Below, in pieces: positions 1-64,000 of a stretch of DNA of 64,000 nucleotides. The notes beneath the pieces are model-generated. The model had not been told where the DNA came from. It did no database searches and worked only from the letters and a program-made list of their open reading frames with translations. Numbering within the stretch: position 1 is the first letter of the stretch; each line of letters begins with the position of its first letter. The stretch spans positions 124,001 through 188,000 of the forward strand of contig NZ_JAJOMB010000012.1 in NCBI RefSeq assembly GCF_021129305.1. The letters are read 5' to 3'. This DNA comes from Kineosporia babensis (GTDB lineage Bacteria; Actinomycetota; Actinomycetes; Actinomycetales; Kineosporiaceae). The position numbers and the translations under genes are program-made.

Positions 1-683
1 AGCTGCTCGTCCTGCAGGGCGGCCGAGCCGGCCAGCGCCAGGTCGTACGCGCTGCTCACCTGGCCCTTGGCGTCCAGCCCGCTGGTGTTGCGGATCACCG
101 TGTCGAACGCGCCCAGTTCCTGCGCCTTGGCCCGCATCAGCTCGATCGCCGCATCGTTGCCGCCGACCAGATTGCCCAGGGCGTTGGCGGTGTCGTTGCC
201 GCTGCTCATCAGCAGGCCGTGCAGCAGGTCGTCGACGGTGTAACGGGAGCCCTCGACGATGCCGACCCGGGTGCCGTCGATGTTCGCGTCCTCGAAAGTG
301 CCGGTGTAGACCTGTTCCGGATCCAGGCCGGGGGCCAGGGCCAGCGAGGTGAACACCTTCAGCGTGGAGGCCGGGGCCAACGGCACGTGCACGTTCTTGG
401 CCGCGATGATCTCGCGCGAGTCCAGGTCGGCGACCAGCCACGCCGTCGCCTTGGGGGCGGGCGGCCGTGGAACCCCGGCGGGCAGGTTGGTGAGCACCTT
501 GCGGCTGATCAGCCGCTCGCCACCGACCCAGGACCGGGCCGCCGGGGCCACGAACTTCTTCTTCGGCTCCGGGGAGGCCACCCGGGCCTCGGCGAAACCG
601 GCTGTGCCCAGGGTCAAACCGGCGGCTACGGCGGTGGCGGCGAACAGGCGCAGCGGTCGCCGGGATCGGTAGGAACTGGACAT
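1..683 (-). CDS. D-alanyl-D-alanine carboxypeptidase, serine-type (partial, left edge)
   Basis: Penicillin-binding-type DD-carboxypeptidase that trims peptidoglycan stem peptides outside the membrane. The start ATG is at 681-683. Residues 1-32 form a signal peptide: an arginine-rich n-region, an Ala/Gly/Leu core and a likely cleavage after AEA. The nucleophile motif SxxK is visible as STLK about 105 residues in, and the SxN motif as SGN in the stretch SSGND. The C-terminal KTG motif lies beyond the window edge, so completeness cannot be judged. The family (peptidase S11/S13, dacB-like) is clear; the exact subfamily is not. It reads away from the window on the same strand as the downstream glycosyltransferase. 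Confidence 0.88.
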   Translation of the reverse strand, partial: MSSSYRSRRPLRLFAATAVAAGLTLGTAGFAEARVASPEPKKKFVAPAARSWVGGERLISRKVLTNLPAGVPRPPAPKATAWLVADLDSREIIAAKNVHVPLAPASTLKVFTSLALAPGLDPEQVYTGTFEDANIDGTRVGIVEGSRYTVDDLLHGLLMSSGNDTANALGNLVGGNDAAIELMRAKAQELGAFDTVIRNTSGLDAKGQVSSAYDLALAGSAALQDEQ

Positions 684-779
684 CGTGCGTCCGAGACTAC
701 CTGCCGTTCCCAGCGGCCAGAAGGAAATCCCCTGCACTCTCGGTGTGGTCAACCCCTCACCGAAAGTACTCGGCGCAGC

Positions 780-2009
780 TCAGGAGGCGACCACGGCATC
801 GGCGGCGAGGACACTGCGGTAGTGCCCGAGCAGTTCGTCGCCGAGCATCTCCCAGGTGTTGCGCTGCACGCCCACCCGGCCGGCCGCGCCCATCCAGCGG
901 CGCTGCTGCGGGTCGTTCACCAGGGTCTGCACGCAACGGCGCAGGTCGTCGTCGTCCTCGGGGGCGTAGAGCATGCCGTTCGTACCCGGGGTCACCAGGT
1001 CGAGCGGTCCGCCGGCGGCCGGTGCGACCACCGGAACTCCGCTGGCCATCGCCTCCTGCAAGGTCTGCCCGAAGGTCTCGGCGGTACCGGTGTGCACGAA
1101 CAGGTCCAGCGCGGCGAAGGTGTCGGCCAGGCCGTCGCCGTCCTGCCAGCCGACGAACGTGGCGTTCTTCAGGGTGCGCTCCAGCACCTTGCGATGCGGG
1201 CCGTCGCCGGCGATCACCAGGCGCACGTTGGGCAGACCGTCCAGGGCGGCCAGCCGGTCCACCCGCTTCTCGGTGGCCAGGCGGCCGACATATCCGAGGA
1301 GAACCTCACCGTTCGGGGCGAGCCGGGCGCGCAGGTCCTGCACGGCCGGGCTCTGGCGGCGGTCGGGATGGAACCGCTCGCTGTCCACCCCGCGCTGCCA
1401 CAGCGCCAGCCGGGGGATCGCATGCTCGCGCAGCTCCTCCAGGGCCGGGGTGGAGGGGGCCAGGGTCAGATCGGCCTGGGAGTGGATCCGGCGCACCCAC
1501 CGCCAGGCGGTGCTGGCCAGCGCGCCCATGTGGTGACGGGCCGCGAAAGCCGGTACGTCGGTCTGGAACACGGCCACACTCGGCACTCCGAGCTGCCCGG
1601 CCGCGGTCACTCCGACGGCGCCCAGGACGAAGGGGGAGGCGAGGTGGACGATGTCCGGACGAAAACCCGAGAGCGTGCGCAGCACCTTGGAGCTGGGCAT
1701 GCCGACCGGGAACTGGCGGTAGCTGAACGAGGGCACGCCGACCACCGGGAAGCCGGCGAAGCTCTGCGGAGCCGGGCCGGGGCAGATGACGACGGCCTCG
1801 TGGCCACGCCGGGCCAGGTGCTCCAGCACCCGGCAGACGCTGTTCGTGACGCCGTTGCCGGTGGGCAGGAACGATTCGGCGACGATCGCGACCCGCAGCG
1901 GACCCGGTCCGGGACCGCCTGCGGCACAAGGGAGCACGGGGGCAGAGGTGGGCCGGTCCCGGTGGAGGAGGCTCAGCTCGGGGGTACCCGTCACAGTCTC
2001 TTGCTGCAT
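780..2009 (-). CDS. GT4-family glycosyltransferase, probable GDP-mannose-dependent alpha-mannosyltransferase
   Basis: GT-B-fold glycosyltransferase of about 409 residues. The N-terminal Rossmann half begins with LRVAIVAESFLPTGNGVT and contains the acceptor-side motif DIVHLASPF. The C-terminal half has the nucleotide-sugar site: GYVGRLATEKRVDRL, then ETFGQTLQEAMASGVPVVAP, where the E-x7-E acidic pair is typical of GT4. The overall pattern resembles actinobacterial MgtA/PimB-like mannosyltransferases of cell-envelope glycolipids. The divergent neighbour makes GDP-mannose, which fits. The start is uncertain: ATG at 2009 lacks a good Shine-Dalgarno site, and an in-frame start further upstream at 2105 would add an unlikely 32-residue extension. 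Confidence 0.85.
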   Translation of the reverse strand: MQQETVTGTPELSLLHRDRPTSAPVLPCAAGGPGPGPLRVAIVAESFLPTGNGVTNSVCRVLEHLARRGHEAVVICPGPAPQSFAGFPVVGVPSFSYRQFPVGMPSSKVLRTLSGFRPDIVHLASPFVLGAVGVTAAGQLGVPSVAVFQTDVPAFAARHHMGALASTAWRWVRRIHSQADLTLAPSTPALEELREHAIPRLALWQRGVDSERFHPDRRQSPAVQDLRARLAPNGEVLLGYVGRLATEKRVDRLAALDGLPNVRLVIAGDGPHRKVLERTLKNATFVGWQDGDGLADTFAALDLFVHTGTAETFGQTLQEAMASGVPVVAPAAGGPLDLVTPGTNGMLYAPEDDDDLRRCVQTLVNDPQQRRWMGAAGRVGVQRNTWEMLGDELLGHYRSVLAADAVVAS

Positions 2010-2275
2010 GAGCGAAAGCTTCGGCCGATGGGGTGAGCTGTAGGGAAGCGGTACAGGTGAGAGAGGTGAACAGCTACCGGACAGGTGTTTTTCGCCCGCG
2101 CCCAACGGTCGCTCGATCGTCGCCCGCCGGTCATCGCCGCGCCGCCGCAGCGTGGTAGCGGTGTGTGGAGTGCTGACAGCCGGTGGTGACCGGGGCTGGG
2201 TGAAGTCGGGCTCATCGGGTGCTATTCCCCGGAGTTAGTCACGCAGAGGCAGGTGCTGGCCCTACGGTGGGGCAA

Positions 2276-3403
2276 GTGACCGACCAAGCGCGTGACTCGT
2301 CTGCCGGCCTGCCCGGGTTCTTCGCCATCGTGCCCGCCGGGGGCGCCGGCACCCGGTTATGGCCGCTCTCCCGCCAGGCCAGGCCGAAGTTCCTGCTCGA
2401 CCTCACCGGCTCCGGGCGCACCCTGCTGCAGCAGACCTGGGACCGGCTGCTGCCGCTGGCCGGGCCGGCCGGGATCACCGTGGTCACCGGCACCGTGCAC
2501 GCCGAGGCGGTCACCGGGCAGCTGCCCGACCTGAGCGACGCCAACCTGTTCACCGAGCCCAGCCCGCGCGACTCCGCGGCCGCGATCTGCCTCGCCGCTG
2601 CCGTCATCATGCAGCGCGACCCGGACGCGGTGATCGGCTCGTTCGCCGCCGACCACGTGATCCGCAACGCCGGCGGTTTCGAGGCTGCGGTGGCCGAGGC
2701 CGTGGCCGCCGCCCGGGACGGCCAGATCGTCACTCTGGGTATCGAGCCTGACCATGCCTCCACCGCGTTCGGCTACATCCGGGTCGGCGAGCCGCTGGGC
2801 CTGGCCGAGGCGCCCTCGGCGTGCAAGGTCGAGCGGTTCGTGGAGAAGCCCGACGCCGAGACCGCCACCCGCTACCTCGAAGAGGGCGGGTACCGCTGGA
2901 ACGCCGGGATGTTCGTGGCCCGCGCCGACGTGCTGCTGGCCGAGCTGGAGCGCAACCGCCCGGAGCTCTACGCCGGGGTGATGCGGATCGCCAAGGCCTG
3001 GGACACCGACGAGCGGGCGGCCACGATCGAGGAGTTCTGGCCGCAGCTGGAGAAGGTGGCGATCGACTACGCCATCGCCGAGCCCGCCGCCGCCGCGGGC
3101 CGGGTCGCCGTGGTCCCGGCCGCGCTCGGCTGGGACGACATCGGCGACTGGGCCTCGCTGGCCGCGCTGCTGCCCGGCGACGCGGCGCTGAAGGTGGTCG
3201 GTGACGCCGCGCAGGTGCTGGACGTGGACGCCTCCGGCATCGCGGTGCCGGCCGGCGAGCGGCTGGTCGCGGTCCTGGGCCTGAAGGACGTGGTGGTGAT
3301 CGACACCCCGTCTGCGGTTCTGGTCACCACCCGGGAGTGGGCGCAGGACGTGAAGAAGGTGGTCGAGACGCTGACCGAACTCGGACGTCACGATCTGCGA
3401 TAG
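2276..3403 (+). CDS. manC: Mannose-1-phosphate guanylyltransferase
   Basis: Makes GDP-mannose from mannose-1-phosphate and GTP, the donor for mannosylated lipids, glycans and proteins. The signature PAGGAGTRLWPLS is near residue 25, followed by PKFLLDLTG. Later come FTEPSPRDSAAAI, GYIRVGEP, FVEKPDAETA and WNAGMFVARADVL, all typical of the sugar nucleotidyltransferase fold, and the length (about 375 aa) is normal for the single-domain form without an isomerase. I chose GTG at 2276 because GGTGGGG lies about 6 bases upstream; a GTG at 2219 would add a non-conserved leader. It is divergent from a mannosyltransferase-like gene. Confidence 0.92.
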   Translation: MTDQARDSSAGLPGFFAIVPAGGAGTRLWPLSRQARPKFLLDLTGSGRTLLQQTWDRLLPLAGPAGITVVTGTVHAEAVTGQLPDLSDANLFTEPSPRDSAAAICLAAAVIMQRDPDAVIGSFAADHVIRNAGGFEAAVAEAVAAARDGQIVTLGIEPDHASTAFGYIRVGEPLGLAEAPSACKVERFVEKPDAETATRYLEEGGYRWNAGMFVARADVLLAELERNRPELYAGVMRIAKAWDTDERAATIEEFWPQLEKVAIDYAIAEPAAAAGRVAVVPAALGWDDIGDWASLAALLPGDAALKVVGDAAQVLDVDASGIAVPAGERLVAVLGLKDVVVIDTPSAVLVTTREWAQDVKKVVETLTELGRHDLR

Positions 3404-3463
3404 CCCGCATGCTCCACGTATGAGCTAATTCCTGATGACGGCTGGCGATCATCGGGGAGCGGT

Positions 3464-4192
3464 ATGTCACCACGCACTGAGCACCGCGTACGCAACGATC
3501 CCGCTCAGTACGACGATCTGACCGATCAGTGGTGGCGCCCGCACGGGAAGTTCGCGGCGCTGCACTGGCTGGCCCGCGCGCGAGCCGGCCTGATCCCCGA
3601 CCCACCCCGGCCGGGGGCGCCGCTGCTCGACGTGGCCTGCGGGGCCGGGCTGCTGCAGCCCCACCTCACCGGGCGACTGGCGGGCTGGGTCCACACCGGC
3701 GTGGACCTGTCCCTGCTCTCGCTGCGCCAGGCCCGCACCCACGGGGTGACGGCAGTGGCCGCCGACGCCGGGCGCCTGCCCTTCGCAGACCACTCGTTCG
3801 AGTGCGTGGTCGCCGGCGAGGTGCTCGAGCACCTGCCCGACCTGCCCAGTGCGGTGGCGGAAATCTGCCGGGTACTCGCCCCCGGCGGCACGCTGGTGAT
3901 GGACACCCTGAACAACACCTGGCTCTGCCGTCTCGCGCTGGTCCGGATCGCCGAGCATCTGCCCGGTGGGCCACCCGCCGGCGTCCACGACCCGGCCCTC
4001 CTGGTCTCCCCGAACGTCCTCAATGAACTTCTGGCCCAGCACGGCGTGCGGATGCACCGCCCTACCGGACTGCGCCCGGCGGCCGGGCAGTATCTGGCCT
4101 GGCTGGCCCGGCGGCGCGAGGACGTCACCATGCTGCCCACCCGGTCGGTCTCGATGCTCTATCAGGCGACCGCGACGAAGGACGCCTCTTGA
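3464..4192 (+). CDS. UbiG-like class I SAM-dependent methyltransferase
   Basis: 242-residue methyltransferase. The N-terminal part (QYDDLTDQWWRPHGKF) resembles the UbiG/Coq3 O-methyltransferase lead-in. SAM motif I is LLDVACGAGLLQPHL, an acidic residue follows in GVDLS, and motif II/post-I is AGEVLEHLPDLPSAVAEICRV with LAPGGTLVMDT. The stop overlaps the start of the type III polyketide synthase gene (TTGA), so the two are translationally coupled and probably act together, for instance by O- or C-methylating the polyketide product. This differs from the srs phenolic-lipid operon, whose methyltransferase is, as I recall, a membrane ICMT type. The start ATG has GGGGAG four bases upstream. Confidence 0.85.
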   Translation: MSPRTEHRVRNDPAQYDDLTDQWWRPHGKFAALHWLARARAGLIPDPPRPGAPLLDVACGAGLLQPHLTGRLAGWVHTGVDLSLLSLRQARTHGVTAVAADAGRLPFADHSFECVVAGEVLEHLPDLPSAVAEICRVLAPGGTLVMDTLNNTWLCRLALVRIAEHLPGGPPAGVHDPALLVSPNVLNELLAQHGVRMHRPTGLRPAAGQYLAWLARRREDVTMLPTRSVSMLYQATATKDAS

Positions 4193-5277
4193 GCGGCACC
4201 GGCCGCGAGCGTCCGTTGCTCAGTGGTCATCGGGCGGTGATCACCGGCCACGGCGAGGCCGTCCCGGAACCCTTTGGCCAGGAAGAGATCTGGGACGAGG
4301 TGTTCGCCCGCGACCTGAACGGCGACCGGGTGGCCCGTCAGATCTTCCTGCGGGCCGGGATCACCACCCGGCACGCCAGCGTGGACCCGCGCCGCACCGA
4401 TGTCAGCGGCTGGAGCACCGGCGACCGGATGCGGCGTTACGTCACCGACGGCCGGAAGCTGGGTAGGGCGGCGGTGCAGGCGGCGCTGGCCGATGCCGGC
4501 CGTCGGCCCGACGAGATCGGCCTGTTCGTGGTGGTCTCCTGCACCGGCTACGCCACCCCCGGCCTGGACATCATGCTCGCCGACGAACTGGGGATGGACC
4601 CGAACGTGCGCCGGCTGATCGTCGGCCATATGGGTTGCTATGCAGCAATTCCCGGCCTGAACGCAGCCGCCGACTTCGTCCGCGCCCAGGGCCGGCCCGC
4701 CCTGCTGCTGTGCGTCGAGCTGACCAGCCTGCACCGGCAGCGTTCGGACGATCCCTCGGACCTGCAGACCGTGGTCTCGCACGCGCTCTTCGCCGACGCC
4801 GCGGCGGCCGTGGTGCTGGAACCCGACTCCGCTACCGGTCTGGAACTGCTGCACACCACCGCCACCACCGTCCCCGGCACCGAGGAACTGATGACCTGGG
4901 ACGTCACCGCCCACGGCTTCCGGATGGGGCTCTCGCCGAAGGTTCCGGACGTGCTGGCCGGGCAGGTCGAGGAGGCGACGGCCGAGCTGGTCGGGCCGTT
5001 CGGCTTCACGACGCCGGACGTGGCGGGCTGGGCGGTACACCCGGGTGGCCGACGGATCGTCGAAGTCGTCGCCGAACGGTTACGGCTGGCTGACCCACTG
5101 GTAGCCGAGAGCCGGGACGTCCTGGACCGGTACGGAAACTGCTCTTCGGCGACCGTCCTGATGGTGCTTGACCGGATTCGCCGGGGCCGCGCGCTGCGGC
5201 CCGGGGATCCGGTGGTGGCCATGGCTTTCGGGCCCGGCCTGACCCTGTGCAGCGCGCTTCTGAGAACGGCTTGTTAA
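4189..5277 (+). CDS. Type III polyketide synthase (chalcone synthase family)
   Basis: Homodimeric ketosynthase that extends a CoA-linked starter with malonyl-CoA and cyclises the chain. The catalytic triad is visible: Cys150 in GHMGCYAAIPGL, His284 in WAVHPGGRRI and Asn317 in RYGNCSSATVLMVL. The length (362 aa) is standard, and the C-terminal GxGLT-type loop is AFGPGLTLCS. It starts with TTG overlapping the methyltransferase stop by 4 nt. Bacterial members make tetrahydroxynaphthalene, alkylresorcinols or alkylpyrones; the product cannot be told from sequence. No hydroxylase, prenyltransferase or fatty-acid starter genes adjoin it, so this is a minimal two-gene unit. Confidence 0.93.
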   Translation: MSGTGRERPLLSGHRAVITGHGEAVPEPFGQEEIWDEVFARDLNGDRVARQIFLRAGITTRHASVDPRRTDVSGWSTGDRMRRYVTDGRKLGRAAVQAALADAGRRPDEIGLFVVVSCTGYATPGLDIMLADELGMDPNVRRLIVGHMGCYAAIPGLNAAADFVRAQGRPALLLCVELTSLHRQRSDDPSDLQTVVSHALFADAAAAVVLEPDSATGLELLHTTATTVPGTEELMTWDVTAHGFRMGLSPKVPDVLAGQVEEATAELVGPFGFTTPDVAGWAVHPGGRRIVEVVAERLRLADPLVAESRDVLDRYGNCSSATVLMVLDRIRRGRALRPGDPVVAMAFGPGLTLCSALLRTAC

Positions 5278-5340
5278 ATCGCTGCCGTACTCCGTTCGGG
5301 TGCAAGAAATCACACCGCACGGGTCTATGCTCGCTGGATC

Positions 5341-6522
5341 GTGAACATTCCCGAGGTCGCTTCCCTGGTAGCGGCGTATGCCGAAGAGCTCATCGACGTG
5401 CGCCGGGACATCCACACGCATCCGGAGCTCGGTTTCCAGGAGATGCGTACCACCGCGCTGGTGTTCGACCGGCTGGCCAAGGCCGGGCTGGACCCGCAGC
5501 GGCTCACCGGTGGCACCGGACTGTGGTGCGACATCGGCTCGGACCGGGGTCACACGGTCGCGTTGCGCGCCGACCTGGACGCGCTGCCGATGATCGATGC
5601 CTGCGGACGTCCGTGGGCCTCGGTGAACGAGGGCGCCACTCATGCGTGTGGTCACGACGTGCACACCACCGCGCTGCTCGGCGCCGCACTCGCGCTGGCC
5701 GACCTGCACGAGCGCTCGCCGCTGCCGGGCCGGGTCCGGCTGATCTTCCAGCCCGCCGAGGAGAAGATGCCCGGCGGCGCGCTGAAGGTGCTCGGCGAGG
5801 GCATTCTCGACGAGGTCACCCGGGCCTACGCCCTGCACTGCGACCCGCACACCGACGTGGGCCACATCGGCTCCCGGGTCGGCCCGATCACCGCGGCCGC
5901 CGACCGGGTGCACGTCACGCTGCACGGGCACGGCGGTCACACCTCGCGCCCGCACCTCACCGAGGACGTCATCTTCGCCCTGGCCGAGGTGGTCACCGGC
6001 GTGCCGGCTGCGCTCTCGCGCCGGCTCGACCCGCGGGCCGGGGCCTCGATGGTCTGGGGCCGGATCAACGCCGGCGTGGCGATGAACGCGATCCCGGCCG
6101 GCGGTGAGGTGGCCGGGACGTTCCGCTGCCTGGACAGCACGGTCTGGACCATCGCCGGCTCGATCATCACCGACACCATTCACCAGGTGGTGCAGCCCTA
6201 CGGAGTGCGGGCCGAGGTGAACTACCAGCGCGGGGTGCCGCCCACGGTCAACGAGGCGCAGGCGGTGGCGATCGCCGAGGCCGCGGTGAAGGCCGAGCTC
6301 GGTGAAGAGGCACTGCAGCTGACCCCGCAGAGCCTGGGCGGCGAGGACTTCGCCTGGATCCTGGAGAAGGTGCCCGGCGCGATGGTCCGGCTCGGTACCC
6401 GGGTGCCCGGCGGAACCACCTACGACCTGCACCGGCCCGACTTCGATGTGGACGAGCGGGCGATCGGGATCGGGGCGACGTTCCTGGCGGCCACTGCGGT
6501 GCGGGACCTGTTCACACCCTGA
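5341..6522 (+). CDS. M20D-family amidohydrolase (N-acyl-amino-acid or indole-conjugate hydrolase type)
   Basis: Metal-dependent amidohydrolase of 393 residues. Motifs in order are RRDIHTHPELGFQEMRT, RADLDALPM, HACGHDVHTTALLG (metal-binding Cys and His), PAEEKMPGGA (catalytic Glu) and HGHGGHTSRP in the dimerisation lid. Near the C-terminus GGEDFAWILE carries the last metal-ligand region. It resembles mycobacterial AmiA1/AmiB1, which lie near deoD there, and related genes for nucleoside salvage also lie nearby here. The natural substrate is unknown. GTG at 5341 has no clear Shine-Dalgarno site; TATGCT at 5326-5331 suggests a leaderless or near-leaderless transcript. Confidence 0.9.
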   Translation: MNIPEVASLVAAYAEELIDVRRDIHTHPELGFQEMRTTALVFDRLAKAGLDPQRLTGGTGLWCDIGSDRGHTVALRADLDALPMIDACGRPWASVNEGATHACGHDVHTTALLGAALALADLHERSPLPGRVRLIFQPAEEKMPGGALKVLGEGILDEVTRAYALHCDPHTDVGHIGSRVGPITAAADRVHVTLHGHGGHTSRPHLTEDVIFALAEVVTGVPAALSRRLDPRAGASMVWGRINAGVAMNAIPAGGEVAGTFRCLDSTVWTIAGSIITDTIHQVVQPYGVRAEVNYQRGVPPTVNEAQAVAIAEAAVKAELGEEALQLTPQSLGGEDFAWILEKVPGAMVRLGTRVPGGTTYDLHRPDFDVDERAIGIGATFLAATAVRDLFTP

Positions 6523-6558
6523 GCGGCAGGCTTGCGGGTGGGTCCGGAGCGGCCCGGC

Positions 6559-6948
6559 TCAGGCGCGTTGCTGTCGGGACATCGCCCAGCGGCCCAGGTC
6601 CACCAGCCCCAGGAGCACCAGCAGGACGGCGCCGGTGGCGATGTTGGCAAAGAAGTAGAGAGCCGGCATCAGCCAGCCGTCTTCGGTCAGACGCTGGATG
6701 TCGATCACGGTCAGCAGAGCGAAGGCGGCCAGCGGCAGTCCGAGCAGACCGAGGAGCCCGGCCCTGGGGTAGAACCGGGAGGCCGGGCGGGTTGCGACGA
6801 TCCGGTGGTTCACCCAGTAGGCCAGCAGCACGGCCGGGGTCAGGAAGAACGGCCCGGCCGGGTAGACCGGAGAGATGCCGATCAGCGCCACCGTCGCCGC
6901 GGCGGTCGCTGACAGCAGCCAGCGCGGGGTCTGAGCACGGACAGCCAT
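6559..6948 (-). CDS. Small membrane protein of unknown function
   Basis: 129-residue protein with about four hydrophobic segments: residues about 11-28 (ATAAATVALIGISPVY), 34-48 (FFLTPAVLLAYWV), 64-82 and 95-117. It ends in a short basic tail (RQQRA). No domain is recognised. It sits alone on the minus strand between the plus-strand amidohydrolase and the nucleoside transport operon, so no functional partner can be inferred. Codon usage looks like its neighbours, which supports it being a real gene. Confidence 0.65.
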   Translation of the reverse strand: MAVRAQTPRWLLSATAAATVALIGISPVYPAGPFFLTPAVLLAYWVNHRIVATRPASRFYPRAGLLGLLGLPLAAFALLTVIDIQRLTEDGWLMPALYFFANIATGAVLLVLLGLVDLGRWAMSRQQRA

Positions 6949-7121
6949 CCGGCGACGATAGCGCTGGGCGGTTTGTGCGGTATGAGTGTTTCGGGACCGG
7001 GTCCGATGAAGTCTTCGGCCATCCGGGCCAATGACGAACAGATTTCCACGATCACGATCCGGCTACCGAACGGTGCTCGGTCAGAATCGGCGAGAAATTG
7101 CAGCTATGGTCGCCCGTGATA

Positions 7122-7194
7122 CCGGCCCGACAGGGCCGGGACCGGGGCAGTTGTCCTGGGAGTCACTTCCCGGCAACTCTCGGTTCGTCCCAGG
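7122..7194 (+). promoter_or_regulatory. Structured 5' leader of the nucleoside uptake operon
   Basis: Two stem-loops lie just before the lipoprotein gene. The first pairs 7122-7128 with 7133-7139 (7 bp GC stem, GACA loop). The second pairs 7155-7161 (CCTGGGA) with 7188-7194 (TCCCAGG) around a 26-nt loop and ends 8 bases before the Shine-Dalgarno AAGGAGG at 7203-7209. I do not recognise a known riboswitch class. The second stem is placed so that it could influence ribosome access. Confidence 0.4.
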
Positions 7195-7214
7195 TAATCA
7201 TGAAGGAGGCACCT

Positions 7215-8267
7215 GTGCGCCGGGTGACCAAACTGGTCGCGGTGGCAGCGGCCGCGACATTCAGCCTCGCCGCCTGTGGTGGCGGGAGCGACTCCGACAC
7301 GGTCGACTCGGGCGACAGCCCGACGTCGGACATCAAGGTCGGCCTGGCCTACGACGTAGGCGGCCGCGGCGACCAGTCCTTCAACGACTCGGCGGCCGCC
7401 GGCCTGGACAAGGCCAAGGACGAGTTCGGCGTCGAGATCAAGGAACTCGAGGCCAGCAACGGTGAGACCGACGCGGCCCGCGAGGAGCGGCTGCGGCTGC
7501 TCGCCGACGGTGGCTTCAACCCGGTGATCGGTGTCGGCTTCGCCTACGCCACCTCGATGGGCAAGGTCGCCGAGGAGTTCCCGGACACCCAGTTCGCGAT
7601 CATCGACGACGAGACCCTCGCCGAGACCCCGAACGTGACCTCGCTGGTCTTCGCCGAGGAGCAGGGCTCGTACCTGGTTGGCGCGATCGCCGCCGAGGCC
7701 TCCAAGACCGGCAACGTCGGCTACGTCGGCGGCGTGAACACCCCGCTGCTGCAGAAGTTCGAGGCCGGCTTCAAGCAGGGCGCCGAGGCCGTGAACAAGG
7801 ACATCGAGGTCCAGGTCAAGTACCTGAGCCAGCCGCCGGACTTCAGCGGTTTCGCCGCCCCCGACAAGGGTGAGACCACGGCGCAGGGCATGATCGACGC
7901 CGGTGCCGACGTGATCTACGCCGCCGCGGGTGGTTCCGGTGGTGGCGTGTTCAAGGCGATCAAGGCCGCCGGGGCCGACCACTGGGCGATCGGTGTCGAC
8001 TCCGACCAGTACCTGACCGCCGAGGCCGACGTGAAGGACATCATCCTCACCTCGATGCTCAAGCGCGTCGACACCGCGGTCTACGACTTCGTGAAGTCGT
8101 CGGTCGACGGTGAGGTGCTGACCGGCGTGCAGCGCTTCGACCTCTCCGACGAGGGTGTGGCCTACTCGCTGTCCAACGAGGCCGCGATCGAGCCGTTCAC
8201 CGCCAAGGCGGACGAGCTCAAGGAGCAGATCATCGGCGGCGAGATCAAGGTCTCGGACAAGCCGTAG
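7215..8267 (+). CDS. BMP-family nucleoside-binding lipoprotein (ABC transporter)
   Basis: Extracellular substrate-binding protein of the Bmp/Med/PnrA family, which captures purine or other nucleosides for an ABC importer. The start is GTG at 7215, preceded by a perfect AAGGAGG five bases upstream, so the more upstream ATG at 7200 is rejected. The signal peptide leads to a lipobox LAAC about 21 residues in, so the protein should be lipid-anchored. Family features include GRGDQSFNDSAAAGLDKA, GVGFAYATSMGKVAEEFPD, EEQGSYLVGAIAAEASKTG, VGGVNTPLLQKFEAGFKQG and YAAAGGSGGGVFKA. It is the first gene of the operon that continues with ATPase, permeases, cytidine deaminase and thymidine phosphorylase. 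Confidence 0.93.
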   Translation: MRRVTKLVAVAAAATFSLAACGGGSDSDTVDSGDSPTSDIKVGLAYDVGGRGDQSFNDSAAAGLDKAKDEFGVEIKELEASNGETDAAREERLRLLADGGFNPVIGVGFAYATSMGKVAEEFPDTQFAIIDDETLAETPNVTSLVFAEEQGSYLVGAIAAEASKTGNVGYVGGVNTPLLQKFEAGFKQGAEAVNKDIEVQVKYLSQPPDFSGFAAPDKGETTAQGMIDAGADVIYAAAGGSGGGVFKAIKAAGADHWAIGVDSDQYLTAEADVKDIILTSMLKRVDTAVYDFVKSSVDGEVLTGVQRFDLSDEGVAYSLSNEAAIEPFTAKADELKEQIIGGEIKVSDKP

Positions 8268-8290
8268 CCTGCGATCTGGCACTAACCTGG

Positions 8291-8325
8291 CCGCCGTTCC
8301 ACCTGTCCGACGGGTGGAACGGCGG
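8291..8325 (+). promoter_or_regulatory. Intercistronic stem-loop between binding-protein and ATPase genes
   Basis: Perfect 13-bp inverted repeat (8291-8303 and 8313-8325) with a 9-nt loop in the 105-bp gap after the lipoprotein gene. No U-tract follows, so it is more likely a partial terminator or 3' RNA-stability hairpin. That would let the cell make more binding protein than membrane components, a common arrangement in ABC importer operons. Confidence 0.6.
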
Positions 8326-8372
8326 TCCGGTGTATCAACTGGAAACGGAAGTCCAGCAGTGGTGAAGAAGGT

Positions 8373-9920
8373 GTGCCGTTGAAGCCCGAGTCAGAGTCCG
8401 CGGGAGTCCCCGCGGTCGAACTCAAGGGGATCACCAAGCGGTTTCCCGGGGTGGTCGCCAACCGCGACGTGAACCTGCGGGTCATGCCCGGCACGGTGCA
8501 CGCGGTGGTCGGTGAGAACGGCGCGGGCAAGTCCACGCTGATGAAGACCCTTTACGGCATGCACAAGCCGGACGAGGGCACGATCACGCTGAACGGTGAG
8601 CAGGTCGTCCTGCACAACCCGTCCGACGCGATCGCCCGCGGCGTGGGCATGGTGCACCAGCACTTCATGCTGGCCGACAACCTCACCGTGCTGGAGAACA
8701 TCGTTCTCGGCGCCGAGCCGAAGCGCTGGGGTGGCTTCGGCCTGAACCGCGCCGCCGCGCGGACCAGGATCCGCGAGATCGGCAAGCAGTACGGCCTCGA
8801 GGTCGACCCGGACGTGCTGGTCGAGAACCTCGGCGTGGGCGACCGGCAGCGGGTCGAGATCATCAAGGTGCTCTACCGCGGCGCCCGGGTGCTGGTGCTC
8901 GACGAGCCCACCGCCGTGCTGGTGCCGCAGGAGGTCGACGCCCTCTTCGAGGCCCTGCAGGTGCTGAAGGCCCAGGGCCTTTCGATCATCTTCATCTCGC
9001 ACAAGCTGGACGAGGTGCGCTCGGTCGCCGACGACATCACGGTGATCCGGCGCGGCACCACCGTGGCCACCGCCGACCCCAAGACGGTCAGCTCCCGTCA
9101 GCTCGCCGAGCTGATGGTCGGCAGCGAACTGCCCTCCCCGCAGACCAGCGAGTCCACGGTCACCGACCGGCCGGTGCTGGAGATGAAGCACGTGGAGCTG
9201 GTGAAGGACGGCCGGCACCTGCTGCGCGACGTCACCCTGACCATCCACGCGGGTGAGGTGCTCGGCCTGGCCGGGGTCGAGGGCAACGGGCAGGCCGAAC
9301 TGGTCGAGTCGATCATGGGCATGCGCACCGTCGACGGCGGAACGATCACCCTGGCCGCCGAGAACATCACCACCTGGACCACCCGGCGCCGCCGGGAGGC
9401 CGGGATCGGTTACATCCCGGAAGACCGGCACCGGCACGGCCTGATCCTGGACGCCCCGCTCTGGGAGAACCGGGTGCTGGGCCACCAGACCCGCCACCCC
9501 AACACCAGCGGACCGCTGGTCAACCGGGCCGGAGCGCGAGCCGACACCGAACGGATCGTCGGTGAGTACGACGTCCGTACGCCCTCGATCGACGTTCTGG
9601 CCTCCTCGCTGTCCGGCGGCAACCAGCAGAAGCTGATCGTCGGGCGCGAGATGAGCGGCAACCCCAAGCTGCTGATCGCCGCGCACCCCACCCGCGGCGT
9701 CGACGTCGGCGCCCAGGCCGCGATCTGGGACCTGCTGCGCAACGCCCGTGCCGAAGGCCTGGCTGTGCTGCTGATCAGCGCCGACCTGGACGAGCTGATC
9801 GGCCTGTCCGACAGCCTGACCGTGATCCTGCGTGGCGAGCTGGTCGCCCAGGTCGACCCTTCGACCGTCACTCCTGAACAACTCGGCTCCGCGATGACGG
9901 GTGCCGGTGAGGCCGCGTGA
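8373..9920 (+). CDS. Double-domain nucleoside ABC transporter ATP-binding protein
   Basis: 515-residue cytoplasmic ATPase with two fused ABC cassettes, as in RbsA/BmpB/NupA. Cassette 1 (about 10-245) has Walker A GENGAGKST, Q-loop MVHQHFML and Walker B VLVLDEPTAVL; its signature is VGDRQRVEI instead of LSGGQ. Cassette 2 (about 265-505) has a degenerate Walker A region (GVEGNGQAELVES), a proper signature LSGGNQQKLIV and Walker B ending LLIAAHPTRGVD, lacking the catalytic Glu. This asymmetry is normal for the family and implies one main hydrolysis site. The next gene starts within its stop codon region (ATGA-type overlap). Confidence 0.93.
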   Translation: MPLKPESESAGVPAVELKGITKRFPGVVANRDVNLRVMPGTVHAVVGENGAGKSTLMKTLYGMHKPDEGTITLNGEQVVLHNPSDAIARGVGMVHQHFMLADNLTVLENIVLGAEPKRWGGFGLNRAAARTRIREIGKQYGLEVDPDVLVENLGVGDRQRVEIIKVLYRGARVLVLDEPTAVLVPQEVDALFEALQVLKAQGLSIIFISHKLDEVRSVADDITVIRRGTTVATADPKTVSSRQLAELMVGSELPSPQTSESTVTDRPVLEMKHVELVKDGRHLLRDVTLTIHAGEVLGLAGVEGNGQAELVESIMGMRTVDGGTITLAAENITTWTTRRRREAGIGYIPEDRHRHGLILDAPLWENRVLGHQTRHPNTSGPLVNRAGARADTERIVGEYDVRTPSIDVLASSLSGGNQQKLIVGREMSGNPKLLIAAHPTRGVDVGAQAAIWDLLRNARAEGLAVLLISADLDELIGLSDSLTVILRGELVAQVDPSTVTPEQLGSAMTGAGEAA

Positions 9921-11053
9921 ACAAGTTGAACGCCGACACCGCTCGCCGGATCGGGCTGTCCGTGGCCGCCCCGGTCCTGGCCGTCGCCCTCTCGGTGGTG
10001 ATCACCTCGATCGTGCTGGCCTCGGCCGGTAACGACCCGGTCGAGACCTTCACCCAGATGATCGAGTACGCGCAGGAACCGCGCACCACCACGCTGATCA
10101 TCAACGCCGCGGTCACCTACTACTTCGCCGCGCTGGCGGTGGCGTTCGGGTTCCGGATGAACCTGTTCAACATCGGCGTGGACGGCCAGTACCGGCTCGC
10201 GGCCCTGCTGGCTGCCGCGGTCGGTGGCGCGGTCGAGCTGCCCAAGGTGCTCCACGTCGGCCTGATCCTGCTGGTCGCGGTGATCGTCGGCGGGCTCTGG
10301 GCCGCGGTCGCCGGCCTGCTCAAGGTGTACCGCGGGATCAGCGAGGTGATCACCACGATCATGCTGAACTCGATCACCACCGCGCTGATCGCCTACCTGC
10401 TCACCGCCGACAAGCTGGCCGTGCAGGTCGAGGGGTCGAACAACATCGGCACCCCGGAGATCCCGGCCAGCGGACGGGTCGGCGGCATCGATCTGGTGCC
10501 GGACTCCAAGCTCCAGGTCTACGGCCTGATCGTGCTGGCCGCGATCGTCGGCTTCCTGTACTGGTTCGTGATCGAGCGCAGCCGCTTCGGTTTCGACCTG
10601 CGCGCCACCGGCCGTAACGAGGAGGCCGCGGTCGCCAGCGGGGTCAACGTCAAGCGGATGGTGCTGATCAGCATGGCGATCTCCGGCGGGATCGCCGGTC
10701 TGGTCGGCATGCCGCAGCTGCTCGGCGCCTCGTACACCTACTCGCTGGACTTCCCGGCCGGCATCGGCTTCACCGGGATCGCGATCGCCCTGCTCGGCCG
10801 CAACACCGCGATCGGGGTGGCGATCGGCGCCCTGCTGTTCGGCTTCCTCGACACCTCCTCGCAGATCCTCGACCTGGAGGGCGTGCCCAAGGAGATCGTG
10901 CTGATCACTCAGGGCGTGATCGTGCTGTCCGTGGTCATCGCCTACGAACTGGTGCGGCGCTACCGGATCGTCGCGCAGCAGCGTGAGGTCGGCCGGCAGC
11001 TGAGCTCAGCAGCCGGCAGCGAGGACAGCAAGCCGCAGGGAGCACAGGCATGA
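9917..11053 (+). CDS. Nucleoside ABC transporter permease 1 (BPD_transp_2 family)
   Basis: Integral membrane permease of 378 residues with about nine or ten hydrophobic helices. The family motif FRMNLFNIGVDGQYRLAA lies near residue 80, and the EAA-like coupling region includes LRATGRNEEAAVASGVNVKR, followed by ISGGIAGLVGMPQLLG. It pairs with the next gene to form a heterodimeric pore, as in PnrCD/NupBC-type importers. It overlaps both the ATPase gene upstream and permease 2 downstream by 4 nt, indicating tight translational coupling. The C-terminal tail after the last helix is hydrophilic and cytoplasmic. Confidence 0.93.
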   Translation: MNKLNADTARRIGLSVAAPVLAVALSVVITSIVLASAGNDPVETFTQMIEYAQEPRTTTLIINAAVTYYFAALAVAFGFRMNLFNIGVDGQYRLAALLAAAVGGAVELPKVLHVGLILLVAVIVGGLWAAVAGLLKVYRGISEVITTIMLNSITTALIAYLLTADKLAVQVEGSNNIGTPEIPASGRVGGIDLVPDSKLQVYGLIVLAAIVGFLYWFVIERSRFGFDLRATGRNEEAAVASGVNVKRMVLISMAISGGIAGLVGMPQLLGASYTYSLDFPAGIGFTGIAIALLGRNTAIGVAIGALLFGFLDTSSQILDLEGVPKEIVLITQGVIVLSVVIAYELVRRYRIVAQQREVGRQLSSAAGSEDSKPQGAQA

Positions 11054-12303
11054 GCACGACGCTGGAAGAAACTCCGCTGGAGAAGAAGGCCCCTCTGCTG
11101 GGCCTGAGCAAGCCCTGGCGGATGGCGCTGTACGCGTTCGCCGGTCTGGTCGTGCTGAGCCTGATCCGGGTGATCACCGGCGCCAACGACCTCACCTCGG
11201 CGGGCACGGTCAACGCGGCCGTGATGCTGGCGGTGCCGATCGGCCTGGCCGGTCTGGGCGGTCTGTGGTCCGAGCGGGCCGGCGTGGTCAACATCGGCCT
11301 CGAGGGCATGATGATCCTCGGCTCGTTCGGGGCCGGCTGGATCGGCTGGCAGCACGGGGCCTGGGCCGGCGTGCTGATGGCGATCGCCTTCGGCGTGATC
11401 GGCGGCCTGGTGCACGCCGTGGCCACGGTCACCTTCGGCGTGGACCACGTGGTCTCCGGTGTGGCGATCAACATCCTCGGTCTGGGCGCCACCCAGTACC
11501 TGGCCGGCGAACTGCTGGCCGACTCGCCCGGTGGTGGCGAGACCCAGTCGCCGCCGAACTCCGGTCTGCCCAAGCCCTCGATCCCCGGTCTGTCCGGTCT
11601 GCTCGAGCCGCTGGAGAGCAAGCACTGGTTCCTGCTCTCGGACATCGCCGGCATCCTGCGCGGGCTGTTCACCAACGTCTCGCTGCTCACCATCGTCGCG
11701 ATCCTGCTGGTGGTGCTGACCTACGTGCTGTTGTGGCAGACCCCGTTCGGCCTGCGCCTGCGCTCGGTCGGCGAGGACCCGCACGCGGCCGAGTCGCTCG
11801 GTGTGAAGGTGCGGCTGTACAAGTACTACGCCGTGGCCGTCTCGGGCGGTCTGGCCGGCCTGGCCGGTGGCTTCCTGGCCATCGTCGCCTCCAACCTGTA
11901 CCGCGAGGGTCAGACCGGTGGCCGGGGATATATCGGTCTGGCCGCGATGATCTTCGGCAACTGGCGCCCGGGCGGCCTGATGATGGGCGCCGGCCTGTTC
12001 GGCTACACCGACGCCATGCAGCTGCGTAACGCCGTGGCGGTGCACGCCCTGCTGCTGGTCGTCTTCGCCCTGCTGCTCGGCCTGACCGTGCTGAACCTCT
12101 ACCGGCGCCGCTGGATCTCCGCGGGCGTCGGCCTGGTCTTCGCCGTGCTCTCGCTGATCTGGTACCTGAACACCGACGAGCTGCCCGGCCCGATCACCAC
12201 CATGACGCCGTACGTGACCACGCTGCTGGTGCTTTCGCTGGCGGCTCAGAGTCTGCGCATGCCGAAGGCATCTGGACAGGTCTACCGACCGGAGGGCAAA
12301 TGA
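11050..12303 (+). CDS. Nucleoside ABC transporter permease 2 (BPD_transp_2 family)
   Basis: Second pore subunit, 417 residues. Its family signature WSERAGVVNIGLEGMMILG lies near residue 75, and the cytoplasmic coupling stretch is LRSVGEDPHAAESLGVKV, followed by SGGLAGLAGGFLAI. It has a longer periplasmic or cytoplasmic loop (SPGGGETQSPPNSGLPK) around residues 160-180 and two extra hydrophobic segments at the C-terminus (LLLVVFALLLGLTVLNL and YVTTLLVLSLAAQS). It overlaps the previous and next genes by 4 nt each. With the cytidine deaminase gene following directly, the imported substrate is most likely nucleosides. Confidence 0.92.
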   Translation: MSTTLEETPLEKKAPLLGLSKPWRMALYAFAGLVVLSLIRVITGANDLTSAGTVNAAVMLAVPIGLAGLGGLWSERAGVVNIGLEGMMILGSFGAGWIGWQHGAWAGVLMAIAFGVIGGLVHAVATVTFGVDHVVSGVAINILGLGATQYLAGELLADSPGGGETQSPPNSGLPKPSIPGLSGLLEPLESKHWFLLSDIAGILRGLFTNVSLLTIVAILLVVLTYVLLWQTPFGLRLRSVGEDPHAAESLGVKVRLYKYYAVAVSGGLAGLAGGFLAIVASNLYREGQTGGRGYIGLAAMIFGNWRPGGLMMGAGLFGYTDAMQLRNAVAVHALLLVVFALLLGLTVLNLYRRRWISAGVGLVFAVLSLIWYLNTDELPGPITTMTPYVTTLLVLSLAAQSLRMPKASGQVYRPEGK

Positions 12304-12758
12304 GCCAGGACTTCTACCCCGGGCGGGTGGCCGGCGACGCCGGGCCCGAGCAGATCGACTGGTCGGCCCTGCGGGCGGCCGCCCGGATGGTCATGCAGAA
12401 GGCCTACGCGCCGTACTCCGGCTTCCCGGTGGGCGCGGCGGCCCTGACCGACGACGGCCGGATCGTCACCGGCTGCAACGTCGAGAACGCTTCGTACGGG
12501 GTGGGCCTGTGCGCCGAGTGCGGCCTGGTCTCTGCGCTGAACTCCAGCGGGGGCGGGCGGCTGATCGCCTTCACCTGTGTGGGGCCGGACGGCGAGAACC
12601 TGATGCCGTGCGGGCGCTGCCGTCAGCTGCTCTTCGAGTTCGGCGGTCCGGAGCTGCTGGTCGAGACCAGCCACGGCATCATCCCCTTCACCCAGGTCCT
12701 GCCCGACGCCTTCGGCCCGGCCGACCTCTCCCGGGCCACCGGCCCCACCCCCACCTAG
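12300..12758 (+). CDS. cdd: Cytidine deaminase
   Basis: Deaminates cytidine and deoxycytidine to uridine and deoxyuridine. The 152-residue protein has the homotetrameric-type signature: NVENASYGVGLCAECGLV, with the zinc Cys and catalytic Glu in CAE, and MPCGRCRQLLFEFG with the two further zinc cysteines. The N-terminal KAYAPYSGFPVGAA is also conserved. Its ATG overlaps the permease stop by 4 nt, so it is co-translated with the importer and probably processes incoming pyrimidine nucleosides. The C-terminal tail after the last helix is short and poorly conserved. Confidence 0.95.
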   Translation: MSQDFYPGRVAGDAGPEQIDWSALRAAARMVMQKAYAPYSGFPVGAAALTDDGRIVTGCNVENASYGVGLCAECGLVSALNSSGGGRLIAFTCVGPDGENLMPCGRCRQLLFEFGGPELLVETSHGIIPFTQVLPDAFGPADLSRATGPTPT

Positions 12759-12800
12759 CCACCCCCACCTCTCCAACTTCACCAGCCTCCGTCGCATTAA

Positions 12801-12857
12801 CCAGCCGTAGTCGCAGTAGAAGCGCTGGAAAACTGCTTCTACTGCGACCAAGGCTGG
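12801..12857 (+). repeat. Long near-perfect inverted repeat between cdd and deoA
   Basis: Two 23-nt arms (12801-12823 and 12835-12857) pair with only two mismatches across an 11-nt spacer. No T-run follows, and the arms are less GC-rich than the terminators elsewhere in the window. It lies in the 219-bp gap between two otherwise functionally linked genes. It may be a terminator, an mRNA-processing hairpin, an operator or a small repeat element. Confidence 0.75.
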
Positions 12858-12977
12858 TGAACCCAGGCTGGGAGGTGGGTTGGGGGAGGGCGGAGCGGGG
12901 AGGGGTTCGCGGCGGGCAGAAGAGCCGAACGGGTGCCAGGCCGCGCTCACACCAGCCACTTCGTTAACCTCGCAATC

Positions 12978-14270
12978 ATGACCGAACCATTCGCCGTAGT
13001 AGACGTCATCCGCGCCAAGCGTGACCGGGACCGCCTGAGCAACGAGCAGATCGACTGGGTGGTCGACGCCTACACCCGCGGCGTGGTCGCCGACGAGCAG
13101 ATGTCCGCCCTGCTGATGGCCATCCTGCTGAACGGGATGAGCAGCCCGGAGATCGCCCGCTGGACCGCCGCGATGATCGCCTCCGGCGAGCGCCTGGACT
13201 TCAGCGGCCTGTCCCGCCCGACCACCGACAAGCACTCCACCGGCGGCGTGGGCGACAAGATCACCCTGCCGCTGACCCCCCTCGTGGCCGCCTGCGGTGC
13301 GGCCGTGCCGCAGCTCTCCGGGCGCGGGCTCGGGCACACCGGCGGCACGCTGGACAAGCTGGAGTCCATCCCCGGCTGGCGGGCCCGGCTCAGCAACGCC
13401 GAAATGGCCCAGCAGCTGGAAGAAGTGGGCGGCGTGATCTGCGCTGCGGGGGAAGGGCTGGCCCCGGCCGACCGCAAGATGTACGCCCTGCGCGACGTCA
13501 CCGGCACGGTCGAGGCGGTGCCGCTGATCGCCTCCTCGATCATGAGCAAGAAGATCGCCGAGGGTACGGGCGCGCTGGTGCTGGACGTGAAGGTCGGCTC
13601 CGGCGCGTTCATGAAGACCGAGGAGCAGGCCCGGGTCCTGGCCCAGACCATGGTCCAGCTCGGCGCGGACGCGGGCGTGAACACGGTGGCGCTGCTGACC
13701 GCGATGTCCACGCCGCTCGGCCTGACCGCGGGCAACGCCCTGGAGGTGCGCGAGTCGCTGGAGGTGCTGGCCGGCGGGGGCCCGCCCGACGTGGTCGAGC
13801 TGACCCTGAGCCTGGCCCAGGAGATGCTCGAGACCGCAGGCATTTCCGCGGACCCGGAGCAGGCCCTGAAGGACGGCCGGGCGATGGACGCCTGGAACAA
13901 GATGATCGCGGCGCAGGGCGGGGACCCGGCCGCCGAGCTGCCCACCGCCAAGCACACGCACCAGGTGCTGGCCCCGGCCGACGGGGTGCTGACCAGCCTG
14001 GACGCGATGGCCGTGGGGATCAGTGCCTGGCGTCTGGGCGCGGGCCGCTCGCGCAAGGAGGACCCGGTGCAGGCCGGGGCGGGCGTCGAGATGCACGCCA
14101 AGCCGGGTGCCGAAGTGCGCGCCGGACAGCCGCTTTTCACCCTGCACACCGATACCCCGGAGCGCTTCGAGCAGGCGATCGCGGCCTTGGACGGCGGTTA
14201 CCAGATCGCCCCGCCCGGATCCCGGCCCGAGCACCAGCCGCTGATCATCGACCGGATCACGGCTTCTTAG
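12978..14270 (+). CDS. deoA: Thymidine phosphorylase
   Basis: Phosphorolyses thymidine and deoxyuridine to the base and deoxyribose-1-phosphate. About 430 residues, starting at ATG 12978. Conserved stretches are the N-terminal all-alpha domain with LLMAILLNGM, the phosphate/active-site motif TDKHSTGGVGDK near residue 80, SGRGLGHTGGTLDKLES, and SSIMSKKIAEG with LDVKVGSGAFMK. Downstream of cdd it would complete pyrimidine nucleoside breakdown. A structured 219-bp gap separates the two genes, so expression may be partly independent. Its 3' end overlaps the convergent membrane-protein gene by 14 nt. Confidence 0.95.
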   Translation: MTEPFAVVDVIRAKRDRDRLSNEQIDWVVDAYTRGVVADEQMSALLMAILLNGMSSPEIARWTAAMIASGERLDFSGLSRPTTDKHSTGGVGDKITLPLTPLVAACGAAVPQLSGRGLGHTGGTLDKLESIPGWRARLSNAEMAQQLEEVGGVICAAGEGLAPADRKMYALRDVTGTVEAVPLIASSIMSKKIAEGTGALVLDVKVGSGAFMKTEEQARVLAQTMVQLGADAGVNTVALLTAMSTPLGLTAGNALEVRESLEVLAGGGPPDVVELTLSLAQEMLETAGISADPEQALKDGRAMDAWNKMIAAQGGDPAAELPTAKHTHQVLAPADGVLTSLDAMAVGISAWRLGAGRSRKEDPVQAGAGVEMHAKPGAEVRAGQPLFTLHTDTPERFEQAIAALDGGYQIAPPGSRPEHQPLIIDRITAS

Positions 14271-14667
14271 CGGTCGGCGCCAGGCACCAGGGCGCAGTCA
14301 GCCAGGCAACAGCGATCGTCGCCCCGACCGTCACGGTCAGGGCGGCGATCGCCCGCGGAGCGCTCGCCCCGTCGAGCAGCAGCCCGGAGATCAGTGCTCC
14401 CACCGACACGGCGGGGATCGGCAGCAGCAGCCAGCGTTCCGGAAGGCCGGGGCGGACTTTCAGCGCCAGGCCGACCGCGGCCAGATTGACCAACTGGATC
14501 ACCAGGGCCAGAACGCAACCCACCATCGCGCCGATCACCGCGTAACTGCCGGCGAGCACGCCCCCGACAACGGTTCCGGTCACCCCGGCCACCAGCAGGA
14601 AACGGCCCAGGGCGGTCCATCGGGTAGAAGCGCTGGTGCCGTAGGCGGCGCTGGTCAGGTCGGACAT
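14257..14667 (-). CDS. Small four-helix membrane protein of unknown function
   Basis: About 136 residues from ATG at 14667 (an alternative upstream start would add seven residues). Four hydrophobic segments are evident: FLLVAGVTGTVVGGVLAG, VIGAMVGCVLALVIQLVNLAAVGLAL, LLLPIPAVSVGALISGLLL and AIAALTVTVGATIAVAW. The arrangement resembles ATP synthase subunit I-like small proteins, but no diagnostic motif was seen, so no function is assigned. Its 3' end overlaps deoA tail-to-tail by 14 nt. Confidence 0.55.
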   Translation of the reverse strand: MSDLTSAAYGTSASTRWTALGRFLLVAGVTGTVVGGVLAGSYAVIGAMVGCVLALVIQLVNLAAVGLALKVRPGLPERWLLLPIPAVSVGALISGLLLDGASAPRAIAALTVTVGATIAVAWLTAPWCLAPTAKKP

Positions 14668-14686
14668 GCCACCAACCCTAACCACC

Positions 14687-14729
14687 AATGGACGTCCGCC
14701 AGCCCTCGGGAGGCTGGCGGACGTCCATT
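14687..14729 (-). terminator. Stem-loop terminator, 18-bp perfect stem
   Basis: Arms 14687-14704 and 14712-14729 are perfectly complementary with a 7-nt loop. It lies between the 3' end of the GH65 gene (minus strand) and the start of the next minus-strand gene, so it most likely ends the GH65/phosphoglucomutase transcript. The following minus-strand sequence is only modestly U-rich. Confidence 0.8.
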
Positions 14730-14747
14730 ATTGTTGCCTTTGAACCG

Positions 14748-17114
14748 TTATCGCCGCATCGGCTCCCGGCCGAACGGCTGCAGCGGACGCGGGTGCGTCG
14801 GGCTCGGCGGCACCGCCAGGGTGACCGGGCTGCCCAGCTTCAGGGTGAGAAGCTCGCCGTGGTGCAGGATCTCGAGCTCGTCCTCGGGGCTGCGCTCGTG
14901 ATCGCTGAGCAGGTAGGTGGCCTGCTTGCCGTCCGTCTCCACCCGCAGCCGCAGGCCCTTGTGGGTGATCGTGAAGGCCAGCCGGTCCAGGCCGTCCGGA
15001 AGGCGCGGCGAGAAGGCCAGAGTGCCCGTCGTGTCGCGCATTCCGCCGAACCCGGCGACCAGCGACATCCAGGTCCCGGCCAGGGCCGCGATGTGCAGGC
15101 CGTTGGTGGTGTTGCTGTGCAGGTCGTGCAGGTCGGTCAGGGCGTTCTCGATGGTGTAGTCGTAGGCCAGGCCCAGGTGCCCGACCTCGGCCGCCATCAC
15201 CGACTGGGTGCACGCCGACAGCGACGAGTCCCGCACCGTGAGCTTCTCGTAGTACGCGAAGTTCGCGGCCTTCTGCTCGGGAGTGAAGGCGTCGCCGCGC
15301 ATCTGCATGGCCAGCACCAGGTCGGCCTGCTTGACCACCTGCTGCCGGTACAGCTGCACGTACGGCATGGTGAGCAGGAGCGGGTAGTCCTCCTCGGTGA
15401 GCGACTCGAAGTCCATCACCGCGTGCCGGGTGAAGCCCTCGGCCTGCGGGTGCACGCCGAGCTTCTCGTCGAACGGGATGAACATCGAGTCGGCGCACTG
15501 CCGCCAGGCGCTGATCTCCTCGGCGTCCACCTCCAGCGCGGCCGCCTCCTCACCGTACGAGGACGCCGCCGTGGCCGCGGCCCGCAGGTTCCGCTGCGCC
15601 ATCAGGTTGGTGTAGACGTTGTTGTCGGTGATCGCGCTGTACTCGTCCGGGCCGGTGACCCCGTCGATCCGGAACCAGCCGTCCCGGTCGAACTGGCCGA
15701 AAGAGCGCCACAGCCGCGCGGTCTCGACCAGCAGCGGCAGGCCGATCTCGCGGTCGAACTCGTCGTCCTCGGTGGCTCCGTGGTAGCGGATCACCGCGTC
15801 GGCGATGTCGGCGTTGATGTGGAACGCCGCGGTCCCGGCGGGCCAGTAGCCGGAGCACTCGTCCCCGTTGATCGTGCGCCAGGGGAACGAGGCCCCCTTC
15901 AGGCCCAGCGTGGCCGCCCGGTCCTTGGCCTTCTGCAGCGTGCTGTGCCGCCAGCGCAGGGCATCGGCCGCCGCCCGCGGCGCGGTGTGGATCAGCACCG
16001 GCAGCACGAACGTCTCGGTGTCCCAGAAGCAGTGGCCGTCGTAGCCCGGGCCGGTCAGGCCCTTGGCCGAGACCGGCCGCTGCTCCGCCCGGGCTCCCGC
16101 CTGGATGATGTGGAACAGCGCGAAACGCACCGCCTGCTGCAGCTCTTCGTCGCCGTCGACCTCCACGTCGGCGCGCGCCCAGAACTCGTCCAGGTACTGC
16201 CGCTGCTCGGTGAGCAGGTCGTCCCAGCCGGTGTGGATGGCCCCGGTCAGGCCGGCCGCCACCTGGTCGCGCAGGGCCGGCAACGAGCGCTGCGAGCTCC
16301 AGCCGTAGCTGACGAACTTGATCAGCCGCAGCTTCTGGCCGGGCTTGAGCGTGGCGGTGACGGTGAGCCGGCCCCAGTCGGGCCGCACACCCCAGTTGGT
16401 GGAGACCTTGACGCCCTCGGGCACCTCGATCACGTGCTCGGCCGCGGCCGCCACCCGGCGCCCGCTGTGCCGGGTCTCGTGCACCAGGGTGATCCGGTTG
16501 CCGTTGCAGTCGTGCTCCAGCGCCTGCAGCGGGTTGTGCATGGCCGCCGCCACCCGCGGGTCGACCGAACCGCCCTCGGGCATCTGCTCGTTCGCCACCA
16601 GCTCGGACTGCAGCACCACGCGGGCGGTCTCGTGGACCGGCTCGACCTCGTAGGCGATCGCCATCACCGAACGGTGGGTGAAGGAGACCAGCCGGGTGGA
16701 GGTGACCCGCACCGCCTGGTCGGCCGGCGAGCGCCACTCCACCTCGCGGCGCAGCGTGCCGGCCCGCATGTCCAGGACCCGCTCGTGCTTGTCCAGGTGG
16801 CCGTAGCGCAGGTCGAACGGCTCGTCGTCGACCAGCAGCCGGATCAGCTTGCCGTTGGTCACGTTGATGATCGTCTGACCCGACTCCGGGTAGCCGTAGC
16901 CCGCCTCGGCGTGCGGCAGCGGCCTTCTTTCGTAGACCGAGTTCAGGTAGGTGCCCGGAAGACCGTGCGGCTCACCCTCGTCCAGGTTGCCGCGAATCCC
17001 GATGTGCCCGTTCGAAAGTGCGAAGACGGACTCGGTGGACCCCAGGTCCTCCAGGTGAAGTTCGGTCTCCCTGATGCACCAGGGCTCGACTGTGAATGCC
17101 GCTCGACGGTTCAT
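14748..17114 (-). CDS. Glycoside hydrolase family 65 protein (disaccharide phosphorylase type)
   Basis: 788-residue GH65 enzyme. Members phosphorolyse alpha-linked disaccharides (maltose, trehalose, kojibiose and others) with inversion, giving beta-glucose-1-phosphate and glucose. The N-terminal super-beta-sandwich starts with [13 protein letters not shown] and includes [14 protein letters not shown]. The (alpha/alpha)6 barrel has [15 protein letters not shown], and the general acid lies in [15 protein letters not shown] (Glu at about residue 491). The next gene, overlapping by 4 nt, is a beta-phosphoglucomutase-like HAD protein that would convert beta-glucose-1-phosphate to glucose-6-phosphate, which argues for a phosphorylase over a hydrolase. 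A similar gene pair, Rv3400/Rv3401, exists in M. tuberculosis. Substrate linkage is not predictable here. Confidence 0.9.
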
Positions 17115-17887
17115 GCGCGCTTCTCTATCAGTTGGGCCAGATTGGTCACCACAACATCTGCCCCATGTTCGGACAGAGCGGCTGCGTGACCTACCCGGTC
17201 GACTCCTACGACCTTGCCGAAACTGCCTGCCCGCCCGGCCTGGACGCCCACGATCGCGTCCTCGAAGACCACGGCCTGAGCCGGCTCGAAACCCAGCAGC
17301 CGGGCCCCGTGCACGAACGTCTCGGGGGAGGGCTTGCCGTGCAGCCCGGCGGCGATCGCGGCCTGCGCGTCCACCCGGGCCTCGACGAACTTCTCCAGGC
17401 CGGTGACCCGCAGGACCTCGGCGGTGTTGGCGCTGGAGGAGACGACGGCGATCCGCAGCCCGGCGGCCTGCACGGCCTCCAGGTACTCGAACGTGCCGTC
17501 GAAGATGGTGACGCCCTCGTGCGCGATCTTCTCGTGCACCAGGTTGTTCTTACGGGTACCGAGGCCGTTCACGGACTCGGTCTCGGGGGAGTCGTCGGCC
17601 GTGCCCTCGGGCAGCGTGATGCCGCGCGAGGCCAGGAAGCTGCGGGTGCCGTCCTGCCGGCGCTTGCCGTCGACGTACTGCACGTAGTCGGTGGCGATCT
17701 CGAACGGGACGAACGGCTCGCCGAGACGTTCGGCCCGCTCAGCGAGATAGGCGTCGAACATCTCCTTCCAGGCGGAGGCATGGACCGACGCGGTGTCGGT
17801 GAGCACTCCGTCCAGGTCGAAAAGACAGGCTCTTACTTGCTCGGGCAGGCCGACGTCTACCGGCCGCGCCATCTGCGGATCGGACAT
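17111..17887 (-). CDS. Beta-phosphoglucomutase-family HAD hydrolase
   Basis: 258 residues from ATG at 17887. HAD motif I is [20 protein letters not shown], with the nucleophile and general-acid Asp pair DLD. Motif II is AVVSSSANT, motif III is the Lys in [12 protein letters not shown], and motif IV is [16 protein letters not shown]. The helical cap with the beta-PGM pattern ([13 protein letters not shown]) fits interconversion of beta-glucose-1-phosphate and glucose-6-phosphate. It precedes the GH65 gene in the same transcript and overlaps it by 4 nt, forming a phosphorylase-mutase module. Confidence 0.9.
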
Positions 17888-18019
17888 GTGTCCAAGCAGA
17901 CCACAACGGGCGCCCGCTCGCAGACGTGTCCAGGATGCGTGCGCCGACGTTGCCTGATCGTTTCGCTCGGGCGGGGTCGATGGGGCCCATGAAACCCGCC
18001 CCGGTGCCAGGATGGGCCC

Positions 18020-19120
18020 ATGGACCTGCCCGTGATGCCGCCGGTCAAACCCATGCTGGCCAAGTCGGTGCCCGAGATCCCCGATGTCGGCCACGTCGAG
18101 CCGAAGTGGGACGGGTTCCGGACGATCGTCTTCAAGGACGGGGACGAGGTGGAACTGGGCAGCCGTAACGAAAAGCCCATGACCCGTTACTTTCCTGAGC
18201 TGGTGGAGGCGCTGCGGGCCAATCTTCCCCAACGCTGCGTAGTGGACGGCGAGATCGTCACCATCGTCGGTGACAGACTGCAGTTCGAGGTGCTGCAGCA
18301 GCGCATCCACCCGGCCGCCAGCCGGATCAACCTGCTGGCCGAGCAGACCCCGGCCTCGTTCATCGGTTTCGACCTGCTCGCCCTGGGTCAGGAGAACCTG
18401 ATGGAGCAGCCGTTCTCGGTGCGCCGGGCCCGCCTGGTCGAGGCGCTTTCCGCTGCCCAGGCGCCGATCTACTGCACTCCGGCCACCACTGATCTGGCCA
18501 CCGGGCAGGAATGGTTCGGCCAGTTCGAGGGCGCAGGCCTGGACGGGGTGATCGCGAAACCCCTGGACGGGCCTTATCTGCCCGACAAACGCACGATGTT
18601 CAAGGTCAAGCACGCCCGCACCGCCGACTGCGTGCTGGCCGGATTCCGCTGGCACAAGTCCGGCCCGATCGTCGGTTCGCTGCTGCTCGGGCTGTACCGC
18701 GAGGACGGCTCGCTGCAGCACGTGGGCGTCGCCGCCTCGTTCCCGATGAAGCGCCGGGCCGAGCTGGTCGAGGAGCTGGAGCCGCTGCGGATGGCCGACG
18801 AAGAGCTGGGCCAGCATCCGTGGGGCCAATGGGCGCAGGCCCAGGCTCACCAGCACCAGCGGATGCCCGGCAACGTCTCGCGCTGGAACGCCACCAAGGA
18901 CCTCTCGTTCGTCCTGCTGCGGCCGGAACGGGTGCTGGAGGTGGCCTACGACCAGATGGAGGGCGACCGATTCCGGCACACCGCGCAGTTCCGCCGCTGG
19001 CGCACCGATCGCACTCCGGAAAGCTGTGGGTACGAGCAGCTGGAACGCCCGGTGAACTTCCGGCTGGAGGACGTGCTGTCGCCGGTGGGTTCCCGGCCGC
19101 CGGAGATCGTCGGCGATTAG
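18020..19120 (+). CDS. ligC: ATP-dependent DNA ligase, LigC type
   Basis: 366-residue ATP-dependent ligase without polymerase or nuclease fusions. Adenylation motif I is [11 protein letters not shown] with Lys as the AMP acceptor. Further nucleotidyltransferase motifs are [48 protein letters not shown] and [16 protein letters not shown]. The C-terminal OB domain follows to about residue 340. It is followed 47 nt downstream by a LigD-like polymerase domain gene, as in Rv3731/Rv3730c of M. tuberculosis. The pair is linked to repair of gapped or broken DNA in non-growing cells. No Ku gene is in this window. Confidence 0.92.
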
Positions 19121-19167
19121 TTCCGGGCCGGTCAGCGGTCTGCACACTGGACGACGAAGGGACGAAA

Positions 19168-20256
19168 GTGGCGGCCAAGAGCGCAGCAGTCCAGATCCAG
19201 TCGGGGGAACGTTCGGTGCGGCTGTCCAGCCCGGACCGGGTGCTCTGGCCGGAGCCGGGCATCACCAAGCAGGAGCTGGCCGAGTACGTGGTCGCGGTGG
19301 GCCCGGCCCTGCTCCGGGCGATCGGGGACCGGCCGGTCTCCCTGGAGCGATTTCCCGAGGGGGTGGACGGCGAACGGTTCTACTCGAAAAATCCTCCCCG
19401 CGGCGTACCGGACTATGCCCGTTCGGTGAAGGTGACTTACCCCAGCGGGCGAAGCCACCCTCAGCTGGTCGTGGACGAGGTGGCGACGGCTGTGTGGGCC
19501 GTTCAGATGAACACCATCACGTTGCACCCCTGGCCGGTGCGCACGGCCGACACCGACAACCCCGACGAGCTGCGCCTCGACCTCGACCCCCAACCCGGCC
19601 GGGACTACGCAGACGCTGTGCAGGCAGCCCTGAAGCTGCGTGACCTCCTGTCCGAGCTGGGCCTGACCGGGTACGTCAAGAGCTCTGGCAACCGGGGCGT
19701 GCACGTGTTCACCCCGATCCGCCCCGACCACGAGTTCCTCGACGTGCGGCACGCGGCCATCGGCATCGGCCGCGAGCTGGAACGCCGCGCCCCCGACCTG
19801 GTCACCATGTCCTGGTGGAAGGAAGAACGCGGCGAGCGCATCTTCGTCGACTTCAACCAGTGCACCCGCGATCGCACCATGGCCGGCGCCTACAGCCCCC
19901 GCCCCCTGCCGCACGCCCCGGTCTCCACTCCGCTGACCTGGGACGAACTACCGGACGTGGACCCCAAAACCCTTACCGTGCGTACTGTTCCCCAGCTGCT
20001 GGCCGACCGCGGCGACCCCTGGGAGACAATGCACTCCTCCGCCGGAGACATCGCCCCCGCCCTGGAGTTGTGGCGGCAGGACACCGAGGAACGTGGTCTG
20101 GGCGAACTACCCTTCCCGCCCGACTATCCCAAGATGCCCGGCGAACCCAAGCGTGCGCGTCCGTCAGTGTCCCGCGCCGACACCGACGGCATCGCCGACC
20201 GCGACTGGTACGCCGACCCCAAACGCTGGAACGGGGACAAACCGAAAGAGAACTGA
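19168..20256 (+). CDS. LigD-like polymerase domain protein (PrimPol-C)
   Basis: About 362-residue stand-alone archaeo-eukaryotic-primase-type polymerase, which extends DNA or RNA ends and fills gaps with a preference for ribonucleotides. Start is GTG 19168 with GAAGGG just upstream. Key elements are [13 protein letters not shown], the catalytic acidic pair in [10 protein letters not shown], the nucleotide-binding [14 protein letters not shown] and the third catalytic Asp in [19 protein letters not shown]. It likely works with the adjacent LigC. A short C-terminal lysine/tryptophan-rich tail ([16 protein letters not shown]) follows the domain. The transcript ends at a strong hairpin 12 nt after the stop. 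Confidence 0.93.
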
Positions 20257-20267
20257 ACTACAAATGA

Positions 20268-20303
20268 GGGACGGGGTGGGCGCCTGGGTGCCCACCCCGT
20301 CCC
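20268..20303 (+). terminator. Bidirectional stem-loop terminator
   Basis: 14-bp perfect GC stem (20268-20281 with 20290-20303) and 8-nt loop, followed on the plus strand by ATTGTTGTGT. It sits between the convergent polymerase-domain gene and the coiled-coil gene, so it can end both transcripts. Confidence 0.85.
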
Positions 20304-20333
20304 ATTGTTGTGTATGGGTTTTCGGAACGCTCC

Positions 20334-20903
20334 TCAGTCGTCGGGCCGAAGATCTCCTCCAGGGCCTTCACCTTCCGGGCCGTCCTCCGCCGGCTCCGGT
20401 TCACCACTTGGCGCTCCGGTTCGGGCCGCGGCGGCCTCCAGTTCGGTGTCGATCTCGGTCTTGAGAGCGCTGAGTTCCTCGTCGGTGTGCTGCAGTTCCT
20501 CCAGCAGCTCGTGCAGTCGCTGCGACAGGTGCCGGGCGCCGACCATCTCGGCCAGCAGCACGGTCTCGTCGATGTTGCGGCCCACGGCGTCCAAGATCGT
20601 GGCGGCGGTGGCCAGTTCGTCGGCCATCTCGTCCAGATCCTTGGACTCGTCCGGAGAGGACCGGTTCTTACTGATCCGGCTCCACAGCGGAGCCGTGCGA
20701 CGCAGGCCGGCCGCGAGCGTCCTCAGTTCTGCAGTGGCTTCTTCGAGCCGGCCGTGCGCCACCGCGTAGCCCTCGGCCAGTGCCTCCCAGCCGTGGTCCA
20801 TCGAGTCCTCGGACAACGTGGACGTGAGTTTGCGGGCGGCATCGGCCGAGGCACTGTGCCGGACCACGGCGGAGATGACGTCGGCGAGCCCACCTGGTGT
20901 CAC
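20334..20903 (-). CDS. Hypothetical coiled-coil protein
   Basis: 189-residue soluble protein, predominantly helical, with heptad-like stretches (LEEATAELRTLAAGLRR; LSQRLHELLEELQHTDEEL), ending in a disordered acidic Gly/Pro tail (PAEDGPEGEGPGGD). No domain recognised. Start is GTG at 20903; an overlapping ATG 7 nt upstream is in another frame. It is divergent from adenosine deaminase and convergent with the PrimPol gene, so context gives no function. Confidence 0.6.
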   Translation of the reverse strand: MTPGGLADVISAVVRHSASADAARKLTSTLSEDSMDHGWEALAEGYAVAHGRLEEATAELRTLAAGLRRTAPLWSRISKNRSSPDESKDLDEMADELATAATILDAVGRNIDETVLLAEMVGARHLSQRLHELLEELQHTDEELSALKTEIDTELEAAAARTGAPSGEPEPAEDGPEGEGPGGDLRPDD

Positions 20904-21049
20904 GGTTCATTTACTACCCGTAATGACCCCAATCGGGCAAGGGGGTGAAGGGAAGGCCAAAGGCACTTGTTCCGCCGGACCAATTACGATCCAGCGGCGG
21001 ATGGCTGACGTTCGGTTGGTAGACGGTTTCTGGGCTATAAGCTCCTCGG

Positions 21050-22156
21050 GTGACCGGTCCGATTGACTCCGACAGCCTTGCGCGCGCCCCGAAGGTCCTG
21101 CTGCACGACCATCTGGACGGCGGGCTGAGGCCGGCCACGGTTGCCGAGATCGCTGCCGAGATCGGCCATACGCTGCCCGTCCCGGACGTCGCCGAGCTGG
21201 GCGAATGGTTCCGCCGCAGCGCCGACTCGGGTTCGCTGGAGCGCTACCTGGAGACGTTCGTGCACACCGTCGCGGTGATGCAGCGCCATGAGGACCTGGT
21301 GCGGGTGGCCCGGGAGGCGGCGATCGACCTGGCCGCCGACGGGGTGGTCTACGCCGAGATCCGTTATGCACCCGAGCAGCACCTCGAGGGCGGTCTGAGC
21401 CTGGACGAGGTGGTCGCCGCGGTGCAGCAGGGGCTCGCCGAGGGTGAGAAGGAGGCCGCTTCGGCGGGCACTCCGATCCGCACCGGGCAGCTGGTCACCG
21501 CGATGCGGCACGCGGCCCGTAGCCGGGAGATCGCCGAGCTGGCCGAACGGCACCGGGACAACGGCGTGGTCGGGTTCGACATCGCCGGGGCCGAGGCCGG
21601 GTTCCCGCCCTCGCGGCACCTGGACGCCTTCGGCTACCTGCACGAGGCCAACCTGCACGTGACCATCCACGCCGGTGAGGCCTTCGGCCTGCCCAGCATC
21701 TGGGAGGCGGTGCAGGTCTGCGGCACCGACCGGCTCGGCCACGGGGTGCGGATCATGGACGACATCGAGGTGATCGGCGGGAAGGACGAGTACGGCCGCC
21801 CCGCCGCGAAGCTCGGCCGCCTGGCCGGCTGGGTGCGCGACAAGCGGATCCCGCTGGAGCTGTGCCCGACCAGCAACGTGCAGACCGGGGCGGCCAGCAG
21901 CATCGCCGAGCACCCGATCGGCCTGCTGAAGGACCTGCGCTTCCGGGTCACCGTGAACACCGACAACCGGCTGATGTCCGGCACCTCGATGACCCAGGAG
22001 ATGACCGGTCTGGTTCAGCAGGGCGGATGGACGCTGGAAGACCTACGATGGGTCACCATTAATGCACTTAAGAGTGCTTTCATCCCGTTCGACGAGAGGC
22101 TCGCGCTGATCGAGGGCGTGGTCAAGCCCGGGTACGCCCGGCTAGGCGCAGGCTGA
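21050..22156 (+). CDS. add: Adenosine deaminase
   Basis: Converts adenosine and deoxyadenosine to inosine derivatives using a TIM-barrel zinc centre. Visible motifs are [15 protein letters not shown] (HxH zinc ligands), the catalytic region [15 protein letters not shown] with Glu, [11 protein letters not shown] (His), [11 protein letters not shown] and [12 protein letters not shown] (Asp pair). Length 368 aa is normal. GTG at 21050 has a TATAA-like element at 21035-21040 just upstream and no clear Shine-Dalgarno site, so the message may be leaderless. It feeds hypoxanthine salvage via the purine nucleoside phosphorylase encoded downstream. Confidence 0.95.
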
Positions 22157-22175
22157 GCTCTAAGGAGGAGTAAGG

Positions 22176-24245
22176 GTGGCGTACCGGCCGGCTCGCTTCC
22201 CGGGCTCCCGGCGGGTGCTCGCCGCGGATGCGGTGGCCCGCTACGACCTGCGCCGGACGATGATGGCCCGGTTGCTGGCGTCCAATCCGGCGTTGTCGCT
22301 GCTGGTTCTGGTCGGCGACGTGGAGATGGAGGAGCTGGACCTGGAGCCGCACGGTGGTGCGGAGCAGGTCTCGGCCTCCTTCACGCGCCCCGAGCCGGAG
22401 GTGCACGGGCTGGTCATCGTGGGCAGCCTGCAGGTGGACCGCGCGGTGCAGCACCCCCGTTCCGCCTCCGGGCTCTCGCTCTACGTGCTCGGTGACCTGA
22501 AGGCGCGCAACGTCGCGATCAGCGGTCTGGAGCTCGTGGTCCGCGGCGATCTGCGGGTTTCCGAGGTTTTCGCCGGCGCCGGCCCCTCCGGCGGAGCCCG
22601 CCTGGACGGCGATGTCTCGGCCAAGCTGCTGGTCTCGGACGCGTTTCCGATGCTGGTGGGCGGCGGTCTGAAGGCGCCGGTGCTGGAGAACGGCCGGGCC
22701 CGGATCGGGGTGGTCGACGGCCCGACGGTGCGCGAGGCCCGGGGCGAGGTGCCGCCCGCGCTGGTGCTGGACCAGACCGTGCTGGAGGGCAGCGACGAAT
22801 TCTCCTGGCCCCGGCTGAAGGCCGCGGTCGCGGCGGGCCGGCCCACCCTGACCGCCGACTACCTCACCGGCCGGACCAACCTGGAGTCGATGCGCGAGCT
22901 GCGCCGGCTCGAGGCCGAGATCGACACGGTGCTGGCCGAGCACCGCTACGCCCGCGCCGGTGAACTGCTGCGCAAGGCCCGGGCGCTGGGTGCGCCGCGG
23001 GCCGAGACCGGGCTGAAGCTGGCCGATGCGATCTACCGGGTGCACCACGGCACCGGCAGCCGCGAAGCCCTGGCCGAAGCGCTCGAGCTGCTCGACGAGG
23101 CGCTCGGCCCCAAGCCCGACGCGGCCGCGGTGATGGCTCACCCGCAGGCCCTGCTGCAGCGCGCGGCCATCCTGCTGCAGCTGCGCGAGCACGACGACGA
23201 GGCGTTCGAGCAGGCCTGGCGGGACTGCTCGCTGGCCGCGGTGACCATGCCCGCGCAGGAAAGGGCCGGGATCGCCGGCCTGATGGGGCAGTGGTTGTTC
23301 ACCCGGCACCGCTACGACGAGTGCGTGCCCTACCTGCGCCAGGCGCTGAGCGCCGAGCCCCAGGACGGGGCCCAGCACGGCCGGCTGGCCCGGGCACTGT
23401 GGATGCTGGACCGCGAGGCCGAGGCGCTGCCGCACGCCACCCAGTCGCTGGAGCTGAACCCGGCCGACAACCGAATGTGGTACATCCGCGGCAAGTGCCA
23501 GCAGGTGCTCGGCGACCCGGACGACGCCCGCCTGGACCTGTCCACCTACCTGGACATGCACCCGGACGACGACCTGGCGGTCGAGGCGCTGATCGTGATC
23601 GAGCTGGACGCCGGGCAGACCGACCAGGCGCTGGAGACCGCGCTGCAGTTCATCGAGCAGCACCCCGAGTCCGACGGCGCCCCGGCCCGTTTCGGCCGGC
23701 TGCTGCACCTGCGTGGGCGTTACGACCTGGCCGTGCCGCTGCTGCGCCGGGCGATGCAGGTGCAGCCGCACGACAACACGATCGTGCGCGACCTGGCGGT
23801 GGCGCTGAACGAGACCGGGCACGACCACACCGGCCTGGACACCGCGCTACGCCGGGTGGAGATCGACCCGGGCGGCGACCACCTGGCCTACCTGCGGGCC
23901 GAGGTGAATCTGGCGCTGTCGGACCCGAATGCGGCCGAGGGCGATCTGGAGGAGTACCTGCGTCGTTTTCCCGAGGCGGCCCGGGCTCTGGCGTCGCTGG
24001 CCGGGATCCGGCTGCTGCAGCTGCGCCCGGGCGATGCGGAGAAGCTGCTGGCCCAGGCCCGGGAGATCGCGCCGGACGACTACTACATCGAAACCGTGGC
24101 GGAGAAGGCCGGTTTCACCAAGCAGATCGACCTGAGCGCAGCCACGGCCGCTCCCGCCCCTGCTGCCGAACCGGCACCGGCAGAGGCGGAGCGGCCGCCC
24201 GTCACGCAGTACTCGTTCCGTGACGCGGGATTCCGGCGGAGCTAA
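22176..24245 (+). CDS. Bactofilin-like/polymer-forming N-domain fused to TPR repeats
   Basis: 689 residues. Start GTG 22176 has a perfect AAGGAGG 7 nt upstream and follows adenosine deaminase by 19 nt. The N-terminal half (about residues 35-215) contains short hydrophobic beta-strand repeats of the polymer-forming type: LSLLVLVGDVEMEELDLE, GLVIVGSLQVDRA, LSLYVLGDLKARN, LELVVRGDLRVSE and DAFPMLVGGGLKAP. From about residue 230 to 650 there are tetratricopeptide-like helical pairs with Ala/Tyr/Leu spacing, for example HRYDECVPYLRQALSAEP and GRYDLAVPLLRRAMQVQP. The tail is Ala/Pro/Glu-rich. No signal peptide, so probably a cytosolic scaffold. Function unknown. Confidence 0.8.
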   Translation: MAYRPARFPGSRRVLAADAVARYDLRRTMMARLLASNPALSLLVLVGDVEMEELDLEPHGGAEQVSASFTRPEPEVHGLVIVGSLQVDRAVQHPRSASGLSLYVLGDLKARNVAISGLELVVRGDLRVSEVFAGAGPSGGARLDGDVSAKLLVSDAFPMLVGGGLKAPVLENGRARIGVVDGPTVREARGEVPPALVLDQTVLEGSDEFSWPRLKAAVAAGRPTLTADYLTGRTNLESMRELRRLEAEIDTVLAEHRYARAGELLRKARALGAPRAETGLKLADAIYRVHHGTGSREALAEALELLDEALGPKPDAAAVMAHPQALLQRAAILLQLREHDDEAFEQAWRDCSLAAVTMPAQERAGIAGLMGQWLFTRHRYDECVPYLRQALSAEPQDGAQHGRLARALWMLDREAEALPHATQSLELNPADNRMWYIRGKCQQVLGDPDDARLDLSTYLDMHPDDDLAVEALIVIELDAGQTDQALETALQFIEQHPESDGAPARFGRLLHLRGRYDLAVPLLRRAMQVQPHDNTIVRDLAVALNETGHDHTGLDTALRRVEIDPGGDHLAYLRAEVNLALSDPNAAEGDLEEYLRRFPEAARALASLAGIRLLQLRPGDAEKLLAQAREIAPDDYYIETVAEKAGFTKQIDLSAATAAPAPAAEPAPAEAERPPVTQYSFRDAGFRRS

Positions 24246-25945
24246 ATCCCCAGCGCCTGCTGCACGTCGGTGGTGATCCGGGCCAGCCGCTGGGCTGCGG
24301 CCAGGCGTGCGGCCGGAACCGAATCGGCCGCCGGGACAACCACTTCCAGGTAGCACTTCAGCTTGGGCTCGGTGCCGCTGGGCCGGATGATCACCCGGTC
24401 GCCGTCGGCCGTGCGGTAGCGCAGCCCCGGAGTGCCGGGCAGGCCGTCCACCCCGGCCGACAGGTCCTCAGCCGACTTCACCACACTGCCGGCCAGAGTC
24501 GCGGGCGGGCGCTGGGCGATCCGCTCCAGCATCTGCGCGATCTCGCTCAGATCCTCCACCCGCACCGAGAACTGGTCGGTGGCGTGCAGCCCGTGCCGCT
24601 TGGCCAGGTCGTCCAGCGCATCCAGCAGAGTGCGCCCCTGACTGCGCAGTTCGGCTGCGTACTCGGCGATCAGCAGGGCCGCGCTGATCCCGTCCTTGTC
24701 GCGCACCGCCCCGGGAGCCACGCAATAGCCCAGGGCTTCCTCGTAGGCGTAGGTCAGCTCGGGCACCCGGGCCAGCCATTTGAACCCGGTCAGGGTCTCG
24801 CAGTGCCGGGCGCCGTGGGCCAGCGCGATCTGGGCCAGCAGCTGCGAGGAGACGATGGAACTGGCCACCGTGCGCGGCTTGTCGCCCTTACGGCTGAGCA
24901 GGTACTCGCCCAGCAGCGCCCCGACCTCGTCCCCGCGCAGCATCCGCCAGTCAGCCTCGAGTGGAACCGCCACCGCGCACCGGTCGGCGTCTGGGTCGTT
25001 CGCAATCACCAGGTGGGCGCTGCGTCGGCGGGCCGCAGCCAGCGCCAGGTCCAGGGCACCGGGCTCCTCCGGGTTCGGGAAGCTCACGGTCGGGAAGGCC
25101 GCGTCGGGGGCCGCCTGCTCCGCCACCACGTGCAGTTCAGGGAATCCGGCCTGCGCGAAGGCCCGCACCGCGGTGTCACCGCCTACCCCGTGCAGGGGAG
25201 TGAGGACGATGTCGATGTCCCGGGCCGCTCCCGGGGTCAGCACCGAACCGACCGAGCTCAGGTACTCGTCCACGATCTCGGGACCGATGTGCTCCCAGCC
25301 GTCCAAGGCCATCGGCACGTCGATCGCCGGCAGAACCGCGGCGATCTGGTGGGCGATCAGGTCGTCCGTCGGGGGCACGATCTGCGCGCCGCTGCCGGGC
25401 GAGGAGTCGGCCCGGCCACCGAGGTAGACCTTGTAACCGTTGTCCTGCGGCGGGTTGTGGCTCGCCGTCACCATGATCCCCGCGTCGGCCTCCAGCCTGC
25501 GCAACGCGAAGGCGAGTACCGGCGTGGGCAACGGCCCGGGCAGCAGCTGGGCCACGCAACCGGCGGCGGTGAGCACCGCGCAGGTGTCGCGGGCGAAGGT
25601 GTCGGAGTCGGTGCGGGCGTCGTAACCCACCACCACCCGGGGTGCCCCGGATCTGACCACCTGATTCAGATACGCCGCGATCCCGGCTGCGGCCCGGATG
25701 ACGACAGCCCGGTTCATCCGGTTCGGCCCGGCCCCCAGTGCGCCCCGCAGACCTGCGGTGCCGAACTGGAGCGAGCCGGAGAAGCGCTGTGCGAGATCGT
25801 CGCGCGCCGTTCCGGAGACCGTGGAATCGCCGGAGGTGACCAGCTCGATCAGCCGGTCCACCTCGAGCCGGGTCCGGGGATCGGGGTCCGCGTCCCGCCA
25901 ATGGGTCGCGCGGTCGACCAGACCCGCGAGCTCGGTTTCGTCCAC
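24242..25945 (-). CDS. Phospho-sugar mutase (phosphopentomutase/phosphoglucomutase, PmmB-like)
   Basis: 567-residue alpha-D-phosphohexomutase superfamily enzyme that moves phosphate between C1 and C6 (or C5). The active-site phosphoserine loop is TASHNPPQDNGYKVYLG, the magnesium loop is DPDADRCAV, the sugar-binding loop includes GEEALGY-like YEEALGYCVAPG, and the C-terminal phosphate site is RPSGTEPKLKCY. Its position beside the purine nucleoside phosphorylase, as pmmB beside deoD in M. tuberculosis, suggests it handles ribose-1-phosphate from nucleoside phosphorolysis. Start GTG 25945 has TAAGTT six bases upstream, compatible with leaderless transcription. Its stop overlaps the convergent TPR gene by 4 nt. 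Confidence 0.9.
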   Translation of the reverse strand: MDETELAGLVDRATHWRDADPDPRTRLEVDRLIELVTSGDSTVSGTARDDLAQRFSGSLQFGTAGLRGALGAGPNRMNRAVVIRAAAGIAAYLNQVVRSGAPRVVVGYDARTDSDTFARDTCAVLTAAGCVAQLLPGPLPTPVLAFALRRLEADAGIMVTASHNPPQDNGYKVYLGGRADSSPGSGAQIVPPTDDLIAHQIAAVLPAIDVPMALDGWEHIGPEIVDEYLSSVGSVLTPGAARDIDIVLTPLHGVGGDTAVRAFAQAGFPELHVVAEQAAPDAAFPTVSFPNPEEPGALDLALAAARRRSAHLVIANDPDADRCAVAVPLEADWRMLRGDEVGALLGEYLLSRKGDKPRTVASSIVSSQLLAQIALAHGARHCETLTGFKWLARVPELTYAYEEALGYCVAPGAVRDKDGISAALLIAEYAAELRSQGRTLLDALDDLAKRHGLHATDQFSVRVEDLSEIAQMLERIAQRPPATLAGSVVKSAEDLSAGVDGLPGTPGLRYRTADGDRVIIRPSGTEPKLKCYLEVVVPAADSVPAARLAAAQRLARITTDVQQALGI

Positions 25946-26074
25946 ACCGGAAACTTACCTGGTTGCCACCCGGCGGTTGCATACCGGACGGTTGTTGTGA
26001 CCGGAACGGCTGAGCTTTCCGGGTGAATGCGGTCAGCTCCGGGTCGGCCGCGGCGCAAACCCGATCTGAACGAA

Positions 26075-26111
26075 GGACGGGGGTGGTCGCCCGAGGCGAC
26101 CACCCCCGTCC
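26075..26111 (-). terminator. Stem-loop terminator, 17-bp perfect stem
   Basis: Arms 26075-26091 and 26095-26111 pair perfectly around CGA. It directly follows the purine nucleoside phosphorylase stop on the minus strand and separates it from the sugar-mutase gene, which therefore probably has its own promoter. Confidence 0.85.
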
Positions 26112-26133
26112 TCAGTTGTTGCTTGGGTTTTGA

Positions 26134-26979
26134 TCAGAGCTTGCGGACGACCTCGGCCAGCATCGAGCCGACCCGCTGGGCCGCCGCCTTGCCTTCGGCC
26201 AGCACCTCTTCGTGGCTCAGCGGCTGGTCCGAGATCCCCGCGGCGAGGTTCGTGACCAGTGAGATACCCAGGATCTCCAGCCCCGCCTCCCGGGCCGCGA
26301 TGGCCTCCAGAGCGGTCGACATGCCAACCAGGTCGGCGCCCAGGATTCCGGCCATCCGGACCTCGGCCGGGGTCTCGTAGTGCGGCCCCCGGAACTGCGC
26401 GTAGACGCCCTCGGGAAGGTCCGGCTGCACTTCGCGGCACACTGCGCGCAGCCGCGAGGAGTACAGGTCGGTCAGGTCGACGAAGGTGGCGCCCTCCAGC
26501 GGGCTGTCCCCGGTGAGGTTGATGTGATCGCTGATCAACACCGGCGTACCGGGCGCCCAGTCCGGGTTCAGCCCGCCGCAGCCGTTGGTCAGCACCACCA
26601 TCGAGCAGCCCGCCGCGGCCGCGGTCCGCACCCCGTGCGCCACCGCCCGCACGCCCTTGCCCTCGTAGTAGTGCGTGCGGCTGCCCAGGATCAGGGCGTG
26701 CTTGGGGGCAGCGCCGTCGGCGGCGGCGATCCGCACCGACCGCAGCTGGCCCACGTGACCGGGGACGCCGGAGAGCGAGAAGCCGGGCACCTCGGTGGCG
26801 GGGACCTCGGCGATCGTCTCGCCCAGCAGATCGGCGGCCGGGGCCCAGCCCGAGCCGAGCACCAGGGCGACGTCGTGCTTCTCGACGCCGGTCAGTTCGG
26901 CCAGCCGCGCGGCTGCGCGGGCGGCCAGCTCCTTGGGGGAGACGTCGCCGGTGTTCGCCGATGCGTGTTCGGGACTCAC
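26134..26979 (-). CDS. Purine nucleoside phosphorylase (trimeric type)
   Basis: Phosphorolyses (deoxy)inosine and guanosine to base and (deoxy)ribose-1-phosphate. 281 residues with the low-molecular-mass trimeric pattern: VALVLGSGWAPAADLL (phosphate site), GSRTHYYEGKG, VVLTNGCGGLNPDWAPG, ISDHINLTGDSPL, FRGPHYETPAEVRM (catalytic Glu) and LVGMSTALEAIAA, then SLVTNLAAG with the purine-binding Asn. This matches PNP/DeoD (Rv3307). Start GTG 26979. Function links it to adenosine deaminase upstream on the map and to the sugar mutase next to it. Confidence 0.95.
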   Translation of the reverse strand: MSPEHASANTGDVSPKELAARAAARLAELTGVEKHDVALVLGSGWAPAADLLGETIAEVPATEVPGFSLSGVPGHVGQLRSVRIAAADGAAPKHALILGSRTHYYEGKGVRAVAHGVRTAAAAGCSMVVLTNGCGGLNPDWAPGTPVLISDHINLTGDSPLEGATFVDLTDLYSSRLRAVCREVQPDLPEGVYAQFRGPHYETPAEVRMAGILGADLVGMSTALEAIAAREAGLEILGISLVTNLAAGISDQPLSHEEVLAEGKAAAQRVGSMLAEVVRKL

Positions 26980-27057
26980 AGTCGTCCTCTGCTTCTGAAG
27001 TTCGGGGGGGGCTTACGGCAGCGCCGCTGCTCGGGTTTCGAGCCGACGCGGGGATGA

Positions 27058-27534
27058 CTACTCGTTCGGGGGAAGGTGCTCGGGCGTGTCGCTGGACTGG
27101 CAGGGGCGCGAGCGCAGGTTGTGCACGTAGTCGTCGGGGGCACCGCCGGACTCGGCGGCGTCGGCCAGCATGCCCAGGTAGTGGGCGGCCGGCAGACCCC
27201 CTTCGTAGGCGTCCAGGACGTGCACCCAGGCGACCACGTCGCCGTCCAGGGTGTGCACCCGGACATGAATCTTGCGGGACAGCCCGGTGGCCAGGCCCTC
27301 CCACTCGTCCAGCGCCTGCTCGTCGCCGGGCGTGACGTCGTAGACGCTGACGTAGACCTGCGAGCCCGGGTCCTCCACCAACGTCGCCAGTGCCCCGTCG
27401 ATCGCGTTCGGCACCTGGGCGAAGGTGAGGCGCCAGCCGGTGATCCACCCGAGCCCACGCAACGGCGAGTGCGGTGCCCGCAGCGACATCCGCTCCGGGT
27501 CGAGGTTCGCGCCGTAGGCGGCGTAGAGATCCAT
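27058..27534 (-). CDS. Gamma-glutamylcyclotransferase-fold protein
   Basis: 158-residue protein with the GGCT/AIG2-like fold. The N-terminal substrate loop is YAAYGANLDPERM (YGSN-like), followed by ITGWRLTFAQVP and the region containing a catalytic-Glu candidate in QALDEWEGL. Later come HVRVHTLDGDVVAWVHVLD and the C-terminal GLPAAHYLGMLADAAE. Family members act on gamma-glutamyl amines or peptides, but many actinobacterial homologues are uncharacterised. It is divergent from the flavoprotein gene, as Rv3304 lies beside lpdA (Rv3303c) in M. tuberculosis. Confidence 0.8.
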   Translation of the reverse strand: MDLYAAYGANLDPERMSLRAPHSPLRGLGWITGWRLTFAQVPNAIDGALATLVEDPGSQVYVSVYDVTPGDEQALDEWEGLATGLSRKIHVRVHTLDGDVVAWVHVLDAYEGGLPAAHYLGMLADAAESGGAPDDYVHNLRSRPCQSSDTPEHLPPNE

Positions 27535-27607
27535 GGGTCACAGGGTAGAGATTCCCGCGCGTCGTCATGCAAACGCCTGGCCTGCCGGTCTGGGGGACAA
27601 TGGCCGG

Positions 27608-28966
27608 GTGAGCGCAAAGAGCAGGATTGTCATCGTCGGTGGCGGCCCCGGCGGGTACGAGGCCGCCCTGGTGGCCGCTCAGCTCGGCGCCGATGTCACG
27701 GTGGTGGACCGGGACGGCCTGGGCGGCGCCGCCGTGCTGACCGACGTGGTCCCCAGCAAGACGCTGATCGCCACCGCCGATGTGCTGACCACGGTGGGCG
27801 GCTCCCGCCAGCTGGGCATCCGGGGCCTCGGCCGGGTGCAGGCCGACCTGGCCGCGGTCAACCGCCGGGTCAAGGGTCTGGCCCGGGCCCAGTCCAAGGA
27901 CATCCAGCGCCGCCTGGAGGCCGAGGGCGTGCGCATCGTCCAGGGCCACGGGGTACTCGACGGGCCCTCCCGGGTGAAGGTCGGCGACCAGGTCATCGAG
28001 GCCGACACGCTGCTGATCTCCACCGGCGCCAGCCCGCGCGAGCTGCCCGACGCGATGCCCGACGGCGAGCGGGTGCTGAACTGGAAGCAGCTGTACGACC
28101 TGGAGGAACTGCCGGAGAAGCTGATCGTGGTCGGCTCCGGCGTCACCGGGGCCGAGTTCGCCAGCGCCTACCACGCGCTCGGGGCCGGGGTAGCGCTCGT
28201 CTCCAGCCGGGACCGGGTGCTGCCGGGTGAGGACCCGGATGCCGCCGAGGTGCTGGAACACGTGTTCCGGCGCGGGGGTATGGAGGTTCTGTCGCGCTCG
28301 CGGGCGCAGAGCGTCAAGCGTACGGACGCCGGTGTGGTGGTCACGCTGTCCGACGGCCGTACGGTCGAGGGCTCGCACTGCCTGATGGCGGTCGGCGCGA
28401 TCCCGAACACGGCCGGCCTGGGGCTGGAAGAGGCCGGCGTCGAGCTCAGCGCCTCCGGGCACATCGAGGTCGACCGGGTCTCGCGGACGTCGGTACGGGG
28501 GATCTACGCGGCGGGGGACTGCACCGGTGTGTTCCCCCTGGCCTCGGTAGCGGCGATGCAGGGCCGCAAGGCGATGTGGCACTCGCTGGGCGACGCGGTC
28601 TCCCCGCTGGAACTGCGCCTGGTCAGCTCCAACGTGTTCACCTCACCCGAGATCGCCACCGTCGGGGTGACCCAGACCCAGGTCGACGAGGGACTGGAGG
28701 CGGTGGCGGTGAAGCTGCCGCTGGCCACCAACCCCCGGGCCAAGATGCAGGGTATTCACGACGGTTTCGTGAAGCTGTTCGCCTCGCCGTCGGGCCGGGT
28801 GCTCGGCGGCACGGTGGTCGCGCCCCGCGCCTCCGAGCTGATTCACCCGATCACGCTGGCGGTTTCGGCCCGCCTGACGGTGGACGAGGTGGCGGCGGTG
28901 TTCACCGTCTACCCCTCGATCTCCGGGTCGGTGGCCGAGGCGGCGCGGCAGTTGCACATCAGCTGA
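27608..28966 (+). CDS. lpdA: LpdA-like NAD(P)H-dependent flavoprotein (quinone reductase type), no redox disulfide
   Basis: About 452-residue pyridine nucleotide-disulfide oxidoreductase fold. The FAD site is IVIVGGGPGGYEAALVA, the NAD(P) site IVVGSGVTGAEFASAYHAL, and the second FAD motif GIYAAGDCTGVFPLA. The usual GGTCxNxGCxPSK redox motif reads GGAAVLTDVVPSK: both cysteines are replaced (Ala42, Val47). The C-terminal catalytic His-Glu motif is also lost (VYPSISGS). It therefore cannot be a lipoamide dehydrogenase. By analogy with mycobacterial LpdA (Rv3303c) it is more likely an NAD(P)H:quinone reductase. Start GTG 27608 was chosen because the conserved beta strand begins immediately after it. 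Confidence 0.88.
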   Translation: MSAKSRIVIVGGGPGGYEAALVAAQLGADVTVVDRDGLGGAAVLTDVVPSKTLIATADVLTTVGGSRQLGIRGLGRVQADLAAVNRRVKGLARAQSKDIQRRLEAEGVRIVQGHGVLDGPSRVKVGDQVIEADTLLISTGASPRELPDAMPDGERVLNWKQLYDLEELPEKLIVVGSGVTGAEFASAYHALGAGVALVSSRDRVLPGEDPDAAEVLEHVFRRGGMEVLSRSRAQSVKRTDAGVVVTLSDGRTVEGSHCLMAVGAIPNTAGLGLEEAGVELSASGHIEVDRVSRTSVRGIYAAGDCTGVFPLASVAAMQGRKAMWHSLGDAVSPLELRLVSSNVFTSPEIATVGVTQTQVDEGLEAVAVKLPLATNPRAKMQGIHDGFVKLFASPSGRVLGGTVVAPRASELIHPITLAVSARLTVDEVAAVFTVYPSISGSVAEAARQLHIS

Positions 28967-28976
28967 CTACCGATTG

Positions 28977-29012
28977 AGGACGTTGTGGGCACCCGGGTGC
29001 CCACAACGTCCT
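28977..29012 (+). terminator. 36-nt perfect palindrome, bidirectional terminator
   Basis: Arms 28977-28994 and 28995-29012 form a continuous perfect palindrome (a 4-nt loop in practice) followed by TTGGTT. It is centred between the convergent lpdA-like gene and the carboxylase alpha gene and ends 13 nt before the latter's stop. Confidence 0.85.
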
Positions 29013-29025
29013 TTGGTTCGGTGGT

Positions 29026-30801
29026 TCAGTCCTTCAGTTCACAGATGGTCGCCCCGGAAGTGACGGTCTGGCCGAGCGCCGCGGACAACCCGGTCACCGT
29101 GCCGGCCTTGTGCGCGGTGAGCGGCTGCTCCATCTTCATCGCCTCCAGCACCACCACCAGATCACCGGCCTCCAGACGCTGGCCCTCCTCGACCGCGACC
29201 TTGACGATGGTGCCCTGCATCGGCGAGGTGAGGGCGTCGCCACTGATCGCGGCGGCCTTGCTCTTGGTGCGACGAGGGGCTTTCTTGGCGGGTTTGGTGC
29301 TGCTCGAGCCCAGTCCGCCGGGGAGAACGACTTCCAGGCGTTTGCCGCCGACTTCAACGACGATGCGCTCGCGGGACTCCTCCTCGGTACTTTCGGCGGC
29401 CGCTCCGGACCAGGGCTCGATGGTGTTCTCGAACTCGGTCTCGATCCAGCGGGTGTGCACGCGGAAAGGCTCGTCGGTGAACGCCGGATCGCTGACCACC
29501 GCGCGGTGGAAGGGGAGCACGGTGGGCAGACCTTCGACGACGAACTCGGCCAGGGCGCGGCGGGAACGCTCCAGCGCCTGCTGCCGGGTGGCGCCGGTGA
29601 CGATCAGCTTGGCGAGCATCGAGTCGAAGCCACCGCCGATCACTGAACCGTTGACCACGCCGGAGTCCAGCCGAACGCCTGGGCCGGAAGGGGTTTCGTA
29701 GCGGGTGACGGTTCCGGGCTGGGGTAGAAAGTTGCGCCCCGCATCTTCGCCGTTGATCCGGAACTCGATGGAATGCCCGTGCACCGGTGGGTCGTCGTAC
29801 CCCAGCGGTTCGCCCGCGGCGATGCGCAACTGCTCGCGCACCAGGTCCAGCCGGGTCACTTCCTCGCTGACCGGATGTTCCACCTGCAGGCGGGTATTCA
29901 CCTCCAGGAAGGAGATGGTGCCGTCCGGCCCGACCAGGAACTCGCAGGTGCCCGCGCCGACGTACCCCGCCTCGCTCAGGATGGCCTTGGACGCGCGGTA
30001 GAGCTCCGCGGTCTGTTCCTGGCTGAGGAAGGGGGCAGGGGCTTCCTCGACGAGTTTCTGGTTGCGGCGCTGCAGTGAGCAGTCCCGGGTGGAGACGACC
30101 ACTACCTTGCCGTGTTCATCGGCCAGGCACTGGGTTTCGACGTGCCGGGGCCGGTCCAGAAAGCGCTCGACGAAGCACTCGCCCCGGCCGAACGCGGCAA
30201 CCGCCTCGCGGGTGGCCGAGTCGAACAGTTCGGGGATCTCCTCGATGGTGCGGGCCACCTTCAGGCCGCGCCCGCCACCGCCGTACGCCGCCTTGATCGC
30301 GACCGGAAGACCGTGCTGCTCGGCAAAGGTCACGATTTCGTCGGCACCGGCCACCGGGTCTTTCGTCCCGGGGACGAGTGGGGCGCCGGCCCGCTGGGCG
30401 ATGTGCCGGGCCTTCACCTTGTCGCCCAGCGCATCGATCGCGGCCGGGGGAGGGCCGATCCAGGTCAGTCCGGCGGCCAGGACGGCGGTGGCGAAGTCGG
30501 CGTTCTCGGCCAGGAACCCGTACCCCGGGTGCACGGCGTCGGCTCCGGAGCGGGCCGCGACCGACAGGAGTTTGTCCACCACCAGGTACGACTCGGCGGC
30601 GGAGGTGCCGTCCAGGGAGTAGGCCTCGTCGGCGACGGTGACGTGCAGGGCGTCCCGGTCGGGTTCGGCGTAGACAGCTACCGAAGCGATGCCCGCGTCC
30701 CGGCAGGCCCGGGCGATGCGCACCGCGATCTCGCCGCGGTTGGCGATGAGAACCTTGCTGATCCGCCGGGCCGAGCCCGGTTCGGGGGACGTCGTCGTCA
30801 T
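29026..30801 (-). CDS. accA3: Acyl-CoA carboxylase alpha subunit (biotin carboxylase + BCCP)
   Basis: 591 residues from ATG 30801, which has GAGAGGAG just upstream. It carries both biotin carboxylase and biotin carrier functions of acetyl/propionyl-CoA carboxylase. The BC domain starts [23 protein letters not shown]-grasp features are [14 protein letters not shown] and [19 protein letters not shown]; the active-site loop has [19 protein letters not shown]. The C-terminal biotinyl domain ends with [13 protein letters not shown], Lys being the biotin site. Partner beta and epsilon subunits and the biotin ligase are encoded 6-9 kb away. It is divergent from thioredoxin and convergent with the lpdA-like gene. 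Confidence 0.95.
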
Positions 30802-30954
30802 CTCGCTCCTCTCGCTCTTGTCGGAGAGTATCCCCGGGCCCTTAGGCCTGGTCGGCGAGCAGCGTGACACGGGCCACGTTGACCGGCCGGAGAACGGGTT
30901 GCCGGGAGCGGGAATGCGCTGCGGCGGAAATTCGCTGGACAGCCCGTGGCTACT

Positions 30955-31320
30955 ATGACGATGACCCTGGACAACCATGACGAAACGGTCAAGGACGGCA
31001 TCGTCCTGATCGATTTCTGGGCCGAGTGGTGCGGTCCGTGCAAGCGCTTCGGCCCGGTCTTCGAGAAGGTCTCCGCGGCCAACGAGGACGCGGTCTTCGC
31101 CAAGGTCGACACCGAGGACCAGCAGGAACTCGCCGCCAAGTACGGCGTCACCTCGATCCCGACCCTGGTGATCTACCGCGACGGCATCCCGGTCTTCGGC
31201 CAGCCCGGCGCGCTGCCGGAGTCGGCGCTGACCGACGTGCTGGGCCAGGTGCGCGAGCTCGACATGGAGCAGACCCGCGCCCAGTACGAGGAGCAGCTGA
31301 AGGAAGCCGGCCGCGCCTGA
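30955..31320 (+). CDS. trxA: Thioredoxin
   Basis: About 121-residue thioredoxin with the canonical active site [16 protein letters not shown], a cis-Pro region [11 protein letters not shown] and a normal fold length plus a short charged helical tail ([17 protein letters not shown]). It reduces disulfides in cytosolic proteins. The start is ambiguous: ATG 30955 is preferred for length, but GTG 30946 and a second ATG at 30961 are in frame and none has a strong Shine-Dalgarno site. It is divergent from the carboxylase alpha gene and is not obviously part of an operon. Confidence 0.92.
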
Positions 31321-31332
31321 TCGCCTTCTTGG

Positions 31333-31363
31333 GTGCCGGCGGGCTGGATCAGCCCGTCGGCAC
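31333..31363 (+). terminator. Stem-loop at convergent gene ends
   Basis: 14-bp stem with one mismatch (31333-31346 with 31350-31363) and a 3-nt loop. It begins 12 nt after the thioredoxin stop and overlaps the last codons of the convergent EEP-domain gene. No U-tract is obvious. Confidence 0.5.
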
Positions 31364-33100
31364 TTCCAGCGAGACCACCAGGGCCCGGTGCGAGGACCCG
31401 GCGATGTCCACCGCGGCGGTCGAGCTCACCCCGATGCCCTGATCCACCAGCAGGTGATCGGCCGGGGTGACCGGCAGCGGTGACCAGGCCGGCCAGGTGG
31501 GGCGCAGGCCCTTGCCGGCCACGTCGGCCGCATCCTCCCAGCCCGCCTTCTCCAGCGCCCGGAAGGCCGGCTGCCAGGGCGAGGCGTTCAGGTCGCCGAC
31601 CAGGAACGAACCGGTGTCGGCGCCCTCCACGTTCTGCTGGGCCAGCAGGCTCATGTCATTGCGCCAGGCCGCGCCCGGCATCAGCGTTCCGCCCGGCATC
31701 TGCGCAATCGTCATGCCGACCCGCGACGAGCCGGCCTGCAGCACGCCGGACGCCGCAGGCTTGCTGAAGCCCTCCAGCTCGGTCAGGTCCGAGACCGCCA
31801 GCCGGCTCCAGATCCCGATGCCGTTGCTGCCGGCGCTGCCCACCTGCACGATGCCCTGGGCCGGAGCCTGCTGGTCCAGCCCGGCCACGGTGAGGTCGTG
31901 GGCGAGCGTGGTGTTGAGCCCGGTGACGATGACGACGTCGGCCGCGTACTCGCGCGCGGTCTCGGTGATCGAATCGGCGTCGGCCGCGCCGTGCGACCCC
32001 TCCACCGTCAGCACCCGGACCATCGAGAGGTCTCCCGGGGGCGAATCCCTCGACGAGGCGTAGCCGACCACCATGGCCCAGGGCAGCAGCGCCGCCACCG
32101 CGGTGATACCGGTCGAGACCCAGTGCTTACCGCTGAGGCCGAACGCGATCACCGGCAGGGAGCAGATCGTGACCAGAGGGACGATCGCCGAGGGCAGGGT
32201 GAACAACGGCGAGGCGGAGTCGACGAACATCGTGGCGCTCCAGAGCACCAGAAGCAGGGAGACGCCGAACAGCCAGACCGCGGTGCGGCGGCGCTTGCGG
32301 GGGTCGGCCTGCTTACGCGGTTCGGGCTCCTCCTCTTCGTACTCGTCCTCGAAGGCGTCGTAGAGCTCTTCTGCTTCTTCGTCGGGGGAGGGACGCAGAC
32401 GGTCGCCCCGGTCACGGCGGGCCGAGTTCGGGGGCATGCCGGCGGAGCGCAGGGCGCTTTCCCGAATTTGGGCAAGCGGCGGGGCCGGCTCGTCCGCCTC
32501 GGGCTGATCCGGCTTCGGGCTGGTCCTGGTGGCGCTTCGGAAACCGCCGCGCTGACCGTCAGCCTTGCTCTCGGGCTGGTTGCCGGGTTTGCGGACGCCG
32601 GCGAACGGGGTGGGCCGTACCGGGAAGCGCTCTTCCAGCGGTCCTCGTTCGGGCCGTTCCGGGGCCCGGGGTTGCTGCGGTTCCGGTTCGTCCCACGGGC
32701 GCGGGGCCTGCTTCTTGGCCGGTGCACTCGGGGGCTGCGGGTTCTGCCGGGCCTGGGGCTGCTGGGGTTGCGGGCCGCTGGAGTCGGCGGGCTGGTCGAA
32801 CCAGGAACCGCTGCGTTTCGCGCGCGCCGTCGAGGGGCCGGGCCGATCCTGCGGCACCGGCTGGGTGCTCTGCGGGCCGGTCTGCTGCCGCTCCGGTTGC
32901 GGTCGATCCGGCGGGGCCTGGCCGGGGGTGAAGGCGGGCTGCCCCGGCTGGGTCGGGTGCTCGCCAGTGCGGCCGCGCTCGGCCTCGCGTTCGGCCGCCT
33001 CGCGTTCGGCCCGCAGCTCGCGACGGGTCTTGCGGGTCTGCGGTGCGGTGCCGGTCTCCGGGCCGCGGCCTGACCCGCGTTCAGATGAGCGGCCGTCCAT
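31349..33100 (-). CDS. Membrane protein with long disordered N-tail and degenerate EEP (endonuclease/exonuclease/phosphatase) domain
   Basis: About 583 residues from ATG 33100. Residues 1 to about 265 are charged and Gln/Pro/Arg-rich and look disordered. Three hydrophobic segments follow ([44 protein letters not shown] and [18 protein letters not shown]), then an extracytoplasmic EEP-like domain. The domain keeps GDLNASPW and a PADHLL motif. However, the catalytic Glu strand reads [10 protein letters not shown] where QE is expected, and the final SDH motif is SSHRALVV, so activity is doubtful. It is monocistronic and lies next to the GGDEF-EAL gene on the same strand. Confidence 0.75.
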
Positions 33101-33160
33101 GGGATCAGAAGTTATCGCAGTCAGCTGTCGGAAACCGCGCCTGCACACGACGCGGGTAGT

Positions 33161-35890
33161 TCAGGGCAGTTTCCGGCGTTCGGCGGGCACCGCGCGCAGC
33201 CGCTCCAGGAACTCCGGCGCCGTCGTCGCCGCCCCGTAGACCAGGCCCTGCCCCACGTCGCAGCCCAGGTCGGCGAGCCGATCGGCGCTCGCCCGGTCCT
33301 CGATGCCCTCGGCCACCACCCGGGCGTCCAGGCCGTGCGCCAGGGCGATGGTGTGCTGCACCACGAGTTCGGTGTTCGGCCGGGCCAGGTCGGCCACGAA
33401 CATCCGGTCCAGCTTCACCTCGTCCACCGGAAGCTGGCTGAGGTACCCGAGCGAGGAGTACCCGGTGCCGAAGTCGTCGATCGACACCGACAGCCCGTCC
33501 GCCCGCCAGCGGCTCAGCAGTTTCGCCGCCGCCTCCGGGTCGGTCAGCAGCTGCTGCTCGGTGATCTCCACCCGCAGCGCGGCCGCGGGCAGCGACTGCC
33601 GGTGCAGCGCGGCCCAGACCCGGCCGGGCAGTTCCTCGTCACGCAGGTCGTCGGCATCCAGATTCACGCTCACCGGCACCAGGTGCCCGGCCTGCCACCA
33701 GGACGCACAGGCCTCCAGCGCCCGGTCGAGCAGCAGCGCCGTCATCGGCCGGGCCAGACCGGTGCGCTGGGCCAGCGGCAGGAAGGCCGCGGGCAGCAGC
33801 ACGCCGTCGTGCGGGTGCCGCCAGCGGGCCAGGGCCTCGGCGCCGACGATCTGGCCGGTCCGCAGATCTACCTGGGGCTGCACATGCACCTCGATATCGC
33901 CCCGGGCCAGCGCCTGGCGCAGCTCCCCGGTGCGGCGCATCCGTTCGCTGCCGTCGTCCGCCTGCGGGTCGTAGAGCGCATGACCGGAGCGCGAGCGCTG
34001 GGCGTGATGCAGGGCCACGTCGGCCCGGCGCAACAGATCGCTGCCCGCGTTCTCGACCACCTGCGCAAACCCTTCGGGGGCGGGGGAGTCGTCCTTTGCT
34101 CTGAGGTCGACGCTGCCCCCTGGCCTGCCACCGACGTCCGTTGCCGGAAAGTCGCCGGTGCCCCGCGAGCCTGCCGCCGCGTCCATCGGTCTGCTCTGGT
34201 CGACGGCCGGGCTGGTCGCGATCCCGATGCTGGCCGCCACGTGCAGCCGCGAACCACCCACGTCGAACGGCTCCCGCAACGCCTCGCGCAGGCTGAGCGC
34301 GGTCTGCTGCGCCTGAACCTGGTCCGCGCCGGGCAGCAGCACGGCGAACTCGTCGCTGCCCAGCCGGGCCAGCATCTGCTCCGGCCGCAGCACCGACCGC
34401 AGCCGAGCTCCGACCGCGGTGAGCAGCCGGTCCCCGGCCTCGTGGCCCAGCGCCTCGTTCACGTCCTTGAAGTTGTCCAGGTCCACCAGCAGCAGCCCGG
34501 TGCCCAGCCGTCCGGTCCGGGCGTGATCGGCCCCCGCCTCCGGATCGGCCAGTGCCTCGGCCAGGGCCCAGCGGTTGGCCAGACCGGTCAGCGCATCGGT
34601 GCTCGAGCGGGGTGGCTGCGCCAGGTTGCGCTCGCGGTCGGCGCGCAGCACCTCGCGCGTCCGGAAAACGGCCGCGACCAGGCAGGTCAACGCGATACCA
34701 GCCCCGATCCGCGGGGCCTGCGGCACCACCAGCGACACCGCCACCAGCACCGCGCAACCGGCCACCAGCATCGCCGCCGGGCCATCGCCGCGAGGTCCGG
34801 GCAGCAGGCGGGGCAGACCGGACGAACGCAGCAGCCAGCTGCCCCGGACCTCGCCCGGCCCGGCGCCGGCGCCCCAGCCGACCGTGGCGTGGCCGAGCAG
34901 AGCCAGCAGCCCGGCCCAGGCCGGAGCACTGGTAGCCGGATCCAGCGCACTGACCAGCGCGGGCCCACCGCTGACCCGGAAGGTGAGCAGATCGGCCACC
35001 GTGACGGCGATCAGGCCGACCGCCAGCCAGTGCAGCTGCGAGCGCAACGGCCGGCTGGCCGCGGCCATGGTGGTGACCGCCAGAACGAACACCACCACGT
35101 CCACCAGGAGCGGGAACCAGGAGGTGGGCAGCAGCGGCCCGTCCAGCGAGGCCCGGGTGCGGTACATCAGCACCAGCTCCAGCGCCATCACCCCGATCGC
35201 GGTGGCACCGGTGATCACCACCGTCGCGTCCAGGCCGTCGCTGCGGGCCCAGCGGGGGGACCGGCCTCGCAGCAGCATCACCACGCCGGTGACCTGGCCG
35301 ATCCGGGCGAGCGTGACCGCGGTCAGGATCACGACCGAGTCGCTGTGGTCGGACCAGGCCCACCAGCCCACCGCCGCGGCGGTCACCGCGTAACTGGTGC
35401 TGAGCACCCACCAGGCCCGGGCCACGACCGGCGAGACCACCTCGTGGCGGGCCGAGCGCAGCAGCGAGAGGGCGGTGCCGAACAGGACGAGCGGCGCCGC
35501 CACGGCCAGCACGTCCCGCGGGTCGGGCGGGGCGATCGGGACGGCCGCCACGGTGACCGCGACGATCGCCGCCACCTGGAAAAGCGAGAGCGCCGGACCC
35601 CAGCGGCGCGGCCTTCTCGGCCGGCCGGTGACCGTACCGGCCGGAAACCCAGCCTCTTCGGGCATATCGTCGCGCACCGTGACATCGCTGTCAGCCGAAG
35701 TGGGGACGTCGTCCTCGGGGGTGGACGGTCGGGGCACGGGTGCAATGCCGGTTCGGCCCGGATCCGGGCCGGGCTCCCCCGAGCTCTCCGAAGACCCGCT
35801 CTGACCTGGTATTTCGCGGTCGGAGGGGAGATAATCGACGATTTTTGGCACGGCGACCGAGCGGCTGCCGCCCGATCTGATCACGCCCAT
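33161..35890 (-). CDS. Membrane GGDEF-EAL protein (cyclic di-GMP turnover)
   Basis: About 909 residues. A hydrophilic N-tail (about 90) is followed by some ten hydrophobic helices (about 95-400) as a membrane sensor, then GGDEF (about 420-620) and EAL (about 645-890) domains. The GGDEF site is ARLGSDEFAVLLPG, a Ser variant of GGDEF, and no RxxD inhibitory site precedes it. The GGDEF domain also has a Gly/Pro/Asp-rich insertion of about 60 residues before DLLRRADVALHHAQ. EAL features are intact: GAEALARWRHP, the Asn strand VSVNLDADDL, EITEQQL, IDDFGTGYSSL, VKLDRMF and VVAEGIED. Phosphodiesterase activity is therefore well supported, while cyclase activity is less certain. Start ATG 35890 is tentative. 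Confidence 0.9.
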   Translation of the reverse strand: MGVIRSGGSRSVAVPKIVDYLPSDREIPGQSGSSESSGEPGPDPGRTGIAPVPRPSTPEDDVPTSADSDVTVRDDMPEEAGFPAGTVTGRPRRPRRWGPALSLFQVAAIVAVTVAAVPIAPPDPRDVLAVAAPLVLFGTALSLLRSARHEVVSPVVARAWWVLSTSYAVTAAAVGWWAWSDHSDSVVILTAVTLARIGQVTGVVMLLRGRSPRWARSDGLDATVVITGATAIGVMALELVLMYRTRASLDGPLLPTSWFPLLVDVVVFVLAVTTMAAASRPLRSQLHWLAVGLIAVTVADLLTFRVSGGPALVSALDPATSAPAWAGLLALLGHATVGWGAGAGPGEVRGSWLLRSSGLPRLLPGPRGDGPAAMLVAGCAVLVAVSLVVPQAPRIGAGIALTCLVAAVFRTREVLRADRERNLAQPPRSSTDALTGLANRWALAEALADPEAGADHARTGRLGTGLLLVDLDNFKDVNEALGHEAGDRLLTAVGARLRSVLRPEQMLARLGSDEFAVLLPGADQVQAQQTALSLREALREPFDVGGSRLHVAASIGIATSPAVDQSRPMDAAAGSRGTGDFPATDVGGRPGGSVDLRAKDDSPAPEGFAQVVENAGSDLLRRADVALHHAQRSRSGHALYDPQADDGSERMRRTGELRQALARGDIEVHVQPQVDLRTGQIVGAEALARWRHPHDGVLLPAAFLPLAQRTGLARPMTALLLDRALEACASWWQAGHLVPVSVNLDADDLRDEELPGRVWAALHRQSLPAAALRVEITEQQLLTDPEAAAKLLSRWRADGLSVSIDDFGTGYSSLGYLSQLPVDEVKLDRMFVADLARPNTELVVQHTIALAHGLDARVVAEGIEDRASADRLADLGCDVGQGLVYGAATTAPEFLERLRAVPAERRKLP

Positions 35891-35997
35891 GCGAACAGTG
35901 TTGGCCGTCACAGCAACCCCGGCAACCGAAACGGTTAGATGCCACCAAGCGGTGTCACAATGAACATTCGGTCACCGTGAGTTGCTGTATCGATTTG

Positions 35998-36672
35998 TCA
36001 GTCCTGTCCCGGAGTCCACAGCGATGTCCAGGACACGCCCAGCTCCTTGGCCAGATCGCGCACCAGCGGCAGCGACACCCCGACCACCCCGTGGAAGTCG
36101 CCCTCGATCCCGGTGACGAAGGCCCCGCCGAGCCCGTCCACGGTGAACGCCCCGGCCACCGCCAGCGGCTCGCCGGTGGCCACGTAGGCCTCGATCTCGG
36201 CATCGCTCAGCTTGGCGAAGTGCACCGTGGTCACCGAGACCGCGCCCAGCGTGCCCCCGGTGCCGCCCTCGTCCGGATCGCGCAGGTCGATCAGCCAGTG
36301 CCCGGTGCACAGCTTGCCGCTGCGCCCACGCATGTCCTTCCAGCGCTGCACCGCGTCGGCCGCGTCGGCGGGCTTGCCCAGCGCCACCCCGTCCAGGTCC
36401 AGTACCGAGTCACAGCCGAGCACCAGGCCCAGTTCGAGGTCGTCCGCTTCCGACTCCTCGTACTCGCGCTGGAAGGAACTGGCCACGTCCTCGGCCTTCG
36501 CCTTGGCCAGCAGCAGGGCCACGTCCTCCGGGTCGCTCACCCCGAAGCGCTCAAGGACGGCCGGTTCGTCGACCGAGGAGACGCGCACGGTGGGCTCGAT
36601 GCCGGCCGAGCGAAGGGTGGAGAGGCGGGCCGGGGAGGCGGAGGCCAGAACCAGGGGGAGATGAGTGCTCAC
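35998..36672 (-). CDS. maf: Maf-family nucleoside triphosphate pyrophosphatase
   Basis: About 224-residue house-cleaning NTP pyrophosphatase that hydrolyses dTTP/UTP or modified nucleotides. The signature LVLASASPARLSTLRSAG is at the N-terminus, then VSSVDEPAVLER, LLAKAKAEDVA, GCDSVLDLDGVALGKP and the Maf motif region MRGRSGKLCTGH; the C-terminal half contains GAFTVDGLGGAFV and IEGDFHGVVGVSLP. GTG 36672 is chosen because conservation starts right after it. It lies downstream of the carboxylase beta and epsilon genes, as in the Rv3280-Rv3281-Rv3282 cluster. A small hairpin (36705-36729) separates it from the epsilon gene. Confidence 0.92.
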   Translation of the reverse strand: MSTHLPLVLASASPARLSTLRSAGIEPTVRVSSVDEPAVLERFGVSDPEDVALLLAKAKAEDVASSFQREYEESEADDLELGLVLGCDSVLDLDGVALGKPADAADAVQRWKDMRGRSGKLCTGHWLIDLRDPDEGGTGGTLGAVSVTTVHFAKLSDAEIEAYVATGEPLAVAGAFTVDGLGGAFVTGIEGDFHGVVGVSLPLVRDLAKELGVSWTSLWTPGQD

Positions 36673-36704
36673 GGCGGACCAGTGAAGCAGCCGAACCGGG
36701 GTCA

Positions 36705-36729
36705 CTCTGACCCGGCACTCCGGTCAGAG
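36705..36729 (-). promoter_or_regulatory. Short stem-loop between accE and maf
   Basis: 8-bp perfect stem (CTCTGACC with GGTCAGAG, 36705-36712 and 36722-36729) and a 9-nt loop, starting 3 nt after the epsilon-subunit stop. No U-tract. It could be a weak terminator or processing hairpin. Confidence 0.4.
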
Positions 36730-36731
36730 CG

Positions 36732-36956
36732 TCAGCGCGCCCAGCCTGAAGCTCGCCAGGCCCCCGGCCCGGGTGCAATCGGCCGTCGCACCAAAGACTC
36801 CCGGTTCACCCAAGCCGAACTCGCCCGCCGATCCGGGCTCCCCGCGTCCTCAATCGGCCCCACGGAAGCAAGAACCGCCAGGAGCGCCGCAATCTCCTCA
36901 GCCGAAGCGTCTCCCCGCACCACCCGCAAAACCGGCTGGCCCTCGTCCTCAGGCAT
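36732..36956 (-). CDS. accE: Acyl-CoA carboxylase epsilon subunit
   Basis: 74-residue protein with the epsilon-subunit pattern VLRVVRGDASAEEIAALLAVLASV at the N-terminus, followed by a basic Trp/Arg-containing tail (SSAWVNRES and GAWRASGW). In actinobacteria the epsilon subunit binds the carboxyltransferase beta subunit and raises activity. Its gene starts 21 nt after the beta-subunit stop, with GAGAGGGGAA as Shine-Dalgarno, so both are in one transcript. Recognition rests on the short motif plus context. Confidence 0.85.
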   Translation of the reverse strand: MPEDEGQPVLRVVRGDASAEEIAALLAVLASVGPIEDAGSPDRRASSAWVNRESLVRRPIAPGPGAWRASGWAR

Positions 36957-36977
36957 GCAGTTCCCCTCTCGCAGCTT

Positions 36978-38585
<1,608 letters not shown>

Positions 38586-38696
38586 CACGTGACTCCTATG
38601 TCGTGAGGCTGGACGGGAGCGAGACTAGTCGGCAGGGGAGCCGTTCACCCGGGGTCGGATCGGGACGCAGATCACAGCGGTCCTATCCTGGGCGGC

Positions 38697-39554
38697 ATGT
38701 CGCAAGGTGCCTGGGAAGACCTCGAACGCCCCCCGCTGCGGCAGAACGCGCTGGCCAAGGCGCTGACATCGGGCCCGGACGCCTGGCGCTCGGTAGAAGT
38801 GGTGGCCGAGACCGGATCGACCAACGCCGACCTGGTGGAGCGGGCCCGTCAGGGGGAGGCCGCCGGTGCGGTGCTGGTCGCCGACAGCCAGAACGGTGGA
38901 CGGGGACGCCTGGGTCGCGTCTGGTCGGTACCCCCGCGGTCGGCGCTTACGTTCTCGGTGCTGCTGCGCCCCACCGCCCCGAAAACCAGCTGGAGCTGGC
39001 TGAGCCTGGTGAGCGGGATCGCCGTCACCGATGCGCTGATCCGGGTCTGCGGGCTCCCGGCCACGCTGAAATGGCCCAACGACGTACTGCTGCCCGCCGC
39101 CGGCCTGCCCTCCCCGAACGGCTACGCCGGGGACAAGCTGAAGGTCGCGGGGATCCTGGCCGAAGCCGTGGACGACGCCGTGGTGATCGGGATCGGCCTC
39201 AACGTCAGCCAGAACGCCGACGAGCTGCCGGTCCCCACCGCCACCTCGCTGCATCTGGCCGGCTCGGCCACCACCGACCGCGACACCGTTCTGCGGGCTG
39301 TCCTGCGATCGCTCTCCCGCCGATTGGCCGAGTTCGAGACGCAGGGCCCCGACGGCCTGGCCGCTACCTATCGTGAACGCTGTTCCACCATCGGTCTCGA
39401 CGTCCGGGCCGAGCTCCCCGGCGGCGTCTCGCAGGTGGGTCTGGCCGACGGCGTGGACGAGGGCGGCCGGCTGCTGCTGCGCCTGCCCGACGGCTCGTCC
39501 CAGGCGTTGTCCGCCGGGGACGTGGTGCACATCCGCAACCCGGAAACGGCATGA
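38697..39554 (+). CDS. birA: Biotin--[acetyl-CoA-carboxylase] ligase
   Basis: 285-residue ligase that activates biotin with ATP and attaches it to the carrier Lys of the carboxylase alpha subunit encoded nearby. The biotinyl-AMP motif is ADSQNGGRGRLGRVWSVPP (GRGRxGR), after ETGSTNADLVERARQG. KWPNDVLL and KVAGILAEAV carry the catalytic Lys residues, and GIGLNVSQNADELP follows. There is no N-terminal helix-turn-helix, so it is a mono-functional ligase without repressor activity. It is divergent from the carboxylase beta gene and followed after 7 nt by the PH-domain gene. Confidence 0.94.
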   Translation: MSQGAWEDLERPPLRQNALAKALTSGPDAWRSVEVVAETGSTNADLVERARQGEAAGAVLVADSQNGGRGRLGRVWSVPPRSALTFSVLLRPTAPKTSWSWLSLVSGIAVTDALIRVCGLPATLKWPNDVLLPAAGLPSPNGYAGDKLKVAGILAEAVDDAVVIGIGLNVSQNADELPVPTATSLHLAGSATTDRDTVLRAVLRSLSRRLAEFETQGPDGLAATYRERCSTIGLDVRAELPGGVSQVGLADGVDEGGRLLLRLPDGSSQALSAGDVVHIRNPETA

Positions 39555-39561
39555 TCAGGGC

Positions 39562-40155
39562 ATGGGCTTCCCAACGCATCTGCTGGCCGACGACGAAGAA
39601 CTCGTTCTGGTACTGCGCCGTCACATCAAGGTCATCGCCTGGCCGATCCTGCTCCTGCTGCTGATCCTCGCGCTGGTCGGGGCGAGTTTCCTGCTGGACC
39701 AGCCGCTGGTCACGCTGATCGCCGCCGGCATCGGCCTGCTCGCCGCCCTGCGCTGGGTGCTCTGGCCGATCGTGGTCTGGTGGAACGAGATCTACGTGCT
39801 CACCACCAAGCGGCTGATCCTGCGCCGCGGCGTGTTCAACCGCTCCGGCCACGACATGCCGCTGTCCCGGCTCAACGAGGTCTCCTTCGAGCACAGCCTG
39901 ATCGAGCGGATGCTGGGCTGCGGCACGCTGAAGGTGGAGAACGCCAGCGACGGCGGCCCCCTGGTGCTCACCGACATCCCCAAGGTCGAGCTGGTGCAGC
40001 GCTCGCTCTACGAACTGGCCGACGACCTGCGCGGAGTGCGCGGCGGCCCGCTGGACGCCTCGGTCGCCCGCAACCTGGACGAGGCCTTCGACGACGAGTA
40101 CCGCTACCGCGGGCCGGCTGCCGCCGACACCCCGGAAGACCCTAGGCGCCGCTGA
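39562..40155 (+). CDS. PH-domain (bPH2-like) membrane protein
   Basis: About 197 residues. Two N-terminal transmembrane helices (VIAWPILLLLLILALVGASFLL and LVTLIAAGIGLLAALRWVLWPIVVW) are followed by a bacterial PH-like domain: NEIYVLTTKRLILRRGVFNRS, MPLSRLNEVSFEHSLIERML and GCGTLKVENAS. The tail is charged. Function unknown; homologues commonly sit beside birA in actinobacteria (Rv3278c beside Rv3279c). Stop and next start share one base (TGATG), so it is coupled to the adenylate cyclase gene. Confidence 0.85.
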   Translation: MGFPTHLLADDEELVLVLRRHIKVIAWPILLLLLILALVGASFLLDQPLVTLIAAGIGLLAALRWVLWPIVVWWNEIYVLTTKRLILRRGVFNRSGHDMPLSRLNEVSFEHSLIERMLGCGTLKVENASDGGPLVLTDIPKVELVQRSLYELADDLRGVRGGPLDASVARNLDEAFDDEYRYRGPAAADTPEDPRRR

Positions 40156-41132
40156 TGATCGGCCGTGAGGAGTTCACCACGCACCTGCGCGGCGGCCCCT
40201 GGACGCTTCGGCGCCGGGAGGTGGCCAAGCGGGTCGGCGTCTCGTTGCTGTCGGCCCGCAAGATCTGGCGCGCCCTGGGCTTCCCGGGGGTGGACGACGA
40301 CGAGGTGGCGTTCAACGAGACCGACACCAAGGCCCTGGGCATCGCGGTCGGGATGGTCCGGCACGACCTGATCGACGAGGAGACCGCGATCGCCTGCGCC
40401 CGGGCGCTGGGCCAGAACACCGACCGGCTGGTCTCCTGGCAGATCGACGCGCTGCTGGAGTACCTGGCCGCGCGGAGCCCGAGCGGCCAGCCGGAAGACC
40501 CGCTGAAGCTGATCGAGCAGCTCACCCCCGAGCTGGAGGAGCTGCTGCTGTACTCGTTCCGGCGGCAGCTGGCGGCCTCGATCAGCCGGATCGACGCCTC
40601 GTCCGGGCGCCCGGCCGACGCGGTCACGGTGTGCTTCGCCGACCTGGTCGCCTACACCCGGCTCTCGCGCCGGCTGCCCCGCCGTGAGCTGTCCCGGCTG
40701 GTGCAGCGGTTCGAGGGGCTGGCCTCCGACGTGGTCACCGCCGGGGGTGGGCGGGTGATCAAGACGGTGGGCGACGAGGTGCTGTTCATCGCCACCGACG
40801 CCACCAAGGCGGCGCTGATCGCGCTGTCGATCTCGGCCCGGATGGCCGACGACGACCTGGTGCCGGACGTGCGGGTGGGGATGGTGCACGGGCCGGTGCT
40901 GCGCAGCCTGGGCGACGTGTACGGGACGACGGTGAACCTGGCCAGCCGGCTGACGTCGCTGGCCGAGCCGGGCACGGTGGTCACCGATCCGGGTACGGCC
41001 AAGACGCTGGAGGACCATCCGGGCATCGAGCTGGTCGCGCAGCGGCCCCGGCTGGTGCGCGGGTTCGGGCAGGTGCAGCCGTTGCTGGTGGCCCCGATGG
41101 GGATCAGTGAGCAGCTGATCAAGGTCGACTGA
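40155..41132 (+). CDS. Class III adenylate cyclase with N-terminal regulatory helical domain
   Basis: 325-residue cytosolic cyclase. Residues about 1-145 form a helical domain (EEVAKRVGVS-like start, then VGMVRHDLIDEETAIACARAL) resembling the pH-sensing autoinhibitory domain of M. tuberculosis Rv1264. The catalytic domain (about 150-320) has metal-binding Asp residues in VTVCFADLVAYTRLSR and VIKTVGDEVLF; the Lys before TVGDE suits ATP recognition. The transition-state Asn and Arg are in VYGTTVNLASRLTSL. All residues needed for activity appear present. It follows the PH-domain gene with 1-nt overlap in a birA-PH-cyclase operon. Confidence 0.9.
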   Translation: MIGREEFTTHLRGGPWTLRRREVAKRVGVSLLSARKIWRALGFPGVDDDEVAFNETDTKALGIAVGMVRHDLIDEETAIACARALGQNTDRLVSWQIDALLEYLAARSPSGQPEDPLKLIEQLTPELEELLLYSFRRQLAASISRIDASSGRPADAVTVCFADLVAYTRLSRRLPRRELSRLVQRFEGLASDVVTAGGGRVIKTVGDEVLFIATDATKAALIALSISARMADDDLVPDVRVGMVHGPVLRSLGDVYGTTVNLASRLTSLAEPGTVVTDPGTAKTLEDHPGIELVAQRPRLVRGFGQVQPLLVAPMGISEQLIKVD

Positions 41133-41184
41133 TCAGGGACGCTCGTACCCGGCGTAGGCGCGCGGGCGCGCCTTCGGTGCCCAG

Positions 41185-41300
41185 AGACGTCCGTTGCTGA
41201 TGTTGAAGGTGCGCCGGCGAACGGGAGTCTTTACGGACGTCCGTTGCTGGGTGGCGTAGGCGTGCTGGCTGGCGGGAGTCTTTACGGACGTCTGTTGCCG
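41185..41300. repeat. Tandem ~51-bp intergenic repeats with palindromic cores
   Basis: A 27-nt segment at 41223-41249 recurs at 41274-41300 (51-bp spacing) with two mismatches, and its last 14-15 nt also occur at 41185-41199. Each core contains GGACGTCC or a close variant, a small palindrome. On the minus strand one frame reads repeatedly as RTSVKTP and another as ATDVRKDSR, which creates a spurious 74-codon ORF. I believe the repeats are non-coding. Confidence 0.75.
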
Positions 41301-41332
41301 GAGTTGGTGCGCCGACCGGCGTAGGCGGTCCG

Positions 41333-41354
41333 GACGTCCTCAAATGAGGACGTC
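41333..41354 (-). terminator. Small stem-loop at the end of the GtrA gene
   Basis: 9-bp perfect stem (GACGTCCTC with GAGGACGTC; 41333-41341 and 41346-41354) and AAAT loop, touching the minus-strand stop codon. It extends the neighbouring repeat array, whose cores share GACGTCC. Confidence 0.5.
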
Positions 41355-42006
41355 AGAAGCTGGTGTGGCTCTCCCGGCGCGGCGGGGGCGAGAGGTCCAG
41401 GTGGCTGTTGCGCGCCTGCCCCGGCACCTCCGGACCGCCTTCCGGCTGCCGGTGCTCGGCCCGGTCGTGCTCCTCGGCCAGGTCTTCCGCGATCGCCTCG
41501 GGGGTGCCGGGCGGGGTCGGGTCCTGGTCGGTGTGCTGGTGGTCGTGGGTGAACACGAACGTGCGGTACGCCCAGAACCGGAACAGCGTGCCCAGCCCCA
41601 GGCCGATCACGTTGCCGGAGATGTTGTCGGCCAGCGGCGAGTCCAGGTCCAGGATGTAGCGGGAGAAGCCCAGGCAGGCCAGCGAGATCGCCAGGCCGGC
41701 CGCGTTCATCACCCCGAACAGCACGAACTCGCGGCGCACGGAGGCCCGGCGGCGGTGCCGGAACGTCCAGTAACGATTGCCCAGCCAGGCCACGACGGTG
41801 GCCACCAGCACCGAGATGGTCTTGGCGGTGAGCGGCTTGTGGTCCAGCCCGACCGCCTCGCCCACCGCGGTGTGCAGCAGCAGGTTGAACACGCCGGTGT
41901 CGACCACGAAGGCGACCCCGCCCACCGCGCCGAACTTCACGACCTCGCGGTACAGCAGGTCGACCGAGCGGCGCAGCCGGGTGAAGAGGGCGGTATCGGC
42001 GGACAT
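41353..42006 (-). CDS. GtrA-family membrane protein
   Basis: 217 residues from ATG 42006. Four transmembrane helices of the GtrA type: FGAVGGVAFVVDTGVFNLLL, ISVLVATVVAWLGNRYWTF (with the conserved NRYWTF), FVLFGVMNAAGLAISLACLG and NVIGLGLGTLFRFWAYRTFVF. The final RFWAYRTFVF is characteristic. GtrA proteins are thought to flip or present polyprenyl-linked sugars for cell-wall glycans. The C-terminal 50 residues are acidic and Pro-rich. It is divergent from purK, as Rv3277 adjoins purK in M. tuberculosis. Confidence 0.88.
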   Translation of the reverse strand: MSADTALFTRLRRSVDLLYREVVKFGAVGGVAFVVDTGVFNLLLHTAVGEAVGLDHKPLTAKTISVLVATVVAWLGNRYWTFRHRRRASVRREFVLFGVMNAAGLAISLACLGFSRYILDLDSPLADNISGNVIGLGLGTLFRFWAYRTFVFTHDHQHTDQDPTPPGTPEAIAEDLAEEHDRAEHRQPEGGPEVPGQARNSHLDLSPPPRRESHTSF

Positions 42007-42382
42007 TGGGCTAACAGTGCCACGGGTAGCTGAGGAACGCCCAATGCAGGTGACACCGCGGGGACGGGACAGGGCGGCGGCTGACCGGCAGTGATCGATT
42101 CGCTGCGGGACGGGTCGGCGCTGAGCTGTTCGGGTCCGGGTGCGGCGCCAGGGCCGAACGGGTGGACCAGGCTGCCGACCGGCCCGAATCCGGCTGCGGG
42201 GCGGGCTCTCTGATCGGCATCTGGCTATTCCTGGCCTCCGGGCAAAACCCACCCGCCCGGGAAGACACGCCAAGTTTTCCGACCGGTTGAGACCGGTGCA
42301 GCACCCGTTCATCTCCTGAGTCGAGACCCGTTCCGCACGGTCGCCGCAGGCCTTCGCCTCTTGCCTCGTTACTCTGACCGCC
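42007..42382. other. 376-bp divergent intergenic region (gtrA / purK)
   Basis: No gene is supported here. Near the purK end TACTCT (42370-42375) lies 7 nt before the GTG start, where a -10 box would sit for a leaderless mRNA; no good -35 was seen. On the other side GTTAGC precedes gtrA closely. The rest is GC-rich without clear repeats. Confidence 0.4.
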
Positions 42383-43639
42383 GTGGTCTCGACTTCTCCT
42401 GACGCTTCCGGCGCCGTCCCCGCCGCCGACGGTGCGGCTGCTCCCTTCGGCGCGGTCCGGCTTACCCCGCTCACCGCCGCCGACCCCATTCCCGGCGGCT
42501 TCCCGACCGTGGGCGTGATCGGCGGCGGCCAACTCGCCCGGATGATGCAGCCCCCGGCCGTTGCCCTGGGCGTGCGCCTGCGTGTCCTGGCCGAGTCGGA
42601 GACTGGCAGCGCAGCCCTGGCCATCCATGAGGCCCCGGTCGGCGACCACCGCGATCTGGCCACCGTCACGCAGTTCGCCAGCCAGTGCGACGTCCTTACG
42701 TTCGAGCACGAGCACGTCCCCGGCCCGATCCTGGAGAAGCTGATCGCCGACGGGGTCCCGGTGCGCCCGGGCCCGGCCGCGCTCGGCTTCGCGCAGGACA
42801 AGCTGGCGATGCGGACGAAGCTGACCGAACTTGGCCTGCCCTGCCCGAGCTGGGCCCAGGTCCGGACCTGGGAGGAGCTGCAGGCCTTCGCCGAGACCGT
42901 CCCGGGCGTGGTGCTGAAGACGCCGCGCGGGGGGTACGACGGCAAGGGTGTGCTGGTACTGTCGGAAAGCACGGCCGACACCGCGCGCAACTGGCTGGAC
43001 CGGGCCGGGCCGGACGGGCTGCTGGCCGAGGAGAAGGTGGCCTTCACCCGCGAGCTCGCGGCGCTGATCGCCCGTAGCCCTTCCGGTCAGGCGGCGGCCT
43101 GGCCGGTGGTGGAGAGCACCCAGAAGGACGGGATCTGCCACGAGGTCATCGCGCCCGCCCCGAACCTGACCCCGGAGCAGGCGGCCGAGGCCACCAGCGT
43201 CGGCCTGCGGATCGCCGGGGAGCTCGGCGTGGTGGGTGTGCTCGCGGTCGAGCTGTTCCAGACCGAGGACGGCCGGATCCTGGTCAACGAGCTGGCCATG
43301 CGCCCGCACAACTCCGGCCACTGGACCATCGACGGCGCCGTGACCAGCCAGTTCGAGCAGCACCTGCGGGCGGTGCTGGACCTGCCGCTGGGCGAGGTGC
43401 GGGCCCGGGCACCGTGGACCGTGATGGTCAACGTGCTGGGCGGCGAGTACGAGGACCTGTACCGCAGCTACCTGCACGTGATGGCCCACGACCCGGGCGT
43501 GAAGGTGCACATGTACGCCAAGGAGGTCCGGCTGGGCCGCAAGATCGGGCACGTGACGGTCTGCGGTGACGACCTGGACGACTGCCTGGAGCGGGCCCGG
43601 CACGCCGCGGCGTTCATCCGTGGCGACATCGACGAGTGA
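42383..43639 (+). CDS. purK: 5-(carboxyamino)imidazole ribonucleotide synthase
   Basis: Purine biosynthesis: ATP-dependent carboxylation of aminoimidazole ribonucleotide. 418 residues with an extra Ala/Pro-rich lead of about 35 before [17 protein letters not shown]-grasp features are [33 protein letters not shown] and [31 protein letters not shown], the last typical of PurK. GTG 42383 is used because a -10-like TACTCT ends 7 nt upstream; the true start could be internal. It overlaps purE by 4 nt. Confidence 0.94.
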
Positions 43640-44229
43640 GTGGGGTTGTGGAAATGACCGGTAAGCCGTTGGTCGGCCTGGTGATGGGCTCGGACTCGGA
43701 CTGGCCGACGATGGAGGCCGCGGCGCTGGCTCTGGAGGAGTTCGGCGTGCCGTACGAGGCCGACGTGGTCTCGGCGCACCGGATGCCGCAGGAGATGATC
43801 GCCTACGGCGCGGCCGCGCACGAGCGGGGGCTGCGGGTGATCATCGCCGGGGCCGGTGGAGCTGCTCACCTGCCGGGGATGCTGGCCAGCGTCACGCCGC
43901 TGCCGGTGGTCGGCGTGCCGGTGCCGCTGAAGTACCTGGACGGGATGGACTCGCTCCTGTCCATCGTGCAGATGCCGGCCGGGGTTCCGGTGGCCACGGT
44001 CTCGATCGGCGGCGCCCGTAACGCGGGGCTTCTCGCGGTCCGCATTCTTTCTGCCGGGGAAGGCGAATTCGCTGCGGGCCTGCGAACCAAGCTCGTGGAG
44101 TTCGCCGGGAGCCTGCGTGATGTGGCCACGGCCAAGGGCGAAAAGCTAAGGGCCAGAACTAAGGACGCTTCGGCCCAGAACGCCTCCACCGTCCAGTCCC
44201 GTCCCACCACGGGTTTCTCGGCCAGTTGA
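43636..44229 (+). CDS. purE: 5-(carboxyamino)imidazole ribonucleotide mutase
   Basis: Class I PurE, which moves the carboxylate of N5-CAIR to C4. Signature [17 protein letters not shown], then [13 protein letters not shown] (catalytic His) and [17 protein letters not shown], with [22 protein letters not shown] later. 197 residues, longer than the usual ~165 because of a Ser/Thr/Ala-rich C-tail after about residue 165. GTG 43636 overlaps the purK stop; ATG 43654 is an alternative start just before the conserved strand. Confidence 0.94.
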
Positions 44230-44340
44230 GGCCGTGATCTCAGAGCCTGCCCGAATCGGTGACACACCGGCTTGTGGCGAGGCGGCTCACCAGCTTTGAC
44301 GTCGCTCCGGTGCGGAAACCCACCGGCAGAGAACCGAAAC

Positions 44341-44384
44341 GTGTACACCTGGCCCATCTGTTGCCCGGTGAACCAGGTGTACAC
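44341..44384. repeat. 12-bp perfect inverted repeat downstream of purE
   Basis: GTGTACACCTGG (44341-44352) and CCAGGTGTACAC (44373-44384), separated by 20 nt and flanked further out by AACCG/CGGTT. Each arm itself contains GTGTACAC-type dyad symmetry. It lies in the 236-bp gap between convergent purE and the RidA-family gene and is distinct from the nearby terminator. It could be an operator or a mobile-element remnant. Confidence 0.7.
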
Positions 44385-44413
44385 ACCTCACGGTTCCTCT
44401 GGAACTCGAGCTC

Positions 44414-44455
44414 AGCGAAGGCCCGTAGCCACGGTCGCGGCTACGGGCCTTCGCT
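44414..44455 (-). terminator. Stem-loop terminator, 17-bp perfect stem
   Basis: Arms 44414-44430 and 44439-44455 with an 8-nt loop. It lies 10 nt after the stop of the minus-strand RidA-family gene and can also act on the convergent purE transcript. Confidence 0.82.
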
Positions 44456-44465
44456 CAGGACAGGA

Positions 44466-44927
44466 TCAGGCGGGATCCAGAACGGCTGCTACGGCTTCGA
44501 TCTCGACCAGCTGATCGTCGTAGCCGAGCACGGTGACGCCCATCAGGGTGCTCGGCACGTCGTGCGCACCGAACTCGTTGCGGACCACTTCCCAGGCCCG
44601 GCCCAGATCGGTCTGGGAGGACGAGGCGACGAGCACCCGGGTGCTGATCACGTCCTGCAGAGTGGCCCCGGCGTCGGCCAGGGCGGTGTGCAGGTTGGCC
44701 AGGCACTGCGCGGCCTGGGCCGCGTAGTCGCCCACCCCGACGACGGAGCCGTCGACCGCCAGCGGACACGCTCCGGCCAGGAAGATCAGCCGCGATCCGG
44801 CCGGCGCGGTGGCGGCGTACGCGTACTCGGCCACGTCGGACAGCGAGGGCGAGCGGATCAGCCGCACCGCAGTAGCGCCCGCCCCCGAACCAACACCAGA
44901 GCCTGAGCCGGCGTCGGGGTTCGTCAC
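44466..44927 (-). CDS. RidA/YjgF-family protein
   Basis: About 153 residues; start GTG 44927 overlaps the LCP gene stop by 4 nt. The family hydrolyses reactive enamine/imine intermediates of amino-acid metabolism. The trimer fold is evident: SRLIFLAGACPLAVDGSVVG, DYAAQAAQCLANLHTALADAGATLQDVISTRVLVAS and TLMGVTVLGYDDQLVEIEAVAAV. The usual catalytic Arg (in an RV-V-like strand) may be that of TRVLVAS. An Ala/Gly/Ser-rich N-tail precedes the domain. Third gene of the CoA-binding/LCP/RidA operon. Confidence 0.85.
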   Translation of the reverse strand: MTNPDAGSGSGVGSGAGATAVRLIRSPSLSDVAEYAYAATAPAGSRLIFLAGACPLAVDGSVVGVGDYAAQAAQCLANLHTALADAGATLQDVISTRVLVASSSQTDLGRAWEVVRNEFGAHDVPSTLMGVTVLGYDDQLVEIEAVAAVLDPA

Positions 44928-46324
44928 TTGGACGCTTCCTTCTGCTCCTCGGCCATCGCCCGCAGCGCCTCGGTGTCGTCGTTCTTCAGGGCGGTGAACA
45001 TCTCCAGCGCCTTCTCGGTGTCCCACTTCACCGCGGACATCCCGTTCACCCGGTAGTCCGCATTGCCGATCGGCACGGTCATCGACAGCCCGTCGTTGCC
45101 CGAGACCGCGCGCATCGCCAGCACGAACTTGGTCAGCGCGATCGGGCCGGTGGACTCGTCCACGGTGAGCGCGCCGCCGCCGGCCTTGGCCGCGGGGATG
45201 GCCCGCCAGGGCTGGATGATGGTGGCGGGGGAGAGGGTCTTCTTGGCGATCGCGGCCAGGGTCTCGCGCTGCCGCTCCACCCGGCCGAGGTCACCGCGGG
45301 GGTCGCTGTACCGGGCGCGGGCGTAGCCGAGGGCGGTCTTGCCGTCCATCTCCTGGCAGCCCTTCTTCAGGTTGATGTGCGCCTTCTTGTCGTTCATGTC
45401 GCGCTTGGGGCACAGTTCCACCCCGCCGACCGCGTTGACGATGTTGGCGAAGCCGCCCAGACCGGTCTCGATGTAGTCGTCGATCTTCACCCCGCCGACC
45501 TCTTCGAGGGTCTTGATCAGCAGCGTGGGCCCGCCCATGGCGTAGGCGGCGTTGATCTTGTTGCTGCCCTTGCCCGGGATCGGCACGTAGGAGTCGCGCG
45601 GGACGCTGATCAGCACCGTGGGGCCGTCGCCGTCGGGCACGTGCAGCAGCATGATCGTGTCGGTGCGCTGCCCGGCCACCGAGCCGGTGCCGAGGTCCTT
45701 CTTCTCGTCGTCGCTCAGGTCGTCGCGCGAGTCGCTGCCGACCACCAGATAGGTCCGGCCGGGAGTGTCCTCGAGGTTCGAGCCCTCCTGGGCCGGGCCC
45801 ACCGCGTCCACCCGGTTCAGGCTGGTCCAGGCGGTGAATCCGAGGATGATCGGGTAGGCGATCAGCAGCCCGACCAGCACCAGCACGACCAGCCGGGGCC
45901 GCAGCCGCGGCATCCGCCGGGGCGCCGACAAGCCCGAAGGCCGTCCCGGGCCACCGGGCCCACCCGGCCCGCGATCACCCGGACCACGGCCCCCCGGACC
46001 ACGCCCACCCGGACCGCGCCCGCCGGGGCCGGCACCCGAGCCGGAGCCCCGACCGTCGGCGTAACCACGCCCGTCGTCATAACCGCCCCGCGAGGCAGCC
46101 CCGTAAGGCTCGTCCCGCTCGTCCACGTACTGCCCGTACTGCGCCTGCGGATCGGCCCCGCCGTGCTGCCGGTACATGTCGCCGACCTCGTCCTCCTCCG
46201 ACCAGGAGGGCTGCTGCGGCCGGCTGCTGCGCGGACCTCGCCCGGCCGCCTCGTCGGGCGACCAGAACTGCACCGGGTCCTCGTCGTGCCCGCCCCGGCC
46301 CCGGCGCGGATCGTCGTTGCTCAT
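44924..46324 (-). CDS. LytR-CpsA-Psr (LCP) family cell-wall glycopolymer ligase
   Basis: 466 residues. The cytoplasmic N-tail (about 1-138) is very charged and includes GGRGP-type repeats (about residues 100-125). One transmembrane helix (VVLVLVGLLIAYPIILGFTAW) precedes the extracellular LCP domain. Active-site signatures: TYLVVGSDSRDD, RTDTIMLLHVP, ISVPRDSYVPIP, KINAAYAMGG and the Arg pair in RARYSDPRGDLGRVERQRE. LCP enzymes transfer teichoic-acid- or arabinogalactan-type polymers from lipid carriers to peptidoglycan. It overlaps the CoA-binding gene upstream and RidA downstream by 4 nt each. Confidence 0.93.
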   Translation of the reverse strand: MSNDDPRRGRGGHDEDPVQFWSPDEAAGRGPRSSRPQQPSWSEEDEVGDMYRQHGGADPQAQYGQYVDERDEPYGAASRGGYDDGRGYADGRGSGSGAGPGGRGPGGRGPGGRGPGDRGPGGPGGPGRPSGLSAPRRMPRLRPRLVVLVLVGLLIAYPIILGFTAWTSLNRVDAVGPAQEGSNLEDTPGRTYLVVGSDSRDDLSDDEKKDLGTGSVAGQRTDTIMLLHVPDGDGPTVLISVPRDSYVPIPGKGSNKINAAYAMGGPTLLIKTLEEVGGVKIDDYIETGLGGFANIVNAVGGVELCPKRDMNDKKAHINLKKGCQEMDGKTALGYARARYSDPRGDLGRVERQRETLAAIAKKTLSPATIIQPWRAIPAAKAGGGALTVDESTGPIALTKFVLAMRAVSGNDGLSMTVPIGNADYRVNGMSAVKWDTEKALEMFTALKNDDTEALRAMAEEQKEASK

Positions 46325-46764
46325 GCCACTCCCAGTCGCGGTGCCTCGATAGCGGGGCAGGTGTTCATGACCACGTCCAGGCCCGCCGCCGCAGCGCGGG
46401 CCGCAGCCGCCTGGTCGATCACGCCGAGCTGGAGCCAGACCGCCTTGATCCCCAGCGCGATCGCCTCGTCGACCACGTCACCGACCAGCGCGCTGTTCAC
46501 GAACAGGTCGGCCACGGCGATCGGGCCCTCGGCGGCCTGCGCCTCGCTCAGCGTGCGGTAGCCCCGCGCGCCGTGCACCGTCTCGGCCTTGGGGTGCACC
46601 GGGACGATGCGCAGGCCGAGGTTCTGCATGTACCGCGCCACCCCGTAGGCCGGGCGCTCGCGGTTCTCGGACAGGCCGACCACCGCCCACGGGGCAGGGG
46701 TGGTCAGCAGGCGCTGCATCACCCCGGGATCGTTGCGGTGCTCTCTCGGCGAACCGGTCTCCAT
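46321..46764 (-). CDS. CoA-binding domain protein (YccU-like)
   Basis: About 147 residues from ATG 46764. Rossmann-type CoA-binding fold: WAVVGLSENRERPAYGVARYMQNLG, IVPVHPKAETVHGARGYRTL, VADLFVNSALVGDVVDEAIALGIKAVWLQLGV and DVVMNTCPAIEAPRL, the pattern of the CoA_binding_2/YccU family. Function is unknown though members bind CoA. It is the first gene of the operon with LCP and RidA and overlaps LCP by 4 nt. Confidence 0.88.
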   Translation of the reverse strand: METGSPREHRNDPGVMQRLLTTPAPWAVVGLSENRERPAYGVARYMQNLGLRIVPVHPKAETVHGARGYRTLSEAQAAEGPIAVADLFVNSALVGDVVDEAIALGIKAVWLQLGVIDQAAAARAAAAGLDVVMNTCPAIEAPRLGVA

Positions 46765-46891
46765 GGGCACAGTCTGCCCTGCGGGACTGACAATTTGCCG
46801 TGGGCCCACAGGGATCCGGGCAATCCGGACGGTACGTCAGGGCCCAACTACGCAGCGGCAGTCAAAGGTGCAGGGGCGCACCCAAAGGCGA

Positions 46892-46934
46892 GCAGGGCGC
46901 CTCCCCGCCACGAACTGCGGGTGAGGCGCCCTGC
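46892..46934 (-). terminator. Stem-loop terminator after galE
   Basis: 12-bp perfect outer stem (46892-46903 with 46923-46934) plus an inner CCCGC/GCGGG stem. It sits 18 nt beyond the galE stop on the minus strand. No strong U-tract follows. Confidence 0.75.
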
Positions 46935-46952
46935 CGAGGCGCGCGGACGTCT

Positions 46953-47930
46953 TTACTTGGAGCTCACGGCCTGCCAGGCGGCCCAGGCCGAGGCGACCAT
47001 GTCCTCCAGGCTGTGCCGGGTGTCCCACTCCAGGTCGCGCCGGGCCAGCTGGCCGTCGGCGACGATCTGCGCCGGGTCGCCCGGGCGCCGGTCGAGAATC
47101 TCCGGCTCGAAGGCGATCCCGGTGACCTTGGCGACCGCGGTCATGATCTCCAGCACCGAGGCGCCGCTGCCACTACCCAGGTTGTAGACCCGCTCGATCG
47201 GCTGCCCGGCCTCCATCCGCGCCGCCGCGGCCACGTGCGCCAGCGCGATGTCCTGCACGTGCACGTAGTCGCGCACGCAGGAGCCGTCCGGGGTGGGGTA
47301 GTCGTTGCCGCGCACCTTCGGGATCCCGCCGTCGGTGAGGGTTTTCATCACCAGGGGGAAGAGGTTGTGCGGGCTGACGTCGTAGATGTCGGGGTGGCCG
47401 GAGCCCACCACGTTGAAGTAGCGCAGCGAGGTGTGCGTGAGGTCGGAGACCTTACCCACGTTGCGCAGCAGCCATTCCCCGATGAGCTTGCTCTCGCCGT
47501 AGGGGGATTCGGGCGTGGTCGCGGTGGTCTCGGTGACCAGCTCCACGTCCGGGGTGCCGTAGACCCCGGCGCTGGAGGAGAACACGATGTTCTTGACCCC
47601 GACCTCGGCCATCACCTCGAGCAGGTGCTGGGTGCCCTGCACGTTCTGGGTATAGGTGTGCAGCGGGCGCTTCACCGACTCGCCCGCGTACTTGAAGCCG
47701 GCGCAGTGGATGACGCCGGTGATCGGGCTGCCGTCCGCCTCGGTCAGGGCCGCGCGCAGGGCGGCCCGGTCGAGGATGGAACCTTCGTGGAACCGCGTGC
47801 CGGAGCCGACGAATCCGCGGATGCCGGTCGAGAGGTCGTCCAGAACGGCGACCGACCGTCCCGACTCCTCGAGGCAGCGGGCGATGTGAGCACCGATGTA
47901 TCCGGCGCCGCCGGTCACAAGCCATGTCAT
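46953..47930 (-). CDS. galE: UDP-glucose 4-epimerase
   Basis: Interconverts UDP-glucose and UDP-galactose for cell-wall and exopolysaccharide galactose. 325 residues; NAD-binding WLVTGGAGYIGAHIARCLEE at the N-terminus, HCAGFKYAGESVKRPLHTY, IVFSSSAGVYG with the catalytic Ser region, and YGESKLIGEW with the Tyr-x3-Lys pair. C-terminal sugar-site elements are LRYFNVVGSG, RDYVHVQDIALAHVAA and YNLGSGSGASVLE. Start ATG 47930 begins directly at the Rossmann strand. It stands alone, ending at a hairpin. Confidence 0.93.
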   Translation of the reverse strand: MTWLVTGGAGYIGAHIARCLEESGRSVAVLDDLSTGIRGFVGSGTRFHEGSILDRAALRAALTEADGSPITGVIHCAGFKYAGESVKRPLHTYTQNVQGTQHLLEVMAEVGVKNIVFSSSAGVYGTPDVELVTETTATTPESPYGESKLIGEWLLRNVGKVSDLTHTSLRYFNVVGSGHPDIYDVSPHNLFPLVMKTLTDGGIPKVRGNDYPTPDGSCVRDYVHVQDIALAHVAAAARMEAGQPIERVYNLGSGSGASVLEIMTAVAKVTGIAFEPEILDRRPGDPAQIVADGQLARRDLEWDTRHSLEDMVASAWAAWQAVSSK

Positions 47931-48014
47931 ATCGTCAACCCTACCCATCGGCTCCGGCCAGCCGGTTCGCGGGCGGTCGGCGAAGAATCGCCAAACGTCC
48001 CTGATCGGGCGAAA

Positions 48015-48857
48015 CTAGCGGGGGCGCAGGTCCAGATGCACCCGAACGGCACGATGGTCGCCGACCGGAAGATCACTCACGAGCTCTCCTCGGGCACTGA
48101 TTCCCGGCGGCAGGCCGACCCCCAGCACGTGGTCGAGTTGTACCCCCGGACGCAGTGCGGGGAAGGTGGCACCGCTGACCAGGGGAGTCCAGCCGGTGGC
48201 CTGCTGTACCGGCAGCGGGGGCATGTTCAGATCGCCCAGCATCAGCACCGGCCCCGGCAGTCGCAGCTTGTTCAGCCAGCGCCGGATCCGGCGAAGCTGG
48301 CGCAGGTTCACCCCCGGTACGAAAGAAAGGTGAGTACAGACCACACTCACCCCGTTGGTCAGCACCGCCGCCAGGGCAACCCGAGGCTCGTCGCGTAGCC
48401 AGATCATCCGCCCGGGCACCGGCATCGGGAATCGTCCGGGAGAAGGGGCCAGCCGCAGCTCATGCCACTGCTTCACTTCCAGGCGCGACACCAGGCATAC
48501 CCCGTACCGCGGAAGGGCGTCAGTGCTGAAAGGTACGTACTCGGAATTGGGGACGGGGTGCGAACCTTCCGCAGGGAGAGCGGGCTCCCAGCCCGGCTCA
48601 CCGGGGGTACCCAGAACCGTGGGCGCGAATCTGGCGTACGGCGTCTGCATGGCCCGGGCGATCTCGGCGGTCTGGTCGACCAGCCCCGAGCGGGGCTGCG
48701 CGAAGTCGACCTCCTGGCAGGCCAACACGTCTACATCGAGCGTCCGCACCGCCTCGGCCAGTGCCTGCGGCCCGGCGTCGGTCCCCCGAGAGCTACGCCC
48801 GGAGGACAGGTTCAGAGAGGCGACCTTCAGGGGAGAGCCTTCACCAGGGCTGGTCAC
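48015..48857 (-). CDS. Endonuclease/exonuclease/phosphatase (EEP) family hydrolase
   Basis: About 280-residue soluble metal-dependent phosphoesterase. Unlike the membrane EEP protein at 31-33 kb, the catalytic set is intact: Asn in VASLNLSSGR, Glu in LACQEVDF, His in VVCTHLSF, GDLNMPP, LDHVLG and GDHRAVRVHL. There is no signal peptide, so it probably acts in the cytosol on nucleic acid or a phosphorylated lipid/sugar; the substrate is unknown. GTG 48857 with GGAG three bases upstream is preferred over TTG 48872. It overlaps the kinase gene by 17 nt. Confidence 0.85.
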   Translation of the reverse strand: MTSPGEGSPLKVASLNLSSGRSSRGTDAGPQALAEAVRTLDVDVLACQEVDFAQPRSGLVDQTAEIARAMQTPYARFAPTVLGTPGEPGWEPALPAEGSHPVPNSEYVPFSTDALPRYGVCLVSRLEVKQWHELRLAPSPGRFPMPVPGRMIWLRDEPRVALAAVLTNGVSVVCTHLSFVPGVNLRQLRRIRRWLNKLRLPGPVLMLGDLNMPPLPVQQATGWTPLVSGATFPALRPGVQLDHVLGVGLPPGISARGELVSDLPVGDHRAVRVHLDLRPR

Positions 48858-49752
48858 CGACTCCGGCCTCAAGGTCGGCCAGCATCTGCACCGCGTCGTC
48901 CACGATCCCCGCGTCGTCGGTGTGGACCCCGTGCAGCAGCCACCGGGCGATCGCGAACTCCCCGGACAGCCGGGCCCGCCGGCGCAGGTCGACGTCCACT
49001 GCCTCGCCGCGCGCCTCCAGGTAGGCCTTGAACGCCACGGGCAGCACCGGCTCGGTCGCCCCGATCGACAGCCAGGCCAGGTCGTCGGCCGGATCGGCGA
49101 CCCGGGTCTCGGACCACTCCATCACCCCGGTCACCGCCTCGCCCTCGGCCAGCACGTTGTCGCCGGCCAGGTCGCCGTGCACCACGCAGGGGACGAACCG
49201 CCAGGCGCCGACCTCCTCCACCGCGTGCTCCCAGCGGGTCAGCAGCCGGACGGGGGTAAGGCCGGTCGCCGCCACCCGATCCAGCTCGGCCAGTCGGCGG
49301 AAGCGGTACTCCTCGGCCGTGTAGATCGGCAGTCCGGCCTCTTCCACCAGGCGGGTGGGCAGGTTGTGGATGGCCGCGATCGCCTCGCCGTACGAAACCG
49401 CCAGCGCCGAGCGGTGCAGCAACTCCAGGGGGCGAATCGGCCTCCCCGGCAGTTTTCGATGGACCAGCGCGCGGCTGCCGTTGGGGAGCGCGGCCACCCC
49501 CTCGGCCTCTGGCAGACCGAAGGGGAGCCAGGAACGCAGCCGGCTGACCAGTTCGGACTCCGCGTCCAGGCGCATGCTGGCCACGTCGTTGCGGGGCGCG
49601 CGCACCACCCAGTGCCGGCTCAGGTTGTCCTCGATGAGGGCGGTGTCCACGTCGTCGGCGTTCGCGTCCACAGTCTGCGTGCGCATCGGCTCCAGTCCGT
49701 TGACCGCGGCGGAGGCGAGCGCTGCCAGAGAGAGCGGTGATCGGGCAGGCAC
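48841..49752 (-). CDS. Aminoglycoside-phosphotransferase-fold kinase
   Basis: About 303 residues, start GTG 49752. The APH/choline-kinase fold is recognised by the catalytic loop VVHGDLAGDNVL and the following metal-binding strand VMEWSETRVADPADDLAWL. The usual Asp of the DxD motif is Glu here, which might lower or alter activity. The N-lobe includes HWVVRAPRNDVASMRLDAE with a putative ATP-binding region and HRKLPGRPI. The substrate is unknown: macrolide, aminoglycoside and cell-metabolite kinases share this fold, and chromosomal context beside an EEP phosphatase and NudC argues against a resistance gene. Confidence 0.82.
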   Translation of the reverse strand: MPARSPLSLAALASAAVNGLEPMRTQTVDANADDVDTALIEDNLSRHWVVRAPRNDVASMRLDAESELVSRLRSWLPFGLPEAEGVAALPNGSRALVHRKLPGRPIRPLELLHRSALAVSYGEAIAAIHNLPTRLVEEAGLPIYTAEEYRFRRLAELDRVAATGLTPVRLLTRWEHAVEEVGAWRFVPCVVHGDLAGDNVLAEGEAVTGVMEWSETRVADPADDLAWLSIGATEPVLPVAFKAYLEARGEAVDVDLRRRARLSGEFAIARWLLHGVHTDDAGIVDDAVQMLADLEAGVGDQPW

Positions 49753-49791
49753 CAGGTAACCGTAACCGCAGAACCCGATTAGGGTGCGGCT

Positions 49792-50706
49792 ATGTCTCTG
49801 GAGCGTCTTTCCCTGTCCCGATCGACGCTCGACCGGGCGGCGGTCCGCCGCTCCGAACCGCAGTTGATCGAGACCCTGCTCGCCGACCCCCGCACCCTGG
49901 TCGCGTTGTTCCACGAGGGCGAGACCGCGATCTCCGCCCAGCCCACGCTGCAGCTGTGGGCCGCGAACTCGGTCAGTGGGCTGAAAAGCGAGTCCCCGTA
50001 CTTCTTCCTGGGAGTAGACGGCGAGGGCCGGGGGTACCTCGCGCTCTCCGTGGCGGAGCGTCCGCCCACGCCAGAGGGGGTGCGCTGGGCCTCGCTGCGT
50101 GAGGTCGGCGCGCTGCTGGACGACACCGGCGCGGGCATCTTCACCACCGCCGTCGCGCTGATCGCCTGGCACCGTTTTCACACCCACTGCGCGAACTGCG
50201 GCACCGGCACGAACGTGATTCAGGGCGGCTGGGTGCGGTTGTGCCCGGCGTGCAGCCGGGAGCACTACCCCCGCACCGACCCGGCGGTGATCATGACCGT
50301 CGTCGGCCCGGACGACCGGGTGCTGCTGGGGCGGCAGGCGGCCTGGCCGGAACACCGTTACTCGACCCTGGCGGGCTTCGTGGAGCCGGGCGAGTCGCTG
50401 GAGGACGCGGTGCGCCGGGAGGTGGCCGAAGAGTCAGGTGTACTGGTCGGTGCGGTGCATTACCGGGGCAGTCAGCCCTGGCCGTTCCCGTCGTCGCTGA
50501 TGCTGGGCTTCCGGGGCGAGGCGCTGTCCAGCGAGATCCGGGTGGACGAGGTCGAGATCGACGATGCGCGCTGGTGGAGCCGGGAAGAACTGCAGGCCGA
50601 CATCAAGGAGGGCCGGCTGATCCTGCCGCCCGCCGTCTCGATCGCCCGCCGGCTGATCGAGGACTGGTTCGGCGCCCCGATCCCGGACGACCCGGCCGCC
50701 TGGTGA
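49792..50706 (+). CDS. nudC: NAD(H)/NADH pyrophosphatase, Nudix family
   Basis: 304-residue NudC, which hydrolyses NADH and can remove NAD caps from RNA. The zinc ribbon is HCANCGTGTNVIQGG ... RLCPACSREHYPRTDP, and the Nudix box is GFVEPGESLEDAVRREVAEESGV, followed by SQPWPFPSSLMLGF (the NADH-specific SQPWPFPxS motif). The N-terminal third is the less conserved NUDIX-like domain. The position next to mycoredoxin and uvrD2 matches Rv3199c in M. tuberculosis. Confidence 0.95.
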   Translation: MSLERLSLSRSTLDRAAVRRSEPQLIETLLADPRTLVALFHEGETAISAQPTLQLWAANSVSGLKSESPYFFLGVDGEGRGYLALSVAERPPTPEGVRWASLREVGALLDDTGAGIFTTAVALIAWHRFHTHCANCGTGTNVIQGGWVRLCPACSREHYPRTDPAVIMTVVGPDDRVLLGRQAAWPEHRYSTLAGFVEPGESLEDAVRREVAEESGVLVGAVHYRGSQPWPFPSSLMLGFRGEALSSEIRVDEVEIDDARWWSREELQADIKEGRLILPPAVSIARRLIEDWFGAPIPDDPAAW

Positions 50707-50785
50707 AGAACTGAGAACCAGAATTTGGGGACGTTTGCGGTCACCGGCGGCGGCGAAGGTCGCCGTCGGTGCGGGCGGGCGACAT

Positions 50786-51424
50786 TCAGGCAGTTCGCAG
50801 CGCAGGCCGGTCCGGGTGGTCGAAGCGGACCACCAGATCGGCGTGCCGGGTGGGTTCGTCCTCGGCGAGGTAACGCAACCAGGCGCCCGTGGTGCGCTCG
50901 GCCTCCTCAGGGGGCAACCGACGTCCTAAAGCACCCGACGACACGTCCAGGTGAACCACGAGATCAAACCCGTCGCGAACGTCCCCTCGGGTGAAAAACC
51001 GGCCGTCGACAACGGCGACCGTGCCGGGAGGCGCGGGCTGCGGGGTAATCCGCACCGAGCGATCGGTGTCGGGATCGCGCAGCCGGGGTAGATAGGTGTG
51101 CCGGCCGTCCGGCAGCAGCGCGTCCAGCACCTCGCGGCGCAACGCTGGAAAGTCGTACCAGAGGTCGTAGGCCGAGTCCGGGTCGTCGTGCCCGTACTCC
51201 AGCCGCACCGAGCGTCCCTGCAGGAAGTCCCGGGCACTCACCCGGACCACCGGTACCGCCTGCTCGGCCAGCACCGCGGCGATCTCGTCGGCCAGCCCGG
51301 CGGTGTCCTGCTCCACCGGGCCGTCGACGCCCAGGCGCAGCCGCGGGCGGTCGGAACCGCTGCGGTCACCCAGCAGCTCGGTCAGCTGCCGGGCGATCCG
51401 CGTGGCCAGTTCCCTGGGGGTCAG
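50786..51424 (-). CDS. Uridine-kinase-like P-loop fold protein with lost Walker A; probable non-canonical start
   Basis: The recognised C-terminal part runs from GTG 51316 (DEIAAVLAEQAVPVVRVSARDF, LPRLRDPDTDRSVR, TVAVVDGRFF, FDLVVHLDVS), typical of uridine-kinase-like proteins. The open frame continues upstream with family-like sequence (RPRLRLGVDGPVEQD) but without ATG, GTG or TTG. A CTG at 51424 has GGAG six bases upstream, so I extend the gene to it (about 212 aa). The P-loop position reads GPVEQDTAG instead of GxxGxGKT, so ATP binding is doubtful. It follows the mycoredoxin gene by 16 nt on the same strand. Confidence 0.65.
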   Translation of the reverse strand: MTPRELATRIARQLTELLGDRSGSDRPRLRLGVDGPVEQDTAGLADEIAAVLAEQAVPVVRVSARDFLQGRSVRLEYGHDDPDSAYDLWYDFPALRREVLDALLPDGRHTYLPRLRDPDTDRSVRITPQPAPPGTVAVVDGRFFTRGDVRDGFDLVVHLDVSSGALGRRLPPEEAERTTGAWLRYLAEDEPTRHADLVVRFDHPDRPALRTA

Positions 51425-51440
51425 TTCAGGCTCCGGGAGC

Positions 51441-51701
51441 TCAGACCGAGGCGCCGAGCCGGGACTTGACCTCGGCCAGCGACGGGTTGGTGGCGGCCGT
51501 GCCGTCCGGGAAGACCACGGTGGGAACGGTCTGGTTGCCGCCGTTCACCGACATCACGTAGTCCGCGGCGTCCGGGACCTCTTCGATGTTGACTTCGGTG
51601 TAGCCGATGCCCTCCCGCTTCAGCTGGCTCTTCAGCCGCTGGCAGTAGCCGCACCAGGTGGTGCTGAACATCGTGATCGTGCCGGGAGCCGGGGCGTCCA
51701 T
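51441..51701 (-). CDS. mrx1: Mycoredoxin (glutaredoxin-like, CGYC)
   Basis: 86-residue glutaredoxin-fold protein with active site TTWCGYCQRLKSQL, cis-Pro TVPTVVFPDGT and the C-terminal NPSLAEVKSRL helix. In actinobacteria such proteins reduce mycothiol mixed disulfides. It is divergent from uvrD2, matching Rv3198A next to Rv3198c. Start ATG 51701. Confidence 0.93.
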   Translation of the reverse strand: MDAPAPGTITMFSTTWCGYCQRLKSQLKREGIGYTEVNIEEVPDAADYVMSVNGGNQTVPTVVFPDGTAATNPSLAEVKSRLGASV

Positions 51702-51801
51702 CGAAGCTGTCCTTCCAGTTCGGTCGAACTCGTCGAGCGTTCAACATCGTGGCACGGGGCTCTGTTCCCGGCCGCCTCGAGTCACCTGAGAGGATGCCCC
51801 G

Positions 51802-53946
51802 ATGACGAATCCGGCCCACCTCCATCAGGGTGCCGACGGCATGCTGGCCGGGCTGGACCCGGAGCAGCGGGAGGTCGCCCTGGCCGTGCGCGGCCCGGTC
51901 TGCGTGCTGGCCGGCGCCGGCACCGGCAAGACCCGCGCGATCACTCACCGCATCGCCTACGGCGTGCACTCCGGCGTCTACGTACCCCAGCACGTTCTGG
52001 CCGTCACGTTCACCGCCCGCGCCGCCGGGGAGATGCGCACCCGCCTGCGCCAACTCGGCGTCGGGGGAGTCCAGGCGCGCACCTTCCACGCTGCGGCCCT
52101 GCGCCAGCTCGGCTACTTCTTCCCCCGGGTGATCGGCGGCCGACCCCCGGAGCTGCTGGAGCACAAGGCGCGCATGGTCGCCGACGCGGCCGCCCGGCTG
52201 CGCCTGACCGTCGACCGCACCGCCGTACGGGACCTGTCCGCCGAGATCGAGTGGTCCAAGGTCATGCTGCTCACCCCCGAGAGCTACATCCGGGCGGCCC
52301 GGGCAGCCGGCCGGGGTGAGCCCGGGGGCTTTCCGCTGGAGGCGGTCTCCCGGCTGATCGGGGTCTACGAAGAGGCCAAGACCGATCGCGGCATGATCGA
52401 CTTCGAGGACGTCCTGCTGCTGATGGCGGGCATCATCGAGAGCCACCCCAACGTGGCGAACGAGGTCCGCGGGCAGTACCGGCACTTCGTGGTGGACGAG
52501 TACCAGGACGTCTCGCCGTTGCAGCAGCGCCTGCTCAGCCAGTGGCTGGGCGAGCGCAAGGAGCTGTGCGTGGTCGGCGACCCGAGCCAGACCATCTACT
52601 CCTTCACCGGCGCCAGCCCGGAGCACCTGATGAAGTTCCCGCAGGAATATCCGGACGCCACGGTGGTGAAGCTGGTCCGCGACTACCGCTCCACGCCGCA
52701 GATCGTCTCCCTGGCCAACCGTCTGCTCGCCCGCCGGGTGAAGACCTCCGGCCCGCCGCCGCTGGAACTGCGAGCCCAGCGGCCCCCCGGCCCGGCGCCC
52801 CGGCTGACCGCCCACGACGACGACAGCGCGGAAGCGGCAGCAGTGGCCAAGCAGGTCTCCGCCCTTCTGGACGACGGCGTGCGGGCGCGTGAGATCGCCG
52901 TGCTGTTCCGCACCAACTCCCAGTCCGAGCAGGTGGAGCAGGCCCTGGCCGACGCCGGGCTGGCCTACCAATTGCGCGGTGGGGAGCGGTTCTTCAACCG
53001 TAAAGAGGTGCGCGAGGCCGTCATGCTGATCCGCGGCGCCGCCCGCGGCGGCCTCGGTGACGGAACCCTCGGGGAGGCGACCAGAGACGTCCTTTCGCAC
53101 TGCGGATGGACGCCCGAGGCGCCCACCGGGGTACAGGCCGGTGGGGTGCGGGAGCGCTGGGAGTCACTGCAGGCGCTGGCCGCGCTGGCCGACGACCTGG
53201 CCGTCGCCCGCCCCGAGGCAACGCTGTCCGACCTGGTCACCGAACTGGACGAGCGGGCCTCGGCCCAGCACGCGCCCTCGGTCGAGGGGGTCACGCTGGC
53301 CTCCCTGCACGCCGCGAAGGGCCTGGAGTGGGACGCGGTCTTCCTGATCGGCCTGTCCGAAGGCCTGATGCCGATCTCGTTCGCCGAGAACTGGGACGCG
53401 GTCGAGGAGGAACGCCGGCTGTTCTACGTCGGCATCACCCGCGCCCGGGAGCATCTGAACCTCTCGTGGGCCCGATCCCGCAACCCGGGCGGCCGGGCCT
53501 CCCGTAACCCCTCGCGCTTCCTGGACGGCCTGTTCGTGGAGAGCGGGCAGGGCGCGGTAGCCGAGCGCCGCCCGCCCAAGGCGCGCGAGACCCGTCCTAA
53601 ATCCCAAAAGCCCCCGGCCCTGTGCAAACTCTGCAACCGGGCGCTCACCAGCGCGGTGGAACGCAAGGTGGGCCGCTGCTCGTCCTGCCCGGCGGGGTAC
53701 GACGAGGAGACGCTGCAGCGGCTGCGCGACTGGCGTACCGCCGCCGCCGAGGCCGCCCGGATGCCTCCCTACGTGATCTTCACCGACGCCACGCTGATGG
53801 CCATCGCGGAGGCCAACCCGAGCGAGCCCGGGCAGCTCGCCGGCGTGCCGGGAGTCGGGGCGACCAAGCTCCAGCGGTTCGGCGATGACGTGCTGGCCGT
53901 GCTGGCCGGAAAATCGCTGCCCGGCCTGGAATGGGAAACCCCCTGA
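51802..53946 (+). CDS. uvrD2: ATP-dependent DNA helicase UvrD2 (superfamily 1)
   Basis: 714 residues. Helicase motifs in order: Q-motif LDPEQREVALAV, Walker A AGAGTGKTRAITHR, Ia AVTFTARAAGEM, II VVDEYQDVSPLQQ, III VVGDPSQTIYSFTGA, IV EIAVLFRTNSQSE, V VTLASLHAAKGLEWD and VI EERRLFYVGITRARE. The C-terminus has a tetracysteine module (LCKLCNRAL ... GRCSSCP) and an HRDC domain (about residues 635-710), the architecture of mycobacterial UvrD2. It unwinds 3'-tailed DNA in repair. GAGAGGA lies upstream of ATG 51802. Confidence 0.95.
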   Translation: MTNPAHLHQGADGMLAGLDPEQREVALAVRGPVCVLAGAGTGKTRAITHRIAYGVHSGVYVPQHVLAVTFTARAAGEMRTRLRQLGVGGVQARTFHAAALRQLGYFFPRVIGGRPPELLEHKARMVADAAARLRLTVDRTAVRDLSAEIEWSKVMLLTPESYIRAARAAGRGEPGGFPLEAVSRLIGVYEEAKTDRGMIDFEDVLLLMAGIIESHPNVANEVRGQYRHFVVDEYQDVSPLQQRLLSQWLGERKELCVVGDPSQTIYSFTGASPEHLMKFPQEYPDATVVKLVRDYRSTPQIVSLANRLLARRVKTSGPPPLELRAQRPPGPAPRLTAHDDDSAEAAAVAKQVSALLDDGVRAREIAVLFRTNSQSEQVEQALADAGLAYQLRGGERFFNRKEVREAVMLIRGAARGGLGDGTLGEATRDVLSHCGWTPEAPTGVQAGGVRERWESLQALAALADDLAVARPEATLSDLVTELDERASAQHAPSVEGVTLASLHAAKGLEWDAVFLIGLSEGLMPISFAENWDAVEEERRLFYVGITRAREHLNLSWARSRNPGGRASRNPSRFLDGLFVESGQGAVAERRPPKARETRPKSQKPPALCKLCNRALTSAVERKVGRCSSCPAGYDEETLQRLRDWRTAAAEAARMPPYVIFTDATLMAIAEANPSEPGQLAGVPGVGATKLQRFGDDVLAVLAGKSLPGLEWETP

Positions 53947-54038
53947 GACCAGCCCGGCGCCGCCATCGCGCGCCTTCGGACACTTACACCGCCTAAGGTG
54001 TCCAGTGACGGATCGGTCGCTTTTCGGAGGATCTCTCG

Positions 54039-56648
54039 GTGGTCAGCGCGAAGGCCTTGTTCGAGCGCGCGATAGCGACGCATCTCGAGGCCTGGGGGCT
54101 GCTCGCCGCCGTCCGCGAGCGGCTGGACCGGCTGGAGGCCGACTCCACCCACAACGACGAGTCGGCCCAGCAGCAGACCGCGCTCGCCGCCCGGCTGGAA
54201 CGCGCCGCCGCCGAGGCCGCCCCGCAGTGGCTCGGCGCCCCCTGGCCGGTGATCGGCGAGCAACGCTTCCCCCTGGAACGCTCGGCCCGGCCCGGCGAGG
54301 CGTCAATGATCCGGGTGGCCGACGCCCAGCCCTTGCCCGGCGTCGGATTCCCGGTGGTGGTGCCGTTCGTCGGGGCCGGGCACATCGCGCTCGACGCCGA
54401 TGCCCGGGATCCCGCGGTGGCCGGGCTCCTGCGCAGCGTGATCACCCGGCTGATCGCCGGCTTCCCGGCCGGGCAGTTGCGCATCCTGGCCATCGACGGC
54501 GGTGCTCTGGGCGCCCCGCTGGCCCCTTTCCACAGCCTGATCCCGGCCGGGGTGATGAACCGCCCGGTCAGCGAGACCGACCAGTTCCGCGAGCTCCTCA
54601 CCGAGGCCGAGGACCAGGTCCACGCGGTCCAGTCGGGCCTCGAACGCTCGCCCGACGTGCTGGTGATCGTGGCCGCCGCGCTGCCCGCGAACTGCACCCG
54701 GGCCGACCTGGCCCGGATCAGCGCACTGGCGCACGCCGGCCCCGCCGCCCGGGTGCACCTGCTGCTGGCCGGTTACCCGAGCCTGTCTCGATCGTCCTGG
54801 GAGACCGGCCTGGAGAACACCACGCTGATCTCGACCGACCAGTCCTCGCGCGGGCACTTCCGGATCAGCGATCCGCCCGGCTCGTCGTTCGGCGCCGACG
54901 GCCGCGGCCTGAACGCCACCGTCACCCTCGACCCGCCGCCCCCGGCCGGCCTGATCGAGGAGCTCTGCCGGCAACTGGTGGCCAAGGCCGAGTCGGACAG
55001 CGCTCTGTCGTTCGATGCGCTGGTGCCCAAGCAGCTGTGGCAGGGTTCGTCGGTGGACGGGCTGCGCACCACCGTCGGCCGGGTCGGCCGGGGCGAGGCC
55101 ACGGTCTCCCTGGACGACGCCACCCCGCACTGGCTGGTGGCCGGGCGCACCGGTTCCGGCAAGACGGTGTTCCTGCTGGACGTGCTCTACGGTCTGGCCG
55201 CCCGTTACTCGCCCGACGAACTGTCGCTCTACCTTCTGGACTTCAAGGAGGGCGTCTCGTTCGCGGACTTCATGCCCTCGGCCAACGATCCCACCTGGGT
55301 GCCGCACGCCCGCACGGTCGGGGTGGAGTCAGACCGGGAGTACGGCGTGGCCGTGCTGGCCGACCTGGTGCGCGAGATGGGCCGCCGGGCCGGGGAGATG
55401 AAGCGCGCCGGGGTGACCAGCCTGAGCGCTCTGCGCAGCGCCCGGGCCGACGTCGCGATGCCCCGGATCGTCACCGTGATCGACGAGTTCCACGTGCTGT
55501 TCCAGGGCAACGACGACACCGCCAAGCGGGCGGTCGCGCTGCTGGAGGAGGTGGCCCGCAAGGGCCGCTCGTACGGCATCCACCTGATCATGGCCAGCCA
55601 GTCGATCTCCGGCATCGAGGCGCTGTTCACCAAGGGCACGTCGATCTTCGGGCAGTTCGGGATGCGGGTCGCGCTCTCCGGCGGGGGCGGCATCCTCGGC
55701 CTGAACAACGACGCGGCCGCTGCGCTGCCCACCGGCCAGGTGATCCTGAACCACGGCGCCGGGGTGGTCAGCGCCAACCGCCGGGCCCGTTTCCCGTTCG
55801 CCGACCCGGCCAGTCTGCACACCCTGCGGCACCGGATGTGGGACATGCGCACCCCCGGCACCCCGGAGCCCGCGGTCTTCATCGGGTACGCGGAGTACTC
55901 GGTGGACGAGGCGCCGTTGCCGGTGCGGCGGGGGCGGCGCAAGGTGGTGGCGGTCGGCCGGCAGGTCGACGTGGGCCTGCACACGGCCGGTTTCGCCCTG
56001 GACTCCTCGCCCGGCCGGCACCTGGGCGTGCTGGGCACCTCGCTGGTCGGCGCCGACGTGCTCACCTCGGCCGCGATCAGCCTGGCCAAGCAGCACGAGC
56101 CCGGCACCGCCACCTTCCACCTGATCAGCCTGGTCGGGACGGCCGAGGACACGGTGGAGGAGCTGCGGACCCGGCTTCGGGGGCAGGGGCACGAGGTCTC
56201 GATGCCCAACCTCACCCAGTACAAGGAACTGCTGCAGAAACTGGCGGCCGGGGCCTCGGCCGACCGAGACCATCCGCAGTACCTGTTCGTCTACGGCGCC
56301 GACGCCGCCTCCTCCACGCTGAAGCAGAAGGAGGGCCGTTCCCGCGCCGCGATCGAGGACTTCCGGACCGTCCTGCGCGAGGGCCCGGGCTGGGGCGTGC
56401 ACGTGTTCGGCTGGTGGCGCGGGGTCCGGCGGCTCAGCGACGACCTGGGTCTTTCCGGCAAGGACGACGTGGCCGGGATCGTCGCCCTGAACGTCAAGGG
56501 CAACGAGGTGGGCTCGCTGATCGGGCGGGTGCACCTGCAGTGGCAGCCCCGGCACAACCGGGCCCTGTTCATCGACCGGCACGAGGACAAGGACGACCTG
56601 ATCGTGCCGTTCGTGACGCCCGGCCGTTACAGCGAGGAGTTCGCCTGA
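54039..56648 (+). CDS. Orphan FtsK/SpoIIIE-type multi-domain ATPase
   Basis: 869 residues; GTG 54039 has CGGAGG 8 nt upstream. I see three RecA-like modules. Module 1 (about 100-290; GAGHIALDADARDP, LRILAIDGG) lacks a P-loop. Module 2 (about 330-600) is intact, with Walker A LVAGRTGSGKTVFLL, LYLLDFKEGVSFADF, Walker B RIVTVIDEFHVLFQ and the FtsK-like HLIMASQSISGIEALF. Module 3 (about 640-865) is degenerate (HLGVLGTSLVGAD, YLFVYGADA). One active plus two silent ATPase modules resembles EccC of type VII secretion, but no EccB/D/E, mycosin or WXG100 genes adjoin it. There are no transmembrane helices; the next gene could anchor it. Function unknown. Confidence 0.85.
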   Translation: MVSAKALFERAIATHLEAWGLLAAVRERLDRLEADSTHNDESAQQQTALAARLERAAAEAAPQWLGAPWPVIGEQRFPLERSARPGEASMIRVADAQPLPGVGFPVVVPFVGAGHIALDADARDPAVAGLLRSVITRLIAGFPAGQLRILAIDGGALGAPLAPFHSLIPAGVMNRPVSETDQFRELLTEAEDQVHAVQSGLERSPDVLVIVAAALPANCTRADLARISALAHAGPAARVHLLLAGYPSLSRSSWETGLENTTLISTDQSSRGHFRISDPPGSSFGADGRGLNATVTLDPPPPAGLIEELCRQLVAKAESDSALSFDALVPKQLWQGSSVDGLRTTVGRVGRGEATVSLDDATPHWLVAGRTGSGKTVFLLDVLYGLAARYSPDELSLYLLDFKEGVSFADFMPSANDPTWVPHARTVGVESDREYGVAVLADLVREMGRRAGEMKRAGVTSLSALRSARADVAMPRIVTVIDEFHVLFQGNDDTAKRAVALLEEVARKGRSYGIHLIMASQSISGIEALFTKGTSIFGQFGMRVALSGGGGILGLNNDAAAALPTGQVILNHGAGVVSANRRARFPFADPASLHTLRHRMWDMRTPGTPEPAVFIGYAEYSVDEAPLPVRRGRRKVVAVGRQVDVGLHTAGFALDSSPGRHLGVLGTSLVGADVLTSAAISLAKQHEPGTATFHLISLVGTAEDTVEELRTRLRGQGHEVSMPNLTQYKELLQKLAAGASADRDHPQYLFVYGADAASSTLKQKEGRSRAAIEDFRTVLREGPGWGVHVFGWWRGVRRLSDDLGLSGKDDVAGIVALNVKGNEVGSLIGRVHLQWQPRHNRALFIDRHEDKDDLIVPFVTPGRYSEEFA

Positions 56649-57295
56649 TGGAAGCGCTTCCGGGTCCGGTGCCGGCCCGCGGCTGGACGGAGTACACCGA
56701 GTACGCCCGGCGGCTGGACGAGGTGCGGGCCCAGGAGAACGCCCGGACCGCCGGCATCCGCGAAGGCGCGGCCGAGATGTCCGATCACGCCGACTCGCTG
56801 CAGGCCCGGCTGGAGACCCAGCGCCGGGGCATGTCCGCATTCGCGCAGAAGACCGGGCTGAAGTTCACTCCCGGCGCCGGGGCCCGGCCCCAGGGACCGG
56901 TCGAGCCGCAGACCGAGCTCTCCCAGGTGGCCCGGCTGATCGACGCGGCCGACCGGCAGGGGGCAGACGCGGCGAACCGGGCGCTCCAGCCGAACCTGCT
57001 GCCGGCCAGCGGCCCGGGGATGCGGGGTTTCGCGGTCTACGGCGTCGCGGCGCTGGCGATCATGGTGATCCAGCTGATCGGCTTCCTCACCACCGGCAAC
57101 AATCCTGGCTTCCTGCAGTACGGCGTGATCGTCCCGCTGCTCGGCTTCGTCATCGCGTCACTGGTGCTGCGGCAGGGCGGCAAAACTCTCGATCCGGATG
57201 TCCCGGCCCCGGCGCTGCCCACCCGGATGGGACTACTGCTGTGCTTCGGGGCGCTGCCGGTGCTGTTCGGTGTCCTGGTGGTGCTCAACCGCTGA
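56648..57295 (+). CDS. Coiled-coil membrane protein, partner of the FtsK-like ATPase
   Basis: 215 residues; ATG shares a base with the ATPase stop (TGATG), so the two are translationally coupled. Residues about 15-75 are charged and helical (EYARRLDEVRAQENARTAG, SLQARLETQRRGM). Then come a Pro-rich linker and a second helix, and three transmembrane segments near the C-terminus: FAVYGVAALAIMVIQLIGFL, YGVIVPLLGFVIASLVL and MGLLLCFGALPVLFGVLVVL. No known domain. Because the ATPase lacks transmembrane helices, this protein is a natural candidate for its membrane anchor; that is inference from gene coupling. Confidence 0.75.
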   Translation: MEALPGPVPARGWTEYTEYARRLDEVRAQENARTAGIREGAAEMSDHADSLQARLETQRRGMSAFAQKTGLKFTPGAGARPQGPVEPQTELSQVARLIDAADRQGADAANRALQPNLLPASGPGMRGFAVYGVAALAIMVIQLIGFLTTGNNPGFLQYGVIVPLLGFVIASLVLRQGGKTLDPDVPAPALPTRMGLLLCFGALPVLFGVLVVLNR

Positions 57296-57440
57296 GCGGG
57301 TCCCGCCCGGCTGAGGTGCGGGTTCCGACACCGGCCCGACGCACTCCCGAAACTTTTTTGATCAATCCAAAGATCTTGTGCAGCAACGGGAATGCCGGTT
57401 TTTCTAGCCCGTTCGGGTGGGTGCTACGAAGTATTCGCCA

Positions 57441-57479
57441 TTAAATACGTTGTCCCTCGAGCACGGGGGCGTCTACTCT
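57441..57479 (+). promoter_or_regulatory. Candidate WhiB7-type autoregulated promoter
   Basis: AT-rich TTAAATAC (57441-57448) stands directly upstream of a -35-like TTGTCC (57450-57455), and TACTCT (57474-57479) follows after an 18-bp spacer. WhiB7 is known to activate promoters with an AT-rich patch just before the -35, bound by its AT-hook. The transcript would begin near 57486 and carry a leader of about 550 nt before the preferred whiB7 start. Confidence 0.65.
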
Positions 57480-57565
57480 CAACACGTTGTCGCCGATCGG
57501 GGACAACCGCCCTGCGGCTCGGCCTGAAGAAGGCCGGCCCGAGTATGACTGGAGGTGGGTAAGAC

Positions 57566-57856
57566 GTGAACACGATGAACATTCAATCGCGGAGCACGGT
57601 TACCACCTCGTCCTCGGGCGCCCCGTTGATGGGCTCAGCCCTGGCCGAAGGCCGGTATCGCGTCGGCGCCACCCTGCTCATGAGCACGGGTGGAGTCTGC
57701 CCGCAGCAGGTCACCGAACTGTCCCTGGATAGCACCTGGAACAGCGCCACCGGTGGCTTTGCCGGCGCCGAAGCGGGTCGTCCGACCCCCGTGCGCCCGA
57801 ACTCCAAGTCCTCCAAGCCCCGTTACGGGTCACTGGCCAGCGATGGCTCCGGATAG
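57566..57856 (+). CDS. Leader ORF (uORF) upstream of whiB7
   Basis: 96 codons from GTG 57566 with a strong GGAGGTG 8 nt upstream, ending TAG 24 nt before a perfect terminator. The peptide is Ser/Thr/Gly-rich (STVTTSSSGAPLMGSALA; GGVCPQQVTELSLDSTW) with no known domain or signal. Position between the promoter and a terminator in front of whiB7 fits the upstream ORF of whiB7/wblC attenuation, where ribosome stalling by antibiotics permits read-through. It is longer than I would expect for a leader peptide, so it might also have a function of its own. Confidence 0.6.
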   Translation: MNTMNIQSRSTVTTSSSGAPLMGSALAEGRYRVGATLLMSTGGVCPQQVTELSLDSTWNSATGGFAGAEAGRPTPVRPNSKSSKPRYGSLASDGSG

Positions 57857-57880
57857 GCAACCCACCTTTCCGGCCTCGCC

Positions 57881-57917
57881 AAAAGCCGTGGACCCCGCTG
57901 GGGGTCCACGGCTTTTT
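57881..57917 (+). terminator. Intrinsic terminator/attenuator in front of whiB7
   Basis: 16-bp perfect stem (57881-57896 with 57901-57916), GCTG loop and a run of five T. The most canonical rho-independent terminator in the window. It lies between the leader ORF and whiB7 on the same strand, so it must be read through for whiB7 to be made from the upstream promoter. Confidence 0.9.
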
Positions 57918-58035
57918 CGTTGTCTGGCAAGGGTTTACGGATCCAGTGATGAAACAAACGCCCGTTTCCGATGTAGCGAGAGATGAAACAGCTTCCGGCC
58001 CGAGCCGGGAGAACAACCCGAGGGGGATGAAACCC

Positions 58036-58326
58036 GTGCAGCTCACCGCCTTGCTCGACGCCTTGGTGGAAGAGGTCGACCCGATCTCCACCGAGATGCC
58101 ATGCCGGGTGTTCGACGCGGAACTCTGGTTCGCCGAGTCTCCGACGGATGTGGAGCACGCGAAGGCTCTGTGCCAGGACTGCCCGGTGCGCCAGGAGTGC
58201 CTGGCCGGAGCACTGGACCGGCACGAACCGTGGGGGGTCTGGGGCGGCGAGCTCTTCGTCGCCGGCGTGGTCGTTCCGCGCAAGCGCCCCCGGGGCCGGC
58301 CGCGCAAGGTCGTGGTGGCGGCCTGA
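58036..58326 (+). CDS. whiB7: WhiB7-type (WblC) iron-sulfur transcriptional regulator
   Basis: About 96 residues. It binds a 4Fe-4S cluster through four Cys (EMPCRVF; LCQDCPVRQEC) and pairs with the primary sigma factor. The Gly/Trp turn EPWGVWGGELF is followed by a C-terminal AT-hook KRPRGRPRK, specific to WhiB7. It activates intrinsic antibiotic-resistance genes and itself. GTG 58036 is preferred because AGGGGG lies 9 nt upstream and the distance to the first Cys resembles M. tuberculosis WhiB7; in-frame ATG 57946 and ATG 58027 are alternatives. Gene order with uvrD2, nudC and an ABC1 kinase matches Rv3197-Rv3199c. Confidence 0.93.
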   Translation: MQLTALLDALVEEVDPISTEMPCRVFDAELWFAESPTDVEHAKALCQDCPVRQECLAGALDRHEPWGVWGGELFVAGVVVPRKRPRGRPRKVVVAA

Positions 58327-58426
58327 TCCTCTTCGGGGGATCGGGCGGCCACCCGCCGCGGCTTCCAGTGCCGGCATCCGGAACGTCTTTCTCAGTCAGT
58401 GATTTCGTTTCCTAGGGGGAAATGCC

Positions 58427-58594
58427 ATGCACGCCAATCTGTACAACTTCGAGCTGATCAAGATCGAGCACGACGAGGCGCTGCGGCTGGCGGCCGACGA
58501 GCGGTGGGCGACCATCGTCCGTCGTGCCAACCGCCGCACCCGGCGCGCGTTGTGGACCAAGGTGATCCCGGCCCTTCGTGCGGTCACCGGCTGA
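58427..58594 (+). CDS. Small basic protein downstream of whiB7 (55 aa)
   Basis: ATG 58427 with TAGGGGGA as Shine-Dalgarno six bases upstream; 55 codons to TGA. The N-terminal half is acidic/helical (FELIKIEHDEALRLAADERW), the C-terminal half strongly basic (VRRANRRTRRALWTK). No cysteines, no signal peptide. Codon usage matches surrounding genes. It resembles small nucleic-acid-binding peptides in charge only; function unknown. A 100-bp gap separates it from whiB7, so it may have its own promoter. Confidence 0.65.
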   Translation: MHANLYNFELIKIEHDEALRLAADERWATIVRRANRRTRRALWTKVIPALRAVTG

Positions 58595-58659
58595 AATTTT
58601 CTGTCCGTGGATGTATCACCGGCGCAACGCGCTGACTCTGCATAGCGTCTCGGATTCGG

Positions 58660-58697
58660 GTGGGTGCTGACCATCGGAGGGGGTGGTCAGCACCCAC
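58660..58697 (+). terminator. Stem-loop terminator after the 55-aa gene
   Basis: 13-bp perfect stem (58660-58672 with 58685-58697), 12-nt loop, followed by TTCGTGTTTT. It ends the whiB7-downstream transcript before the phosphodiesterase gene. Confidence 0.82.
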
Positions 58698-58760
58698 TTC
58701 GTGTTTTGCCGACGACCTTCACGCCCGCGGAGCCTGATTCACGCCCGTAGGGTCGGGCTC

Positions 58761-60206
58761 ATGAGTCGTCATGCCGTTGCCGTCGCTATCGCCGAGGCCC
58801 TGACCGCACCGGAGTTCGCCGCGATCGTCGACCTGGTGGCCTACCCCGTCGAAAACGCCGACGGGCAGCGGGCGGTGACGGTCCACGGACAGCACGGCGT
58901 GGTCCGGTTGCACCCCGACGAGCGGCACGAAGTCATCGCCGGAAGCGACCCGGTGGCCAACACAGACCCGCTCGCGTTCCTCCCGTATGACCAAGAATGC
59001 GCCGACCCGTCCCCAGAGAACCGGCGCAACGCGTACCCCGAACCCGCCCGGCGCCTGCTGTCTTTCTTCGCCGACGCCGACCGCAGCCCCGACGTTGTCA
59101 TCGTTCACACCCCATCGCACTACTTCCCCGATACTGGCGGCCACCGCGGCGAACACGGCTCCCTCGACGTGATTCAGTCCCGGGCGCCATTTCTGCTGTC
59201 CGGGGCAGGGGTAGCCAAACGCGGCCCGATCGAGGGTTACGCCCGCATGGTCGACGTGACCCCGACGCTTCTGAGCCTGGCCGGTGTTCCGGTACCCGAT
59301 GGCCTTGACGGTGCCGCGTGGGTGGTGGACGGAACTCCGGGCCGTTACGTGGTTGGCCTGCTCTGGGACGGCGCTCACTGTTCGGACCTGCTGGAGTTGG
59401 CCGCGTCCGGAGAGTTGCCCAACGTGGCGGCGTTGCTGTCCGACGGTCTGGCATTGACCGGGGGAGCGGTGGCCGAGTTCCCCAGCGTGACTCTGGCGAA
59501 CCACACCTCGGCGCTGACCGGGGTAGGGCCGGGCCGGCACGGAATCCTCGGCAACGTTTTCTACGACCGGGCGCGGGGCGAGCAGATCAACGCCAACGAC
59601 GAGAGCACCTGGCACCGCAGCGCCGAGTGGCTCCGGCCGGAGGTGGCTACGGTCTTCGAGATGCTGGGGGCCCGGAGTATCTGTGTGAACGAGGCGGTCG
59701 ACCGTGGGGCCACCTGGTCGACGATGCAGGTGATCCGCTCGCTGGACGGGGGCGTCTCGAATCTGCTGCCCCCGGCGGAGCACAGCGCCTACCTGGGGAA
59801 CCCCGAGCATCTGGCCGACCGCTATTTCCGCTGGGCCACGCAGGTCGACGACGCCGGGCTCGAGCAGGTCCTGGGCGAGTGGGCCGATCCGTCCGGCCTT
59901 CCGGACCTGACCTGGTGGGCCTCGGTGATCACCGACGCCGGGCATCACGCCGGCGGGCCGCGTTCGCCGATCGCCCGCGACAGTCTGCGTGACGCGGACC
60001 GGCGGCTCGGCGGGTTCCTGGCCCGGCTGGACTCGCTCGGGCTGCGCGAGGAGGTGACCTTCCTGCTCACGGCCGACCACGGGTTCGAGACGGCGGACGA
60101 GTCGGTCACCGGCTCGTGGGCACCGGCGCTGGCCGATGTCTGTGGGCAACTGGGGGTTACCTACCGCGACGAAGGACCGGGCTTCGTCTATCTGAACGCC
60201 AGGTGA
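58761..60206 (+). CDS. Alkaline-phosphatase-superfamily phosphodiesterase with extra N-terminal half-domain
   Basis: About 481 residues from ATG 58761. The catalytic part (about 197-481) resembles nucleotide pyrophosphatase/phosphodiesterases: YVVGLLWDGAHC (metal Asp), AEFPSVTLANHTSALTG with the nucleophilic Thr, RHGILGNVFYD, ITDAGHHAGGP (Asp/His) and LLTADHGFETAD. The N-terminal ~195 residues look like the C-terminal half of a sulfatase-type fold (GEHGSLDVIQSRAPFLLSG; DVTPTLLSLAGVPVPDGLDG), so the order is half-domain followed by complete domain. No signal peptide. Substrate unknown; cytosolic phosphonate or nucleotide ester hydrolysis is possible. Confidence 0.82.
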   Translation: MSRHAVAVAIAEALTAPEFAAIVDLVAYPVENADGQRAVTVHGQHGVVRLHPDERHEVIAGSDPVANTDPLAFLPYDQECADPSPENRRNAYPEPARRLLSFFADADRSPDVVIVHTPSHYFPDTGGHRGEHGSLDVIQSRAPFLLSGAGVAKRGPIEGYARMVDVTPTLLSLAGVPVPDGLDGAAWVVDGTPGRYVVGLLWDGAHCSDLLELAASGELPNVAALLSDGLALTGGAVAEFPSVTLANHTSALTGVGPGRHGILGNVFYDRARGEQINANDESTWHRSAEWLRPEVATVFEMLGARSICVNEAVDRGATWSTMQVIRSLDGGVSNLLPPAEHSAYLGNPEHLADRYFRWATQVDDAGLEQVLGEWADPSGLPDLTWWASVITDAGHHAGGPRSPIARDSLRDADRRLGGFLARLDSLGLREEVTFLLTADHGFETADESVTGSWAPALADVCGQLGVTYRDEGPGFVYLNAR

Positions 60207-60480
60207 ACGCGGTCTATGAGGTGGATTGGGCAGTCGGCATTTCTCACGGCCGGCGAATGGCCTGATCGTGGGGAATTCGTCCCCCCACGAAAATGATCTG
60301 CGGATCTGGCCCGCAGAATTTGCGGTCGTGCCGGTAAGGGCTTGTCCCTCACCGGATTGCGAGGGACTTCCCGGCGACGGTGCCGGAGCCGCTCCAGCCT
60401 TCTGGTCTTCGGGCAGGAGCGGCAACCTGATCAGCCGAAGGGCGTGAGGTGCCCGGACGGCCGGTGGTGCAGTGCGCGGG
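60207..60480. other. Intergenic region with small hairpins
   Basis: 274 bp between convergent genes. It contains a hairpin pairing GTCCCTC with GAGGGAC (near 60345-60368) and a CGTGGGG/CCCCACG dyad further left, either of which could terminate the phosphodiesterase transcript. I see no gene. Confidence 0.4.
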
Positions 60481-60735
60481 TCAGCGCCGTACGGTGCGTA
60501 CGTCCTGACCGTCTTCGATCTCCAGAAGTCGCTTCCGGGCGCAGCTTTCGCAGTCCCAGATGGCGACGCCGTTGATCAGCGACCAGGCCCCGACGACCCG
60601 GAACAAGCCGTCCGGGGCGGGGGTCAGGCAGCTGCGGCAGTGAGTGTGCGGGTCGGCCTGCGTGGGGATCGCAGTCCGGCGCGCGGAGTCGGGGGAGGAG
60701 GTGGGGCGGGCCTCTGAACGCAGTGAGCCATTCAT
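60481..60735 (-). CDS. Small zinc-ribbon protein of unknown function
   Basis: About 84 residues from ATG 60735 (an upstream alternative adds six). A flexible Ser/Arg/Thr-rich N-tail is followed by CRSC ... CESC, two CxxC knuckles about 30 residues apart, with an aromatic/hydrophobic strand between (GLFRVVGAWSLINGVAIW). This should bind one zinc. No enzymatic motif. TACCCT lies 7 nt before the ATG, compatible with a leaderless message. It occupies the space between the phosphodiesterase and the ABC1 kinase. Confidence 0.6.
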   Translation of the reverse strand: MNGSLRSEARPTSSPDSARRTAIPTQADPHTHCRSCLTPAPDGLFRVVGAWSLINGVAIWDCESCARKRLLEIEDGQDVRTVRR

Positions 60736-61183
60736 GGGTTTCAGGGTACGCATTTCGAGTAACGCGCGGATGTCGCTTCACCGGTCCGGCGGATATCTGC
60801 CCGACATCTGGGCGTCCCCCGAACGGGGGCGGAGGCATTCCTTTGTCTTGAAATATGGGACGCTCATCTCGCCTTTTGGATGTCGGGTGAGCGTCGGCCC
60901 GGCGGTCGGCTCGAGCGGCCGACAACCCTGCGTGAGCATGCCCCAAAAGGCGGAAAGGCTGGTCGCAGCCCGTGTGCGGGATTTTGGCACCTTCTGCGGG
61001 AAGCCTTGGATGGCACGGCGCGGTGGCTACTCAGGGTCAGCCGGTGCGGGCCATGACCCCCTCCAGGTATGGCCCGCACCGGTAAGCGCCCTCACTCGCA
61101 CCTACTACGACGGCCGTTGTGAAGGAACGGTTGCGACCGCTGGATGTGGCGCTCGTCACTGCAGCGCCCGTTCAGCGCAGCCC
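60736..61183. other. 448-bp intergenic region
   Basis: Upstream region of the zinc-ribbon gene and downstream region of the ABC1-kinase gene. Apart from the stem-loop at 61041-61082, it holds an AT-richer patch near 60840-60870 that could contain a promoter, but no convincing -35/-10 pair was found. No ORF with coding character was accepted here. Confidence 0.5.
61041..61082 (-). terminator. Stem-loop terminator downstream of the ABC1-kinase gene
   Basis: 14-bp perfect stem (61041-61054 with 61069-61082) and a 14-nt loop, about 100 nt beyond the minus-strand stop at 61184. It probably ends the ThiF-like/ABC1 transcript; a clear U-tract is lacking. Confidence 0.7.
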
Positions 61184-62524
61184 TCAGATCGGCTCGACCG
61201 CACCGGCGTCGAACTCCGGTAGCCACTCGGCCAGCACCTCGGGCACCGGCACGTCGCCGTCGATCTGGCAGAGCACCGCGATCCCGCCCAGCCAGACCCG
61301 GTGGATCAGCAGGTACTCGGGCGGCAGGTTGAGCTTCAGGCCCATCGTCCAGTCCGGCCGCCGCACGTCGTTGACGTAGGTGAACAGCGAGCGCATCCAG
61401 GCCCGCTCGAAACGCCAGGTCTCGTGCCGGATCGGCTCGACGAACGGGGCCAGATAGGTCAGCAGGGCCTCGCCGTCGATCTTGATCGAGGACTTGATGA
61501 AGCCCAGCTCCCGCAGCCCTTCGACGACTTCCTGCGACCGCCCGGCCAGGGCCAGGGTGAGCAGCCGGCCCATCTCCGGCGGCATCCCGTCGGGCAGCCG
61601 CTTGACCGCGCCGAAGTCGAGCACCCCGAAGCGGCCGTCTTCCAGCAGCCGGTAGTTGCCCGGGTGCGGGTCGGCGTGCAGCAGCCCGGCGCGGGCCGGA
61701 CCGGCCAGCAGGAACTCCATGTAGCGGCGGGCCCCGAGATCCCGTTCCTCCTGGGTGCCGGAGGCGATCAGCTGGGACAGCGGCACCCCCTCCAGCCACT
61801 CGCTGACGATCACGTGCTCGCTGCTGACCAGAACTTCGGGAATGGCGAAGACCGGGTCCCCGCGGAACGCCTTGGCGAACCGGGCCTGGGTCTTGGCCTC
61901 GAGGGTGTAGTCGAGCTCCTCGACCATCCGGGCCTTCAGCTCGTCCAGGATGGGCTTGACGTCCAGACCGGGGATCCAGCCCGCCGCCACCCGGCCCACC
62001 CGGGTGACCTGGTTCAGGTCGGAGATCAGGGCGGCTCCGGCCCCCGGGTACTGGATCTTCACCGCGCACGGCCGGCCGTCGCGCCAGACGGCCTTGTGCA
62101 CCTGGCCGATCGAGGCGGCCGCGGCGGGCCGGTCGTCGAAGCTGCGGAACTTGCTGGTGCGCCAGCGCGGGCCGAGCTGCTCGGCCAGGACCTTGTGCAC
62201 GGTCGCGGCGGGAAGCGGGGGAGCCGAGTCCTGCAGCTTGGTCAGGGTGGCCCGGTAGGGTCCGGCCACCTCTTCCGGCAGCGCCGCCTCGAAGACGCTC
62301 AGGGCCTGGCCGAACTTCATCGCCCCGCCCTTGAGCTCACCCAGCACCCGGAACAGCTGCTCGGCGGTGCGGGCCTGCATCTCGGCCGCGACCAGCTCGG
62401 CCGGCTTGCCTCCCAGGCGCTTGCCCATGCCGAGGGCGGTGCGCCCGGCGGCGGTCAGCGGGAGAGAAGCGAGCTTCGCCGTCCGGGTGACCGCGCGACG
62501 CGGCAGATCTGTCACGGTCAGCAT
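61184..62524 (-). CDS. ABC1/UbiB/AarF-family atypical kinase
   Basis: About 446 residues from ATG 62524. The family-specific KxGQ motif is KGGAMKFGQALSVFE, and the Ala-rich loop replacing the glycine loop is AAASIGQVHKAVW, followed by CAVKIQYPG. ExD-type VEELDYTLEAKTQARF, the catalytic loop LLHADPHPGNYRLLEDGR and metal motif VLDFGAVKRLP are all present. UbiB-like kinases are ATPases implicated in lipid or quinone metabolism. Gene order next to whiB7 matches Rv3197. An 80-bp gap separates it from the ThiF-like gene upstream. Confidence 0.9.
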   Translation of the reverse strand: MLTVTDLPRRAVTRTAKLASLPLTAAGRTALGMGKRLGGKPAELVAAEMQARTAEQLFRVLGELKGGAMKFGQALSVFEAALPEEVAGPYRATLTKLQDSAPPLPAATVHKVLAEQLGPRWRTSKFRSFDDRPAAAASIGQVHKAVWRDGRPCAVKIQYPGAGAALISDLNQVTRVGRVAAGWIPGLDVKPILDELKARMVEELDYTLEAKTQARFAKAFRGDPVFAIPEVLVSSEHVIVSEWLEGVPLSQLIASGTQEERDLGARRYMEFLLAGPARAGLLHADPHPGNYRLLEDGRFGVLDFGAVKRLPDGMPPEMGRLLTLALAGRSQEVVEGLRELGFIKSSIKIDGEALLTYLAPFVEPIRHETWRFERAWMRSLFTYVNDVRRPDWTMGLKLNLPPEYLLIHRVWLGGIAVLCQIDGDVPVPEVLAEWLPEFDAGAVEPI

Positions 62525-62604
62525 TCTCCCTGCTTGTCCTGTGTCGCGCGCGCCCGGTGGGCCCCCGATTCCAGGTTTTCCGGCCGGATCGTCGAGCCCG
62601 GCGT

Positions 62605-63813
62605 TCACCTGGCCCCCCGGGCCGGATTGCGGTTGGACGCTTCGTCGGCGGGCGGGGTGGCCCAGGTGCAGCCGCAGGCGGGATGCACCGGCCAGAGCCG
62701 CCGAGCGGTCAGGCCGTCGGGCAGCTCCACCTCCAGGGTGGCGCCCAGGGCAGCCGGCTCCACCCGCCCGTCGAGCTGGGCCAGCACCTGCAGCGCAGCC
62801 AGGCCGGCGGCCAGACCGGCACTGGCGCTCTCTTCCGGCTCAGGAGAACTCTGCTCGTGCAGTTGCGCCAGCACCATCGGCCATTGCGGATCCCGGTCGC
62901 ACCGATGCAGATCCAGGCACCGCAGGCACGGACTGCGGCCCGGCCGGACCAGCGGGCCGACCACCACCCCGTCCTCGCCCACCACCACGGCCAGGTGCGG
63001 AACATCAGCACTCATCAGGCGGTCGGCCCGGGTGGCGTCGGCACTGCCGTGCTCGATCAGGACCACCAGGTCGGCCAGGCCTCGGGTGCGGGCGGGCGAG
63101 CGCTCGGAATGGCCTCCGGCCCGGCGGACCACGTCGTGCCCGACCGACTGCCGGGTGCGGCCCAGATCGGGAAGCCCGGCCCCGGCCGGGGAAAGATCGG
63201 CGGCGGTGACCCGGCCGCTGTCGCGGACCACCACGGTTCCCACACCGGCAGCGGCCAGGGTGGCGCTGAGCGTGGTGCCGAGCCGGCCCGCGCCGTGAAT
63301 CACCACCAGAGCGCCGGCCCGGGCCAGAAGGAGGCGCCAGCCGTCGCCCGCGCTCGGATACACCGCGGACCACACCGTGGCGTCGGGGGTGAGCCGGGCT
63401 GCGGCCGGACCGAGACGGGCTGCCTCGGAGATCCGGGAGCCGGTCAGCACGCCGGAGGCGGCGAGCAGCCGGACCAGGGCCCGGCCGCGATCGGGATCGC
63501 CGTACGCGGACAGACCACCGGGGGCAGCCGGGTCGACGCCGTGGCGTAGGGCCTCGACCAAGGGAACGTCCTGCGGGGCCAGACCGGTGATCACGGCACC
63601 GCGCCGCCGGGAGATCCCGATCTGCAGCGTGCCCGGATCCCGCCAGACCCGCCGGAGCCCCGGCTTCAGACGTAACAGCACGAGTCGTTCCCCCTTCGAC
63701 CCGAGCAGGGTGTCAGGCGGGGCGAACTCGTGCGGAGGATCGTCCACAGGACCGCATCGGGCTGTGGATAACTCTGGGGGCAAAACCCCCGTGGTGGCGG
63801 CCCGGACCCGCAT
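62605..63813 (-). CDS. ThiF/cyclodehydratase-like protein (E1-like fold)
   Basis: About 402 residues from ATG 63813; GTG 63834 with GAAGGTG upstream would add seven. The N-terminal third has winged-helix-like features (LRRVWRDPGTLQIG). The middle has a Rossmann core LVVIHGAGRLGTTLSATLAAAG and LADLVVLIEHGSADAT. The C-terminal part has putative zinc cysteines in SPCLRCLDLHRCDRDPQWP and HPACGCTW. This is the pattern of cyclodehydratase/leader-binding proteins of azole peptide pathways, yet no YcaO partner, precursor peptide or exporter is present. A related gene, Rv3196 as I recall, neighbours the ABC1 kinase in mycobacteria, so it is probably a housekeeping relative. Confidence 0.75.
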   Translation of the reverse strand: MRVRAATTGVLPPELSTARCGPVDDPPHEFAPPDTLLGSKGERLVLLRLKPGLRRVWRDPGTLQIGISRRRGAVITGLAPQDVPLVEALRHGVDPAAPGGLSAYGDPDRGRALVRLLAASGVLTGSRISEAARLGPAAARLTPDATVWSAVYPSAGDGWRLLLARAGALVVIHGAGRLGTTLSATLAAAGVGTVVVRDSGRVTAADLSPAGAGLPDLGRTRQSVGHDVVRRAGGHSERSPARTRGLADLVVLIEHGSADATRADRLMSADVPHLAVVVGEDGVVVGPLVRPGRSPCLRCLDLHRCDRDPQWPMVLAQLHEQSSPEPEESASAGLAAGLAALQVLAQLDGRVEPAALGATLEVELPDGLTARRLWPVHPACGCTWATPPADEASNRNPARGAR

Positions 63814-63939
63814 TTCGGTCCCGGAACCCGCCACCGGTGCACCTTCGGCAGCCCGCGCCCTGCTGGTGGTGCCTGCGGGCCTGCCGAGTGCGTCGCGCGA
63901 GCCCGCTCACCGGGCCCCGCGAATGCCTGAACGTGCTGG

Positions 63940-64000
63940 TCAGGCCTTGCCGAGGATGCGGTTCAGGTTCGTTCCGCAGACCGGGCAGGTGCCCTTGGCC
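63940..64000 (-). CDS. DUF5679-like zinc-ribbon protein, C-terminus only (right edge)
   Basis: The last 19 codons of a minus-strand gene, reading AKGTCPVCGTNLNRILGKA before TGA. The CPVCGT knuckle and terminal RILGK match the end of the short DUF5679-type zinc-ribbon proteins of actinobacteria. The start and first zinc knuckle lie beyond the window, so the identification rests on this tail. Confidence 0.6.
   Translation of the reverse strand, partial: AKGTCPVCGTNLNRILGKA

Follow-up and report, generated by a model that had tools for sequence, protein, structure and literature searches.

Transcription of whiB7 in Kineosporia babensis is very probably governed by a ribosome-controlled attenuator located 5′ of this putatively autoactivated gene; WhiB7/WblC drives intrinsic antibiotic resistance in actinobacteria. 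This reading draws on the anatomy and conservation of the locus, on two mutually exclusive predicted folds of the leader RNA, on constraint at all positions of the last leader codons and on a near-neutral leader body that keeps its frame. The locus belongs to the already known whiB7/wblC attenuator type, with details corrected here; the pattern of residue coverage that emerges from the leaders of many lineages is new.

Organization of the whiB7 locus

The window, the whole 64-kb stretch of DNA that was analysed, is a piece of an actinobacterial chromosome (source assembly, 9.4 Mb). Promoter, leader ORF, terminator and whiB7 follow one another (Table 1) in the same layout as in the five other Kineosporia loci fetched, and the elements listed by the first-pass annotation, namely an AT-rich patch, a −35/−10 pair, a 96-codon ORF with a Shine–Dalgarno site, a 16-bp terminator and whiB7, are all read directly. 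Both promoter hexamers are identical in the six Kineosporia, and TTAAATACGTTGTCC together with the −10 is the same in each of them. Judged by its sequence and its conservation in all six, the AT-rich element directly 5′ of the −35 corresponds to that of whiB7/wblC attenuators, and its TTAAATACG is presumably the WhiB7 AT-hook site. A second conserved AT-rich block (57341–57385) is located 5′ of the promoter; within it, GCAC and AAACTTTTTT (57350–57359) are kept in all six Kineosporia, and the A-rich and TTG stretches that come after AAACTTTTTT are kept less strictly.

The terminator stem is a perfect 16-bp inverted repeat with a 4-nt loop that runs into TTTTT, and one of its pairs shows a compensatory change. 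The RNA spanning positions 57860–57945 folds at −46.8 kcal/mol (z = −5.3), a stability equalled by none of 200 shuffles. Measured from the first base of the leader's TAG, the stem starts 27 nt downstream, and 27 nt is also the median spacing, counted in the same way, among 96 leaders including that of the window. A leader ORF with a Shine–Dalgarno site and an intrinsic terminator just 3′ of it is the arrangement of the whiB7/wblC attenuators. A simple consensus scan listed no promoters and no terminators at the locus, which is attributed to the rules of the scan, as the −10 follows the TANNNT pattern and the stem includes the U-run. At the gathering score, no riboswitch, T-box or other leader described in Rfam matched the 64-kb window.

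The downstream gene encodes WhiB7, with the WhiB domain and AT-hook expected of a whiB7/wblC attenuator: the Pfam Whib domain scores 60.3 bits, and the best match among solved structures is WhiB7 (7kif, E = 4e-29). The Pfam match of the AT-hook falls just below the cut-off (16.8 versus 17.4), with the RGRPRK motif present. GTG 58036 is most likely the start codon, because six Kineosporiaceae loci (L014–L019) begin at ATGCAGCTCA after GGAGGTG; ATG 58027, considered as a start, was rejected by the Kineosporiaceae starts.

A 15-codon ORF (ATG 57983, TGA 58028–58030) ends 5 nt before the whiB7 GTG. By eye, its length is unchanged in the six Kineosporia, and a small hairpin inside it (57992–57998/58005–58011) has pair-keeping changes; in the window, the sequence at 57983–58030 folds with no clear advantage over shuffles (z = −0.95). 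An FtsK/SpoIIIE-like ATPase gene lies upstream of the locus (54039–56648), and a 55-aa ORF with no NCBIfam or Pfam match (58427–58594) and a type I phosphodiesterase-like gene (58770–60206) lie downstream.

Table 1 Features of the whiB7 attenuation locus, in window coordinates
Feature	Position	Strand	Details
AT-rich element TTAAATACG	57441–57449	+	Adjoins −35; sequence identical in six of six Kineosporia
whiB7 promoter	57450–57479	+	−35 TTGTCC (57450–57455), 18-nt spacer, −10 TACTCT (57474–57479)
Leader-ORF Shine–Dalgarno GGAGGTGG	57551–57558	+	Read directly; Shine–Dalgarno 5′ of the leader ORF in six of six Kineosporia
Leader ORF (uORF)	57566–57856	+	GTG start, 96 codons, TAG stop (57854–57856)
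Antiterminator 5′ strand (predicted)	57827–57853	+	GGGUC, GGC, GCGA, GGC, CGGA; last leader-ORF codons
Antiterminator 3′ strand (predicted)	57869–57895	+	UCCG, GCC, UCGC, GCC, GACCC
Intrinsic terminator	57881–57917	+	Arms 57881–57896 and 57901–57916, U-run to 57917
whiB7 Shine–Dalgarno GAGGGGG	58020–58026	+	
whiB7	58036–58326	+	WhiB domain and C-terminal AT-hook KRPRGRPRK

Conservation of the leader among whiB7 loci

Alignment of leaders from related genomes, which the first-pass annotation had proposed as a check, found the leader ORF (89–96 codons) and the terminator conserved in all six Kineosporia; this conservation and papers on the same system back its suggestion that whiB7 is controlled by leader-ORF attenuation. 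For the wider counts, duplicates (L008, L038, L039, L040, L043 and L054) and WhiB-family matches from the window's own genome (L001–L007, of which L006 is whiB7 itself) were dropped beforehand. The leader-ORF rule kept 100 of 105 loci (those without a leader ORF being L020, L021, L041, L051 and L112), and an arm search, which replaced an earlier terminator rule that had found only 43, identified terminators in 96 of the 100 leaders, 54 of them from a related Streptomyces group. The leaders lacking a terminator by this rule are L035 and those of three Glycomyces loci (L094, L101 and L113), whiB7-like and with long upstream ORFs, which possibly represent different control or a paralogue. In a set of new genera, for which the rule for leaders was fixed beforehand, 96 of 129 loci passed; the 33 that failed include all those tried from families f2, f3, f8, f11, f12, f28 and f52 and eight of nine from family f14, and the layout, or the leader-finding rule, is therefore not universal.

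The leader ORF had been described as unusually long, which the comparison does not bear out: 100 whiB7 leaders, that of the window included, span 48–198 aa (the longest having doubtful starts), lengths near 108 are common in the Streptomyces group, and the leaders of 78 further genera measure 37–160 aa. The leader peptide has no match to any NCBIfam or Pfam family, and no relative of it was found in viral contigs.

A predicted antiterminator around the leader stop codon

The antiterminator is predicted to be one interrupted hairpin around the leader stop codon, whose 3′ strand extends into the terminator's 5′ arm (57885–57895). In these models it is a better candidate than the pairing of GGCTTT with AAAGCC put forward by the first-pass annotation; exact GGCTTT is found near the corresponding position in only three of the six Kineosporia leaders (one shifted by 9 nt). 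As a predicted structure with conservation behind it, an antiterminator that joins the end of the leader ORF to the terminator's 5′ arm conforms to the whiB7/wblC type.

In pre-terminator RNA starting 110 nt before the stop codon, GGGUC..GGC pairs with the terminator's 5′ arm in the minimum-energy folds of all six Kineosporia; in the window, GGGUC (57827–57831) pairs with GACCC (57891–57895), with inner helices around the stop codon. For the window, moving the start of the RNA to 60 nt ahead of the stop codon yields a minimum-energy fold in which GGGUC has an upstream partner and the arm is only partly paired. Alifold applied to the six Kineosporia gives the antiterminator hairpin as consensus, and the consensus fold of 22 Streptomyces-group leaders has the same hairpin topology built from other sequences; a mixed alignment of 20 leaders (A3) gave no consensus fold. 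Across the six Kineosporia, 98.5% of cells for the 22 hairpin pairs are standard, versus 33–55% when the pairs are slid, a count made on the same six sequences from which the hairpin was derived. Covariation of the antiterminator in Kineosporia was zero, because its columns are nearly invariant there, and shuffles cannot test the pairs (500 of 500).

Over the 96 leaders, pairing between the ORF end and the terminator's 5′ arm has a mean probability of 0.69, versus 0.41 for shuffled ORF ends, and of 0.55 with a ribosome modelled on the stop codon. The corresponding pairing in the window is 0.50 versus 0.29 (4 of 30 shuffles being as high), and the window's hairpin, taken by itself, outdoes shuffles by only a small margin (z = −2.3, 5 of 200). 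Placing a model ribosome at the stop lowers the upstream pairing of the arm in four of the six Kineosporia (from 0.50 to 0.29 in the window), with no drop in L009 or L010. The complete leader RNA folds into the terminator in all six, and the antiterminator would therefore have to win by forming first.

Constraint on the leader peptide and its RNA

The leader body is near-neutral, with a median dN/dS of 0.88 in Kineosporia and 0.92 in 22 Streptomyces-group leaders, and identities of 0.63, 0.65 and 0.64 at codon positions 1, 2 and 3 in Kineosporia. These values speak against a classical arrest peptide of the ErmCL type, in which a specific nascent leader sequence would stall a drug-bound ribosome (for example, one carrying a macrolide), an explanation that we regard as unlikely. 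Its appeal comes from the R/K-X-R/K motif, at which macrolides can stall ribosomes according to the accessible parts of PMC12121999 and PMC8298421. With one leader per genus, the motif occurs 99 times versus 60.7 in within-peptide shuffles (0 of 400), an enrichment that ordinary protein windows lack (80 versus 84.6), and it is also enriched in 32 other exploratory leaders (40 versus 24.2, 0 of 500) and in the six Kineosporia (8 versus 3.1, 5 of 500), the window leader having RYR at codon 30 and KPR at codon 84. However, the motif is present in only four of the six Kineosporia, being missing from L012 and L013, and it is depleted in the 54 Streptomyces-group leaders (within L055–L117; 30 versus 48.9). 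Arrest at such a peptide would at most add to general sensing, the motifs being at best a lineage-dependent addition.

Conservation of the leader is highest in its last 16 codons (identities of 0.94, 0.87 and 0.93 at positions 1, 2 and 3 in Kineosporia), and ..PPV endings recur in many genera, as might be expected if the sensor at termination were a conserved peptide at the C terminus (SLASDGSG in the window, ..PPV or PWRDPA in other leaders). This is nevertheless highly improbable, as the same codons make up the hairpin's predicted 5′ strand, conservation at their third positions is similar to that at the other two, and CCGG by the stop is kept in another frame outside Kineosporia. All six Kineosporia have CCGGA-TAG, and CCGGTC followed by the stop was counted by eye in 10 of the 17 non-Kineosporia rows of the mixed alignment A3; a similar piece of RNA is read in different frames (SLASDGSG versus ..PPV), which argues for constraint on the RNA. 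As far as the aligned sequences can tell, conservation at the ORF end thus argues for RNA pairing over the peptide as its explanation, and the Kineosporia C-terminus, with its similar RNA element in the other frame, helps to separate the two kinds of constraint. That the locus holds a plain constitutive terminator or a small-RNA gene 5′ of whiB7, with the ORF untranslated, is scarcely credible: the terminator alone is very strong, but an open frame of 89–96 codons stands behind a Shine–Dalgarno site in all six Kineosporia, with a steady stop–terminator distance and a competing hairpin.

Amino acid coverage of the leaders

In many lineages, the leader of the attenuator could be a selected panel of residues that drifts almost freely, almost every amino acid being decoded before the switch closes; it would then act as a general gauge of charged tRNAs and of ribosome progress, its length would be needed for the panel, and macrolide-arrest motifs would have been added in many. 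We give this reading an even chance.

On its own, the window leader is unremarkable, with 19 kinds of residue in 96 codons versus about 18.1 expected. In the exploratory set, from which L042, L046, L047 and L052 were also dropped for residue counts owing to doubtful starts, 51 of the 54 Streptomyces-group leaders contain all 20 residues (expectation 11.9 with ordinary protein windows and 8.0 with stop-free shuffles), as do 11 of the 32 other leaders (expectation 0.9 with protein windows or shuffles) and three of the six Kineosporia (0.6 expected).

A further test took one locus per genus from 78 genera, some of which may overlap the exploratory set, leaving out the Streptomyces-like genus g110. 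These leaders contain on average 18.32 kinds of residue, versus 16.85 in shuffles, 17.20 in proteome windows and 15.35 in the other two frames. The leader exceeds the shuffle mean in 69 genera (9 below) and the proteome mean in 63 (15 below); taken singly, 24 genera reach p < 0.05 against shuffles and 13 against proteome windows. All 20 residues are present in 26 of the 78, where 2.4 (shuffles) and 5.3 (proteome windows) are expected. By family, the excess is positive in 24 of 29 and negative in five; families f13, f14, f26, f38 and f39 lie below their shuffles. Permuting residues among leaders with the pooled composition fixed gave an expectation of 17.46 kinds, with none of 1,000 permutations reaching 18.32, and a mean of 6.6 leaders with all 20 residues (highest 15) versus the 26 observed.

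The excess persists with one leader per family (37 families; 18.19 versus 17.35 kinds, 0 of 2,000), a set in which the representatives share little body sequence (two pairs at E < 1e-3). Ordinary protein windows go the opposite way in the 37-family test (mean z = −2.2), as do 42 small flank ORFs in their mean number of residue kinds (z = −4.8), eight of which have all 20 residues with 5.9 expected. Removal of the last 12 codons leaves the excess in place (z = 5.7 by family and 8.3 by genus), with all 20 residues in 4 of 37 families and 13 of 78 genera, and the excess survives the use of the shortest start with Shine–Dalgarno support (z = 7.3). It is weak in leaders of less than 60 aa, for which 16 of 500 permutations reach the observed value, and 37 of 500 do so for short leaders without the tail (seven leaders). 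In the window's own order, 14 genera of other families average 16.29 kinds versus 15.42 in shuffles and 16.18 in proteome windows (eight above and six below the latter), and the effect there is therefore weak.

Among 25 Streptomyces-group leaders of less than 75% identity (median body identity 0.38), His is present in all 25 over 18 alignment columns, as a single copy in 15, and Tyr in all 25 over 11 columns, as a single copy in 19; Cys is present in 23, at one column in 20 of them. The residue is thus retained while its place in the leader shifts, a pattern less marked for Cys. The variety of codons in the leader also exceeds the prediction from genome usage in 34 of 37 families, as relaxed codon choice would explain too. 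Leaders are not enriched in polyproline (39 versus 40.8) and do not avoid identical neighbours (529 versus 492.4), so that repeat avoidance does not explain the residue coverage.

A long, drifting, residue-rich leader would fit a sensor of any failure along the approximately 85 codons before the switch region. The panel would account for one leader answering many drugs as well as starvation, and for many leaders being about 100 codons long with peptides that are not conserved. In the open-access literature, no paper tying whiB7 leaders to all 20 amino acids was found among the matches listed; the idea may be in Lee 2022.

Proposed mechanism of attenuation

In whiB7/wblC systems, as described in the accessible parts of PMC11550727, PMC13393426 and PMC10727445, complete translation of the leader breaks the antiterminator and the terminator forms, with the reverse outcome upon an early stall. 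At the Kineosporia locus, RNA polymerase, followed by a ribosome, would transcribe the leader ORF of 96 codons. A ribosome at the stop codon would cover the hairpin formed by the last ORF codons and the following 40 nt, leaving the arm at 57881–57896 free, and the terminator would halt transcription. A ribosome-targeting drug or an uncharged tRNA would cause the ribosome to stall early, lag or fall off; in each case, the GGGUC...GACCC hairpin would form first and capture the terminator's 5′ arm, permitting read-through into whiB7, and WhiB7 would then activate its own promoter. The switching itself, its inducers and the autoactivation, reported for whiB7 elsewhere, may be expected to hold here.

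Available sections of PMC12421871 and PMC12121999 report that amino-acid starvation also induces whiB7/wblC, and those of PMC4128351 report a conserved leader ORF and terminator in mycobacteria. Antibiotic stalling of ribosomes inside the whiB7/wblC leader ORF is called still untested in the part of a 2025 paper that is accessible (PMC12121999).

Comparison with known systems

The closest counterpart is the whiB7/wblC attenuator of Streptomyces and Mycobacterium (Lee, Lee and Roe 2022, doi 10.1111/mmi.14834), which, as described in papers that cite that work, has the same regulator, AT-rich promoter, leader ORF and terminator, and also the same sharing of the antiterminator between ORF end and terminator arm. 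The terminator arms differ, being AAAAGCCGUGGACCCC in Kineosporia and AGGCCGCGGAACCC in many relatives, and the Kineosporia peptide ends in SLASDGSG rather than ..PPV or PWRDPA, since similar RNA elements are translated there in a different frame.

The leaders of trp, his and ilv operate on the same principle, the position of the ribosome picking terminator or antiterminator, and their peptides are short, with an abundance of the regulatory residue. The Kineosporia leader, by contrast, is long and contains 19 of the 20 residues, with no run of a single residue beyond three Ser, unlike a single-amino-acid leader. A case of attenuation at an ilvB1 leader is described in the accessible part of PMC13236596. 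In Escherichia coli, the toiL–topAI system likewise relies on a uORF, and toiL, according to the available text of PMC12121999, detects antibiotics of several ribosome-targeting classes, with stalls that occur at different positions; its action is on a ribosome-binding site and Rho, whereas the Kineosporia leader would act on an intrinsic terminator.
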